Part shown: one piece after another, positions 1 to 64,000 of the stretch | Layout of the letters: every line of letters starts with the position of its first letter | How positions within the stretch are numbered: the stretch's first letter is position 1 | From: Clytia hemisphaerica | Lineage: Eukaryota; Cnidaria; Hydrozoa; Leptothecata; Clytiidae | Assembly: GCA_902728285.1 (NCBI GenBank) | Contig: CACVBU010000389.1 | Coordinates: 1-64,000 of the forward strand | Length of the DNA: 64,000 bases | Reading direction: 5' to 3' | Translations under genes and position numbers: made by a program | Notes under the pieces: model-generated | Seen by the model: the letters and a program-made list of their open reading frames with translations, nothing else | Databases searched by the model: none | Told to the model about the DNA's origin: nothing

Positions 1-2666
1 CTGATGATGGATAAAAACATAAGCAAAGTTAAGAATGATCTTACATTCATTAACCTTTAGTAGCGAGTGATTATCTCAGCAGGGTTGATGGTACGATGAC
101 GTTTTAAGGAATCGATCGTCCAATTTTTTCATTCTGTCTGCGTACCGTGGTTACAAATCCGCCATTTTATTTACAAATTCAAGGACTTTCGCTTTCGTTT
201 TTTTTTTTTTTTGATTTCTTAAAACTCCAAAAACTTGGACCCAGTCTTCTCAAAAATTTAAAGCTCAGTTCTCATTGGATAAGAAAGAAGTAGGCGTGGC
301 ATTTACCACCGCCGCGTAGTCTGTACACAGACTCCTTTAGCCCCTTTTCTCTCTTGTCGGTATGATTGAGGCTGTCTATATTCAGTTTAACATAAATATA
401 TTGATATTTAATACGAAACTTATATGTTTATTTTGTTAGTGTAGTGTAGTACCCTGAGTATCAGAGGTTAATTTTCAAAAAATATATTAACCTCTGAAGA
501 CCAATAATAGAATTTTAATCGCGCGGTGTCAATCTAATCACGGTACAAAATATCAAGATGAAGAGCAAATATTACCATATTAATGTCTAGCAGACTGCTA
601 TGAGTATGCAGTTTACTATTTACGAATTCCCCAGAAACCTCCAAGTGTAATTGAAATGAGTTTATTTGAAGAAATCTTTATATGATCCCCAAATGTATAA
701 CAGTAATTACTAAACTTCAATTAGGAAATGTCACTTTGATTGAATCGAAATAATAGACAGACTTTATGTTATGATTCTCTATCACTGACTCTTTTTACAA
801 AGCATTGATGACTTTTTGTAAGTTGTGTTTTCAACGACGGAATAAAATATCAACTTTGTGCCTCATCCAAGATCTTGGGATGGTCGTCATGGTTACTTTG
901 TCTTCGTTGATTGGCGCTGAATAGAATCTCGATTCGTCGGCACAGCGTCAATATATGATTTGCCTGTGCTATTCACGTAGTAGTGTAGGTCAGGGTTTTT
1001 TTGACTTTATCACCTTTTTTTGCCTACTTTTCCTTTTGGTCCCCTTCACATTCCCTATATTTATAGGGCGATTTCCCTCTTGTGTCAGAGTTGCCTGAAA
1101 TGGTCTCCAGTCATGTATGGATAGGCCCCATAGCTTAACTGCAGCCTTCTTTAGGCATAGTAGGTCCCCCCTTTACCCTTCTTTGGGTAAATTTTTATCT
1201 CATAAAAACGAAATTTTTACTGCATTATAGGAGGGGAGACGGGCCTTTGTTGATGGGGTGGGTAGGTTTTATTCTGTGTTATATGATATAATGCTTGTTG
1301 GTCTCTGTTTGGTGTGTGTGTGAGTGTGGTGTGTCGTCTAAATAAACTCTTCCCTCTTCTATATTTCTAGTGGTCATGAGTTGTCTCGTACGTGTCTTAC
1401 ATACTGTAAGACTCAACTAATCTATGATGGCGTGGCGTGTCTATGCCTCTTAGCTTCTGAGGTGTATTGTGATACGATGTGGGACGTTGTGTGTGTTTGT
1501 GTTTGTGTGGGGGATCGGGGCGAGCCTTGTGTTGGTGTTTGGGTGTCTGTCTGTCGCTGATGGTTTGTCTGTTGTTAGTCTTTGCTGCGTGTGTTTGTGT
1601 GCGTGGCGGTGTGAGTGACGCTCGGCTTGACGTGGTTGTTTGTCTTTCGGGTTGGGTACTTTTCGGTGTATGGGAATTGTTTTTTTCTTTGTCTTCTTAT
1701 AGTCTCGTGTGGAAAACGGTGTAGGTGTCTATGGCGTCGGTGTTTCTAGACGTCATTGGGGGTGGTCTGCTGTGTCTCATTTGTCTTCTCTCTGTCTATC
1801 TACTGCCTATATACGGCTCTCTTGTTTGATCTCGTTGTGGGTGGGTATAATTTTGGGGGAAGTGGATAATGATGGTGGTCAATTGTTTGGTAAAATTGGC
1901 ACAAAATTGGTCAATTTTGGAGGAAAAATTCCACATTTTCTTGGAAAATTGCAAAAGTTTTCACCCTTACGCGTTACGGGCGAGAAATTTTGAAAAAGTG
2001 CACTGTAAGGGTATGATTTTTCATGGAAATTCACTGCACTGTAAGGGTCCGATTTTAGAAGCCAAAATTTTTGGGCCGAACGTATGGTCGTTTTCAGATC
2101 GAGTGCCCCGGGCCGCACCCTCCCTTCCTTTGTCTCTCTGCTCTTGCTATCGTCAATTTTTCAATAAGTTTAGTTTAGACAGCCGGCATATGTGATTTTC
2201 TATTACGTTTCATGCATTTTAGACATACCCCTTTGACAAATGAGAAATAGGGCTTAGACAGTTTGATGGCTGTTAGCAAAATTATAATGACACACTATCG
2301 TAAATATCGAAGCTTTCGAAGCTTATTTTCGTATTTTCTTATAAAAACAGGATAATGATTAGACAACTCAAGTTACTTGGTTATCGTGTGATTAAAACAT
2401 TAAAAAGGTGTTTCCAATGTTACTATAGAAATAAATTTTTATTAATGACGACATACGACACTTCCTAAAGTAAACCACGTTTGTCTTTTTTTCTCTCTCT
2501 CTTCTCTTCTCTGTTTTTGTTGTTTACACTTGATTATATTTATCATTGTAAAAAAGGTAGTCAGCTTGGTTGATGGTTTATGGTTGCTGATTTGATATTT
2601 CATTTTTCTTTTCTTCAGGTCCTGGTGGCAACGGACAACACCCCTTTTCTATTCTCCTTTCTGCTA
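1..2666. other. No gene seen; low-complexity flank
   Basis: I see no supported coding exon here. About 1240-1860 is strongly G/T-rich on the + strand (many TGTGTG, GTTTGT and GGTGTG runs), which yields open frames of biased composition that I do not believe. About 1960-2060 contains repeated CCCTTACG and CTGTAAGGGT motifs, resembling the iterated modules of the element at 61076-61417, so a decayed element of that kind probably lies here. Confidence 0.5.
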
Positions 2667-2675
2667 CCCGCCCAT

Positions 2676-3002
2676 GTGGGGGGCGTACGGTTTTACGGAA
2701 TTGCGGAAATCGACCCTTTTTTCTTCGGAATTTCGGAAATCAGGCAAAATTCTTTCGGTATTTCGGAATTCTGAAATTGTTTCGGTATCGGAAACCCGTG
2801 AATTTTTGCTTCGAAATTTCGGTATTATAAAGTTTTAATCCCCTTTTTTCGGAATTAATACATGAAAAATCAAAAATTAGACTAAACGGGGGAAAAAACC
2901 CAAAAAATCGGTATCGGAATTGCAAGTATTTTTTTACGGAATTTCGGAAATTTTGGCAAAATTGTACGGTATTTCGGAAATCGCAAACCCCGTACGCCCC
3001 CC
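2676..3002. mobile_element. Non-autonomous DNA transposon (MITE) with 9-bp target duplication
   Basis: The ends are inverted: GTGGGGGGCGTACGG on the left and CCGTACGCCCCCCCC on the right. The element is flanked by direct repeats CCCGCCCAT at 2667-2675 and 3003-3011. The interior consists of iterated CGGAATTTCGGAAAT and CGGTATTTCGGAA words on both strands, so it can fold back. There is no transposase frame. A 9-bp duplication fits a Mutator-like or related superfamily, but the superfamily is not determined. Confidence 0.75.
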
Positions 3003-3011
3003 CCCGCCCAT

Positions 3012-5528
3012 CATTCATTTTCCTCTCTTTTTTTCTCCCCGGGCCTTTTTCAAATGTAGACAGGGCTTTACATTCCAGAATCAGCAAACCAGAGCAAACA
3101 CGGTTCACATTTCACGCCAGTTTTCTCCAGGTCAGAGTCAAGCTGTCAAGGTAAAAAGCAAAATTATGTTGTATCCTTGTATGTCATGATTTCAAAAATA
3201 TTTGAAATCTTTTTATGTTTTTGTGTCACTTTACCATTCTTCTAACATGTTTTTTGAAATTTGCAGTATTAGACTAGTCAATAGAGCAATCTAAAAGCTC
3301 TAACCAGTGCATCTAGCCAGACTGACAGAGCGAGCCGTAGGCTAGCTGGGAGACCCGACTTCTCTGTCTATGTGGTTTCAAAAAAATATCAAAGTATAGA
3401 CAGTAGTAGCCAGGAATTATACAAGATGCAAGAATTAATCGCAGAATTTGATTGGCTAATATCTTATTGTTATGATTTGATAAACAAAAGTATGACGTCA
3501 AACAGCTCTATTGTTTCAAGAAGTGGCGCGAGCTTTTGAATTGTTTTGAAAAAATAACGGTTTTTTCTATTGTGATTTGAAGTGATTTGAATCGAGTCAA
3601 TAATTCCATACTCTGTATTTCAGTGAAGTTGTTGGGATTTTAACAGGATAGAAATATTTTTGTACAGAGTATGGTCTCCAGACTAGCCGTAGCCAAACCA
3701 TTTTAATTTGGTAATCACTTACCTTAAAAAACTCAAAATGATTATTTTACAATTGCTTAATGACTATACTTTGAGTATTGTGAGACATACTGTCCACAAA
3801 TTTTCAATAACGCAGCCAGTTAGAGTGGAAGCAATTCCCTTTATGAAGTGTCTTTACGTCACATAGACAGAACAAAAGAAAATAGCAAAGGAACAAAAAG
3901 GAATACCCATAGTCAGTTCGGCAAATTGCACAGATCCGCAACGCTGCAAAATTCTGCATCTTTAGCATTGTGATATTCCGCAACGTTGCGAAATTCCGCA
4001 GCTTTACTGCTGCATAATTTCACAGCTCTGGCCTTTGGACCAAAATCGGCATCGCAGGGCCTGGACCGGGGTCCCAAAATAATGTGCATTTTGAAGAACA
4101 ACCCAAAAGGAAACTTTTCACCCTAGCATTTTAATTTCCTACCTAGCGATTATTCACAATCATTCTTGGAAGAAATGCTACCAGATGCTACTTCGTTCAA
4201 AAAAGCGCTACTTTGTTCAAGAAAGCAAGTTTTTGCGTTTTTGCCTGATTTTGCATGTGTTTAGAAGAAAATTGGTAGGCGCTCATAATTTTTAAAATCA
4301 CAAGCTTCAATTCTTCGATCTATGCAATTTGCCGAACTGTAGTCACCAGGTGAAGGCTTCTTCATAAAAAAAGCGAAAGACAAAAATATATTTTTCGAAT
4401 CTGGCATGTCTGGAATAAGTGTCAGGACCTGCAGGAATAGTGTCAGCTTAGGACCTTCAGGCAACCTAGTAGGGTTGGGTATGGGTGTGGGTGTGGTTAG
4501 GGTGTGGTTACGTATCAGTTTGGCTAGGAATTGGGTTATTATCAGTTAGGGTTAGGGTTGGAGTTTGAAACAAGCAAGCACTATAATAGACATTTACGCC
4601 TTTCCATCTGCCATACCGTAAATTGGTCTAATTCCGACACCCTTTTTATCAGCTGAAATTGACCCGAAATTGATAGAAAGGTTGAAACTGTTTTCTTTGC
4701 TTTGTGATCAGAGAAGAATAATCCTTTTTCAATCAGTGATTCAAGCTTGCATACTATTCTTGTCTCTTAAAGAAGGGTGTCCGAATTAGAGGAGGGATGT
4801 TTATATTAGACCAACTTAAGGTATTGAATTGTATGCAAAAATTATGTTGGCTGAATTGCAGTGGTGAAATTCTTTTAGAAAGTATGCAAAACATAGGCAA
4901 AAAGAAAGTATTTAGTATAAAACTTACATATGCATATTTGGCATTATATTAAAAGTGTAATCTTGTAGAAGAAAGATTAAATTTGCTTCTTTTGAAAACT
5001 AGAAATAATCTAATTTGCTCATCTTTTAGATCAAGTACTTTAAAAAACCATAACATTAGACATAAACTCAAGCTGAAAAATCGCCCGCAAAGGTACAAAA
5101 ATAAATCTTATTCGGCTGACGGTAAATTATTCTCCTGGGAATAGAACCACCAAACAATCAAATCAAAACATTGATCTAAGCCCGCTGAATGTGTGACGTC
5201 ATAATTACCGCTTTCATTTTGCGTGTTTTGAAAGTTTGATGTGTGTACTCCGTCTTGGTGGAACTTTTTAATGGCATGAAAACAGAATAATTCTTTATAT
5301 ATATAATACTTTTTGTCTTTTTAATGTTTGTGTGAACTTGCATATGTTTTGCATATTTTCCAACTAAATCAAACCACAACTTTCCTTTCGTTCCTCTATT
5401 TTTGCATACAATCCAAGATGTCAGATGGAAAGGCGAAAAGGTCTATTTTGTAATTTTCTCTTAATAAAGTATGGTCTGTAGTTTGTACAATATAAAAAGC
5501 CGTCAGTAATGCTTTCTGGCTTGAATTC
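3012..5528. other. No gene seen; gene-poor stretch
   Basis: No supported exons. About 4465-4565 is G-rich with TAGGGTTAGGG-like words, a short interstitial telomere-like tract. A dispersed repeat copy sits at 4855-5025. The remaining open frames are short and have no recognisable composition. Confidence 0.5.
4855..5025 (+). repeat. Dispersed repeat copy A (partner near 48157)
   Basis: The segment containing GTGGTGAAATTC, TTAGAAAGTATGC and AAAACTTACAT recurs in the same order and spacing at about 48157-48310. The two copies are clearly homologous with scattered differences. No function is known; copy ends were judged by eye. Confidence 0.7.
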
Positions 5529-5600
5529 GTGGCACAGTGGTTAGGATGTTGGGTTTCTGATCAGAGGAACTTTGCATTTAGTGAATTCGAATCCAAACGG
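5529..5600 (+). repeat. tRNA-like SINE head
   Basis: An A-box-like stretch (GTGGCACAGTGGTTAGGAT) is followed at tRNA spacing by a B-box-like stretch (GAATTCGAATCC). The acceptor arms do not pair, so this looks like a tRNA-derived SINE head or a tRNA pseudogene and not a working tRNA. Confidence 0.5.
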
Positions 5601-6791
5601 TGGCAATCTTTTGATAAGTTACTCCATTAATCGGAAAACATAGAAAAAAACTCACAAAGTCCCAGAAAGTCAGAAAAACTACAAACTAGATATTGAAAAA
5701 TATGAAATAAGTCCAGATCTGTCTTTTAGAATCCTGAAGTTTTTCCAAAGTTTATTATTACGCTTACGGAAATCCATGTCGTCCATATAGGGGGGGGGGT
5801 AACGGATTATAACTACCTGGTGTGCCACAAATAAGTTACCCTCTTTGATTTGATATTGTAGGCAGTAGAAAAAAGATTTTTCAAAGATTGTTTCGGAATC
5901 ATTCAGAGGAAAGCCTTAACTTAAAATTTGGTGTATTACTTTTTAATTTTACTTCATTGGTTCAAAAGTTATGTTCAAAAACCTAAAATGTCAATTTTAA
6001 AAAATATTAAAAAAGGTGCCCTGTTTAGTGGTCTTGAGTAACCGGGACTCAGGTAATCACTGTTTGAAACCTGTTGGTGCCCTAGGTACCTTACTTTACT
6101 AACCTTGGTAATTTTGCTCAATTTAATTTATAATAAATACAAAGCCAAACATATAAGGTACAAAGCTACAAAGCCTAACATGTAAAGTATGCCCAACATA
6201 TTAGGTTTAAAGCCCCAGAAATAAAAAACTTCACTTTTGGATGTTTGACTGGGGGCAACAAGGATTTTAAGAACAAGACATTGCAATGCTGCTTAAATTA
6301 ATAAAAACAAAAGACTAGCTGAGGAAAATTACATAATGTAAATCATAATGAGGTAATTTAGTAGGTGTGCGCAATTTCAAAACAAGCAATCTTTGACATA
6401 GGATTCAAAAGATTTGAGCTGATTTGGTAAGACTGGAAAGCAAAACAAATAAAGCTCCTGCATTGAAAAAGGCTTATTGATTTAGATAAGACCACCTTTT
6501 ACAGTTAGTATCCTAAAAGATACTAACCAGTACTAACTGCAAATTCCAAAAGTCACCCATAACGGTACTAACTGCCATGATGTTTGGTATCAACTACGTG
6601 CCACCCCCCCTGACGGGGCTTTAATTTCAAAACATGGGCTGAATGAAGTATAAACCAGGCTCTATCCGATTTTCGGAAAATGTGAAAATAACCGGCCGAT
6701 ATTTGTGTGACCTAAACTAATCTTGATGTTCGGTTATTCATGGCCTATCTTCTTTATGACTAGTTCCTTAATTGTAACTTTCTTCTCTTAT

Positions 6792-8270
6792 TGGACCTAC
6801 CTCGGAGGTCCTTTAATTTAACCTTTGTCCGTTCGTTCGTCTGTTACCAGCTTTTCTCAAGATTGGCTCATTAGTTTTTTTCTGATTTTTGGCACAAAGA
6901 TGCAAAATATTATATTATTAATGCCCAAAATGTGACGAGCCCGATTTTCAAAAAAAAATTTCCGGAAAAACTGTTTTTTTTTGCATTTTCTCAAGATTTT
7001 ATCATTAGTATCGAAAAAAATTTTCGGCCAGAAATCACTGTTTTTCTGGATTTTTGTTGGCCTTATAATTGATTGTTTTTTCATTCAAAAACATTATTAA
7101 TGGCAATGCCCACCATCAAGCATGTTTCAATTTTCAATAAAATTGATTTTTGAAGCCGGAACTATCTAAAAATTGGCAGAACAATCTATTTTCACTGTAA
7201 AGACAGTATTTCTTGAATTTCTCGAGCTGTACTTTAAGGTTTTTTTATGAAATTTTGCATACTGATGCAAAATGACAATACCTAAAATGTGATGGAGCCC
7301 AATTTTTGAAAAACATTTTTTTCCGGCCGAAAATGCCAGAAATATGCCGGAAAAACCGTTTTTTTTTAACCTTTTCTCGAATTTTCATCCTTATTTTTTT
7401 CTGATTTTTTGCACGGTGACACAAAAATGGTGATTCCTGAAAAGTAAAAGGAGCTCGATTTTCGAAAAAAAGATTTTCCCGCCAAAAAAGTTGGAGATAT
7501 GCCGGGATAACCAGTTTTTGGCTTTTTCTCGAGATTTCATCATTAGTTTTTTTTTGAAGCAATTTTAGCAATGCCCAAAACATGGCCTATTCGGATTTTT
7601 TAGTAAATTGACAATACCTAAAATGTGATGGAGCCCAATTTTTTAAAAACATTTTTTTCCGGCCGAAAATGCCAGAAATATGCCGGAAAAACCGTTTTTT
7701 TTTACCTTTTCTCGAATTTTCATCCTTAGTTTTTTCTGATTTTTTGCACAGTGACACAAAAATGGTGATTCCTGAAAAGTAAAGGAGCTCGATTTTCAAA
7801 AAAAACATTTTCCCGCCAAAAAAGCTGGAGATATGCAGGAATAAGCAGTTTTTTGGCATTTTCTCGAGATTTCATCATTAGTTTTTTTTTAAAGCAATTT
7901 TAGCAATGCCCAAAACATGGCCTATTCAGATTTTTGAGTAAATTTTTTTCCGGCCGAAAATGCCAGAAATATGCCGGAAATCGTTGTTTTTGCAGATTTT
8001 CATTGGACTTTTTCCTCATATTTCTTTGTTTCACACAAAAACATTATTGATAATAATGCCCACCATCAAACATGATTCAATTATCAATAAAACTGATTTT
8101 TGCAACCAGAACTTTCTATGTTTTTCTCTACTCCCCTTCCCTCTCCCCCAATCAACAATCAATGATAAAATTTAATGCGTTATGCAATTTCGCTAAACGC
8201 TATTTTTTCTGACTGATTGTTTTCATTTTTCTCCTTATTGCTATCTAATTTTCATCATCAGGTAGGTCCA
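6792..8270. mobile_element. Element with short inverted ends enclosing tandem repeats
   Basis: TGGACCTACCT at 6792-6802 is the inverse of AGGTAGGTCCA at 8260-8270. Inside, a flanking block with AAACATTATTAATGGCAATG near 7090 recurs near 8037 (AAACATTATTGATAATAATG), and between them lie two copies and a partial third of a 336-bp unit. I see no clear target duplication and no transposase. The open frames here are repeat-derived. Confidence 0.55.
7273..7985. repeat. 336-bp tandem repeat, two copies plus a partial third
   Basis: TGACAATACCTAAAATGTGA starts at 7273 and again at 7609, giving a period of 336. The two units match nearly base for base, including CCGGCCGAAAATGCCAGAAA and TTCTCGAGATTTCATCATTA. 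A partial third copy runs from about 7925 to 7985. Confidence 0.85.
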
Positions 8271-8294
8271 TTCAGCATCTAGCTTGTTTTTTGG

Positions 8295-8624
8295 TTACTT
8301 CAAACTATATTTCTTAGTAACTTTCTTTTCTAATTTCGTCGTTACTTCAAACACTATTCCATTGTGACTTTCTTCTTTTAACTTCTTTGTTACTTTGAAA
8401 TTCCTTTGTGACTTTTCTCTCTAATTTATTCGTTACTTTCACTTATTTTTCTGTAACTTTCTTCTCTAATTTATTTGTTACTTCGAATTTTATTCTTTTG
8501 TGACATTCTTCTCTAACTTCTTCGTTACTTCGAGCTCTATTCCTTCCTAACTTTCCTCTCTAATTTTTTCGTTACTTTAAACCCTGTAAAACTTTCTTCT
8601 TTTAAAATTACTTCCTTTTATCTG
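8295..8624 (+). repeat. Degenerate minisatellite, about 47-bp unit, seven copies
   Basis: Successive units begin with TTACTTCAAA or a close variant and contain a GTGACTTTCTTCTCTAA core, then TTTCG or CTTCG. Unit starts are spaced about 43-48 bp. The array abuts the right end of the 6792-8270 element. Confidence 0.8.
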
Positions 8625-9549
8625 AACTTAACTTAGCGTTTTATCACTGATGTCAGTTTGTCTTATGTTTTCCACTTTTAAGTTGAGAGATTTATATATA
8701 CTAATTGACATGAAAATAAAGGTTTTAAAGCCATCAAGAAAGACAAATTTTCAAATTGTATGTCACACTGATGCACTTAATTAACCGATCAGAAGGAAAA
8801 ACCTTATTTTGACCACTGTAATGAAAACAAACTTATCGAGAACAAAAACATTACTTGAGAAAATGAAAGTTACACACAGACAGTAAACAAACAAACATAC
8901 TACCACTATTACAGTCTTTGCCTGGAAAAGATGTACGGGCCAGCACACATCTTAACTTGTTTAGGAGATTTGTATGTCTAGTCACTCTCATAAAGAGTGT
9001 TTCAAAGATCACGTTTATCATCTAACCATTTTCTTTAGTACTGAAACGAGTCGTTCCAAATTATCAAGAGGATTCAGGGTTTTGTATTTGATTTTAGTAG
9101 GACATGATGTTCTAATGACTAAAGATATTTATTTGCAGCCCTGTATCTAATTATTAATCGTACATCTGAAATTGAAATCAAGAGTACTATGATTCCATCT
9201 TAAATCTCTTGGGCGTACGAAATACAGTACTTGTCTTATTTATTCAGGGCAAAGACTGGCAATTAGATAGGTAGATATAGATAGATAGATATGCCCTCTA
9301 ATGCATCAGATTTGGGTCCTACCCACGATGGAGTAGGAATTACAGCGCAAGCAGACATTGCAACCCTGCAGATGCGAGCTGCTGAGCCATAGTGTATACC
9401 ACGACACTCAAACTACACGGAAGAACGAATGTCCTTGCAGGTTTAGAACCTCTTAAGTGTTGCACACCACAATGCTTGGAATATCTACCCATACTCTTGT
9501 ATCAGAGTTATGGTACCCAGTCCCCCTCACATGGTAAGTGAATCGTAGT
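8625..9549. other. No gene seen; contains an AGAT microsatellite
   Basis: No supported coding. A short GATA/AGAT tract lies at about 9264-9291. Nothing else is recognised. Confidence 0.5.
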
Positions 9550-9619
9550 GCCATGGTGGGTATCAAACTTGGGCCTCCTGGACATAAGTCAAGCACAATA
9601 ACCACTATACCACTACTCT
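9550..9619 (-). repeat. tRNA-like SINE head, minus strand
   Basis: On the minus strand an A-box-like TAGTGGTATAGTGGTTATTG is followed by a B-box-like AAGTTTGATACCC at tRNA spacing. The arms do not form a full cloverleaf. It directly abuts the next MITE. Confidence 0.45.
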
Positions 9620-9834
9620 CGGGTATCTAATAGCCGGGGGGTTCGGAATAAGCAGGGTGTTTGGAAAAAACCTCAAAACTTAATAAGCGAGGGAGGAGGT
9701 TGGAATAAAAAATGTCCTGGGTGGAAAATTTTCGAAAAGGAGGCTAATACAGCAGAATTAGGGCAAAATCAATAAGCGGGGGTTGTATATATAGGGCCCC
9801 CTCAGCTATTAGGTACCCAAGAGTACGCCTTGAC
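9615..9834. mobile_element. MITE with ACTCTCGGGTA inverted ends
   Basis: The left end (ACTCTCGGGTATCTAATAGC) is matched in inverse by the right end (GCTATTAGGTACCCAAGAGT). The interior has AATAAGCG and GGGGG words and no coding frame. A related end sequence occurs near 28325-28348, directly beside another element. Confidence 0.65.
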
Positions 9835-10191
9835 TGGCAATTTATGATGATTATATAAAAGATGGATGAGATGCTGCTCTTGAAAGTGTAGATTTATGAC
9901 TCCCTCCCCCTTGTCCTTATAAAACATCTTGCAGAATACCCAAATAAGAAGATTAAAAGCATGATATTGTTTTAGCTTTTTTACTGTCAGAAAGTCTTAG
10001 AAGGATCAGGAAGACTGCATTATTACACTGACTGTAACAATCCCAAAAAGAAAAAAAAATTTTCTCTTCCAGTTGATAAAGCAATCCCAAAACTGTTTCT
10101 TTTATTTCATTATTGCACAAAGTTCTTTATCTGGATTGTCATAATAATAAAAATTGTTACAATTAAAAACATAAAACTGCTGAAACTGCTA

Positions 10192-11286
10192 CCAGTGGAT
10201 ACCCCTTAAAACCACATACCCCTTAAAACCCACAATGTTGCATTTTTGGCTTTCATAACTACCAGATTTAATTTTATGTGGTATGTTTCACTTTTTTACA
10301 ACCTCTTATAAATGTTCTTTCATAAAATACCAAATTTTAAGGATTTTAAAGATGCTAAAGTATCTTAAAATTCGAAGTTATTCAAAATTTTATCAAAAAT
10401 CCCTTCAAAAAATCAGGTTTTTGGACCTAGAAATTACACAATTGAATTTAAGGTCATAAAACCTATACTTTTTAGATACCTATACTTATGGTAGGTATGA
10501 AAAAATCATTTTCATCTTCGTGAATAGACCCCAACGAAAATGACAGGCCCTTAAAATTCTACTTTAAAGCACTTTTATGGTGATGATCAATAAAATCTGA
10601 AAAATCGACTTTCTCAAAACCTGGTCATGTTTGCATACCAAAATGTCACAAATTTGATGGAGATTTAGAAAAACATTAGAACCATAGGTCAAAAATGAAG
10701 CGAATGAAGGTTTTGGCCTTTCGTAGCCGTTTTTGACGAAAAAACCACACACAATTGCATTATGGGCATGAAATCCTGAAAAATGAAAATATTGTTGTGG
10801 GAATGAATTTCTAGCAAGTCTTTGAACCATTGAATCACGAAGCAACACCAAATTTGTATCCATCAGCTTGAGTATCCCGTTAGCAAGGGTCGGACTTTGT
10901 GGTTTTTTAGCCTTATTTTTGTAGGTTTTAAGGGGTATTTTGATTTTAACACATATTTTTGAGATCATTTAGGTACTAATGGTATATTCATAACATTAGT
11001 AACTTTACAGTGAATCACTGTTCAAAATTTGAGGTCAAAAGAACTTTTTTGTAAAAAGTTATTCGAGAAAAACCATTTTGTAGGTTTTAAGGGGTAAATA
11101 GCTAAAACTGCACTTTTTCACTTCCTCGTGAAAAACTGAAAACTGTTTTCTACAAAACATCACTGCTAGGGAAGACAATCATAGACAACGTACTTTCAAC
11201 ACAAAAAGTTTCAGCCTTACACTCCAACTAAACAATGAGATAGAGGGTACCACTTTTTATTGTGGGTTTTAAGGGGTATCCACTGG
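10192..11286. mobile_element. TA-flanked, mariner-type non-autonomous element, about 1.1 kb
   Basis: The left end is TA then CCAGTGGATACCCCTTAAAA; the right end is TTTTAAGGGGTATCCACTGG then TA. The TTTTAAGGGGTA word also recurs internally near 10215, 10926 and 11087. A 134-codon minus frame at 10564-10968 shows no recognisable transposase motif and I do not call it a gene. The TA duplication and inverted ends point to the Tc1/mariner superfamily in the broad sense. Confidence 0.7.
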
Positions 11287-11951
11287 TACATGATATAAAG
11301 AAATTGTAATTGACAGCAGATGGCGTCTACTACAACCATTGTTATTCGAAAACATTCCATCATTCCATCATAATGTGAATTTACAATAGTATTGAAAACA
11401 TTTCACTTTTTCTTTTTAATGTAGTTTTTAAAAGTAGTGTAGTAATCGTATAATAGTGTGATAGTAAGCTAGTTTTCCTTTCATTCCCTGGAGTTCTGTA
11501 TCCAAAAGGAAATTAGACGAGTAGTGAATTGACAATTAGATTTTCCTTTGTGGAAAAGTTGATTTACATTTTTGTTGATTTTTTTGATAATCTCTATCAC
11601 TGTTCCTTTTAATAACTGTTGCTAGGTATTAACCCTTGACCTCTGGACGTCAGGATTGATTTAAATGTCATGTTTGACTTATGAAAAGCTTATAATGATT
11701 ATAAGCTATATAAAAAAAACACAAGATCTGTTAAACAGATCAAATATGTTTAACAGAAAAAAATCTACATAGTAACAAGTGTTTTACTACGGATTCTTAA
11801 TTTCGATTCTCTGATTTTTTAGAGAAAAGTAGAAAATACAAAGAAGAAGGAGAAAATAATTATTTAATGAGGTGAATGACTATTAGAGATACCACTCTCA
11901 CTTTATTTAATTTATTAAAACACACACAGCACAAGGCATTTAAGGAAAGGT

Positions 11952-14900
11952 ATGTCGTACCATCAATTACGTTCTGACGATCCAGATAACATGAGCGAGA
12001 TGACAGAACAGACTTCCTTTATAAATCCAGCTGATGCTATTGCAAACCAAATCTCCAAAAACATTGCACTGGACATAGGATCCAAATGGAAAGATTATAA
12101 CTCGAATAGGAGAATCGAGAAACACAAAGTAGACAGTCATCGAAAGGGACCAGCTCCCATTGAGGAAGCAGATGGCATGAAAAAAGGAGTCACCAAGGCC
12201 ACATATGGTACTCTTGATTCAGATGTAGAGGAACTCGAATTTGATGACATTGATACTCGACAAAATGCAGCATCAGACTCTAATCCATACAATAAAGTGA
12301 AACCTAAAACGAATGCTAAGGGTGACTCTTTAGCCAGTTGTCGAGCATTGATTGTTTATTTTTCAAAACTAGCCAAGAGTCGAGATGATGATGAGACTAT
12401 AGATATGAATTTTGTTGATTCGCTACTACAAAATGGTGCTGATATCAATTTCTCTGATAAACACGGCCAAACAGTAATGCATGAGATTTCAAGGGCGTGG
12501 CACCCTGATGTCGCCAAATTTGCAATCCAGCATGGTGCAGATGTAAACAAAGCAGATAAACACGGCAGGTCAGCTTTACATTTAGCGGCTGCTGTTGATT
12601 ATGATGATATGATTGAGTTTTTGGTACACAATGGAGGTGAGTTTTTTTAAATCTATTTGTTATCTTTTTGTTATCTTTCCCTCACTTTTTTGACATAAAA
12701 TCTAAAATAGACCCCTGAGAGCATTTGCTTTTTCACCAAATTTCACTGGACTTACCCTTTATGGAACAAGAGTTTGAAGACTGGCGCTTGAAGGGCTCTA
12801 GCTTCTTCAAATGGTTTTATTTTAGATTTTCTTTCTAATGATTTTACTAAAAAATTCTCTTTGCTTTTTTGTCTTGCTCTATTGCACACTTCATTTTGAA
12901 TGTCAGCTCAAGATAGCATAGTGTGTTTTCAGGTCATGAATAGTGTTTTAAATGAAAATATTACCACTTCACTTTCCACAGATCAACATCTGTAAATAAG
13001 ACCCTGTTTACATCATACAAAACAGGGAACTTTTTCTTTCCTCCATCATTAAAAAGATTAGTTAATTAGAGATCTTGATATAATGACTTGTAGGTTTTCA
13101 TTTTGTATAAATTATTTGGGAGTGCTGGTTGCTATGGTAGCTAATTAATCCTAGACCTTCTATTTTAACTAACTGACAATATTGCATAATATGTTTAGGT
13201 AGTTAACTTCTTTGCTTTGAACTATTTTCAGCAGATTTTACTCATTAAAAAATCAGACCTTAAAAAACTTTCTAATGCGGACCGAGCTAATTAAAAATCC
13301 TCAACATTCAGCTTTCCCCTAGCAGGCTAGCCCCTAGAATAAAAAAAATGTTCCCCCCCTCCCCATTCTATGTGGTATTCCTGATTCTTTCTTCTTTATT
13401 CGTGTCAATATATCACGGAACAACATGGACTATACCCCTTTTAACTTCAAAACAAATTTATAAAAGAAAAACAGCATCCATTGGCAACCCCTTTATTTTT
13501 CTTCACGATTATTTAATGACTAATCGTCTTTTTCAATTCCAGCCAACCTTGGTGCGAAAACGGTCGGTGAAAACCAAACTCCGATGCACTATGCAGCCAA
13601 GAACAATGCAGCAGCATCCTTGAAAATGATGTTAAGGCTCGGTGCACATATCAATGACCGTGATTACAAGAAGAGAACACCACTTTTTGTAGCTGCCGAA
13701 ACAGGTAGGTTACTGTTCCTATTCGCAAATTTTGTTGAATTCTTAAGTTTCTCAACAACCCTTCGCGATTCTTCATTTAAGGATTACGGTAATTTTACTA
13801 CTACTGTTAAATCTTTCAACTGCCTTATAAACCTTCGCTGGTATTAGCAGATTTTTAAAAGAGTCGAAATAGTGTAGTGGTTACCAACCAATGGCTTACG
13901 TAAAAAGGTCACGGTTCGTTTACACTTGGTACTATAATTCACTTGACAAGTGATAGCATGTACCTTTTTTCGGGTCAAACTACATGACATAAATGCCAGG
14001 CTTTTTGTCGACACTTATCAGGTTTTCGCCTTTGCTAGGAAAACAGCGTTTCTCTCCTACATGACAGAATAGAGTCATAAAATCATAAAATACGGCCTCA
14101 TTTTCAAGTAAAATATGGTTACTTGCTACCGAAATTTAATACATATTCCGAAAAGATTTTCATCAATTATGGTGAAGAAACACAAACGTCTTTTAAACGC
14201 TGTATTTGTAATGACGTGAACAGATTTTGCAACAAGGACGCTGAAAATGATTTCTTTCGATTTTTTCATCATGTAACACTTGAACATTTCTTTTTACCTT
14301 AGCTCGAGCTGAGGCAGCACGTTTTCTGATTGAGCAAGGCGCACCGGCTGGTGTTTACGATTCGAGTGGAACATCATGTTTGGCTCTCATGATCGAGAAA
14401 ATGCCGCACGTTGCCATTGAGGCGGCCGAACAGTTCCATTTGCTCGACCGCGCGTTCAGGAAGCATTATTACTACCTATCTTACATAGAACCAGATCCTC
14501 TCTTTCTTTTACCGCCTATACCGACCAGTAAACGTGAGCGGCGTGAACAAAAGGAGAACCAAAAGGAGGAGAAACGTTTGATGAAAGAGCAAGGAAAGAA
14601 AGCGAAGAAACGGGAAAAGACATACGCTAAAACACCACTAGAAGTAAGCATGGAGGATAGATTTTTTTTTGTTTTGATTAGTAACAGAAGGGATAATCAG
14701 ATGGTTGAGATTCATTCTCTTTTCTTGAGAAAAATATCTGAATCTTTTGTCAGATTATTTTCCAAAGTTGAAATATTCATGACTTTTTTTGTAATTACAA
14801 CGTAAAAACCATGCGTAAGACCCTTTTACGGTGACTTTTAATAATTATTCATCTCAAGTTTGGAAAATATTTAAAGGCCGGTCCATTTAGAGGATTTACT

Positions 14901-17900
14901 CGGGAATGCAGAAGGTTTCTGAGTCAAAAATCTCCAACGACCTGATTGTATCTAAGCTCTGGTTTAAACGGCCCACTTCTCGCCCTGCCTATTCTAATTT
15001 TGAATTACCGTGGGCATAAAGTGGGCTGTCTAAAGTCAATGCATTGCCCTCTTTTGACGTCAATGCAATGACTTCTTTCAATCTTTTTCAAGCGAAGATT
15101 TTAACTGCAAACTTTGTGCCTACTTTTTGCCTACTCTAACAATTAGAATAGGCAAGGCAAAGAGTCGGCCGTCTAAACTAGAGCTAAGCTTTTAGCATCA
15201 CTTATACAAAATCAAAAAAGAAAATTGATCACCGTAAGAAAGAAAGGGGTCAGATAATAGAAGTTCATACCTTATCGGGGAAAACTTCGTCGGGGAAAAG
15301 TGACGAAATTTTGGCCAAGTGACGAATATTTTCCCCAACGAATATTTTCCCCGGCCTTAATGCGTTTTCCAACTACCAGCAAGTGACGAATATTTTTCCC
15401 CGACGAATATTTTTCCCCGACGAAAATTTTCCCCGACGAAGTTTTCCCCGATAAGGTATCAGAAAATAAACTTTATCAATAACTTCTCTGTTCATTTCAA
15501 CAGGTCATCGTGCAATTCAACCAGTTGGATATGGTGATGCATCCAGTCTTCCAACGTCTACTACACGTCAAGTGGGGTTTGTTCGGAAAATTCGGCTCTC
15601 TCATCAATGTCTCTATCAATTTGGTTTACACGCTTATTTGGACTTTCCTTGGTATCTTTTTGCCCAAAGATCATGTGTAAGTTTGATTCAATTTTTAACA
15701 CTGAAAATTGTAAATTGGTTTGGTATTTATAACTGTCAATTAGAAAATGTTCTACCGTTTCCTAATAGAAGTATTACAAATGTTTAGCGAACAAGATGTT
15801 TTGACATTTTCGTTGCCGTTCTTGTAGATACTACACTCCAATGTCATCAATGTGGTGGCGATTGGTGCTTGAATTGATTGCTGTTAGTTTGACTTGCTAT
15901 TTTATTTACATGGTGAGTATAAAAGTCCGTTACTACTGGGTTCACTTTCTTACTCTATTCTATTCATGACTAGTTGTGATAGAGAAATTTTCCAGCGAAT
16001 TCTATGACGGCCACCCATTGCTCTGAATAAACACAGGCTCTCGCCTATTTGTAAATTTGAAAGCAATAAAACTAATGATAAGTTCGATGTGTAAAAGATT
16101 ACATCATGAATACCATGAACTCGAGTGAATTCATGGTGTAAATGGTGAAAATCTCTTTATGACTTTTAGGAAATATCTCAATTACGAATCACAGAGAAAG
16201 TGCACAATCGCTGGCGTCAATGGCGGACACGCCATGTCGAGAAAGATCTTCAGTATTGCCACGAGCGTTGGCCGGAGGAGAAAAAGTACCTGGAATCAGA
16301 GCTAGCCCAGATCCGGACCTTCCAGCGGACTTATTTCCGTGAGCCGTGGAATATTTTTGAATGGATTGCGTACTTCGTTGTTCTTACCCTGGTTCTAACG
16401 CGTATCCTTGCCGTCGCGATGAACGACCGCGTGGCCGAATCCATTCACCCGAGGATTTATTCGCTAGGCTTGATTGTTATTTGGTTGAGATTCATGAGAG
16501 CGTGTCGTGCGTTCAGAAGTTTGGGTCCTTTCATCTGTATCTTAGGTACGCCAAATTTGTTCAAAATATTCTTCTTTGACTGACACACGGGAGGTTTTTT
16601 TTTAGATAAAAAATCGTCCATGGGCAGTGTGGCAACCCGACCTACTTTTCCTCGTTACGGTAACCTACCCTATGTCTCCTTTTCAGGTTCTTCAATCTTA
16701 GTTTAATTATAAAATAATTTATACCTTAGACTGTCAACTTTTGAAAGGGGCTCCTTTTGACATGACATGATGTAAAGGATTATTGAGATTCGTTCTATGG
16801 AGCGTCCCCATATTGGAAGAGATGGTATGAACTGAAATATCTGAACAAGGAATCTGAAGAAGCTGTTTTATACCCTTAGTTTTTCCTCTTTTCTCAGGCT
16901 CTGTCATTGAAGACACGATGAAGTTTGCATTCCTGTTCTTTGAATTCTTCATTCCGTACACTGTTGGGTTCTGGATCATTTTTGGTGGACCAGAGAACCC
17001 GGGCACCGATTGGACTGAATTCAATGATCTCATCTATTCTGTCTGGGGTGTAAGTATCTGAATGATCTTATTCTTTGGTGGGGATTTAAACAAGTTATTT
17101 ACTTTTTGTCAGGAATTCTTTGTTGGTACAATTTTAGCCTCGCTCTTTATTGGTTAGACAATTTTATAACTTTAAGAGGTTTTGATTGAGTACACCTAAG
17201 TCAGCCATACTTTCAAGGAAGAGCTGCAGCGTAACTACGACGGTTTTTTTGTGAAAGTGATTTTTTTCTGGAAGTAAATAATAGTATTTTTTAAGAATTG
17301 AGAAGATAGTAGTCAAAGGGAACCAAGAATTAAAGCAATAAATGTTATCATAATCAATGGAAGAAAGCAGAGAGATAAAGTTTACAGAAACAATGCAAGA
17401 GAGAAGTTAACAGAGTGATGTAGGATGACCAGGTTTGTCAGCAGCATTATGACTTTTTTTTTATATTTCATAAAGTTTTTGCTATTGAGACATTCAAAAT
17501 TACGAATTAATAAATTAGTCTAGCATCAATCGACAAAGACTTTTATTAGTATTCATTTCAAAAGCTTTAAGTTTCCATCATCTCTTCATCTTTCAGATGA
17601 CCTTGATGGGTGACTTTGATTGGGACGGTTTGATCAAAGTTGACCGCTTGATGGCTCAAATCCTTTGCGGAACGTATTTCGCTCTTGCTGGTGTGGTCTG
17701 TATGAATCTCTACATTGCTTTGTTGTCAGGTAAGCCAGGAAAAAAATACACGTATTTTACAAGCATAAACTTCTTCAAGAAGATTTAAGAAAAGTAGAAA
17801 TAATCATTTTGACAGTATGAAGTATCATCTGCAGTATTTTTCGCCCCATTTTCTAGCACCCTTAAAATGTGTCATCATGTTCGGCTTTGAGCATAACTGA

Positions 17901-20081
17901 TTCTATTAAGTAGAACCATTTCCTTAATGCCCCATCCGAACAAAATATCTTTTCATTCGAATGGCATCCAAGATTCTTCACAAAACTCTTTTCAAGAACT
18001 TGTGCAACTCAGAGTTAAAGAAACTAACGTATGGTATTACTTCGAGTAAACGTCCCCTTCTTTAAACGCCTAATAACCTAATAACCAAAAGAATTGATGA
18101 ACACCCGGGGTGGTTTATTCAAAGTAAATACTGTATTCTTATTATGTTTGTTTGCACTGCAAAATAGAGTGTTACAAATTAGACTAAAAAAAAAAAAAAT
18201 TACCAACTTGATAAGAATTTTTTTTCATTAACGTTAGATACGTTTGCACGTGTGTACGCTCAAGCGCAAGCCAACGCCGTCATGCAACAAGCCAAAACTG
18301 TCATCTTGTTAGAAGGAAAACTTGAAAAAGAGAAGAAATTGAAATTCGGACATTACTTACAAGATGAATGCTCTCCTGAGGTATGTTAAACGTCTTTTAG
18401 TGGTTCATATTAATTAAAATACATTTCATAATTTTTTCATGTTTTTCATAATTATACATTTTTAAACTCAACTCACTTATATTTCTGATATTTTTCAGAA
18501 AATAAAGCTAAATTTGATGGTAAACTCTCTGGTCGCCGACATCTGACAAGTACAAATAGGTCGAGCCTTTTCCGTGGCAAATAGGTCGAATTCTTAAAAA
18601 ATACCAACGGCATTTAAAGGGTTAATATCCATGTCAATCCTTCACAGATAAATACATTTTGCGCTTGTTGAATTTGAATAAAATCTTCTAATGTTTTAAA
18701 GGTTCAATATGGTTTTATATGCTTGATCTTTTCCATTACCAAGTACTGCCTTAGGCTAGGTAACTTGTCCAGAGGTTTTGAAGGGATTTAGAGTTATTCG
18801 GTAAAACTACCAATTTGATCTAGAACATTTGGGACTATTTAAACCCCCTTTGAGAATTTTATTTGAAGAAATAGTCATCTTTATAAAGAAAGTGTATTTA
18901 GAACATCTTAAGAACAAGCTACTACTTACTTCTTCTCTTGCAGGAAGTGTACTCGCGTGATGAAGGGAATTCCCCTGATGACCACGATAACGACATGTTT
19001 GAAAAAGTCACACGTCAAATCACCAACCGTATCGATGAACTTGAAGATAACATGAAACGCAGTGGACAAATGCTCTCTGATGGACGCCATGGTGGACCCG
19101 GTGGCGGCGGTGGAGGACCCGGAGGACCTGGCAGCCCTGGAGCTGATGGAGGTGTCTCGTCACTTGTCAATCACCAAACAGGTAGGGATTTTCAGATGTT
19201 TTCACATGTTGACAAGAGAAGCGGAAAACTCGTTTCAGAGTTACTTTGTTGAGTTACTAGATCTTGTTAGTTAGCGTCTTTGCGTTAATGCAACATTTTG
19301 TCTTTTGCCAGCCAGCAAATTTTTTTTGGAAGTTTTCCTTTTTTTATACGGTAGACTCCCACTAATTCGAAATATTTTTATCGAATCTTTACATGATTTG
19401 TACTCATTTTTAGTCTCCGTCAAGAAGAAATTAAATTTTCTTATCGAGTTCCAACTAGTGTGGCGTATAAGTTGAATTTACGTTGGATAAAAAGAATACC
19501 TTTTCAAAATTTACCATCTTTTTCCACCCATCAAAACAGGTCAGATTGATGACGTCAAGTACGAGTTGAGTGAACTGAAAAATCTGATGCACAAAATGAT
19601 GTCTTTGCCTCCACCTTCCAACAAGGAGCCCTCTGAAATCCCTCCCAAGGGTCTTGTCGTCTCTCTTGATCCAATCTACCCCCCTGCCCATCCGTTACCG
19701 GGGTATCAGCAACAACCACCACCAAACCCCTACCCACCACAGACGAACAACCCCTATCCCCCACCACCATCCATGGGGTACATGCCTCCACCCAACTACG
19801 CAACAGACGCAGAAGCAGATCGTGGCAAGGGACCACGACGACGCGGCCGACGTGGTAAAAAAGGTCCAGGTAGCGGTTACGATAGTGACAGCAATAGCTT
19901 CTATTCGGAACAAGTTCCAGTGCAACATCATCAACGCCCACCGCCCCACCACCAACAACAGCAGAGACGCCCTAGGAGTCCATCTTCAGTGCAATCAGCA
20001 CCTATCAGCAAGAAGAACAGAAGAAAGAAGAAGAATCTTGGTGGAAGCTGGGAAGATATCCGAGCTGATATCAATACTTAG
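11952..20081 (+). CDS. TRP-superfamily cation channel with ankyrin repeats (11 exons, about 1009 aa)
   Basis: Predicted plasma-membrane cation channel. Exons: 11952-12636, 13543-13704, 14303-14643, 15504-15676, 15828-15912, 16170-16545, 16898-17049, 17597-17729, 18238-18380, 18944-19181, 19540-20081; all introns are GT-AG and frame stays open throughout. Ankyrin repeats span about residues 152-330 (DKHGQTVMHE, DKHGRSALHLAA, QTPMHYAAKNN, KKRTPLFVAAE). A charged linker (345-390) follows, then six membrane segments near 425-449, 454-482, 543-565, 576-598, 612-636 and 677-702. A pore loop with LMGDFDW lies before S6. After S6 comes TFARVYAQAQANAVMQQAK, then a short coiled coil, a Gly/Pro stretch (about 800-820) and a Pro-rich, basic tail. 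The fold and order fit TRP channels; I cannot place it in TRPA, TRPV or another subfamily. Introns host several MITEs. Confidence 0.85.
13866..13926 (+). repeat. tRNA-Val-like SINE head in TRP intron 2
   Basis: AGTGTAGTGGTTACCAACC resembles the D-arm/A-box of tRNA-Val genes, and GGTCACGGTTCGTTTACAC is in B-box position. Pairing is incomplete, so a pseudogene or SINE head is most likely. Confidence 0.45.
14953..15186. mobile_element. Foldback MITE in TRP intron 3
   Basis: The left arm contains GGTTTAAACGGCCCACTTCT and CTGCCTATTCTAATT; the right arm has AATTAGAATAGGCAAGGC and GTCGGCCGTCTAAACTAGAG in inverse. Arms are about 45 bp with a few mismatches. No coding. Confidence 0.7.
15270..15456. 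mobile_element. TA-flanked MITE with 30-bp perfect inverted repeats in TRP intron 3
   Basis: The terminal CCTTATCGGGGAAAACTTCG continues to 30 bp and is exactly inverted at the right end. TA dinucleotides flank both sides (15268-15269, 15457-15458). The interior carries iterated TTTTCCCCGACGAA units. This is a Tc1/mariner-type non-autonomous element. The intact ends suggest recent insertion. Confidence 0.85.
19346..19470. mobile_element. Short pogo/Tigger-like MITE remnant in TRP intron 10
   Basis: GGTAGACTCCCACTAATTCG on the left and ATCGAGTTCCAACTAGTGTG on the right are imperfect inverses. They resemble the ends of the larger element at 29367-29801. Confidence 0.5.
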
Positions 20082-20402
20082 ATCATACAATTTCGATTTG
20101 CAGAAGCGATCGATCCTTATGTGAAAGTTACTTACTAAATTTAAAATACTACCGTCAATTGTTTCAAGGCTGTTGCAGGCTGCACCGATCTTCAAATGGT
20201 CAAGTCATTTTGAATAATTTTCATATAAACTATTTAGTTGTTGGATCTAACGAGAAGAGTTGATTCTCCACCAACACCTTGCTACACAGCTTTTCACTTT
20301 CACTTCTTAACCTTCAAACATTCGAAACAATGTGCCCTACTCAATATCTATTGTTAACCGCTATCTGCTCTCTGCCAACATTAATTATTTTACTATGGTC
20401 TT

Positions 20403-20408
20403 AATAAA
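20403..20408 (+). promoter_or_regulatory. Candidate polyadenylation signal for the TRP gene
   Basis: AATAAA lies about 320 nt after the stop codon. There is no transcript evidence. Confidence 0.4.
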
Positions 20409-23400
20409 GTGGAGGCTTTGTCGGATGTTCAAACTCAACCCTCAGTCACGTGACCCTTAACGCCATTTATAATTGGGTATTTTTTTGTTTGAGATTAATT
20501 ATTTTTTAGGGTATTAGAATTAACACATTAAATTATTTTAACTTTTTTGTATGAAAAACGACTCATTTTACATTTTTTAACATACAGTATATTTAGGTAA
20601 CATGATAAAATTGAGAGACTTAAACACCCTCGCAAAAAGCCTATAAGAAACTTATGGATCTTTCTCTAGGAATTATCGGTGTTTCACAGGCATGACGAGT
20701 GCTGAATAATTGCCAATAGATTTATGAGACAGGGGTGTTTTTCAGATGAGGGTTTTAGATCGATTGATTAGGGATAGTGCAGAAAAAGTAATTTATATTT
20801 GTATTATATGTTAACCATCTAGTAATCGACCGCCGAAGGCGGTTAATTTTCCGAGCTGTATACGGGTAAAAAAGTTGGATTCAAAATTTGTCACAACTGT
20901 GCTATCCTTTTGAATATTTTAAAATTTGACTCGCCCATTCTGCACGTTTTGCAGAAGTTTTTCGGTTAAAGGTTTGAGCAGCTGAGACAAATTTGAGATA
21001 TTTGTAGAATCGCTTGTTTTCTGAAATGTGTGGCGTTTTACTACGGAGATAATAAAAGCATTTTTTCGGAGATAACGATGTTTATCATGAATAGATGAAA
21101 AACATGCTGTGGCGCCCTGCTAGGGAGATAAATGTTAAGTAAATGAAAAAACTTATTATTTACCAGCTTCTGATTCAAACCACAAGTGATTAAACAACTC
21201 AAAATATACTATACTAGCTCATCATTTCCACAGATTTCGTCAGGCATCTTACACATGTTTTTTTATAAGCATACAAAAATCCGAAAACAGGCTCAGAGAT
21301 GCTTAGGTTCAAAGCTTAAGGCTGAAAAATGCTTGAGTGGATGCTAAAATCTAAAACAGGAAAAAAACATTTTTCGTAGGCTCAAGTAATGTTTGCCATA
21401 TGCTTAATTTTTCCCCATATCTGAGCCTAGATATGCTTATAAGTGCAATGCTTATAAAAAATATCCATATTTTCAAGTTAAATCACGCAAACGAGAGTGT
21501 CAAAGTGGATCATTGTCTAAACCGATGAATTCTTCATCAAATTTAAGGCGGTCGTTATCCAGTGATGTGAGCACTGTTCTAGTTTTAGAATTGACGTATG
21601 GATGCTTATGTGTACAAAACTAGCTAATGTGATAGACTCTCCTAATTCGAACCTCTATAACTCGATTGCCTTCTTAACTTGATTTCTCGTCTCTTAACAA
21701 TGCCTTATAAACCTAGACTCGAAATTTCAATTTCAAATTCAAATCGAGTTCAGACTTTTCGTTATATTTTCTGAGGAAAATATAGAAAAGTCTGAACGAG
21801 GAAAATATATAGCACATATTATACGAGTGAAAATGGTAGTTTTTCTCTCTAAGAAAGAAGTTTTCACGATTGTTTTTGGCTGTCGATTTTCAGAAAAGTG
21901 CGCTTTTTTGCTTCTGAAAATACATTTATTTGGTAGATCAAAAAATTTATAACGCATCCTCAAACAATATTTTTGTATTTACGCTCTCACTATTCATAAA
22001 GACATTTTTTGCGTTTATTTTTTAGTTTATAACCTCCATATACTATTTTATAACAAAAAGTTAGAAATAAAAATTGATAATCAAAACATTTTGAATTTTG
22101 TTTCTCTACTATGAATTGCGTGCTCTTTTCTCTCGAGGGTGCGAAAAATCACTTAGGTGCCTAATAAACTAGACTTGAGTCTACCTCTGACCAAGGAATT
22201 ATTATAGACACTGGAAAAACAACTCGCTGATTTTTGCCAATTTCTCATGTACAAGCCTTGTCCGCAGTAATGACATTATTGTTCCCCCTCCTTCCGCCAT
22301 TAACATGATTCTTCATAGCATTTTAATTGCATTTCACATCAAAATACACTTATCCAATTCCCAAATGAGACTTTAAGCTCTCCTCCGAGATTCAAATTCA
22401 TCTAGTTAATTACTAATTATACGTCGTTATGACGTTTTAAAATGCGCGGAAGATGCAAAAACAAGCTATGTATAAGAAATTGAATATTGACACCAGAAAT
22501 TTCTATAAACTTCAACCTCAAAAAATCCACCGTGCCACCACGTGCCACCAAAATATTTTCATACCACAGTGGAGCTCTTCTCAGAGAAATATTGGAAAGA
22601 TATTCCCAATTCAAAATTTCGTGTCATTATAAGCATTTTGTTTGAATTTACTCGTCTGATGATGTTTTTCTCACACCAGATTTCATAAATGTATTCGTTT
22701 GGTATTCTAGCATTTATTTTCAAACTTTTGGCCAGCAAAAGTACGATCAGAAAAACTTTTTAGAAATAAGAGTATGAATCATTTTTCAAAATCAGAGTCT
22801 TTCGAGCCGCCATGACAGTTGTCCTTTGCGGACAAAGCTAGATCCTCGATTGTTTTCTTAAACAAAAGAAAGACAATACTTCGCTCTCCACCGTTTCATT
22901 CGATGTTTATCCAGAGTCTCTATAATAAATCCATGCTCTGACTGAACTTTGCTTTCTGATGATTTTGATGGCGCCAGACTAGACGTTCGCCATTTTGAAT
23001 TTTTTCACTTTCGTTTTCGAAAATTATATCAAAACAATAAAATATATTCATAAAATAAAATCCTAACAATAAACTCAAGAATACCTCCTAACTTTGAAAA
23101 CAATCGGTCCCTTGGTTATAGTTTTTCTATTTGTTTTTGTCCCAATCTAGTGGCATGTATTTGCTACTACCTCAAGCAAAGCCAAAAAATTAAGAGTGCC
23201 AAATTACACCGGGGGCCATCCAGTCTATCAGCTATAAGAAGCCCCTGGGCTGCTAATAAACGCACTCCTCCGTCCGTCTGTTAATTTTTCAAAGAAAGAA
23301 AGAAGACTCGCCTAATTTAATTGAGTAAATTATATTAAAAAACTACACAACGTTGGAAAGACATTTTTGAGGAGATGATACCTTTTCAGGCCTTATCATC

Positions 23401-24217
23401 GAAGTGACGTCAGCTCTTTAAAATCGTACATCAGCAGCAATGATTTCAAGTGATGTAGTGCCCCGCCCCCCCCAAAAAAAAGTCTGTGAAAGTCAACGCC
23501 CTCCCTGTACAATCGATAAAGTCGCTCTTTGTTTTTGAAACAAAGAGTAATTTCGAGTAATGATTTTACATCCCTTCTCACAGATCCGGTAGGATTTTTT
23601 CAGCCAGTGGGGATAAAAATAACGGACCATAACTCGATGAGGATTGATATTTCCATCTTTATATATAGCTGGGGATCTAAATTCCATTATTTTCGAGCCT
23701 GAAAAATCAGTGGTATGGAATCAATAGCACAACAAAAATTACTTAGTTGCTACCATAGTTACAACTGTGCATGATGAATAATGGATGAAATAGGTGCTGA
23801 TTTTTATTCATAACTAAGTATCATTTTCATAAATTTCTTTAAAAAATCCAGAATATTACAATTGGTTTGAATCATGCCTTGCAAAAGATCATCGGGTGTG
23901 GGTAAAAATTTTAAATTATTTATTAATTCATTTATTAATATCTATTTTTATTTTTAAACAAATTCTGAAATTTTTGTTCATAGCCGATACATTGATATGT
24001 ATATGTATGTATTTTTGTCAATTTAAAAATAATATTTCATAAAGTTCCAGTTAACATTGCAGTCTGTTTTACGCCTTACAGACCATCACCAGATGAAATA
24101 TAATTTTCTTGAATTTATATTTATATTCCAATAATAAATAGCTTTTTAATAAAGCAGTAATTTTGAGAAATTGTCGCAGAGTAAAGTATTCATATAAATT
24201 TGAGACAGATTAAAAAG
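20409..24217. other. Intergenic, no gene seen
   Basis: No supported exons. It holds one copy of a palindromic dispersed repeat (21254-21470), fragments of Tigger-like ends (about 21630-21760) and a fragment of the CAGTGGGGATAAA repeat (about 23570-23690). The short open frames have no family features. Confidence 0.5.
21254..21470. repeat. Palindromic dispersed repeat, copy 1
   Basis: The ends ACATGTTTTTTTATAAGCAT and ATGCTTATAAAAAA are inverted. The interior (AAAACAGGCTCAGAGATGCT, ATATCTGAGCCTAGATATGC) recurs at 54826-55086, where the copy has about 40 extra bases in the middle. It is a foldback MITE family with two copies 33 kb apart. Confidence 0.8.
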
Positions 24218-27200
24218 ATGAGTTTGATGGGTAACACTCTCTTTGTTTACTTATTAACGGCTCTGGTGTCGACACAACGTCAAGTGACATTCACTGACGT
24301 ACGTCAAAATAAACGAGTAGTCGCCGACATTATTGCCAGAATCACGACTTCAACTCAAAACCCTGTCGAATGTTTAAAATCGTGTATGACGAACAGTGTA
24401 AAGTGCAAATCCATCAATTTCAACAAAGAATTGAAAAGCTGTGAATTATTGGGAGCTAGTCTAAATACAGATAACGGTTTGGAAATTGAAATAAATGAAG
24501 GATGGACATATTACGGACCAAAGAATTATGATTTTGAGGTATAATGATGATTTGCAAAGAATCTTTCACTTCGAAGGTGAAAGTTTGCTTTTTCACAAAT
24601 TATTGAAATCTATTTTTTTATCTTGAAGGCAGCTGAGTGAGTTGCTTTAAGGGGAAAACATTTAAGAAGGAGATTACACCTCTTCTGTAAGCCCCAAGGT
24701 CAGTTAAAACGAAATACAGTCTGATGTTCATGAATGATGGCCAAATTTTGAAATTTCTATGTTGAATCATCTTAATTTTTAGAATTCTTTGAATTCTAGG
24801 TATATGAAGATTGCCACAAACACCGTTTCGTAGATGGGAAAGAAATTTGTTGTGCTGGAGGAAAAAGAGGACCCAATTGTCAAAATCAAAGTAAGGAGAA
24901 ATCAAACTCGTTTCCAGTCTCTTAGCTCAATAAGTTACATGATATTGTCGTATTCTTAAGACTTTCTCAAAATTTTAGAGTCAATTTTGAAAATTCTCAT
25001 CTCTACCACTCCCTTTTTGACTGTCCCCATTCTGGAAAATTGTACTATTTATCATCTTCTAATATTGATAATCTAAGCTATATTCAATTGGAAACTGAAA
25101 GTTTATTGACTAATGATTAAAAAGTTGAATGCAAATTGTTACAATCATCTCCCCTCTTTTGAAGATACAACTAAACCCTCCCTTGTAAATAACCCTTCCC
25201 TTTTAAAGACTGCCCTTACTTTTCCTTTGCTCTATTGGGCTATTCCATTTTTAAACCATTATTGCGGTATTGGCGAACTTTTCCAAGGGGGCTATTAAAG
25301 GTTTCCAGGGGGTTCTCTCCTCATAAACTGACATTAATAGTTATTTTCCAGGCCCTTTTCTACAAAATTTCACTTTCCATGGGTGTCGACCCTTAATTTC
25401 AAGAGGATTAGTTTGCTATCCAAAATTCCCAGGGGTTAGTGAAAAAAGTTCGTCCAATACCCCTGTATAAACAATTTTATTTTTTGGAATAGCCCATTTT
25501 GGGGCCATTTTGAGAAGATCGCGCTTCCTTGATAGAAAAGGAGAAGGTTTCAACATGAAATTGTACCGTAACTTACGCATAACAATTCAAAAGTCATCTC
25601 AACAATCGAACGCTTTTTCTGAACACTGATTGTTTTTTTCGGCTCAATCGCATCATATTTTGAGTTTCAACCAATCAGATTGATTTGATTGTTAAGGGAA
25701 CTTTTGAATTTTTATAGCTAAGTATGGTATTCTTGTTATTCAGCACTATGGTGCGCAGACAAATATCATGGCTTATGTCATTCTTCATCAAACGAAGTAC
25801 AAACGAATGATAAAACATCCTTGGGAATTTTTCCATCTACCAATCAATGTTTCAAAGCTTGCAAAAGGTACGATCATATCTAGGCTACGTCATACCTTCC
25901 TTCGTTTCGAGCGTAAAACTCCTACTCTTCGGGCTATGAGCACTGCTTTTGTTTTGAATATTGAAATTCTCCAGATAAATCGCATGCGCACTGAGGTTTT
26001 AATGAAACAATAGAGAGTTTCGAAACCTAAGCCAATCAGCTGTGTTTTAAACATTCTTTTATTTAAAATCTCTATCGATAAACATCTTTTGTGAATGTTG
26101 TCTATTATGTTTAAACCTATTAATAAGCAATTCCCGGTGGGGGTCACTAGTGGCCGCCTATAGCAGTGCCTATAGACCAAGAGTAAGGCCTAAAAGCCTG
26201 GATCTGTCTATTGTGTAGACTAGATCATATCATTCTTATCTCAGTTTAAAATTACGTCTTAAAATTATTTTTTAATTTAATTAATCAGTTTAAAGGGACA
26301 AAAGTTAAAATGTAAACATTGCCCGAACCACGTGTCATTAAAGAGAACAATTAAAATCACGTGTCCAAAACAAACTTGTAAAACAATTGAAACAATCAAA
26401 ATCAGCCATATTTGTTTTGATTTTTTTTTGACATGTGACATTTGTTTTGATTTTGTATCCCGCTGCATACGGTTGGTTTACAAATTTCGTCAGTACTTTT
26501 ATGTCCCTTTAATGTCTTTAATTTCATGCTAAGTTGGAGCTACCTGTTGACAGAAAAACAGTCAGGGTGTAGCCAAGTAATCATCAACTTTTGTTTTGGA
26601 AGGGGGTGAGTTGGCAAAGATTTTATCCTCGTAAATGTAACGCCGCTAGTGTATTTTTCTGGCGATTTCGACAGACTTGTGTTCACAAAAAAATTCATGA
26701 AAACAACACAAAATTTCTGAAATACTCCACTTTCAGAATGACATTTAAGTCTTTTCTTTATTCTGAACTTTTAGTCATATCAAAAGAAATTACCAAACAG
26801 TATGGACGGCTTGTGAAGCAAATGAAATCCTTCAAGGATACGAATGTCACATTTTCTCCAGTTATGTTCGATATGGCAAGGAAACAAACAAAGTTGGGCT
26901 TTACTATGCATCATGTTGGATCTTGAGGAAGTGTCTTGAAAGAAGCCATAGTAAGCACTTTTAAAGCATCATCGCTTTCACAAAATTTTATTTACTATAT
27001 CTGTGTCAAAAGTATACGTACAGTATATTGCCCCCAAAACGGTGACGGACCCAAAACGTAGGTCGTTATTAAAATGAGGATTCTGACCTTTAGATTTATC
27101 AAAATTAGACAATTTTTGTTCATTTTGAAAGAATGATGGTTATACTTAAAAATGAGTATGTTTTTGATGGTTTGAAACAGATCCAAAATAACATATTTGC

Positions 27201-30200
27201 GTCGGAAGGAAATATTACAGCACCAAAATTTGATAAAAATTGCATTTCACTCTAACTCCTTAGATATTGAAAAGTAATTTACATAATAATATAACCAAAG
27301 ATTAATATTATTTAAATTTTTTTTCGCTCGTTCAGTAAAAACGGCAAATTATGTCATTTTCTTCCAAAATATAGGAGAGAAATAACTTTAAAGCTTAATA
27401 TTTTCAGTTTCAGTTGACTTGTTTTTCTGAAATTTCCACAGCATATTCCACACACGAATGGAACATTTCTAAAAAGAAATTTGTTTTCAGAAACTTGATA
27501 AAGACCTCGTTCAATCAAGATTGTCATTTTGAAAATTTTTAAACTTTCAGTTTGTACTTTGCATCATCGAAAATCTTGAAATATTTTATAATAATCATAA
27601 TTTTACATCCATCAGGTCGTAAATTTAAGGGAAAACAAAACTATAATTTGATTTTTCATACACCTACATTTTAGGGGCCCCAAACTTGCGTTTTAACAAC
27701 CAAGGGTATACTGTAAAAATTTTATCAAACAAATTTATGCCCAAAACCCTCTAAAATCACATTTCCAAACTATGGTAAAAAAATTGCAAACCTACGTTTT
27801 GGGGGCCATTAGAAAAAGCTGCCTATCTTTAAGCGATCGAAAAATATTGTTGAAATTGAAAATTTTGAATAAGAACTTTCGGGAAATAAAGTAGCGATGT
27901 TAAGTTTTGCGTGCAGCAAATATTTTTGTAAAACATTTCCTCTGTATTCGAGAAAAATTTTAGATTTGATCGACGTTTTGGGCACATACCGTAGACACTT
28001 TATTTTTTAACAACTTTGCAATGCTATATTAAAAAGCTATACACTGCGTTGGAAAGATAATTCCAAGGAGAATAATCTAACATGAAAGATTTTGAAATTG
28101 AAAAAGAAAAATGAAGATGGAAAAAAAAAGATTTCTTCTACTGGTTTAAAAATCATGACATTAGACTATCTACTGGCGTATAATTTTTTGCTAAATTTTG
28201 AGAAATTATCAAAAAAGTGTCCCCTTTTGAGACAACCTTATTTTGGGATTTGGAGGTACAATATCTAGACCCCCGGTAATTAGCCCCCCATTTATTAGAA
28301 TTTGAAAATTCTTTCAATCTCACCGTTTATTAGCTAGGCACCTGAGAGTACCGTCATTCTTCTAATTTAATCCGTCCTCTAATTAGTACGAATTAATTAT
28401 TTTGGCAAAATGAAATAATTTATCTAACTCTAATTATTAGTACGAGTCCATGATCACGAATTTCTGATTTTCCTCTAATTTAGTACGATAAAGGTCAAAT
28501 TTTCCTCTAATTATAGTACGAATAGTAAAAATAAACGAATTTTTTTTGTTTCAAAGACACTTTCTTTTTTAAAAAAACATGAAAAATTTTTATCTAATCT
28601 AATTTACAAATCAAATGGATCGTCTTCAGTCAGATCGTCTCCACTGTCTAGGATGATACCAGCTGATTTCATTTTCAAAACGGTCAATGCAAAACTTTAC
28701 AGTCAAATGAGAGAGAAAGTTCTCAAGGAACTGGAAACTTTTGAAGAAAAGAGAAAAGTTGGTCAAAATAAGAGTTTGAAAAAGAAAGAAAAAATAAATA
28801 AAAAGTACCAAAAAGTGTGTTTTTAATTTTTCAACCCCTAATTTAATACGATTTGATATCTCTTTTACTCTAATTATTAGTACGACAATCAACGTCAATT
28901 TCCAAGGTATTTTATTTCCTCTTATTATTAGTACGACCCCTTCAAAATAATTATTTTTTCCGGAGGATTAAATTAGAAGAATGACAGTAAGGAACTTGGT
29001 CCAAGGTTGATCGAAAGTCCTACGTACCGTTATAGTTTCTTTTTTCTTTTTCTTTACAGCAACCAGCTGCCATTTCGCTAAACTCAAATTCCATTCAGAT
29101 GAAGGCCACATCTTAGCGGATACAGTAACTAAGAGTTACCGTTTTAATTGTAAAAAACATTGTATTACGTTACGAAGAACTACCAATTCTTCAATTAATG
29201 CAGTTAAATACAATCCGCAAAACAAGTAAGTACTGCATTCATTCTGGGAGGTGACCCATTAATTTTGAAAAGCTGTGATGAAAAGAAAGAGTGAACTACA
29301 TTTTTAATCTGTGTGTTACATCCAAATTTCCAATAGTTATTTTAGTACGTAAAAAAAAAGTTATTACAGACTCTCACTTATTCGAACTTATTATTCGAAT
29401 CTTTCTATAATTCGAACTTTTTTCCAGTCCCCGTCAAAGGGAAACTAGCCTATACTAGATGTCATCCGCGACTTACACAATTAACGTCTATTCCACTTTG
29501 CGACTTTTTCAAATGAACAATTTTTCGGGGTCCAAACATTCGATTTTTGACGTCACTTTAAACTTTCGAACTCCTGCAGAGTAGCAAAAATATCGAATTT
29601 GCGTCAGAACACTTTAAAGGCTTCTATTTCTCGAAAATCGTCAACGTGGACTTCACTAAGAAACAAGATGCAAAATCCCGGTTTTTAGTGAGGTGCTTGC
29701 TAAGGAGAAACCCTCATAAAATAATTTTTATAATTCAAATCTCTCTGTAATTCGAACAAAAGGTATTCCATGTTTGAGTTCGAACTAGCGAGAGTCAGCT
29801 GTGCTATTTTATTAATGTAACATTGCAAATGTGTCAATGAGACGAGTTTATAACCATGGTTACCTTTTTATAATCGACTGTTTTTTATGGGGAGAGGTGC
29901 GGTACTAGAATTGAGTAATGCTGGGTATGTGCCAGAGAACAAGTGAATAAAACACCCCTGTGTCACAGACCCGCTAGACCCTAGTCCCCACTGGAAAATT
30001 TTCCCTAAGCTTCGTCCCCGTTGGAAAAAATACTTTCAGCCCTACTGGGAGATCAACTTGGATTTCGTCCCCACTGAATTTTTTGGGCTCGGAATGATTG
30101 AATTTCTATCTCCAATGAGGTAAAAACTTGCACCTAGACTGGGAGACCGGGATGTAATAAAATAGAGATTAAAGTAAACCTCGCCAAAAATTTCGTTCTA

Positions 30201-33188
30201 ACAAAAGTGCATCTATTTTATTTTGACTTTGTCTTAATTAATTTTCAAGTAAATGTTCTTGTATGATACTCGTTGGTAATGGAGATAGCACATTTAAAGT
30301 TGGCGACAAGCGAGAATCGTGTGTCATTCGAGATGAAGATTGGGGAGTGAAACACGCAGGTAATAGCAGTTGTTGGATTCCAACACACTAGGGATGTGTA
30401 GATGGATTTCTCCCAATTCACTACCTTTGACCAGTCAGTAGACAAGGATTCGCTTCAACTTCTAGCCAGTGGCAGTTGAGTCCTCGGATTTCACATTGAC
30501 CCGTAGCTCAATGGTAGAGCAAATACCCGTGAATGGCATGGTTGTGAGTTCGATCTTCGCCGGATCTGTTGGTTTTCCAATGGTTCTGGTGGCTGGTCAA
30601 AAGACAACATGAGAGCGACTGTATTCACTTAACCATTATTTAAAAGCTGGATCAGTCCAATAAAAATCTTGATAAAGCTGGGTTTCCATTCAACGAGCGA
30701 GCAGTGACTTCTTTGCCCCAAAATAAATACGTTTTTTGAGCAGTCTACTGGTCATCAGCTACACTAAAAACCAATCAAAGCTATTCTTTGAAAGTCTTAT
30801 AAAGTCAGCGCTATTCCCATGTGCTTTCGCCTTGTACTTGACCCATTTGATATAATGGATGACACTGTTTAATTCATTGTGGTTTCCAGAAATGTTTGTT
30901 GGGAAATCCCCCCCATATTTTTGAGACAGGGGTATACATTGAGTCTTTTAAAAGGCACATAGCATTGCAAGGATAGCACTTTTCAAGGCATTTTATAGCG
31001 AAAATGGGTCCTTAATGTTTTCTTCCATCAACTTTTTTCCCAAAGGGCCTCAACGTGAGGCTCTGAGTATGTTAAACCTTATAAAATTCCGCTTCCAACG
31101 GTACCAAGAAAGTTTACGCGGAATTTATTTCAAGGTCAACTTTTATTTCTGCCAGTCTGTAAGTCCATTTTTGTTGTTTTGAGAAAGTCGACTTTAAATA
31201 ATTCTTCCTTAAATCCTGAAAAACCATTAACATTTGAAATATTTTTGTGTTAAAAAAGCCTTGGGTCCATAATTGTTTCCACACTGGTTTTAATTCTTAT
31301 TTTTTTAAAGCTTAAAATTAGGCCACTTTAGGTTTGGTTTTTGATGGATTTAAGCCAAAAAGATGATAAAAATGGGTGTAAATCATCGGTATGGTCATAA
31401 CTCAATTTTCCAAAAAATGGACTTAAAGCTTTTTTATTTTGATGCGACAATATGTGCATCTTGGGAGGGAGCAAGAACTGAAATAAGAAAAACAATTTTT
31501 TCAACTATTTTAGAAGGCTTATCAGCTGACAGCCCAGGAATATCTTGCCAACAATTAAAACACCGACATCCGGAATATCAAAGTGGGTATTATTGGGTAT
31601 TCTATAAACAAGAATCTACTCAAGTGTTTTGTAAAATGACCGACAATGAGGGCTGGATGATGATCGGTCATTGGAAGTTGGATGCAAATAGCGATAACAA
31701 TGCAAATACGTATGATTTGATTAAAGCGTCTGCAGAAAACATGCCCTTGGATATCACGGAGAAAAACAGAGCGTATGGCTTGAGAACATTGAGCCGTTTT
31801 CATGTCGCAAATGAGTTGACAGAAATCCGAATAGTTTGTTCGAAACCATCCCACGGACGAAAGATCGATTTGATCATAAAGAATGAACGTTATTTCATGA
31901 AGTAAGTGTTAGTGTTCAAAACCTTTAAAAGATTTTTCGTCTAAAGGCCGGTCTCCACTATCGCGCGAAATGGGCGACATTTTTTTCCTTAAAGGCTCTG
32001 CTCATAGTGAAAAATCTATTTCCGAATTTGAAGATAAAACCTTATGTTTAAGAACAAACTTCTTTTGAAAAAATTAATTTAAGTAATTACATCATGAGTA
32101 ATTAAGGAATAAGTGTGGCATGGACCTTGATAAAACGTCATAACGACGCTATTCATATACTTTTCACAAAAAAAGCCTAATCTCCTTGAGGAAATCATTT
32201 TATTGTTTCAAACTGTTTTTAAGTTAATGACAAATAATTTCTTTATTTAGATTTTTTCGGAAAAATTTTCTATTTGGCTGCATCCCAAGTTATAGCTGTT
32301 TTCGTATGGAAATTTAGTGGAGAAAATTGCCAAAAATGAGGTTTTTTGGAGATTTTAAAAGAAATATACTTCTACAAAAATTTTCTGAAATTATATTTTT
32401 TAGATACTAAATAGATACATCACCTGAACCAAAAAAAATTCCAAAATGTTTGATTTTTACTGAGATTAGGGCTTTGAAAGGTGAAATACTCTTCTTCGAA
32501 AAACTCTTCGTTTTCTTCTTCATTCAATTTTTTCATTTCAACTTTTCGATTTTTAAATTTTAAAATAATAGGTTTAACAGGACATATAAAAAAGTTATAC
32601 ATTAATCTTTTTAAAATGCAGAAATTGCCATTTAGTTGGTCTAAAATCGAAAAATTCAACTTTTTTTTGGTTTGCCTGAAACTTTTTTATGATGTAATAT
32701 TTAGGCAAAAAAGGTTGAGAAAAAAAAAAGAAACCAATATGAACACACTCGAACGAAAATCATACCGGAGTGAAACGGAACAGTAACGTGTGAACATGGT
32801 CTTAAATAAGCGCTGATTGAAAATAGAGACAAAAAAGCAGACAAGCAACCCCTATTTTGCTTCACCCTCTTCAATATAACATTTACTACTGAATAATTTC
32901 ACATTTTTCTGTAGTTCATACACTGGAAACGGTATTAAGCAAATGTCGATGTGTTCTCCTAACACTGGTATATCACCCAACATTGTACGATTCCTGACCG
33001 ACGATACGTCACTAATGATGAGTACAAGTTGTTCATCATTAATAGTACAGGAACAAATTGGAAGCGTTTTTACATACCCTATTTTTGTTTATGGCGCATA
33101 TCATGTTAACGTTAACCAGGTAACCCGTTTTGAGTGCGATGATCATTTGGGAGAACAAATTGGTGAATGGTGGTTTTATATGCGCTAA
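24218..33188 (+). CDS. Secreted PAN/Apple and fibrinogen-like domain protein (449 aa in the six-exon form)
   Basis: Predicted secreted or surface protein, possibly a lectin-like or adhesion molecule. Six exons join in frame: 24218-24538, 24800-24890, 29060-29225, 30250-30359, 31514-31901, 32915-33188. The start gives a signal peptide (FVYLLTALVS). A first PAN/Apple-like module follows (ECLKSCM, VKCKSINFN, KSCELLG), then a Cys-rich linker (EICCAGGKRGPNCQN). A second PAN-like segment spans exons 3-4 (TSCHFAKLKFHSDEG, NCKKHC, KCSCMILV). Exon 5 starts a fibrinogen-like region (GISCQQLKHRHPEYQSGYYW, VFCKMTDNEGWMMIG). The last exon ends EWWFYMR. Extra exons in intron 2 (25744-26950) may also belong. 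The PAN call rests on Cys pattern only; ligand unknown. Confidence 0.75.
25236..25496. mobile_element. MITE with TGGGCTATTCC inverted ends, in intron 2 of the PAN gene
   Basis: TGGGCTATTCCATTTTT on the left is matched in inverse by ATTTTTTGGAATAGCCCA on the right. The interior is non-coding. Confidence 0.6.
25744..26950 (+). CDS. Probable additional PAN-like exons inside intron 2 of the gene above
   Basis: Two well-formed exons and one uncertain exon lie in the large intron. Exon 25744-25867 (AG before, GT after) completes a codon with the last base of exon 2 and reads LWCADKYHGLCHS and NQCFKACK. Exon 26775-26950 reads NYQTVWTACEANEILQGYEC and YYASCWILRKCLE, and ends in the phase that exon 3 at 29060 needs. 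Between them, 26620 onward reads FYPRKCNAASVFFWRFRQTC, which would complete a PAN Cys pattern, but I find no good donor linking it to the last exon in frame. The group enters and leaves in phase 1, so it could be included or skipped without breaking frame. Possible explanations: a missed splice site, an assembly indel or a decaying module. Confidence 0.55.
28351..28987. mobile_element. TA-flanked element with iterated CTCTAATTATTAGTACGA modules
   Basis: The ends CCGTCATTCTTCTAATTTAA and TTAAATTAGAAGAATGACAG are inverted with one mismatch, and TA flanks both sides (28349-28350, 28988-28989). Inside, seven variants of a CTCTAATTATTAGTACGA word occur in direct orientation, near 28376, 28428, 28471, 28503, 28837, 28868 and 28918. 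A minus open frame at 28626-28898 is low-complexity and not called. Confidence 0.75.
29367..29801. mobile_element. Pogo/Tigger-like non-autonomous element in PAN gene intron 3
   Basis: The left end CAGACTCTCACTTATTCGAA and right end TTCGAACTAGCGAGAGTCAG are inverted. The TTCGAA-rich end with a CAG start is the style known for pogo/Tigger relatives. TA precedes the left end; the right TA is changed. No transposase remains. Confidence 0.6.
30499..30571 (+). repeat. tRNA-like SINE head in PAN gene intron 4
   Basis: CCGTAGCTCAATGGTAGAGC is a very good A-box/D-arm, and GGTTGTGAGTTCGATCTTC gives the B box at the right distance. The acceptor strands do not pair, so it is more likely a SINE head than an active tRNA. 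Confidence 0.55.
32250..32760 (-). repeat. Dispersed repeat with fossil-like reading frame, copy 1 (minus)
   Basis: On the minus strand this reads VKPIILKF, then MKKLNEEENEEFFEEEYFTF. The copy at 34480-34960 on the plus strand reads VRPIIRES, then MKKFDEEENEDFCEEEYLNF. Flanking non-coding parts (a CCGAAAAATTT and AGCTGTTTT region) also match in inverted orientation. It lies in intron 5 of the PAN gene. Confidence 0.65.
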
Positions 33189-33344
33189 GATGGAGAACAA
33201 AATATATGAACATAAAGCCCCTCCTTCACAGAGGCATAGCTACTACCGGCCCTCGATCCGCCACCGCCCATATTCGAGCTTACGCCAGTAAAGATATATA
33301 ACGACAAAACCTTAATAGTAAATGTCGACTTAAAATTATATGGT

Positions 33345-33350
33345 AATAAA
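33345..33350 (+). promoter_or_regulatory. Candidate polyadenylation signal for the PAN/fibrinogen-like gene
   Basis: AATAAA lies about 157 nt after the stop at 33186-33188. Confidence 0.45.
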
Positions 33351-34001
33351 TGTTATACTCCGGCTGGTGAAATGTTGAAACGTATTGCATCAATGTTTTT
33401 TCGTGATGATCTGTTTTATTTCTCCGTAAATCTTATCGCATTTTCTACGACAGTAGCTTTGTAGAGAAGCTAACTAAAATCTAAGAAAATTACAAGGCTT
33501 TAAAAATGATTATAGTTTGAGAAATAATATTTGCCAAGCGTATTTGAGTTCGTTATGTTATGTTCAGTTTTGTAATTTCTGCGCCAATTTTTTTATCTCT
33601 GCGTAGTTTTGTAATTTTGAACTGCACAATATTGTAATTGCACTCTTGCAAAAATTAAAAAAACCTTTTCGAAGCAGTTTGTTCTTATTTTATGTGATTT
33701 AATAAATCAGTATAATCGCACGGTGAGTAATTCTTTCTTATTTGGCGCGCCTTCAAAGAGAGCAATTAATCGTTAATCACACTCTCGATGCCGTGCCAAT
33801 GTGCACAAAATTGATTTAAATGTTTTTTCTTACATTTTTTTCATCGAACGTTTTAATTGCATTCGAATTTCATTTTATGAGAAAGAAAATCTATAAACTT
33901 TAATAAAAGAAAAACGTAGATAGAAGAAAAAATATAAAACTTTCAGTGTAATTTACTTTCCTAACGGGGAAAAAGTAGTGAAACAAGTAGTGCGATTAGC
34001 T

Positions 34002-34152
34002 CGTAATCACATAATAACTCGTAAAATTCGAAAATTGCACTCGTGATTTTTTTGTTTCGAATTTTCCTCGTCCTTTCGGACTCGGAAAATTAATAGCAAA
34101 AAAAATCACTCGTGCAATTATTCTCGAATTATTCTCGTTATCATGTGATTAC
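34002..34152. mobile_element. Foldback MITE
   Basis: CGTAATCACATAATAACTCG on the left is an imperfect inverse of CTCGTTATCATGTGATTACA on the right, and the arms continue through AATTGCACTCGTGATTTTTT and AAAAAATCACTCGTGCAATT. The arms are about 55 bp around a short CCTCGTCCTTTCGGACTCGG loop. Confidence 0.75.
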
Positions 34153-34479
34153 ATATACTAATTATCAACTTGCAGAGCTTGTATTATTTCCAATGTCGCA
34201 ATACTGAGTTTGTTTTTTTTACCGGCTGTTTCGAAAAAAAGTGTACAAGTTTGAAGGATTTCGAGAAAACTAAAAATGTTAAAAATATAAACTTTTCACT
34301 ATCAGAAAGAGGAAAGGCTAACAAGAATTTTCTCACAACCTCACTTCAAATTTGTAAACTTTTTTTTTAAACACCCAGTATAATTTGCATATATATTGTA
34401 AGGAAAAGTTAGGTAGATTTTTCTTCAAAACTACAAATTACTAAAAGTTCACAAGGCCGTGCATAATAAAGTTTAAGGG

Positions 34480-34960
34480 CTCTGACCACAGTGAATTTTT
34501 AATATTTGCCACTTACAAAATGTAAAGTTCTACTTGATATAGCCCACGAAACTGTGGCATGTTATACATTTTCTGTTAGGCCAATTATCCGTGAGTCTGA
34601 AAACTTAAGAATCGCAATGAAAAAATTTGATGAAGAAGAAAATGAAGACTTTTGCGAAGAAGAGTATTTAAACTTTGAAAAGCTTATTTTCGGCGAAGAG
34701 AAAACAATTTGCAAATTTGTTTGCGCTAGATGGTGTATCTTTTACCGAACTAAAATTAATTTTTCGGAAAATTTTTCTAAATGCTTATTTGCTTCAAAAT
34801 CTTGAAAATAGTGCTTTTTGACCAGTTTTCGATCCCAATTTTTGATAGAAAAACAGCCATAACTTTTTACAGTATGCATTAATATAGAAAAATTTTCCGA
34901 AAAATTTAAAACAGTTCAATTTTTTGTGGACAGTTTGAAAAAACTTCGAAACAAAAAGGT
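34480..34960 (+). repeat. Dispersed repeat with fossil-like reading frame, copy 2 (plus)
   Basis: Inverted homologue of 32250-32760. The shared peptide signature is MKK-x2-EEENE-x-F-x-EEEY. The open frame at 34506-34805 covers it. Nothing identifies a protein family. Confidence 0.6.
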
Positions 34961-35639
34961 TAATTACCCATTAAAACTTGGCACTTTTTATAAAAGAAGG
35001 TGCTGCAACATATCATTAACGTCTTTCTTTCCGTTGCCCGTCCGGCTTTAATGACCTTAACCGTACTCGCTTCTACTTGCTTCGAGCCTGATGATATAAC
35101 AACGATTATACAAGAACGCAATCAGTACAGTAAATTTTTAAATGTACTTAATTCGGAGTTTGGTAAAAAAAACTATTTTTATCTTTTTGAGGTACTTAGT
35201 TTGGCGGTAAGCCAATTTTGAGAATTTCGGCAGGTACTGCCGTTACTGTTGGTTTAGCAAAATTTCACTAAACCCGCCAAATCTAAAAAATATCAGAGGG
35301 GATGCGTTCAGCCTAAAACATCCCCCATAAATTTGTGGGACCTAAATAAAAATGTCAATGAAATTTCTGTTAATCTTCTACAGGCTCTTTTTGGAATATG
35401 ACAAAGAAATGAAAATTACAACCAATGATATAATTAAAGGGTCATTTTCATAGCACGTACTTCATAAAGTAAGGCTTGTAAATAACCTGGAAACTGTGAT
35501 TCTGATAGCACTCCCGAAAAGACTGATACGATTGCAAATGGATCTGGGTACGCGATTGAATAACCTCATGGTATCTTTTTACCTGCTCCGTTACCTCTTC
35601 AAGGCAAGGATTATGTTAAAGATTAGCTGTATATCCCTT

Positions 35640-35945
35640 TCCGTGCCCATGTCGACATATGCCGACATGCGAGATTTCGATTTCTTTGCCGATGTCGGGA
35701 TTTGCCGACATGGGCACTTTCCATTTCTTTGCCGCAAAATTTAACACTTCTAAAAATATTTTGTATTAGATGGTTTGAAATGAAAAAAGATAATAGTTAA
35801 AAAATTTTCTATGTTGAAAAATAACTATTCTACAACGTTCAACTTCAAATTATAGTCCTTGGCTACTACTTCATATATCATTCAGAAAATTAAGTGAAAA
35901 TCGTGACCTTTTGCCCATGTCGGCATATGCCGACATTGGGCAAAT
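35640..35945. repeat. Palindrome-rich repeat with GCCGACATG words
   Basis: Two palindromic blocks bracket about 200 bp. The first, near 35648-35712, has GTGCCCATGTCGACATATGC and GCCGACATGGGCAC. The second contains a perfect 20-bp palindrome, ATGTCGGCATATGCCGACAT, at 35917-35936 inside TTGCCC...GGGCAA. A related AAATAGGTCGA word occurs in TRP intron 9 near 18585. Confidence 0.6.
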
Positions 35946-36465
35946 AGGTCGAACCTGTGGTCCCTTATACTCACACCATGACTTTGGATAAGAATGCTGA
36001 ATTTCAATGCCAAGCTAAGTGGAGTATAAAAAGGCGAAAACACACATGTCTGATGTATTTAAATACTTTTCTATCTTCTATATGCTTGTTATTTTCGTAC
36101 CAACTGTACTAATTGCGTATCGTATAGCTTAATTAGTTAGTTACATATGAGAGATCTTAAGTTTCATCAAATTCGAATGGGTAGAGGTTAATACAATTAT
36201 TTCTAAACCTTTGAAAGAAAACTGAAACATGGTACCCCAAATTTGGGGTAATTTTGCGGAAAGGAATTTTATACACGATGTGCATCCTCTATATCAAACC
36301 ATCTCAGAGGGGATGTGTGGTGTTTAAGACTCCAGCGACAAGGCCGTATTACAATTTAGTCTCCGCACGACGAATCTATATATTAATACGCTTAAACGTG
36401 TGTGTCTACAACGTCCTGTAAAAAGTGTTCGAAATTCTAACAAAGCTCTAAAAAGCCTCTTCTTC

Positions 36466-36534
36466 ACGGCGTTGAACCATCGTCTCTTTGCACCCCATGC
36501 AGTTTTCCTACCACTAGACTAACTTTGAGACGCC
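36466..36534 (-). repeat. tRNA-like SINE head, minus strand
   Basis: The minus strand gives GGCGTCTCAAAGTTAGTCTA then GTGGTAGG (A-box region) and ATGGTTCAACGCC (B box) at tRNA spacing. The cloverleaf is poor. Confidence 0.4.
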
Positions 36535-38994
36535 AGTATACTATTTTCTTTACAGCAACCTTGGAGCTGGATGGGTTAAAATCAACCTTCTTCACAAATA
36601 TATTTTTTGCATTAGAAGATTCCTTATTCAAATGATCTTTAAAACTTTCTGTTTACTATAGCGGCTCCCTATCACTTTCAAAACTTTTCAAAGTCTTTCA
36701 AAGTCATACTCTCGAATGTCCAGCCACGATGGCCAGCCACGATGGCTAAAAAGATCGAAAATATAATTCTTCTAAGCCAATTACTTAATTGTGGTTAAAA
36801 ATTACAATGCAATGTTATCTTTTATCTATTTTTTTTCATTAAATGAAAATCGTATCACTATTTCAGCAGCTATATTTCTTCCTATAGAGATTTTTTATAT
36901 GTATAGTGATTCGCTGGATTGGGACACGCAGCGTGCGACGCTGCGCATACGGCTAGTTGTAATTAATAGGCGACCAAGTCGTTGCGTATTTAGCTTCAAC
37001 TTACGCCTGCATTTGTCTCACTGCGTTTACTGAGTACAAACCAGTGCCCCGCGGAAATTTATCTTTTTTTATAATCACTCTTATCCCGCGTTCCTGTGTT
37101 TCATGACATTTACTAGTCTATACTTACCGTTAATTTTTGGCAAGGTGTTCGCTAACAGAATATCTGTCTGTCTTTCTGAAATCTTCAGGATTAGTGTGGA
37201 GATTTTAAAAACTTGCTCCTTTATTTTGTCAATTTTTTTACTTCTATAATTTTGTATCTTATTAAGGCTTGTATTCTCGTGAAGTCAGGCAAAAATGAGT
37301 TGACATCGAAAATGGTTCCTGCCGTTAGGCGCGTGCGGTGTGAAAAGTGATAAAGGAAGTGAAAGATCTGCTAATGAATCAAGGGACGGGACCGATTTGA
37401 AGATTGGAAATCATAAAATGGGGAAATAAAATTTCATAATTTTTAAGGGAGTTTATTTATATAATATATTAACTTTATCAAGTAGAGACCTTTTATAGTT
37501 TTGCTGAATAAGAATCGTGAAAATCAAGTTTGAAAATAATGAAAAAGTAATAAAAAAAGTGATAGAGAATAAATTAAAAGGAAAAATTTTTAACATTGTA
37601 AATTTGAGATCTATTTTCTTTTGAAGGGAGAAATCTACCCTGATTTTTTTCTGATTATTTGAAGACTAATTAATTCGCTGTTAAATTTTCTTAATATTCT
37701 ATAATTTGATATGAGCAGATTTAGAGGGGTGTATAAAATGACGTTTGACTGTGAAAAATCCAAAGTTCAATACAATGTACAATAAATTAGAAAGATATGA
37801 GATAATATTTTTGTTTGAAAATAAAATGAACCTAGATCAAACGAAATTTTACCCTTGATAGCCCCATAAAAACATATGTTGTTTTCATAATTAAAACGAA
37901 GTTGAGATATTTTTAGTAAAGTTTATTGGGTACAAAAAAAGAAGACTTTTCAATCGCTTTTAGAAAAATGGTTTGATAATTTTCCCTGAATGTCCTAAAC
38001 CAGATAAACTATGGCTACTCAATAAAGTATAAATTTTGGCGGGTTTAGTGGATTTTGGCTAAAGAAATCCGCATAAATAAACACAGTACCTTACCAGACT
38101 TCAAATTAAGTACATTTAGAAATTTATACAATAAACATAACATTGATTTTGGTAGTATACAAAATTATTTCATTGCTTTACAAACTTCCAAAATTTCAAA
38201 ATTTTTGTAACTTTACCAAGGTTTTGAAAATTTTATGTTCAATTTTTCATTTGTTCCAAGAATTCGAGCTAATCTGTGTCTTTTTTTTCTATTTCCATTT
38301 CTATTTCCTATTTCCATATTCGTCGACCAACCGACCCTCTTCTTTGGGTAGCTAAGGAATGATAATTTCACGAAATTCACTTTCTGCAAAAATTGTCATT
38401 TTAATTTCCCGCTTTTTTCAACATTTTGCAGTTAGCCAAATTTTAATGAAAAATTTATAACTATATCACAGTAATGGCTTACTGTCCCTATTATTAACCT
38501 GGTCATTCATAGTCTATCCCCCGGTGAAAAAATCCCAATCTCACTAAATTCTCCGGATAAATTTTGAGAATCATTATTAGTTCTACCCCCATACTAATCA
38601 AATTATTTAGGTAATTACATTTTTTTTGCCTCGTTTGCAATCAAAATATTTTACATCAGTTTAAACATTTGTATCAGTCCCAAAAAATTCTCACCTTACA
38701 GAGCAAACAGAAAGAGGAGTCGTTGTGTATCGTGTCGAGTAGAAAGAGTGGAGGTTCGAAACCGAGAACCCATAACTTTTTTAGCTTAGCCTTTTTGCAG
38801 GAGCCTTGGACTTGGACCAGAAAAAACATTTTGAAGCAAAAGTTCTAGAACGGCTAAGAATCTCGCTTAACGTAGCGTAGTACGGAAATGAATTTTCTGT
38901 CCCGGGGGGGGGGCACTCGATTTCTTAAAGACGACATGTGCCGCCAAAAAATTGCCTTTCAGAATGTGTAGTTTGATTTCATGTCTTATTTTGG

Positions 38995-39190
38995 TGAAGA
39001 CACTCCCTTTTCACAGACCCGGTGGGATTTTATCTGCCAGTGGGGATAAAAGAGACGGACCGAAACTTACAGTGATCTAGTTATTTTCAGCGGGGACAAA
39101 AGCTAGAGTATAATTTTCCAATGGGGACGATATTTTGGCCAACTTTTCCAGTGGGAAGGGTTCCAAGTGGGGCTGTGAGAAGGAGGTGTG
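38995..39190. repeat. Dispersed CAGTGGGGATAAA repeat, best copy
   Basis: TTTTCACAGACCCGGTGGGA and CCAGTGGGGATAAAA are shared with about 23570-23690, and inverted relatives (CCCCACTGGAAAATTTTCCC) lie at about 29955-30150. The right end (GTGGGGCTGTGAGAAG) partly mirrors the left, so this may be a MITE family. Confidence 0.6.
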
Positions 39191-40292
39191 TGAAACTTCC
39201 TGAAAATGCTGTCCGGAGATTCATTGGAACTTTTTTGATAAAGTTTTTGCCATTTGGTGTCCCATCAGAAAGTGTTTCGAAAATAAGCTAATTTTTCTCG
39301 AGGGAAAAAGGGGATAGAGCAAACTGAGTCAGAAGACACAACAGGCTTAGAGCGTCCACACGTGCGAGACGCGCGCCGGATCATTGTACAAAAAAATCAC
39401 TAAAAATATTGATTTTGATCAGATTTGAATATATATTTTATTCACAAAAAATGAAACAGTGTTTTAATCCTTTATTGACTTATCTAATTTATAATTCTTT
39501 CAAAAAGTCGAACATTTTTGATTTTTCTTCATCTTCATTTTATCAAAGAGCAAAGTGGACATTTGTTTGAATTATTTAAGTAATTATTAACATCAATCAT
39601 TATAAAAAGCAGCGGTGATTTTATATAAAAATATTAAAAAAATATAAAAAGAGGGAATATTGGTTGGAATATAATAAAAGCCTACCCTCATTAAACAGCC
39701 TCACATTCAAGAGTTAATCAGATAGACTAATATTTAGTTACATTAATTAATCGTTTCAATAAAGAAATAAAATCGAACTCTCTCTCTATAATTTTTGTTT
39801 GTGACGTTTTATTTTCAAATTTCAAGTTCATTAGTTTTTCATTAAGCCTCTTTTTCTTTTTTTGTTTCCTTCTGCCCTGCTAGAGCCAACCAAATCTAAT
39901 GTAAAAGAAATCTCTTAACATTTCTACACAAGACACCTGCTTAAAAACTTTCCAGAGAGAAACACTGTGAAAATTGCTGTTAAAATTTTGTTAATTTAAT
40001 GTCTAAATAAACTCTGTAAGACGGGAACTCTCTACATTATTTCTCTTTTTCTTTCTTTCCATAAAACAATAGACAAAGAGACTGGGATCTAGTGGTTCAT
40101 GGGAATATAAGATAGCTGCGTTTGGTATTTTAGGAATCAATTGCGTAGATTGTAGAATAGATGGTTAATTACTCCTTCGCTAAGGCTTACAATAAAAAGC
40201 TGTATTTTGTGGTCCGTGGTTAAAAACTCGTCACATTTTTGACTAAAAATCTCCGATAACAGACTCTTTTTTTTCTGTGTGGAGCTATCATC

Positions 40293-42053
40293 ATGTTTCC
40301 TTGGTCAACGGCAACTTCAATGTGTAAGAATTTTATTCATGTACCCTGTATTTAAATTTTTACCATAATCTCTCGTTTACTTTTAAGTTTAATTCATTTT
40401 ACCTTAAGGGAATAAATTAATGCGAGAATAAATTAATGCAGAATAAATTAATGCGCATTGGCCCTAATTCGCATTATTTAATTCCGCAATTCCTAACATT
40501 GGTCAATTCGCATTAATAAATTCCGCATTTTAAATAATTTTGCTGTGATTTTATCATGAATAAAGTTTAAAATGTGGCTCATTCGTATTAATTAATTCCG
40601 CAAAACATGAAATTTTTGAGGTGTCATTCGCATTAATTTATTCCGCATTAATTTATTCTCGCATTATTTTATTCCCTTTTTAGTCTTTTTTAGTGAAAAC
40701 GAGTGCATACTTTAGAGGACGGATTTTCTTTGGAAATTGAAAATATCTTTAACTTTTTCATCTTTCATTGAAGGTCATTCCAGTTGTTGTGATGACAAAC
40801 ACCTACATTCTCCGACATCAACATCCGTCATTGACGACGAATATTACTCCATGTGTCGTTCAAAACAACGTCGTAATCGCACAACTTTTACTAAGCAACA
40901 ATTAGAGGAATTAGAGCTTACCTTTCAACGTAAACATTATCCAGACATTAACACGCGTGAGGCTTTAGCAGAAAAAATTGGCATAACGGAAGCTAGAATA
41001 CAGGTAATCTTTTCATCGCTGAAATTTCTCAGAAAGTGTCATATGCATGTCTAAAGCAGATAAAACACCACCTTCTAGACTTTTCAGGAATAGTACCAAA
41101 ACTATATAGCTGTAAACTCTATGACCTGTTTGAAGTCTGAAATTCAAAAGGAAAAAAAACACAGAAATATTTCTAATCTTTGAAATACAGTGAAGTGAAA
41201 GGAAAGATCATTTTGATGTAAATTCTATTTCACTGTTTTATAGGTATGGTTTCAGAACCGACGAGCAAAATGGAGAAAACTTTCATCTGCTAAACAAAAA
41301 CTGATTCAAAAGAACGTTCAATTACGAACACATACCACAGAAAACAACTCTGATAAACCACCATGGTTTACTGGCATCCCAAGACCTCATAGTCTACAAA
41401 ACGAAAGCGAAAGACATCACCCTCATCCAGTCACTTTACTACCAAGATTGATCTCAGACGAGGTACTTTCTTCTAAACACGCTAGATATTCGGAACGTAT
41501 GCACACCCATTATCATTTCCGAGGACATCATGAACCCTCTTCAGCCGAGATCAGCCACGTTCGCGGGGCCAGAGACCATGAAAAGTATTTCTCACATTCA
41601 CCACCGCTTTTCATCAAACATCATCACCGCCATGCAAAGCTTCCATCTCCTCAACCATCCCCGTCATCCGATCGTGTTCATAGATCTCCCGATATCAAAT
41701 CCGAATCAGAAATAGAACACAGTCCTAAAAATCCAATTTTCTACCCGTTTTCAACTCGCCAATTAGCGTGCCCCTGTCGCTCTTGTTACTTAAAATACGT
41801 CGAATCAACGTACGCTGCTAATCATGAGAAATTCGATCGGCGGCACCGAGACACTGATGACGTCATACTTCGACGTGATGACGTCGCATCACGTCATCAT
41901 GATGACGTCACTTTTCTGAAAGACGAATTATGGAAGGAAAGAGAAGCAAAGAAAAGTCCGGCTTCTTCCATCTTTTCGAAAAGTCCGGACAATATTAAAA
42001 CAGAACCGATTGATCACCAGTCTTCTTTCGAAGGAAATGATAGTGTTGAATAA
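40293..42053 (+). CDS. PRD-like (Q50) homeobox transcription factor, 3 exons, 356 aa
   Basis: Nuclear DNA-binding transcription factor. Exons: 40293-40323 (ten codons plus one base), 40774-41003, 41244-42053; all introns GT-AG and frame continuous. The homeodomain covers residues 42-101 ([20 protein letters not shown] to [12 protein letters not shown]), with the expected R5, L16, F20, W48, F49, N51 and R53. Q50 marks a paired-like protein; no paired domain is encoded. The second intron falls exactly between homeodomain positions 46 and 47 (IQ/VW), the conserved PRD-class intron site. Downstream of the domain is [11 protein letters not shown], a His/Ser/Pro-rich tail, [12 protein letters not shown] and an Asp/His repeat stretch (DDV units). 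I cannot assign the family; the [20 protein letters not shown] stretch is not a perfect match to any family I can recall. Confidence 0.88.
40406..40678. mobile_element. Foldback MITE in homeobox intron 1
   Basis: AAGGGAATAAATTAATGCGA on the left mirrors GCATTATTTTATTCCCTT on the right. Further GAATAAATTAATGCG / CGCATTAATTTATTC units sit inside both arms, so each arm is itself iterated. It fills most of the 450-bp intron, ending about 95 bp before the exon 2 acceptor. Confidence 0.8.
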
Positions 42054-42479
42054 TCAGTGAACATTATATCACCCATGCGCTCGAATGACTCGTTCCAGTT
42101 CGTTTTAAAAAACAAAACGAAAATCGAGACAAAAGGCCGAGAAGTTCGTCTCTCAAGCTGTTAATCTATTTGTTTTAAATGATATTCGCCAGAAAATTCG
42201 ATATTTATTTTGGAATTAGAATTATATTTTTATAGATCATTAAATTTGAAAAAATTTGATAAAAAACAACGTAAAACCATTGTATTTTATTTACTAGTAC
42301 GGCCTTAAGCTCCTCCAATTATATGACTTTCACTTTCAGTGCATCTCACTGGACACGTTAAACTTTTAAAAATGATCGGTTTTCAATAGAACACTTAAGA
42401 CTAGAAGATAGCACATAATATTCTTCTTTGATTAAAACTCATTTCAAATATATACGGGGTTATAAATTTTATAAAATGC

Positions 42480-42485
42480 AATAAA
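42480..42485 (+). promoter_or_regulatory. Candidate polyadenylation signal for the homeobox gene
   Basis: AATAAA about 430 nt after the stop. It is 43 nt from a possible exon end on the other strand. Confidence 0.3.
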
Positions 42486-42527
42486 TACATACACCACAGA
42501 TAATGACATTATATTAAAAATTTTCCT

Positions 42528-42686
42528 TTAAAATCTCTTAACCCAATCGCTCCAACTGAGTGTTGTAAGCTCAAAAGACCAGATGGTATTTTCAGCAGCC
42601 CTTAGGCACTGTGGTTCGATTTTCACTGTGCTAACGAGGCGCTCATCGAAAGCATTCATAGTTGCAAAAATGGACCTGGAAGCCTC
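42528..42686 (-). CDS. Possible 3'-terminal exon of an unidentified minus-strand gene
   Basis: On the minus strand a polypyrimidine-like stretch and TTGCAG precede an open segment reading EASRSIFATMNAFDERLVST, then VKIEPQCLRAAENTIWSFEL and ending SWSDWVKRF before a stop. The composition looks coding and the acceptor is good, but I cannot find the exon upstream of it. The gene at 43532-44660 has its own stop, so the two are joined only if that stop is skipped by splicing. Confidence 0.35.
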   Translation of the reverse strand, partial: EASRSIFATMNAFDERLVSTVKIEPQCLRAAENTIWSFELTTLSWSDWVKRF

Positions 42687-43531
42687 CTGCAACTCAATCA
42701 AATAGAAATAGGTTAAGTTAAAAATAAAACTCACAATAAACTTTCAAGGCGTAGAATTTCTAAAAATAGGCTTGTACTAACTGTTATACGTTAACATTGT
42801 TATTCTTGTGGCCTTAAAATTGAATTTGTACGATCATTCCTCAACGAAAAATAAACTGTAGCCTCTAAACTTTATCAATTTAGTAAAATTAATAAATTGA
42901 CTGGTCCTAAACCATTTGACTTGAGGTTGTCCTTCAATATTAAAACGTTACTCAAATGAAATAAGTTTTGAAAATCTTTGCAATTATATCTGATCCATCC
43001 TAAATCTCTATCATAGATCAAATTCCTGTCATTCAGGTATTCATTATTTTATTAAAGTTCCAGGAGTATCAGGAAATGAGCTTCTTCGGCAATTCTAGTT
43101 CCTACCAGGGTTTTATAAAAGTTCTGCCCAATATTGATGAATAATGATAACAATCCAATAACGAACCAATCTGATGTCTTCATGCAAGACGGCAAATAAT
43201 ATGCATGTAGTTTATTCCATATCTTTATTTCTTGACTTACAACACAATCGAATTGTTAGTCGAAAATTTATCGTTAACAATGATGTCTGACAACCAATCA
43301 CACGCCTTCTTTCAGGTATCAGCCAATCAAATGAACATAGTCCATTGAAGCACTAATGATGCATTTTTAACAAATGAACATCTCAACTATTTTCTAACTG
43401 AAGGTTTGTCAGATTTCCATTTATTAAAGTTACTTTGAATCAACGATATAATAGCCCTAATATTTCAACTGCTCGCCTATCGAAAAATCTCAAACTGTCA
43501 AAGGGATGCAATGCAACAAACTTCGTATCTT

Positions 43532-44660
43532 TCAGCTATCAGCTGTTGGATAAGACATGATTTTGAAAGTTACTCGTTTTCTTGGCCTACGATCAACGGA
43601 AGATGAATCACTCATTCGGTCATCATACATCTTCGCTTCATTGCATTGCTCTTTCAAGCTGTTCCGTTGCCGTTGCGTTAATATAAACCGATCAAAAATA
43701 GCAGGGAAGTGAACAACATACTTCCCTATCCGTTTCGATCGGGGGCCGTAACTCAATTCATCCGAATGATGGTGATGGTGATGCTGATGACTGTAATCGC
43801 AACGCAACGACGATACGATATGATCCTCATTATTCCTACGACTGGCCCCAGATGAGGAATATCCGGCCGCTAGCAACTCGGCCTCTTGACGCCGTTTATC
43901 GTACGCCTTCAATAGTTGCCACCCTTTACGTTTTTCTTGTACTGGCTCTTCTTGTTGTCTGGATTCCTGCTCCATTCGTTTCTTCTCTTGCATCATCCGT
44001 CGTTGTCGGCGCATGCGTCTACGTTTCTTCTTCAATCTCTTCTCGCGCCGTTCGTCTCGCCATACCTTGATTAAAGTAAAAGTTATTTTTTTGTATTTCT
44101 TCTGTATTTCATCTTGTGGGTATATAGAAACATACAATTCATGATATGCATCATTGAAATGTCTTCCATGGAACCAACAGCTAATTGGTTGCAAGTGACG
44201 CATTGACTGATTTTATTTACGTCACTTACAACCAATCAGCTGTTGGGTCCTTGGAAGACATTGCAATGGTGTATATCATAAATATAGCGGACTCTAACCC
44301 GGTTCCCGACAGTGTGCACTACTTAAAGGTCCAGTGTACTGCACCATTTTATACTTAAAAAGTGCAATGCTTTTCTTTGTAGTACAATGAACTCATATTA
44401 ATACAGATATTCAATATCATTCGACATTTGAGGCCAAAATCTTACAGACGTTTGGTGAACGATCTGAAATTTATTTTCAGACACACATTTTAGTGGATTT
44501 ACAGTTAAAAGACAAAAAAATACCTTTTTTCCTATAACAGCGGTACTCAAGGTTGTGGGAGCTTCGGTTGGTACATATTGATCGTACCATCCAGTTGTTA
44601 CGACAGGTTGAACTAAGGGCGGGATTACGCCCTCTGCAGGCGTGGGCCGGACTTGCGATC
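43532..44660 (-). CDS. Unrecognised basic coiled-coil protein with RVxF-like motif (two 3' exons; 5' end missing)
   Basis: I do not recognise this gene. Two exons join in frame on the minus strand. Exon 44660-44524 begins in phase 1 (SQVRPTPAEGVIPPLVQPVV, GWYDQYVPTEAPTTLS). Exon 44065-43532 runs from VWRDERREKRLKKKRRR through a Lys/Arg/Gln helix, LLKAYDKRRQEAELLAAGYS, a His run (HQHHHHHH) and RIGKYVVHFPAIFDRFILTQ to the C-terminus RKRVTFKIMSYPTADS. KRVTF fits the RVxF docking motif for protein phosphatase 1. The basic block could be a nuclear signal or a juxtamembrane region. The upstream exon supplying the first base of the opening codon was not found, so the 5' end is unknown. The in-frame upstream Met at 44203 lies in the intron's inverted repeat and is rejected. 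Confidence 0.6.
44141..44279. mobile_element. Hairpin MITE (60-bp arms) in the minus-strand intron
   Basis: ATGATATGCATCATTGAAAT and AACAGCTAATTGGTTGCAAG on the left are mirrored by CTTACAACCAATCAGCTGTT and ATTGCAATGGTGTATATCAT on the right. The arms of about 60 bp have few mismatches around a 20-nt loop. Confidence 0.85.
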
Positions 44661-45358
44661 CTAAAACAAATGAAAAATATAGATTTTTGAGGATTTAGAT
44701 CTATGATGTCAAGGGTTTAGATGACTTGTTTAATATTTTCAGATCATTTATAGATAGACCAGCTCCCTGAGTCAGGATGGGTCACGAGACATGAGGGACT
44801 GGAACCGTCAAATCAGTAGAATCTTTTATATTCCATCAACGCATCCATTGGACTCTTCCGGAAACGAATTTTAAGTTCTAGATAAATAAAACAGGGATAA
44901 TTTTTCAAACAAAAGTGACAACCACCCACATTGTTTAGTTGAATTGTCTCTAACTTGACTATGTCACTCATCTTAATCTTGGGTGGTGGGTTGACCAAAT
45001 TTTGGTCAAACTGGGGAGACGTATTTCCAAAGTTGGCACTAAGTGAGAAAAGAATGTTCGGAAGAATTACGCAAGCATTTTTGGAAAACTTTTTCTTTTT
45101 GTTTGAAATTGCTAATTTGAGGTGTAAAAAAGCAAAGGGTGACAAAAGTCGTTTGCTGTGGGAGGCATATGCCCGATTTCAAAATAAATGCCGCGGATGG
45201 GAAAGAGGGAAAAAGACCAGTGTTTTTAGACCTAATCCTGGGATGTGATGCTGAAAAGTCTATAAAAAAGCTGATATTGAAAATATTCGAAAACGTCATT
45301 AGGTAGTTGGATAACGAAGGGTATTATTGGACAAATCAATTTCAACCTTTTTATTATA

Positions 45359-45880
45359 CAGTGAACTTCGAAAGCAGCCACCGAGGGCAAATGATGGAAA
45401 AGCCGTTCCGGAGACCCCCCTCAGCTGGAAATGGCCTAGGCGTTCCGGGAAAATTTCAAAAAGTTTGCTCCTGGAAATGTATAGCCGTTCCCTGGAAAAA
45501 TTTTGAAAGTTCTCTAACAATTCTCCAGCTGGAAATTCACACGTGTTCCAGGCTGATTTTACGGAACTTTTTCACAGCTGGTAGAATTTTGAAGCTGTTC
45601 CTTTAACCAACTAGCTGGAAATCTGGAGCCATTCCCGGGACGATTTCTAGCTTCTTTTTCTTTTTTTCTGAGCCGTTCCTTGAGTTAGCCAGCTGGAAAT
45701 TTGGAGGCGTTCCGGTAGGTTTTTTCAGAGCTTTAAAACCAGCTCGGATCAAGATGTTTCCTGGAAAAGCACCCTACTGGAGGGGAACGGCTCATTTTGA
45801 TGTTTTGATTCAGCTGATTTATTAAAAATTGACCCGTTCCACTGCAGTAGGGTACTTTTCCAGAAACCAGGAACGATTAA
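45359..45880 (-). repeat. Iterated AGCTGGAAAT...GCCGTTCC element, copy 1
   Basis: Modules with AGCTGGAAAT followed after 5-15 nt by GCCGTTCC or variants repeat along this segment. Its left edge (ACAGTGAACTTCGAAAGCAG, CCACCGAGGGCAAA) is the inverse of the right edge of 57004-57497. Neither copy contains a convincing protein. Confidence 0.7.
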
Positions 45881-46566
45881 TTTATAATGCAGTTGAATTT
45901 TCTAGCAAAATATACCCGTTTACTTTTTTCCGACAAAATATTAAAAAACTCAATCGCGAGTTCACCGTTTACAGTACAAGGCGAGAAAAAAAGATCGGTT
46001 ACTAGTCTTGCTCAAAACTCGATCTTGGAGAGTAAAATGGCGAAACAGAAATGTTTTTTGAAATTTTTCACTGATACTCGTATTGTAAAGGGATCTATTT
46101 ATCCTTTAGCAGTGTTAATATTAACTGAATTAGTTGTTGACATCATTCAACTATACGTGTATAAAGTTTTTAGGTGTATTTTTCAGTGATGATGGAGATA
46201 CAGTTAGATATAATTTTTAAGGGTGAAATTTAAAGTGTCTAGCAAATGGTTACCAACTGCCAATATGGATTACAAAATGCAATAACATATCTGTATTTTG
46301 AAATTTTAGAAGTATAGAATCATGCCTGTTATAAGTCTCAATCAAACTACCTTTAAAATTTGGATGCAAAAGAAAAAAGAGCTTGGATATACACAGAAAA
46401 CACACAGTGCATTTGCACATTTTCTGGTAACACATCTGACTGCTGGTGAGAGTGAAAGTGAACCAGAAACTGATTCCTCAAACAGCCAACAAAGTGAAAC
46501 AGATGAAGAAATAATTGTTGCTGATGTTATTGAAAGTGATGACGAACAACAGACTGTTGATGTCAA

Positions 46567-46967
46567 CGACCCTGGACACCGCCGTACATTGTACGGTGTT
46601 GTACGGTGGGGCTTGATTTAAATGTCCGGTGGGAATTAAAGGTTAACTTTGAAAACACCGTACATTTTCCCACCGTACATTAAATTTCCCACCGTACAAT
46701 AGTACGGTGGGAATGCGATCGCGAAAGACAAGTTCCGTGGTCAGACTTAATGTACCAAAGAAAGTTTTTCCGACTTAGAAGTTTTTCAGTAAGTCCGACC
46801 ACGGTTGAATATCTAAAAATTTGCATGCTTTCTGAAACTGAAATCAAGTTAAAATGTTTTTGGTACGGTGGTGAAATAGGTTAACTTGAAATCCACCGTA
46901 CACCCCACCGTACCCACCGTACACCCACCGTACAACACTGTACAATGTACGGCGGTGTCCAGGGTCG
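46567..46967. mobile_element. MITE inserted in a coding exon, with 9-10 bp target duplication
   Basis: The ends CGACCCTGGACACCGCCGTA and TACGGCGGTGTCCAGGGTCG are inverted. Direct repeats TTGATGTCA lie at 46557-46565 and 46968-46976 (a tenth base differs). The interior is built from GTACGGTGGG / CCCACCGTAC words. Together with the duplication it adds 411 bp to the host exon, a multiple of three, but brings in-frame stops. Confidence 0.88.
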
Positions 46968-47103
46968 TTGATGTCACTGGTGGTCTAGAACCTGAACATG
47001 ATGATGGCAATGCTCTTCTTCAGCAAGATACAGAGTGAGTGATTCTTATAAATCCCTAAATTGCAGTAGCAATTTTTACTGCAATTAAGGTATAAAAACC
47101 AGG

Positions 47104-48045
47104 CGTAGTTAATCGATATAATCGATAATCTTGAGTAATCGATAAATAATTGATAAGTAATCAATGGGGATTAGATATCGATTAACCGATAGAATCGATA
47201 GGTAATCGATACTCAAGATTTTTTCAAAGCTCGATTATTTATCGATCAATCAGTTACATCAAAATGCCTCGAAAATGTCAATATGAAAATTGCGTAATCA
47301 GAGAACGTATGTCTCGCTCATTATAAAAAGGCCGAGACTTGTAAACTTTCAATAATTGGATTGTAACATCGAGTTAAGTCTCTTTTGTTATCACCAGGGG
47401 GTAAATAAAACAGACCTTGATACATTTATCGTTCGTTTCAACTTGACTATTTGTTTAAAACTCAGCCTCCTAAATATTTGGGGTAGGTAAAATATGTACA
47501 AAGAAATTCATACTTTTCCAACCCGGCCAATCTTTAAAAAAGAAGCGAACAATAAAATGTAATTACACTTTCCAAATAAATCTCTTCGGTGGCGAGCGTA
47601 GTCTACTCTGTAGTAATTGTAAAATTTATGTAATGGGAGTTTGACATGTAATGTAATGTTGTTTGGGGAATTATGAAGTTCTCTGGTATTTCGATTGCAT
47701 TTATTCAGGTCTATTTTTTATGACTTCTAATGGTATATACTTTTTCTAACGAGTTTGATTACTCTGTTCTCACACTTATGTCTTTTATTTTTGCGTCCTT
47801 TTCCGTGATTACTTTAATTTATATTTTTAAAGACAGGTAAGAAGGCATATTGATATAACTGTCAATTTTGTCATCGATTGTTTATCGATTATAGATCGAT
47901 TATACTTCGATTAAATTAAGTATCGATTAAAAATCGATCGGCTATCGATCACAGCTTTTGATCGATTACATATCGATCAAAAATTGATTAATCATCAATC
48001 AAATAGTTAATCGATCAACTATCTATTCGTGATCGATTATTTATC
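47104..48045. repeat. Two clusters of ATCGAT words
   Basis: ATCGAT occurs seven times between about 47111 and 47250, and ten times between about 47872 and 48045, with near-misses such as TTCGAT and ATTGAT. The 600 bp between has none that I noticed. The clusters are roughly mirrored and may be the inverted ends of one element. ATCGAT is also a known factor-binding word in other animals, so both readings are open. Confidence 0.6.
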
Positions 48046-48156
48046 AGATTTTAGGGACTTTGGATTAACGTTCGACAATCGAATTTCAATCGGTCAATTG
48101 CGTTCTCGATTTGGTTCGACTGGTTCCATCGTCAATTCCGTTCGATTCAGATTGTC

Positions 48157-48310
48157 TGGCCGTGGTGAAATTCCCTTAGAAAGTATGCGAAACATATGCA
48201 AAAAGGAAGTATTAATATAAAACTTACATGCATAATTTGCATTATATTAAAGTAATCTTGTTGAAGAAAGATAGAAAATTTCCTTCTCTTGAAATCTAAA
48301 AATTTAAAAC
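48157..48310 (+). repeat. Dispersed repeat copy B (partner at 4855)
   Basis: CGTGGTGAAATTC, TTAGAAAGTATGCGAAACAT and AAAACTTACATGCATAATTT match the copy at 4855-5025. It begins close to the right ATCGAT cluster. Confidence 0.7.
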
Positions 48311-50031
48311 GGCAATTCGGCCACCATTTCACCGAACCTCCAAAGTCATTTGATTGGAGTTAAGGAACGGAGTAATTAAAAATACATGATTTCACTTTCA
48401 ATTTTACAGTAAGTGAATATACAGACCAGATATGCAACAGTCCCATGTTTCGACCAATCGTCCCAAGTTAGAGTAGTCGACTGTACCCAAATCAAAACAA
48501 CATTTTAAACGCAAAAACGCAGCTCTACTCTACTCTACCATTTTTGTTTCGATTTATTTTCGTATTTTAATGACCAGCCGGGCCTTTCATTTGAGGGCTA
48601 TGCATGTTAGCCTCCACTGACGCAAGTTAACCTTTTTCACGGTATGTTGTGTAAAATTGTATATAATTTGGCTTCTTTTTTGATTGAAAGGATTGTAATG
48701 TTTACTGAACTTCTAGTTTGATGGATGAACTTGTTTGATAAGAATGATACCAAGAATTTCATTGAAGGTTTGTTTTGAATAAATATAAAAAATAAAAAAT
48801 AGAAAATTTGTATCTTGTTTGTCTCAAGCATAAGAATCGTAAATTCCCTGCTAGCACTTCTGTTTTTTATTCAAAATTACCTAAATGTAAACAAACTGAT
48901 AACCCTTCCATGGACGAAAATTTCATAAATTGCCAAAATAAAAAAAAAATTCTGACCGACCAACCCACCTCCACAATCTAGGGTCAGGTGATGGCAAACC
49001 AACAATTATTTAAGCCCAGCCCCAGCTAGATCTATATCGATTCTTTTTTTAAATTGAAGCAAATTATAGGTCCTGCTTTTATATATCATCACAACTCATT
49101 GTTGGTGCATTTTTATGTAAACAAAACTTGAGTTCACATTTTTGTCTGATTGTATGTTTGATGGCTTTTTGAAAGGAACTTATGTTCAAGAGTAGCTTTT
49201 TTAAAAGCTATTTCAAATTTTTGCTTTCAGATCACTCAATGTAACCCTCAATGTAAATATAATGCGGATAAAATGAAAGAATGAATGACTAATTTTTCAT
49301 AGGAATGTTTGATGATCAAATGTACTCTACAACATTGGGGAAAGCATTGAGCACAGTCATCTGTGAATATAACTGAAATTCTATTACTACACATTTTAAT
49401 GGAACTGCTGTAAACAACGTCACTTCTCAGAGCTAAATGAATTAAAAAAAATTTCTAGCTATTTTCATTGAAAAGTATGAATTCTGGCCCAAATACTTTT
49501 AAAAGGCTTTTTCGTGAAGGTGAATGCCTCTTTATTATATTAAGAATTCTTAACAAATTGCAAGAGTTTATGCTTGTATTCTCACATTCAATTTTTTTTT
49601 AAATTTGAAAATCTTTGAAGCTGTGAAATCAAAATTTAAAATGTCCCTAGTAGTAAAATCAATCATTGCCTTAATTTTAAGACTGACATTTTTAAAAAAT
49701 TTTTAGAACTGCTGATAGTGAAAGAACATTGACTGAGAGTGAAAGAACATTGACAGCATTAAACTTGTCAATACATGATGAAGGAAAAATGAGTGGGTTT
49801 TTACAGAAATGGCAATGAACGTGTCAAGGAAATTTATTCAGACAGATAGAGGGAATCAGAATCAAGTGATGAAGAAAAATCTGCACTAAATGTAGCATCC
49901 TTGATGGTGGACAAATAAGTGACTGATAATGAATATGACAAGGATATTGATACATACACAGATACTGAAACAGAATCGGAAAGTTCAAGTGATGAAGAAG
50001 AATCTGATACGGATCAAATTGAATATATTGG

Positions 50032-51015
50032 GTATGTTTTGCTTACTTTTTACTTGATCATGATATCCAATCTGTTTTTCCACTGGTTCTCAACTTCAAT
50101 TGAGCTAGAATCTGAGAATGTATGTCTGTTAGTCAGTCAGTATGTAACCTCAATAAAACATTTGGACAGACTGGAGACTTCAAAAATGGTCAGATTTGGC
50201 TTAAATTTTGCTCACTTGTTCCTTGTGTGAATATCTGGGGGTGTTTTTGAAAATTTACAATTTTGTACGCAACAACACAATGGCCTTACTTTTTTCTTTC
50301 TTTGTTTGGATATGTGACAAAATTATGTGGTTAGCTCGGTTGAAGTGTGCCAATGATTATAAGATGGTTATCTTTCAATTAGCAAAATGATTTCCTTTCT
50401 GATTTGATTTGATACACATGTTATGGATATAGCATGTGGCTCCCTAGATTTTGTAGAGAAGGAGATCTCCTATAAACAACTTAACTTAAATTATTATGTT
50501 TTAATAGCTAAAAAAAGACATGGGTACAAGCTTTTTGCTTATAGCTATATAGGTAAATACTTTTGAAACATGAACAGCCATGTGTCCTACATTCAGGTGA
50601 CAGGGAGAGATTCATCCTCAAAATTTGGCTTTGCGTCAAAGTTTTACTAGCCAAAGGAATATTCTTGCTAAACATAAGATGATTATGTTTATATATTTCC
50701 TACTGTCTGGATTTCTGTCTCATTTGAATGGTTTAACTCTTTAAATAATACACAAAGAAATAAGAAAATAACATAAGAAATTGATTAAAGTTTATGAAAA
50801 TGTTTGACTTCATTTGTTGTTTCTATTTATTATCAACACTTGCCTTTAATTCATGGACATATACCTAAACTTCCACTTACATTTTCATTTGTCAGATATT
50901 TTTATGATCAGGCAGACAAAGTCAAGAAAATTGAGATACAAAAACTAATATTTTGTAGTATGAGTGCATAGTGCTTTGTGACTTGGTTTATTGTACACTC
51001 AATGATCGATATATT
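50032..51015. other. No gene seen
   Basis: AT-rich sequence after the pseudogene donor. Nothing is recognised on either strand. Confidence 0.45.
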
Positions 51016-52190
51016 TCATATCTAAAAAATTTGGGTTGGGAGACAAGATACATGGTGACGACGCGCCCCTCGAACTAGCTTATTTTTTCTATTTATTTTT
51101 TCATATTTTCATAGATTCCAGAGTTGTTTGCGACTTGCCTGTATCTTGTGATTTTTTCAAAAACAAAATTGTCTCTCGGGATTGATATGGAGCGACGCGC
51201 TCCTTCTTCCAAGGCGTTTGCGAACTACAATACTTTCCCTTTGAGATGATTCATGCTAAATGGCATTAAGCAAAACGATCATAAGAAAAACCACGACAAA
51301 GCATCACAGTGAGTTCATAACCAATACAGTTAGTCAGCGTTTAATGAAATATTATTTTGTTAGATCTGGTCAGCTTAGTGGAGTCAGTCTTGGTTTACTT
51401 GTGATTTGAAAAATCTAATTTCATATCCTAAAGAATTTGGGCTGGGAGACGAGATACATGGTGACGACGCGCCCCTCGAACTAGCTTTTTTTTTCCTTAT
51501 ATTTTTTCAAATTTTCTTAACAATTTATATATTTTTAAATTTAGTCAGGAATATTTTTTCCATTTTTATTAGAAATTAGGGATTCCAGAGTTGTTTGCGA
51601 CTTGCCTGTATCTTGTGAGTTTTTCAAAAACAAAATTGTCTCTCGGGATTGATATGGAGCGACGCGCTCCTTCTTCCAAGGCGTTTGCGAACTACAATAC
51701 TTTCCCTTTGAGATGATTCATGCTAAATGGCATTAATAAGCAAAACGATCATAAGAAAAACCATGACAAAGCATCACAGTGTGCTCATAACCAATACAGT
51801 TAGTCAGCGTTTAATGAAATATTATTTTGTTAGATCTGGTCAGCTTAGTGGAGTCAGTCTTGGTTTACTTGTGATTTGAAAAATCTAATTTCATATCCTA
51901 AAAAATTTGGGCTGGGAGACAAGATACATGGTGACGACGCGCCCCTCGAACTAGCTTATTTTTTCCTTATATTTTTTCAAATTTTCTTAACAATTTATAT
52001 ATTTTTAAATTTAGTCAGGAATATTTTTTCCATTTTTATTAGAAATTAGGGATTCCAGAGTTGTTTGCGACTTGCCTGTATCTTGTGAGTTTTTCAAAAA
52101 CAAAATTGTCTCTCGGGATTGATATGGAGCGACGCGCTCCTTCTTCCAAGGCGTTTGCGAACTACAATACTTTCCCTTTGAGGTGATTTA
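51016..52190. repeat. Three-copy tandem repeat, unit about 406-470 bp
   Basis: The word GGGAGACAAGATACATGGTG (or GAGACGAG) recurs with its AGAC at 51041, 51447 and 51917. Each unit carries GACGACGCGCCCCTCGAACT and, later, GGAGCGACGCGCTCCTTCTT. Copy 1 lacks about 64 bp present in the other two. Within a unit, AGACAAGATACA and TGTATCTTGTG plus TTGTCTCTC form inverted pairs. Copies are nearly identical, so the expansion looks recent. Confidence 0.85.
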
Positions 52191-54825
52191 TGCTAAGGCA
52201 TAAATAAGCAAAAAAGATTGTAACCAAATCAATACCAAGCTACAGTTTATTTATATACCAAAGACATGAAGTTAGATAACTTATGATGAGAAATAATTTG
52301 AGAATGTTTGTCTTTGTTTTTCTCTTCATCTGCATGTCTGTCTGTCTGTAACTTCAAAGATGTTCGGTTTTTTTGGGTGAAACCTGGGGTAGTTTTTGTT
52401 TTAACCAGTAGGTTTACAGTTTCTCAGGCTTTGTCATTTCAAAATTCCAGAATCATTCCAAAATTGCACTCCTAAAAAGTACTTTAGGCATGTGATGAGG
52501 AGTGCTATGAATAACTTTAGTAGTAAAATCCAAATTTATGGCCTGTGTTTGATTGTGTGAATCGTTAATTCAAACAACTGCGACCCAAGTTTTTCTTTAT
52601 ACATACCATAGATACAACAGAACATAAATTTATCTTTAAAAAGCTCTAAACACTAAAATAAAATCCTCCAAAAGCCAAAGCAAGCTTGGAAACACAAAAA
52701 TCCTTCCTCTCGCTAAGGGCGTCATCTTGGTTTGAAAATGTTTAAATCAAAATGTCTCGTGGATTTCAGCGAATGGCAACATTTAGTGGGAAAGAGGATT
52801 TGCTGACTATTAAGCAGCCTCTATAAGAAACTTTTTCGTTAAACGATGAGCAGAAGCCTAGAGACTTCCAAAGACTTAAAGGGGAGTCTTTTATTTTCAA
52901 TTTCCTAAAGGGGGTTACCACTTAACAGGGGGGATTCCCATAAATATCTGTTCTCATGATAATACTTGAAAATAGTATATCTCAACCAGTGAATTATTTC
53001 CCCTTGATAATGATATTGTCTAACCTTTTTAACAATAAGCTTGTCATTCAAGGCTTCAGGGGACTGAACAAAAAAAATTTAAGGAAGTTTTATGGGTGTT
53101 TTTGAGGAGATGTAAATCTGAACCTTTTCCCAAAAATTCAAACCTTCAGACAGACAGGAAATCTAGTATTATTATTCTGGAAAGATGATTCAAGTTCTTG
53201 TGGTTTTTGTTTTGATTTTTTTGTTTACTCATGAGGTCTTGGAAATGTTCTCAATCTACACGTTCTATTATTAGTTTTAACAAATTACCAAGATAACTGC
53301 TTTTGCTGCATTCTTTGTAATGCCAAATTTAAGATGGACTGAAATTAATAATTGAGTTTTAGAGGGCACATTGCTATACATTGTAATTGAGTTTTAAAAA
53401 GAAATCATTTGCTAAAAGAAAACTATTCGAATAATTGATAACCAAATATGAGGCACTATTCCTATCACTGTTATCCAACTTGTCAGATTTTCATACTTTG
53501 AAATTGAATTTCCTCTATTTAGCTTATTTAATTTCTTACTTAGACAACATTTCAGAGGAGCCGTGCTTTCAATATGTGAGAGGACCTGGAATATTAGTTG
53601 AAAATTCTTCTTGCACTTATGGTAAATGAGAAAGTGAAAAATATGACTTATTGTAACTGCTTCTGCTTACTAGTTTGGTTTTAATTTGATTGTCTTGCCT
53701 ACTTTTAATTGTGATTTGTTACATTCTAGTAAATTTGTGTTCCTTTGAATGAGCTACTATAGCATTTTTATCTACGTTTTGTTGATACAATATTTTCAAA
53801 TTGAAGAAAAAGTTTGAATCAAATATTTTTAATCTGATTAATTTTTTTTTCACTCTAGTGATCAAGTGATTTATTTTGATGGATAATCAGCATTCAAAAG
53901 ATGTCCAAATTGAAGAAATGGTAAAATTATTGTTTCTTGGGTTTAATGGAATATTACATTCTGCTGGGGGTCTCAAAAGGGGGTGGCAAATGTTTCATTT
54001 CAGGGAGATTCTGAAAAGGAGAAAGAAGGAGAGCATGGGAAAAAAGTTCTGACAAAGCTCATACCATTTGCAGCAAATTTATTACTTATCAGTTGAAAAA
54101 TCGTGCATTATTGGTTAACTTACAAAGGGCTGAATCACTTTCTAAAAAGTATGCATATTTTTGGCAAAATTTAAGAATAATGGGCTAAACGTCTCAGAGG
54201 GAGGGGCAAAAATGTTTCGATTTTCTGGTTTGGAAGGTAATTTTTTGGTTTACAGACATTGGAAAGGAACCTCTAGACCGGATGATGGAAAAAAATTAAA
54301 ATTAAATTGTTTTTTTTTTCAAACTTGAATTAATGGTTGAGAAAATAAAAGAAATGTGTTTTGAGATACCAGAAAACAACGAAAGTTTTGTAGTAGTTAA
54401 CTTGTGTTAAGGGTGCAATTAAGGAAAGCATACAGTATTGGAGAGCTTTTGTTATTCCTTTCTATCGCATCATACCATTTCATCCGATACGATCAGTTCC
54501 ATTGATATCCTGTGTCGTGTGGCCTTCTTGGTAGAAAATTAAAACTATCCATCATGACGCCTGCTTTTAACCATGCAGATCATGGCTTATGATTGAAGCA
54601 ATTCCCTTTCCATTTTAGCTGTTAACTGGATGCTGGACATTTATGCTGCCATACGTTGAAGTTCTTGAACGAAATTTGAAATGATAACAACGTGATCATA
54701 CCTCAAAAGACTGCCATCGGAGAAAGAGTATATCGTGCTATTTCGATTGATTGACGGAGAACATATTATGGTAAACGATCGAATGAGACAATCCAACTTG
54801 TAATGGTTATATATTACATGATTTT
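52191..54825. other. No intact gene seen
   Basis: AT-rich. A segment near 53545-53629 reads EEPCFQYVRGPGILVENSSC and could be a relic exon of the pseudogene upstream, but it lacks confirmed splice partners. Confidence 0.4.
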
Positions 54826-55086
54826 TTTTAGAAGCATACAAAAATCCGAAAACAGGCTCAGAGATGCTTAGGTCGAAAGCTTGATAAGGCTGAAAAATGC
54901 TTGAGGGGATGCTTAAATCTAAAGCATAAATTTAGGAAATGCTGAAAATCCGTGAAATTCCAGCCAAAAAAGCCAAAATCAGGAAAAAAATATTTTGTAG
55001 GCTCAAGCAATGCTTGCCATATGCTAAATTTTTCCCTATATCTGAGCCTAGATATGCTTATAAGTGCAATGCTTATAAAAAAACAT
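54826..55086. repeat. Palindromic dispersed repeat, copy 2
   Basis: Homologue of 21254-21470, with the same inverted ends (AGAAGCATACAAAAATCCG, ATGCTTATAAAAAAACATGT) and an extra middle segment near 54947-54985. Confidence 0.8.
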
Positions 55087-55110
55087 GTATTCTGCTTTCA
55101 CTGAAACTTT

Positions 55111-55699
55111 GGGCGCGTTCACACTGGAAAGTTTACTTAATTAAATCTATCAAAGTTAAACAAAGAGATTTATGAAGGATAAATACACTGGTTTATTACA
55201 GTTCTTTGTAGGTTCACGAGATCTATTATTAACACGGTAATTGATTTTGCTTAAGGCTTCTCTTTGGTTTATTTTTTATTGAGAGTTTCGATTTCACCTG
55301 TGATTGGTTGATATTGGTATCCATACATCACTTGAAATCCGCAAACATATTTGTTCTAATGGTTTTACTCAATAACTGCATTCATCTTACACATCAACAA
55401 CACCGTTTGCACTATTTCTAATTTTTTCCTCAGTTCATTCGTTTTTGAAATCGTAAAACTTTTTGTTCTCTGCACGCATTCTTTGTTTATGCTTCCTTAA
55501 TAAAATCTTTTGTTTTAAGGGAAGCCTCTACCCTACCCTTAAGACAATAGAGCTTACGACTCTTAATTAAGGCAGATCGATTAAAAATTACAATACTACG
55601 CGTTCGACTCTTTGTTAAATGCACGTTCTGTTTTGTAGTCAACAAAAGATTCTCCTAACCACATTTTTATTAAGGAAGGTCTGTAGTGTGAACACGACC
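55111..55699. mobile_element. Element with GGGCGCGTTCACACT inverted ends
   Basis: GGGCGCGTTCACACT at the left and AGTGTGAACACGACC at the right are inverted with two mismatches. The interior has several Oct-like and TAAT words and no coding. Confidence 0.55.
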
Positions 55700-55855
55700 T
55701 TTAACTTGGTTATTAAAGACTGATTGACAATTGACAATTCAACGCAGACTATTTCATGAAGGAAGTAATGCATCATAAACTCTCGACGCCTAGATATTTT
55801 TCAATTTATTGTACTCTTATTAGATCAATATAATTCTATGATTATTTTGTAAAAA

Positions 55856-56127
55856 TGGGCTCTCCCAGAAAAAAAATTGTACATGGGGGGGGGGTGGAGG
55901 ATATTTTGTCCGGGGGTAGCAAAAAATCATAAAGATTTCCCTTGTCCGGGGGGTAAATTTGCTCTGTCCGGGGGTAATTTGGGGTGTCCGGGGGGTCAGC
56001 AGATGCTTGTCCGGGGGGGTAAACCTATTGTCCGGGGGGGCCAAAAGTTACCCTGTTCGGGGGATAAATCACTAAAAATTGTCATATCCTCCAACCCTCA
56101 TGTACAATGTTTTTCTGGAAGAACCCA
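55856..56127. mobile_element. MITE with G-run array (TTGTCCGGGGGG)
   Basis: TGGGCTCTCCCAGAAAAAAA and ATTGTACATG on the left mirror CATGTACAATGTTTTTCTGG and GAAGAACCCA on the right. Inside, about seven GTCCGGGGG(G) words alternate with short AT spacers, a pattern that could form G-quadruplexes. The open frames across it are artefacts of the array. Confidence 0.75.
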
Positions 56128-56631
56128 ATACATGGAAAAGATAAACCTTAATTAGTCCAACCGAAAATAAACCCTTAGAGAGGTAAAATTCTTTTTTTGG
56201 GAACCCTTGGAAAGACTTCCTAAATTTTGGTAGATTTTCACCAAGTTTTGTTCGAAATTTCTGGGAATTTTGACCCTTTCTGAGGGAAACTCTCGATTTT
56301 CGTGATTTTGGAACTTCTCCTTCAGAGACTAACTTATAAATCTACACCCCATTCGAGAGACTTTTGAGGCGTGAAAAAGGTATCCTTATGGCTCGCACAT
56401 ACCCGTCCTGTTTTGATCAAGTGCAACCGCTGGGCTCTTTTGCTATGCTATCAAAATGTTCGAATAGTGCCTTCAAAATTCCCAATATCCAGAACATTCG
56501 GATTTGGAGAATTTAAATAGACTTTTACTCCACAGAAGGGCCTTTAGCGAACTTTCTACTTGATTTTCAACCTTTGAATAAGTATACGCCTGTGATAGAT
56601 TCTCATGGCGTTATACTCTGCAACTATCGTC

Positions 56632-56992
56632 CCGGGGGGGGGGGGGGGTAGGATACTAGGGTTGGTGAATGAGGGGTATGTGCGGACGGGACCTCCGAAA
56701 AACCGACCCTTAAAGAGACTGATTTTTGCTGAAAAGGTGACCCTTAGAGAGACTTTTTGAATTTTTTTATTTAGATTTTTGAAAAAAGTGATACCCTTAG
56801 AGAGACTTTATTACAATTTTTTCTCTGGAAATCAAAAAAATTCCTAAAAATCTTGAATTTTCCGACCCTTAGAGAGACTAATTTAAAACTTTCTGATTTT
56901 TCCCCTTAAAGAGACTTTGAAAGGTGAAAAAACCGACCCTTACCGTCCGCACATACCCATCATCCATTTTTGCCTAAGTCCCCCCCCCCGGC
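56632..56992. mobile_element. G-run-ended MITE with GACCCTTAGAGAGACT array and 8-bp target duplication
   Basis: CTATCGTC flanks both sides (56624-56631, 56993-57000). The left end is CCGGGGGGG then GGGGTATGTGCGGACGG; the right end is CCGTCCGCACATACCC then CCCCCCCCCGG, inverted. Inside, about six direct copies of a GACCCTTAGAGAGACT word are spaced 35-55 bp. Related AACCCTTAGAGAGG words extend left to about 56170, suggesting a second, older copy. Confidence 0.8.
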
Positions 56993-57003
56993 CTATCGTC
57001 ACT

Positions 57004-57497
57004 TGAAAGACTGCCAAATGCCTGAGCTAAGAGTGCTACATTTTCACCTCTTTTCAGCTGGAAATACAGTGCCGTTCCCATTAAATATTGTAATCATTAG
57101 GCAATTTTGGGACAGTTATTTTTGCATTTTTTATTTCCAGCTGGAAATAGAGAGCCGTTCCCATAAAATATCTATATTGCTCTGACGTTTGCTACCTTTA
57201 TTTTCCTTTTTGATCTCCAGCTGGAAATAAAGAGCCGTTCCTATACATTTGTATATCTCCTCCTGGCAAATGTGAACGGCTATTTTAAGGAAAAGGTCGA
57301 AACTTTTTTTTTGAGAGCTGTTCCCGTGCAATTTGTTCCATTTTCCTGGCATATTTTTCTTTTCCAGTTGGAAATTTGGAGCCGTTCCGGACAACCCGAT
57401 TATGTTCATTTTATAGAAATTTTCTCCTGGCTGGCAAAAAGGAACGGCTTTTTCGTGTTTTGCCTCGGTGGCTGCTTCTGGAACTTTGGCCACTGTA
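57004..57497 (+). repeat. Iterated AGCTGGAAAT...GCCGTTCC element, copy 2
   Basis: Modules such as AGCTGGAAATAGAGAGCCGT recur about every 80-110 bp. The right edge (TTTTGCCTCGGTGGCTGCTT, CCACTGT) matches in inverse the left edge of 45359-45880. Any protein read through it is an artefact. Confidence 0.7.
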
Positions 57498-58290
57498 CAA
57501 AATAGTCAGATATCGAAATTGTTGAAAAATCAAAACTGGATGAAAAATAGGGAGTGGTACGACACAAAAGTATTTTTAGCTCTTGCACCTGCGTTCGGTA
57601 ATTTAGCGTTTCCCTTATACATTGAGTAGGTAGTTGTTAGAGAAAAGCTCATAAATTTTTAAATAAAAAATAATTCAGAGAACGCAACTTTTCTTGTTTG
57701 TTTTGATGCCTTAGTATCACGCCAGAAAATTTCAAAATAATATTTTGGTTAATTTTATTCTGACAGATTTTTGACAATCATTTTCAAAACGAGCTATTCC
57801 CTGTGAATAAAAGAAAACCTTGATATTTGAAATGTCACCTCCCCGACTGCGATTTGGGCAAATAGGATTTTTTATCGTATGGGTTGCTTCATTTTTTTAT
57901 TTGCTTGTGATAAATGCATGATAGGGCCAAATAATTTGAGGTGTGATGCGTGATTTGGGCTATTTTTTGAATAAATTTTAGCGATTTTCGTGATAGTGAT
58001 TTCAAATTTTACCTTTCGGCTCACAGCTAGGGGGGATTGGAAGGTGCACCACTTATGGACGAATATTAAATTTTTATAGTCAAATAGCTATATTAGAATC
58101 TTTGGGATGCAAAGGTTTTTGTTGAGAAAATGTGCTAGGAAAATACCTTAATGTTAGGTTTCCTCTCATATTACCCCCCCTACAGTCATTGTAATACGTC
58201 AGATTTGTGACATACCTTAACAAAGGAAATACATGAATCTGCCTAGCCTAATCTACTAGGAGCCCTTTCAGAATAAGGATAAAGTTTGAG
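57498..58290. other. No gene seen
   Basis: Intergenic, AT-rich. It includes the 3' side of the receptor gene. No clear polyadenylation signal was noticed on the minus strand. Confidence 0.4.
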
Positions 58291-59298
58291 TTACGGGGAG
58301 GAATAAAGAAATAAAGAATAGAAAAAAAATGATAACGTACTTTTACCTTGCTTCCGAACACCGAGGAAGATCGTAAACTTCTCCCATTGAAATCGAATCA
58401 ATTTACTTGCGTGCCTATTATTATACAAGAAGATGAGGGCGTTGGCGCCCGCACTCAAACAAAAAAGGGCGTAACACCCTAAATGTGTAAATTGCATCCA
58501 CCAAGATAGACGGCGGCCACTTCGGTCTGACACGACGGCTTTGATGACGGTTGAACAGAAAAACGGGATTCTAAGCGGCAGCAGGGTACATAAAGTAGAC
58601 AACATGATTTTACGTAAAACTTTCTCTGAATATGCCGTATAATGCATCATGTAGCTTGAAACGGCTTTACGTCGTTTGGCAACAAGCTCTGTACGCCTGT
58701 ATATCAATACAACCAGCACGATTAAAAGAACGCCAATAAAAGTCTGGAAAATCTCTGTCTGTAGGTAAGCGTCGACATCCCCATTACTATCAGCTAACAA
58801 TGATATTAAAGACATTGATCCAGCTACGATAAAAGCCAACAAAAAAGCGATGTTGACTCGTGTATGGGTGATAATTTGCTTTACGCGTATCATGTGTCTT
58901 GTATGAATGTACCGGGAGATCGCTATAAGCACCACTAAACAAAGCGATAAATCAGCTAGAACAGATGATGAAAATTCCACTATAAGGTCAAAAGAGCATG
59001 GCAGTTCTGGATGGAAGATCTTTACAGCAAATAAAGTTTGTGCTGTGATGGCAAAACAACAATCACTCATACAAAGATAGACCAACAATGAAATAGAAGG
59101 TCTACGTTTGATTTGTTGCGACTTCACTAAAGCGTATATAGAGAGTACATTTGCACACAGATTGACGAAAAGGATGCTCAAATCAATAGCGATTAGGATT
59201 GCACGTTGTCCACTGGTGATGTCTAGTTTCCCAGTAGTGAATGCAGTTGTGCAAGGTGCTTTTGTCGTCTCGTTCCCAGTACTTGTATGATTTCCCAT
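58291..59298 (-). CDS. Rhodopsin-like (class A-type) 7TM receptor, orphan
   Basis: Predicted G-protein-coupled receptor of about 335 aa if unspliced. The start has a very good Kozak context (CCACCATGG), and the N-terminus carries N-glycosylation sites (NHTS, NETT). Seven hydrophobic segments are visible: TM1 (LFVNLCANVLSIYALV, N1.50), TM2 (LVYLCMSDCCFAI, D2.50), TM3 ending AISRYIHTRH where DRY is expected, TM4 without the usual Trp, TM5 (GVLLIVLVVLIYRR), TM6 (LCTLLPLRIPFF) and TM7 (SAGANALIFLYNN) where NPxxY is expected. A good donor (CAAG/GTAAAAG) at 58347/58346 means the last about 18 codons may be intron, with the true tail in a further exon I could not find. Ligand unknown. Confidence 0.8.
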   Translation of the reverse strand: MGNHTSTGNETTKAPCTTAFTTGKLDITSGQRAILIAIDLSILFVNLCANVLSIYALVKSQQIKRRPSISLLVYLCMSDCCFAITAQTLFAVKIFHPELPCSFDLIVEFSSSVLADLSLCLVVLIAISRYIHTRHMIRVKQIITHTRVNIAFLLAFIVAGSMSLISLLADSNGDVDAYLQTEIFQTFIGVLLIVLVVLIYRRTELVAKRRKAVSSYMMHYTAYSEKVLRKIMLSTLCTLLPLRIPFFCSTVIKAVVSDRSGRRLSWWMQFTHLGCYALFCLSAGANALIFLYNNRHASKLIRFQWEKFTIFLGVRKQGKSTLSFFFYSLFLYSSP

Positions 59299-61066
59299 GG
59301 TGGAATTTTTCTTCTTCTACTCTGTTATCTGTTATCTGTAGAATTATTCGATTATGATTTTTGATTCTCTTTACGTATGATTCTTCTGTAAAAATCTTTT
59401 GAATTCGGATTGGTGCTTCTGGAAGTTTTATGATTAAGATACATTCGATGATGGAAATATGATATTTTACCTCCTGTTTCCTGATTGCGAAATCGGAAAA
59501 TCTCGAAATTCTTTCAAGCCATTTGAGTTGCTAGTATTTGTTTTTGGAAATTATCAGTGACTCCATATTTCATAAATTCAAATCCAGGCAAGTATATTTC
59601 TGGTTAAAATGTGCGACCACTAAAATGAAACTTCAAGTAAGTGATATTTGCAATCAAATCACAGCAGAGTTAAAATCGAATCAAAATAAGTATTGTAGAT
59701 TTTCTGGTAAGCTTTGGCTCTGCCTGGAATCAAATTTGCCGACGCAGAAATAAAACCATGTAGAAATGACACAATCTCAAAATCATTTCTTTCTCTAGGC
59801 ATCGAATCAAAAAAAGAATTGGACAATTCTTTTGTCTTTTTTCTTATTCACGTATTTTTTCATTGCAATAGAATTTGTCGAAATTTTTCTTGAAGAATCT
59901 TTTTTTGAATATAAATTTCTTTCATTTTTTTGTGTTTGAACAATAGGTTAATTAATACAGACCTTTTAAACTACTGTGTGAAGAAAAATTGACAGTGCCA
60001 CATGTTGAGAGTGCAAAAAACCTGAATTTTGACCTGTTGACAATAGAGGGATTTTTGTATATGCATGGCTGTCATGGTAACTTGCATCTGCCTTGACAAC
60101 AAAAAAAAACAAAGAAACAAGGCTGAAATGCTTTTTGATTGCGTATGGCCAGATTTTCTCGTGAATTTTTCTTGAAATACGAATTTTTTGATGACTTATT
60201 TTTCACGAAAAATAGCCTGTTGCATTAAATTTTCCCAAGTCGAGTTAGTGGGTGAATATTTAAAACGGATAGGAGCTCTATGGTATTCCATTCTAATTTC
60301 TGTGTTTTAGAAGTTCAAAATTTTCCCATGACGCTCTATGAGTTTATGTAAAGATCCTTGACAAAAATCAAATTGCAATGAATACAGTAGATCATGTAAA
60401 GCTCTTCTTTTAAAGCACCTATTTAAAATTCATATCGACATGGCTTCACCGGAGCATTCAATTTGAAATTAATGTCCATCCGTTGGTCCAAAAAATTTGT
60501 TTTTTAAAAATTGAGGTTCAAAAAATTGATCGTGATCCTGAACTTTTTGCTGTCAAAAATTATCAAAATATGTGCATGACAGTTGAAAGAAGAAAGCCAC
60601 CATAAAAATTTTGTTACTCTAAGTATATATTCCAAATAAATATACCTCATTTTGAAGGACGAAGGAACTGATTTTTTCAAATTAATTGGTAGAGCTTTGA
60701 AATTTCGTGACTCAAGAAAACAAGGCAAATTACTTTAAAATACCTATCAAATCAGTTTTTTCAAAAAAGATGAACAAAATAAAAAAATGTTAAATGAAAT
60801 AATAGAATAAAATAGCTACATGTCATTCGAGCATACCTCCAAGCTCGAACAACTTATCCACAAATTAAAACATTCGAAGCCCTATATTCTTACTACTGCG
60901 AAAACCGCAATTATCGAATATAATCAAATAAAGAAACTGCATGAAAAGGGTTGGGTTCTAGCATTCAAAAGAATTGGCGCGCTCATCAGACAAGGCCATT
61001 TGAGCTTTTGTAAACTCGTTCTCAATTCCCTATTGTTCTAATATCGAACAAGTTGTCTAACAACAT
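59299..61066. other. Intergenic, no gene seen
   Basis: AT-rich spacer between the receptor and the next element. Contains the receptor's 5' region. The short open frames are not supported. Confidence 0.45.
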
Positions 61067-61075
61067 GACAAAAAG

Positions 61076-61417
61076 CCCGGGGGGGGCACTGGGTTTGCGG
61101 ACTGACGGTATATGCGGGCCAAAAATTGGCTTTAAAATTGCACCCTTACAGTGCAGCAAAAATCAGTGAAAATCATACCCTTAGAGTGCATTTTCCCCCA
61201 AATTTTCGATCCCTTTTGTGCAAAAAAATGGTCAAAATTCTAGCATTCTTGGTCAAAATACCTAGATTTTTCAAGAATTTTCTGAAATTTCTACCCTTAC
61301 AGTGCATCTCTAGTTTTTCCGACCCTTACAGTGCATTTTAAACATATTGGAAAAGGTACCCTTAACACCCGCACAAGCCCGTTGGTCCTTTTGCCCAGCT
61401 GCCCCCCCCCCCTCCGG
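61076..61417. mobile_element. G-run-ended MITE with CCCTTACAGTGCA array and 9-bp target duplication
   Basis: GACAAAAAG flanks both sides (61067-61075, 61418-61426). The left end is CCCGGGGGGGGCACTGGG; the right end is a C-run then CTCCGG. Inside, five variants of CACCCTTACAGTGCA are spaced about 40-60 bp. The design matches 56632-56992 although the repeated word differs. Confidence 0.8.
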
Positions 61418-61441
61418 GACAAAAAGGCTTCACGGAGATTA

Positions 61442-61514
61442 CCAGCTGGCACACAACGTTGTTCGACGTTGGAAACGTTAGATAAACGTCGAAAAAACTT
61501 TGTGTGCCAGCTGG
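61442..61514. repeat. Small hairpin CCAGCTGGCACACAA
   Basis: CCAGCTGGCACACAA and TTGTGTGCCAGCTGG close a 73-bp foldback unit with AACGTT words inside. It lies just downstream (3') of the minus-strand gene. Confidence 0.75.
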
Positions 61515-61539
61515 GTTGATTCCTGCCATGGTCAAATTA

Positions 61540-61545
61540 TTTATT
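61540..61545 (-). promoter_or_regulatory. Candidate polyadenylation signal for the cysteine-rich gene
   Basis: Minus-strand AATAAA 80 nt beyond the stop codon at 61625. Confidence 0.5.
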
Positions 61546-61624
61546 CGTGTTCACCATAGAAAACGATGCGTTAAACCCTTATAAAATTGATTGGACTTGA
61601 TACATTTGGATTGCATATCCAAAT

Positions 61625-63781
61625 TTACAACTCAGTTTTAGGTTGGTGTATTTCATGCTCACTTAGAAAACCAAGTGCGCCCTTCCTGACGCCCACATCG
61701 GGCGCCATATCTTTCTCAATAAATGGACATCTAATTTTCCCAAACTCTCCCTTATTTCCATCCCCAAGCTCTTCCCATTGCCATGACAACATCTCACAAA
61801 TGACGTCATGTCTAGTAAATGGTGTCGCTGCCGGTTCTTTCGAACATTGAACGAACGGTATTGGAGTAGCTAACGAATGGCATCCATGCTCTTGCGATAA
61901 TAATTCACTTCGTGCAGCTTGCACACCGTGCATTACAAAGTCCTTATCGATCTTCTTTTCGTCTGTGTAGGATAAATGTTTCTCTAATGTTTTCAAACAT
62001 TTCTGATCAGCTTCTGATCGTTTGCAAGCCTTATAAGGTTTTGGACAGCAGCATAAAAAGACGTTTTCTTGATCCTGTAGAACAGTCAAAGGGTTTGTGT
62101 CTTCACAGATTTTCTCTAATTCGTCCAAGAAACAGCCTGATTGTTGCCAATAAGGACATTTTCGTCGGTCAGTGTATGAAGCGATTCGATAGAGTTGAGG
62201 AGACGTATCTGTTAAAGCTGAAAAGAAGAAGCATCTGGTTGTGAGTTTGTTGAGCTCTTAAGTGAGTCTGGGTTGCTGGGCTACTGAGGCAGCACTCTAA
62301 TAGTTATGAATGTGATAAAACATCTTCCTTTTGTAATTTCAGCAAATAAGCAATAAACTTGTATTATAAAGTAAATTTAAGTATTTCGGGCTTATTCAAG
62401 GAACTCTTAACAAAGCATTTTTTTGGAAATTGCACCACATATTTACAAAATACTGAAAATTAGTAACATTTTCAAGCTTAAGACCCCAAAATTCAAGGAC
62501 AATTCAAAGACAAAGACTTCAAATGTTTCTTGGCGAAATTACATAGAAACAAAACGTTGAATAGCTTAGATACCTGCTTCTTCTTCCTCTCTATCGTTAA
62601 CGGGATGCAAGATTCGTTCGCTTGCATCGTCTTCATTCGAGGCTCGATATTTCCTTTTGAAAGGACACTTCGCTTCGAGCATCTCACCTTGATTGTCTAT
62701 ACCTAGTTCTTCATAAATCCAATATAGCTGTTCACATTGATGCTGCAAAGAGATGAACAGTTATCAGTGAAGAACTGAACATAAAAATAAAGTCTTTGAA
62801 CAATAAAAGTTTGAAGCAAGTTCCTTATTTGAAGTAAAGTGACAATTTATCAAAAAAACTTTTGAGATTATTTGCTGACTTTTTCAGAAATTTTTCGAAA
62901 TTGTATGAGGTCAGTAGTTTTTTTAGGAATGATTAAAAAAGATTATGGTTTTCGGCTGACAGGAAGAATATTCTTAGATCTTCTTATTACAATTAACAAA
63001 AACATAGTATACTAACCTGTTGCAGTTTAAACGGTGGTATCCCATTATTATCGCATTGCACTGGTTTTCTTGTCGAAAGATATTTTCCACAATTCTCATC
63101 TTGTTTTAATAGCTCCCGTCTAACATCGTTAAAAGCTTTTAAGGTCATTGCATAAGTTTTTTTCTCGTGGTCAACTTTGTCCATTACTTGTGCGAAAATG
63201 TCCACACATCTTTCATCTTTGTCTAATTCCCGGCATTCCTTGAACGGTTCTGGGCAGCAACAATGTTCTGATTGTATTAACAAATGTAGTTTAGCTTGTC
63301 CAAAATCTTCAGGGTTTTCATAGAAGTCGCACACGTTTTCGAGGATGGTTAAAAAACAACCCGATTGTTGGAAGTACGGACATTTTCGTCGGTTTTTGTA
63401 TGAACCAATTACCGGTGACTTCTTTCCTATAAAGAAAAAAATTTTGATTTAAAATGTGCTGAACTTTTTAGCAGTTGCAATCCACTCACGCGAAGACTGT
63501 TTGTTTGTTTATTAATGGGCGGTGATGGGCGGCAGGCGCTAAAGAATTCTCAAATTCTTCAGCTATTTTGAAGGAGAAAAATATTAAAAAGGGAGCGCTT
63601 ACAGTGAGAGTTCGTTTGTCGTTGTCTTAGTGGAGAAGCCGATGTTACAGCCTAAAAATGCGATTTTTCGTCCTAAAAATCACAATATCAAGTGCAAATC
63701 TGATATACCTTTTTTGCATTCCACACAACAGTGTTGCATCAGTAGTACTGCCAACAAAAATAACAAACCCAAAACCCTCAT
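61625..63781 (-). CDS. Secreted protein with two copies of an unrecognised cysteine-rich domain (4 exons, 414 aa)
   Basis: I do not recognise the family. Exons on the minus strand: 63781-63709, 63426-63017, 62742-62574, 62217-61625; all introns GT-AG, frame continuous. Exon 1 is a signal peptide (MRVLGLLFLLAVLLMQHCCV). Two modules of about 185 aa follow. Each begins RRKCPY(F/W)QQSGCFL, then has CCCPEPFKEC or CCCPKPYKAC, then RRELLKQDENC or RSELLSQEHGC, PVQC or FVQC, and closes with YEELGIDNQGEM / WEELGDGNKGEF and a KCPF or RCPF. Introns around module 1 are both phase 1, so the domain can move as a unit. An extra phase-0 intron splits module 1 only (LQQ/HQCEQ). Probably disulphide-rich and extracellular. 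No transmembrane segment after the signal. Function unknown. Confidence 0.8.
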
Positions 63782-64000
63782 GATAACTGATTAAATGTTA
63801 CAACAGTTTCACAAAAAACCACAAAGAACGTATACGTTGTCTCTCTCTCTCTCTTCTGTTTAGCAGTAACCTCGGAGTGTTTGGAGTGACTTTTTAAAAG
63901 AGTAATTGTCATATCATATCATAAGCAAATCATGACTGTTTTAATGTGTCTTAAAGAAACCAGGTTTTTTGTGTTACCATTATCATTTCAAGAGAAATAC

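Follow-up and report, generated by a model that had tools for sequence, protein, structure and literature searches.

A tandemly duplicated twelve-cysteine module in a Clytia hemisphaerica protein with a candidate endoplasmic reticulum retrieval tail

Gene structure and coding status

The window analysed here, a 64,000-nt stretch of Clytia hemisphaerica DNA (contig CACVBU010000389.1, positions 1 to 64,000), contains 13 open frames of at least 130 aa, two of which belong to a predicted four-exon gene on the minus strand at 63781-61625 (Table 1). Its coding sequence of 1245 nt encodes a protein of 414 aa. The coordinates, the strand and the four exons and three introns proposed in the initial annotation of this DNA were confirmed at the sequence level, and all three introns are of the GT...AG type. 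Exon 1 is required, because the frame of exon 2 lacks a Met upstream of the module. At the other end, the AATAAA found ~80 nt past the stop suggests that the KTEL end is probably the true C-terminus.

Table 1. Predicted features of the duplicated-module gene (window positions)
Feature	Position	Strand	Description
Exon 1	63709..63781	-	Start codon (ATG) and signal peptide, MRVLGLLFLLAVLLMQHCCVEC/KK... with a guessed cleavage site; phase 1 at end
Exon 1 product	63781-63709	-	Translation: MRVLGLLFLLAVLLMQHCCVECKK
Intron 1	63427..63708	-	282 nt, GTATAT...TTTATAG, phase 1
Exon 2	63017..63426	-	Module 1, first 10 of 12 conserved Cys (up to PVQC)
Intron 2	62743..63016	-	274 nt, phase 0, within module 1 only
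Exon 3	62574..62742	-	Rest of module 1 with its last 2 Cys (CEQLYW...KCPF), then an acidic linker; phase 1 at end
Intron 3	62218..62573	-	356 nt, phase 1
Exon 4	61625..62217	-	Complete module 2 with its 12 Cys, followed by the C-terminal tail (KTEL-stop at its end)
KTEL codons and TAA stop	61625..61639	-	Candidate KDEL-type ER-retrieval signal
AATAAA	61540..61545	-	Possible poly(A) signal, ~80 nt beyond stop

Open frames alone are not decisive, since long frames also arise in Markov sequences: when 300 sequences of 4 kb each were drawn from a first-order Markov model, 19 had a longest stop-to-stop frame of at least 151 aa, and one had a frame of at least 210 aa. Coding status was therefore judged from the alignment of the two homologous frames rather than from frame length. 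The spliced frame contains no internal stop, and its splice sites are intact. We take the gene to be real, and it was found at one locus only.

Two copies of a twelve-cysteine module

The protein contains two modules which align with 36% identity over 168 aa (BLASTP, 2e-34); their local alignment score is 280, and 1000 shuffled versions of module 2 scored 60 at most. Each module has 12 cysteine residues, and all 12 occupy the same aligned columns. Both copies also contain RRKCPYF/WQQSGCFL, CCCPE/KPF/YKE/AC, PVQC or FVQC, and KCPF or RCPF, and RRELLKQDENC in one copy matches RSELLSQEHGC in the other. Thus, every motif listed in the initial annotation is present in both copies, and the tandem duplication that it proposed is borne out by the alignment. 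The copies had been described as ~185 aa long with phase-1 borders; there are indeed two copies, but their homologous core is ~165 aa, and the module borders are in phase 1 whereas the intron inside module 1 is in phase 0.

Among the 181 aligned module codons, differences number 84, 67 and 115 at positions 1, 2 and 3, respectively, and the excess at third positions fits purifying selection. Where the two modules have the same residue, the third base is shared in 7 of 22 fourfold codons (0.28 expected from base composition) and in 24 of 44 twofold codons. Synonymous divergence between the modules is close to saturation, which indicates that the tandem duplication is old, with the protein sequence kept while silent sites were randomised. 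The same fourfold agreement, close to expectation, argues against recent gene conversion between the modules overall.

Intron 2 is present in only one of the two copies, as had been claimed when its gain or loss was proposed. It lies at a length-neutral site (PFKLQQ|HQCE in module 1 and PFTRHDVICE in module 2), and the equal length of the copies at this site implies a clean gain or loss of the intron. When the intron 2 sequence was searched against the genome, it returned only itself, which gives no indication of an introner-like source.

Searches for related proteins

Neither the whole protein nor either module matched any Pfam-A family above cut-off, using a threshold of E 10 at which HMMER filters nevertheless drop most matches above 0.1. 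The best match below the cut-off was COX5A (PF02284; cut-off 24 bits), with 18.7 bits (E 0.0019) for the whole protein and 21.2 bits (E 3e-4) for one stretch of module 1; module 2 matched nothing in Pfam-A, COX5A included. Weaker matches were to DUF501 (whole protein, E 0.012) and Mad3_BUB1_I. COX5A is mitochondrial and carries no secretory signal, and this genome has a COX5A gene on another contig, where it scores 147.6 bits. For these reasons the resemblance was taken as chance or compositional, and identity with COX5A was rejected. NCBIfam gave nothing above cut-off and one irrelevant match (E 0.2), and no PDB sequence was matched at E <= 10 by the protein or by a two-row profile of the modules. 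The Pfam profile search, named in the initial annotation as a check, thus returned no strong match, and the suggestion of an undescribed family holds within what was compared, namely Pfam-A, NCBIfam, the PDB sequences and one scan each of prokaryotic and viral contigs. In the open-licence literature we found no description of this protein, and the sole match to a motif string was irrelevant.

Protein searches of the genome itself (417,433,876 bases in 951 contigs) with both modules and two sub-pieces revealed no second locus; these were exon-by-exon readings in which the best first-look candidates were scored, and very diverged paralogues may be missed. A match on contig C566 was rejected as a relative (E 2.1, with an internal stop), being at chance level. 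One scan of prokaryotic contigs and one of viral contigs gave 63 and 39 stretches, respectively, that matched the peptide pattern, and no relative was confirmed in either. An origin by exon shuffling had been proposed for the module, and its phase-1 borders would allow this; however, the module was found by protein searches in no other gene of this genome, which leaves exon shuffling without support.

Predicted fold and cysteine chemistry

Two AlphaFold runs with three rows each gave mainly helical models of low confidence (mean pLDDT 36.1 and 41.1). For the second model, none of 32 Foldseek matches reached E <= 0.001; the best was at 1.1, and, the model being unreliable, these matches were treated as noise. 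The 12 conserved cysteines would allow up to six disulfides in each module. CXXC is absent from both modules, the only such sequence being a CVEC near the expected signal-peptide cleavage site, and CXXS occurs only as CKRS in module 2, where module 1 has CREL. The lack of a CXXC pair in either module makes a thioredoxin-type foldase unlikely, and, as there is also no Pfam thioredoxin match, membership in the protein disulfide isomerase or thioredoxin families was rejected.

Signal peptide, C-terminal tail and location

Kyte-Doolittle hydropathy with a 19-residue window peaks at 2.11 at residue 3 and does not exceed 0.41 from residue 31 on. By hydropathy, then, the signal peptide reported in the initial annotation is matched by a signal-peptide-like start, and the absence of any later membrane-spanning segment is as in a soluble protein. 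The predicted protein has a pI of 5.7 and contains 24 cysteines after residue 22, and no N-glycosylation sequon (NxS/T) occurs in its 414 aa.

The spliced frame ends in HQPKTEL-stop, a KDEL-like tetrapeptide. Given the composition of the protein, the chance of a C-terminal [KRHQ][DENQTSVA]EL is 8.7e-4, and that of exact KTEL is 3e-5. The strict KDEL-type pattern, [KRHQSA][DENQ]EL, does not cover KTEL. KTEL is the tail of two proteins described elsewhere. In PMC4940162, the KTEL of AGR2 is called an ER-retention motif, and binding to KDELR1 and, to a lesser extent, to KDELR2 and KDELR3 is cited; the same source also describes AGR2 with KTEL as secreted, and reports that altering or removing the KTEL had no specific effect on secretion in a HEK-293T assay. 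The AGR2 KTEL is mentioned in PMC12328878 as well, and PMC4619674 gives KTEL as the ER-retention tail of POGLUT1. Like AGR2, the protein studied here ends in KTEL and would be soluble and part of the secretory pathway, and like POGLUT1 (Rumi, KTELC1) it has a signal peptide together with this tail. The domains differ: that of AGR2 is thioredoxin-like, with CXXS, and that of POGLUT1 is a CAP10 domain, whereas our protein has two cysteine-rich modules and no Pfam match to thioredoxin or CAP10. In the C. hemisphaerica genome, no KDEL-like tail could be assigned downstream of the CAP10-domain and calreticulin-family exons, whose last exons are unplaced.

The KTEL end, together with the report of this tail in AGR2 and POGLUT1, makes ER residence likelier than secretion, and we consider that the protein is probably located in the ER. 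The mismatch of KTEL with the strict pattern, the secretion of AGR2 and the HEK-293T result count against this, as does the lack of an assignable KDEL-like tail near the CAP10-domain and calreticulin-family exons. The initial annotation had regarded the protein as secreted and extracellular, which the same tail renders doubtful. If the protein were nonetheless secreted, it would be an extracellular protein of the matrix, mucus, perisarc or nematocyst capsule, with two disulfide-rich modules and a coincidental KTEL. The signal peptide and the 24 cysteines accord with such a protein, and cnidarians commonly have secreted proteins that are rich in cysteine. However, a tail of the general motif would arise by composition in only about 1 in 1000 cases, the N-glycosylation sequon is absent, and the weak Pfam matches include no extracellular domain; we therefore regard a secreted protein as possible but rather unlikely. 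A signal peptide with many cysteines should not be equated with secretion until the last four residues have been checked.

Possible role and alternative interpretations

With our confidence evenly divided, we propose from the sequence features that the gene encodes a soluble, disulfide-rich and mainly helical protein of the ER lumen, internally duplicated, which helps fold or assemble cargo. Its ER location is moderately supported, and its activity is what we infer. In the scheme we have in mind, the signal peptide would be cleaved and two disulfide-stabilised domains, mainly helical as modelled, would then form; the KDEL receptor would fetch the protein back via KTEL. In the early secretory pathway it would most likely act non-catalytically, binding secreted cargo or helping to assemble it in the manner of a chaperone, with one site per module. 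Homology searches of Pfam-A, NCBIfam and PDB sequences found no backing for a chaperone role. If the tail works, the ER would harbour a resident protein whose 12-cysteine module has no Pfam match above cut-off and none among the sequences of solved structures.

A reading which is compatible with ER residence, although unlikely in our estimation, is that the protein belongs to a known family of helical cysteine-rich proteins but has diverged so far that profile searches do not see it. Candidates are the Frizzled/folate-receptor CRD superfamily, the GDNF-receptor/GAS1 repeats, the N-terminal domains of leprecan/CRTAP, and the canopy/saposin-like proteins. The helices predicted at low confidence point in this direction, as does the C-x6-C-x8-C run of the module, in which we presume a general likeness to CRD patterns. 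Against this, the Frizzled/folate-receptor CRD, GDNF-receptor/GAS1, leprecan and canopy families each have a Pfam model and none was matched at a threshold of E 10, nor did the PDB sequences or the Foldseek search of the unreliable model (0 of 32 at E <= 0.001) provide a relative.

A more specific form of the ER-lumen proposal, which we think improbable, is that the protein represents a lineage-restricted (hydrozoan or cnidarian) family of ER-resident assembly factors whose disulfide-rich helical fold would be new, and which would serve cnidarian secretory cargo such as minicollagens and other nematocyst proteins or fibrillar collagens. The capsules and matrices that cnidarians assemble in the secretory pathway are heavily disulfide-linked; to our knowledge, little is known of lineage-specific ER helpers for their assembly. 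Finally, a non-functional gene, whether made of chance frames or a pseudogene, is very hard to credit: a frame as long as that of exon 4 did occur in one of the 300 random 4-kb sequences, but here two homologous open frames conserve 12 of 12 cysteines, with divergence mostly at third positions, intact splice sites and no internal stops.

Neighbouring sequences and the mitochondrial contig

Just downstream of the gene, at 61442-61514, lies a near-palindromic element of 73 nt with 22-nt arms that are 91% complementary. It has at least 67 matches in the genome (40 of 453 candidates scored), many of which are the two strands of one place, and it is a short dispersed inverted-repeat element. Also downstream, at 61131-61336, four short direct repeats are clustered around ACCCTTACAGTGCA.

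A Pfam scan of nine other frames in the window gave matches at E <= 0.01 for four. A 331-aa frame at 58300-59292 (minus strand) resembles a rhodopsin-type GPCR (7tm_1, 30.2 bits; cut-off 30.5), and a frame in the plus-strand stretch 31357-31905 matches part of the fibrillar collagen C-terminal domain (COLFI, 27 bits; cut-off 26.2). At 11922-16583 (plus strand), one frame has ankyrin repeats and another an ion-transport domain (23.9 bits; cut-off 25); the two perhaps belong to one TRP-type channel gene. The plus-strand frame at 41244-42050 has no Pfam match for its fragment, and we take its start to be the end of a homeodomain. A borderline tRNA-Ser (anticodon tga) was found at 30496-30569 (plus strand) by ARAGORN; its Rfam score, 29.2 bits, is just above the gathering score (29). 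None of the surrounding frames bears clearly on the duplicated-module gene.

Elsewhere in the genome, contig C900 (14,551 bases) is a mitochondrial chromosome. Its genes, which were named from their reading frames except that cox1 alone was found by a family search, are arranged in one direction as cox2, atp8, atp6, cox3, nad2, nad5, nad6, nad3, nad4L, nad1, nad4, cob and cox1. No polB or ORF314 frame was recognised among the reading frames. As described in PMC3519871, hydroidolinan hydrozoans are without polB and ORF314 and have a duplicated cox1 at the chromosome ends; C900 likewise has a partial cox1 at one end, as in the linear hydroidolinan mtDNA of that account. These features make a hydroidolinan hydrozoan a likely source of the contig, although the family search for cox1 gave one match only. 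A family search for GFP gave no match in this genome, nor in the control genomes. In the cox1 frame, TGA occurs at three codons and stands for Trp.
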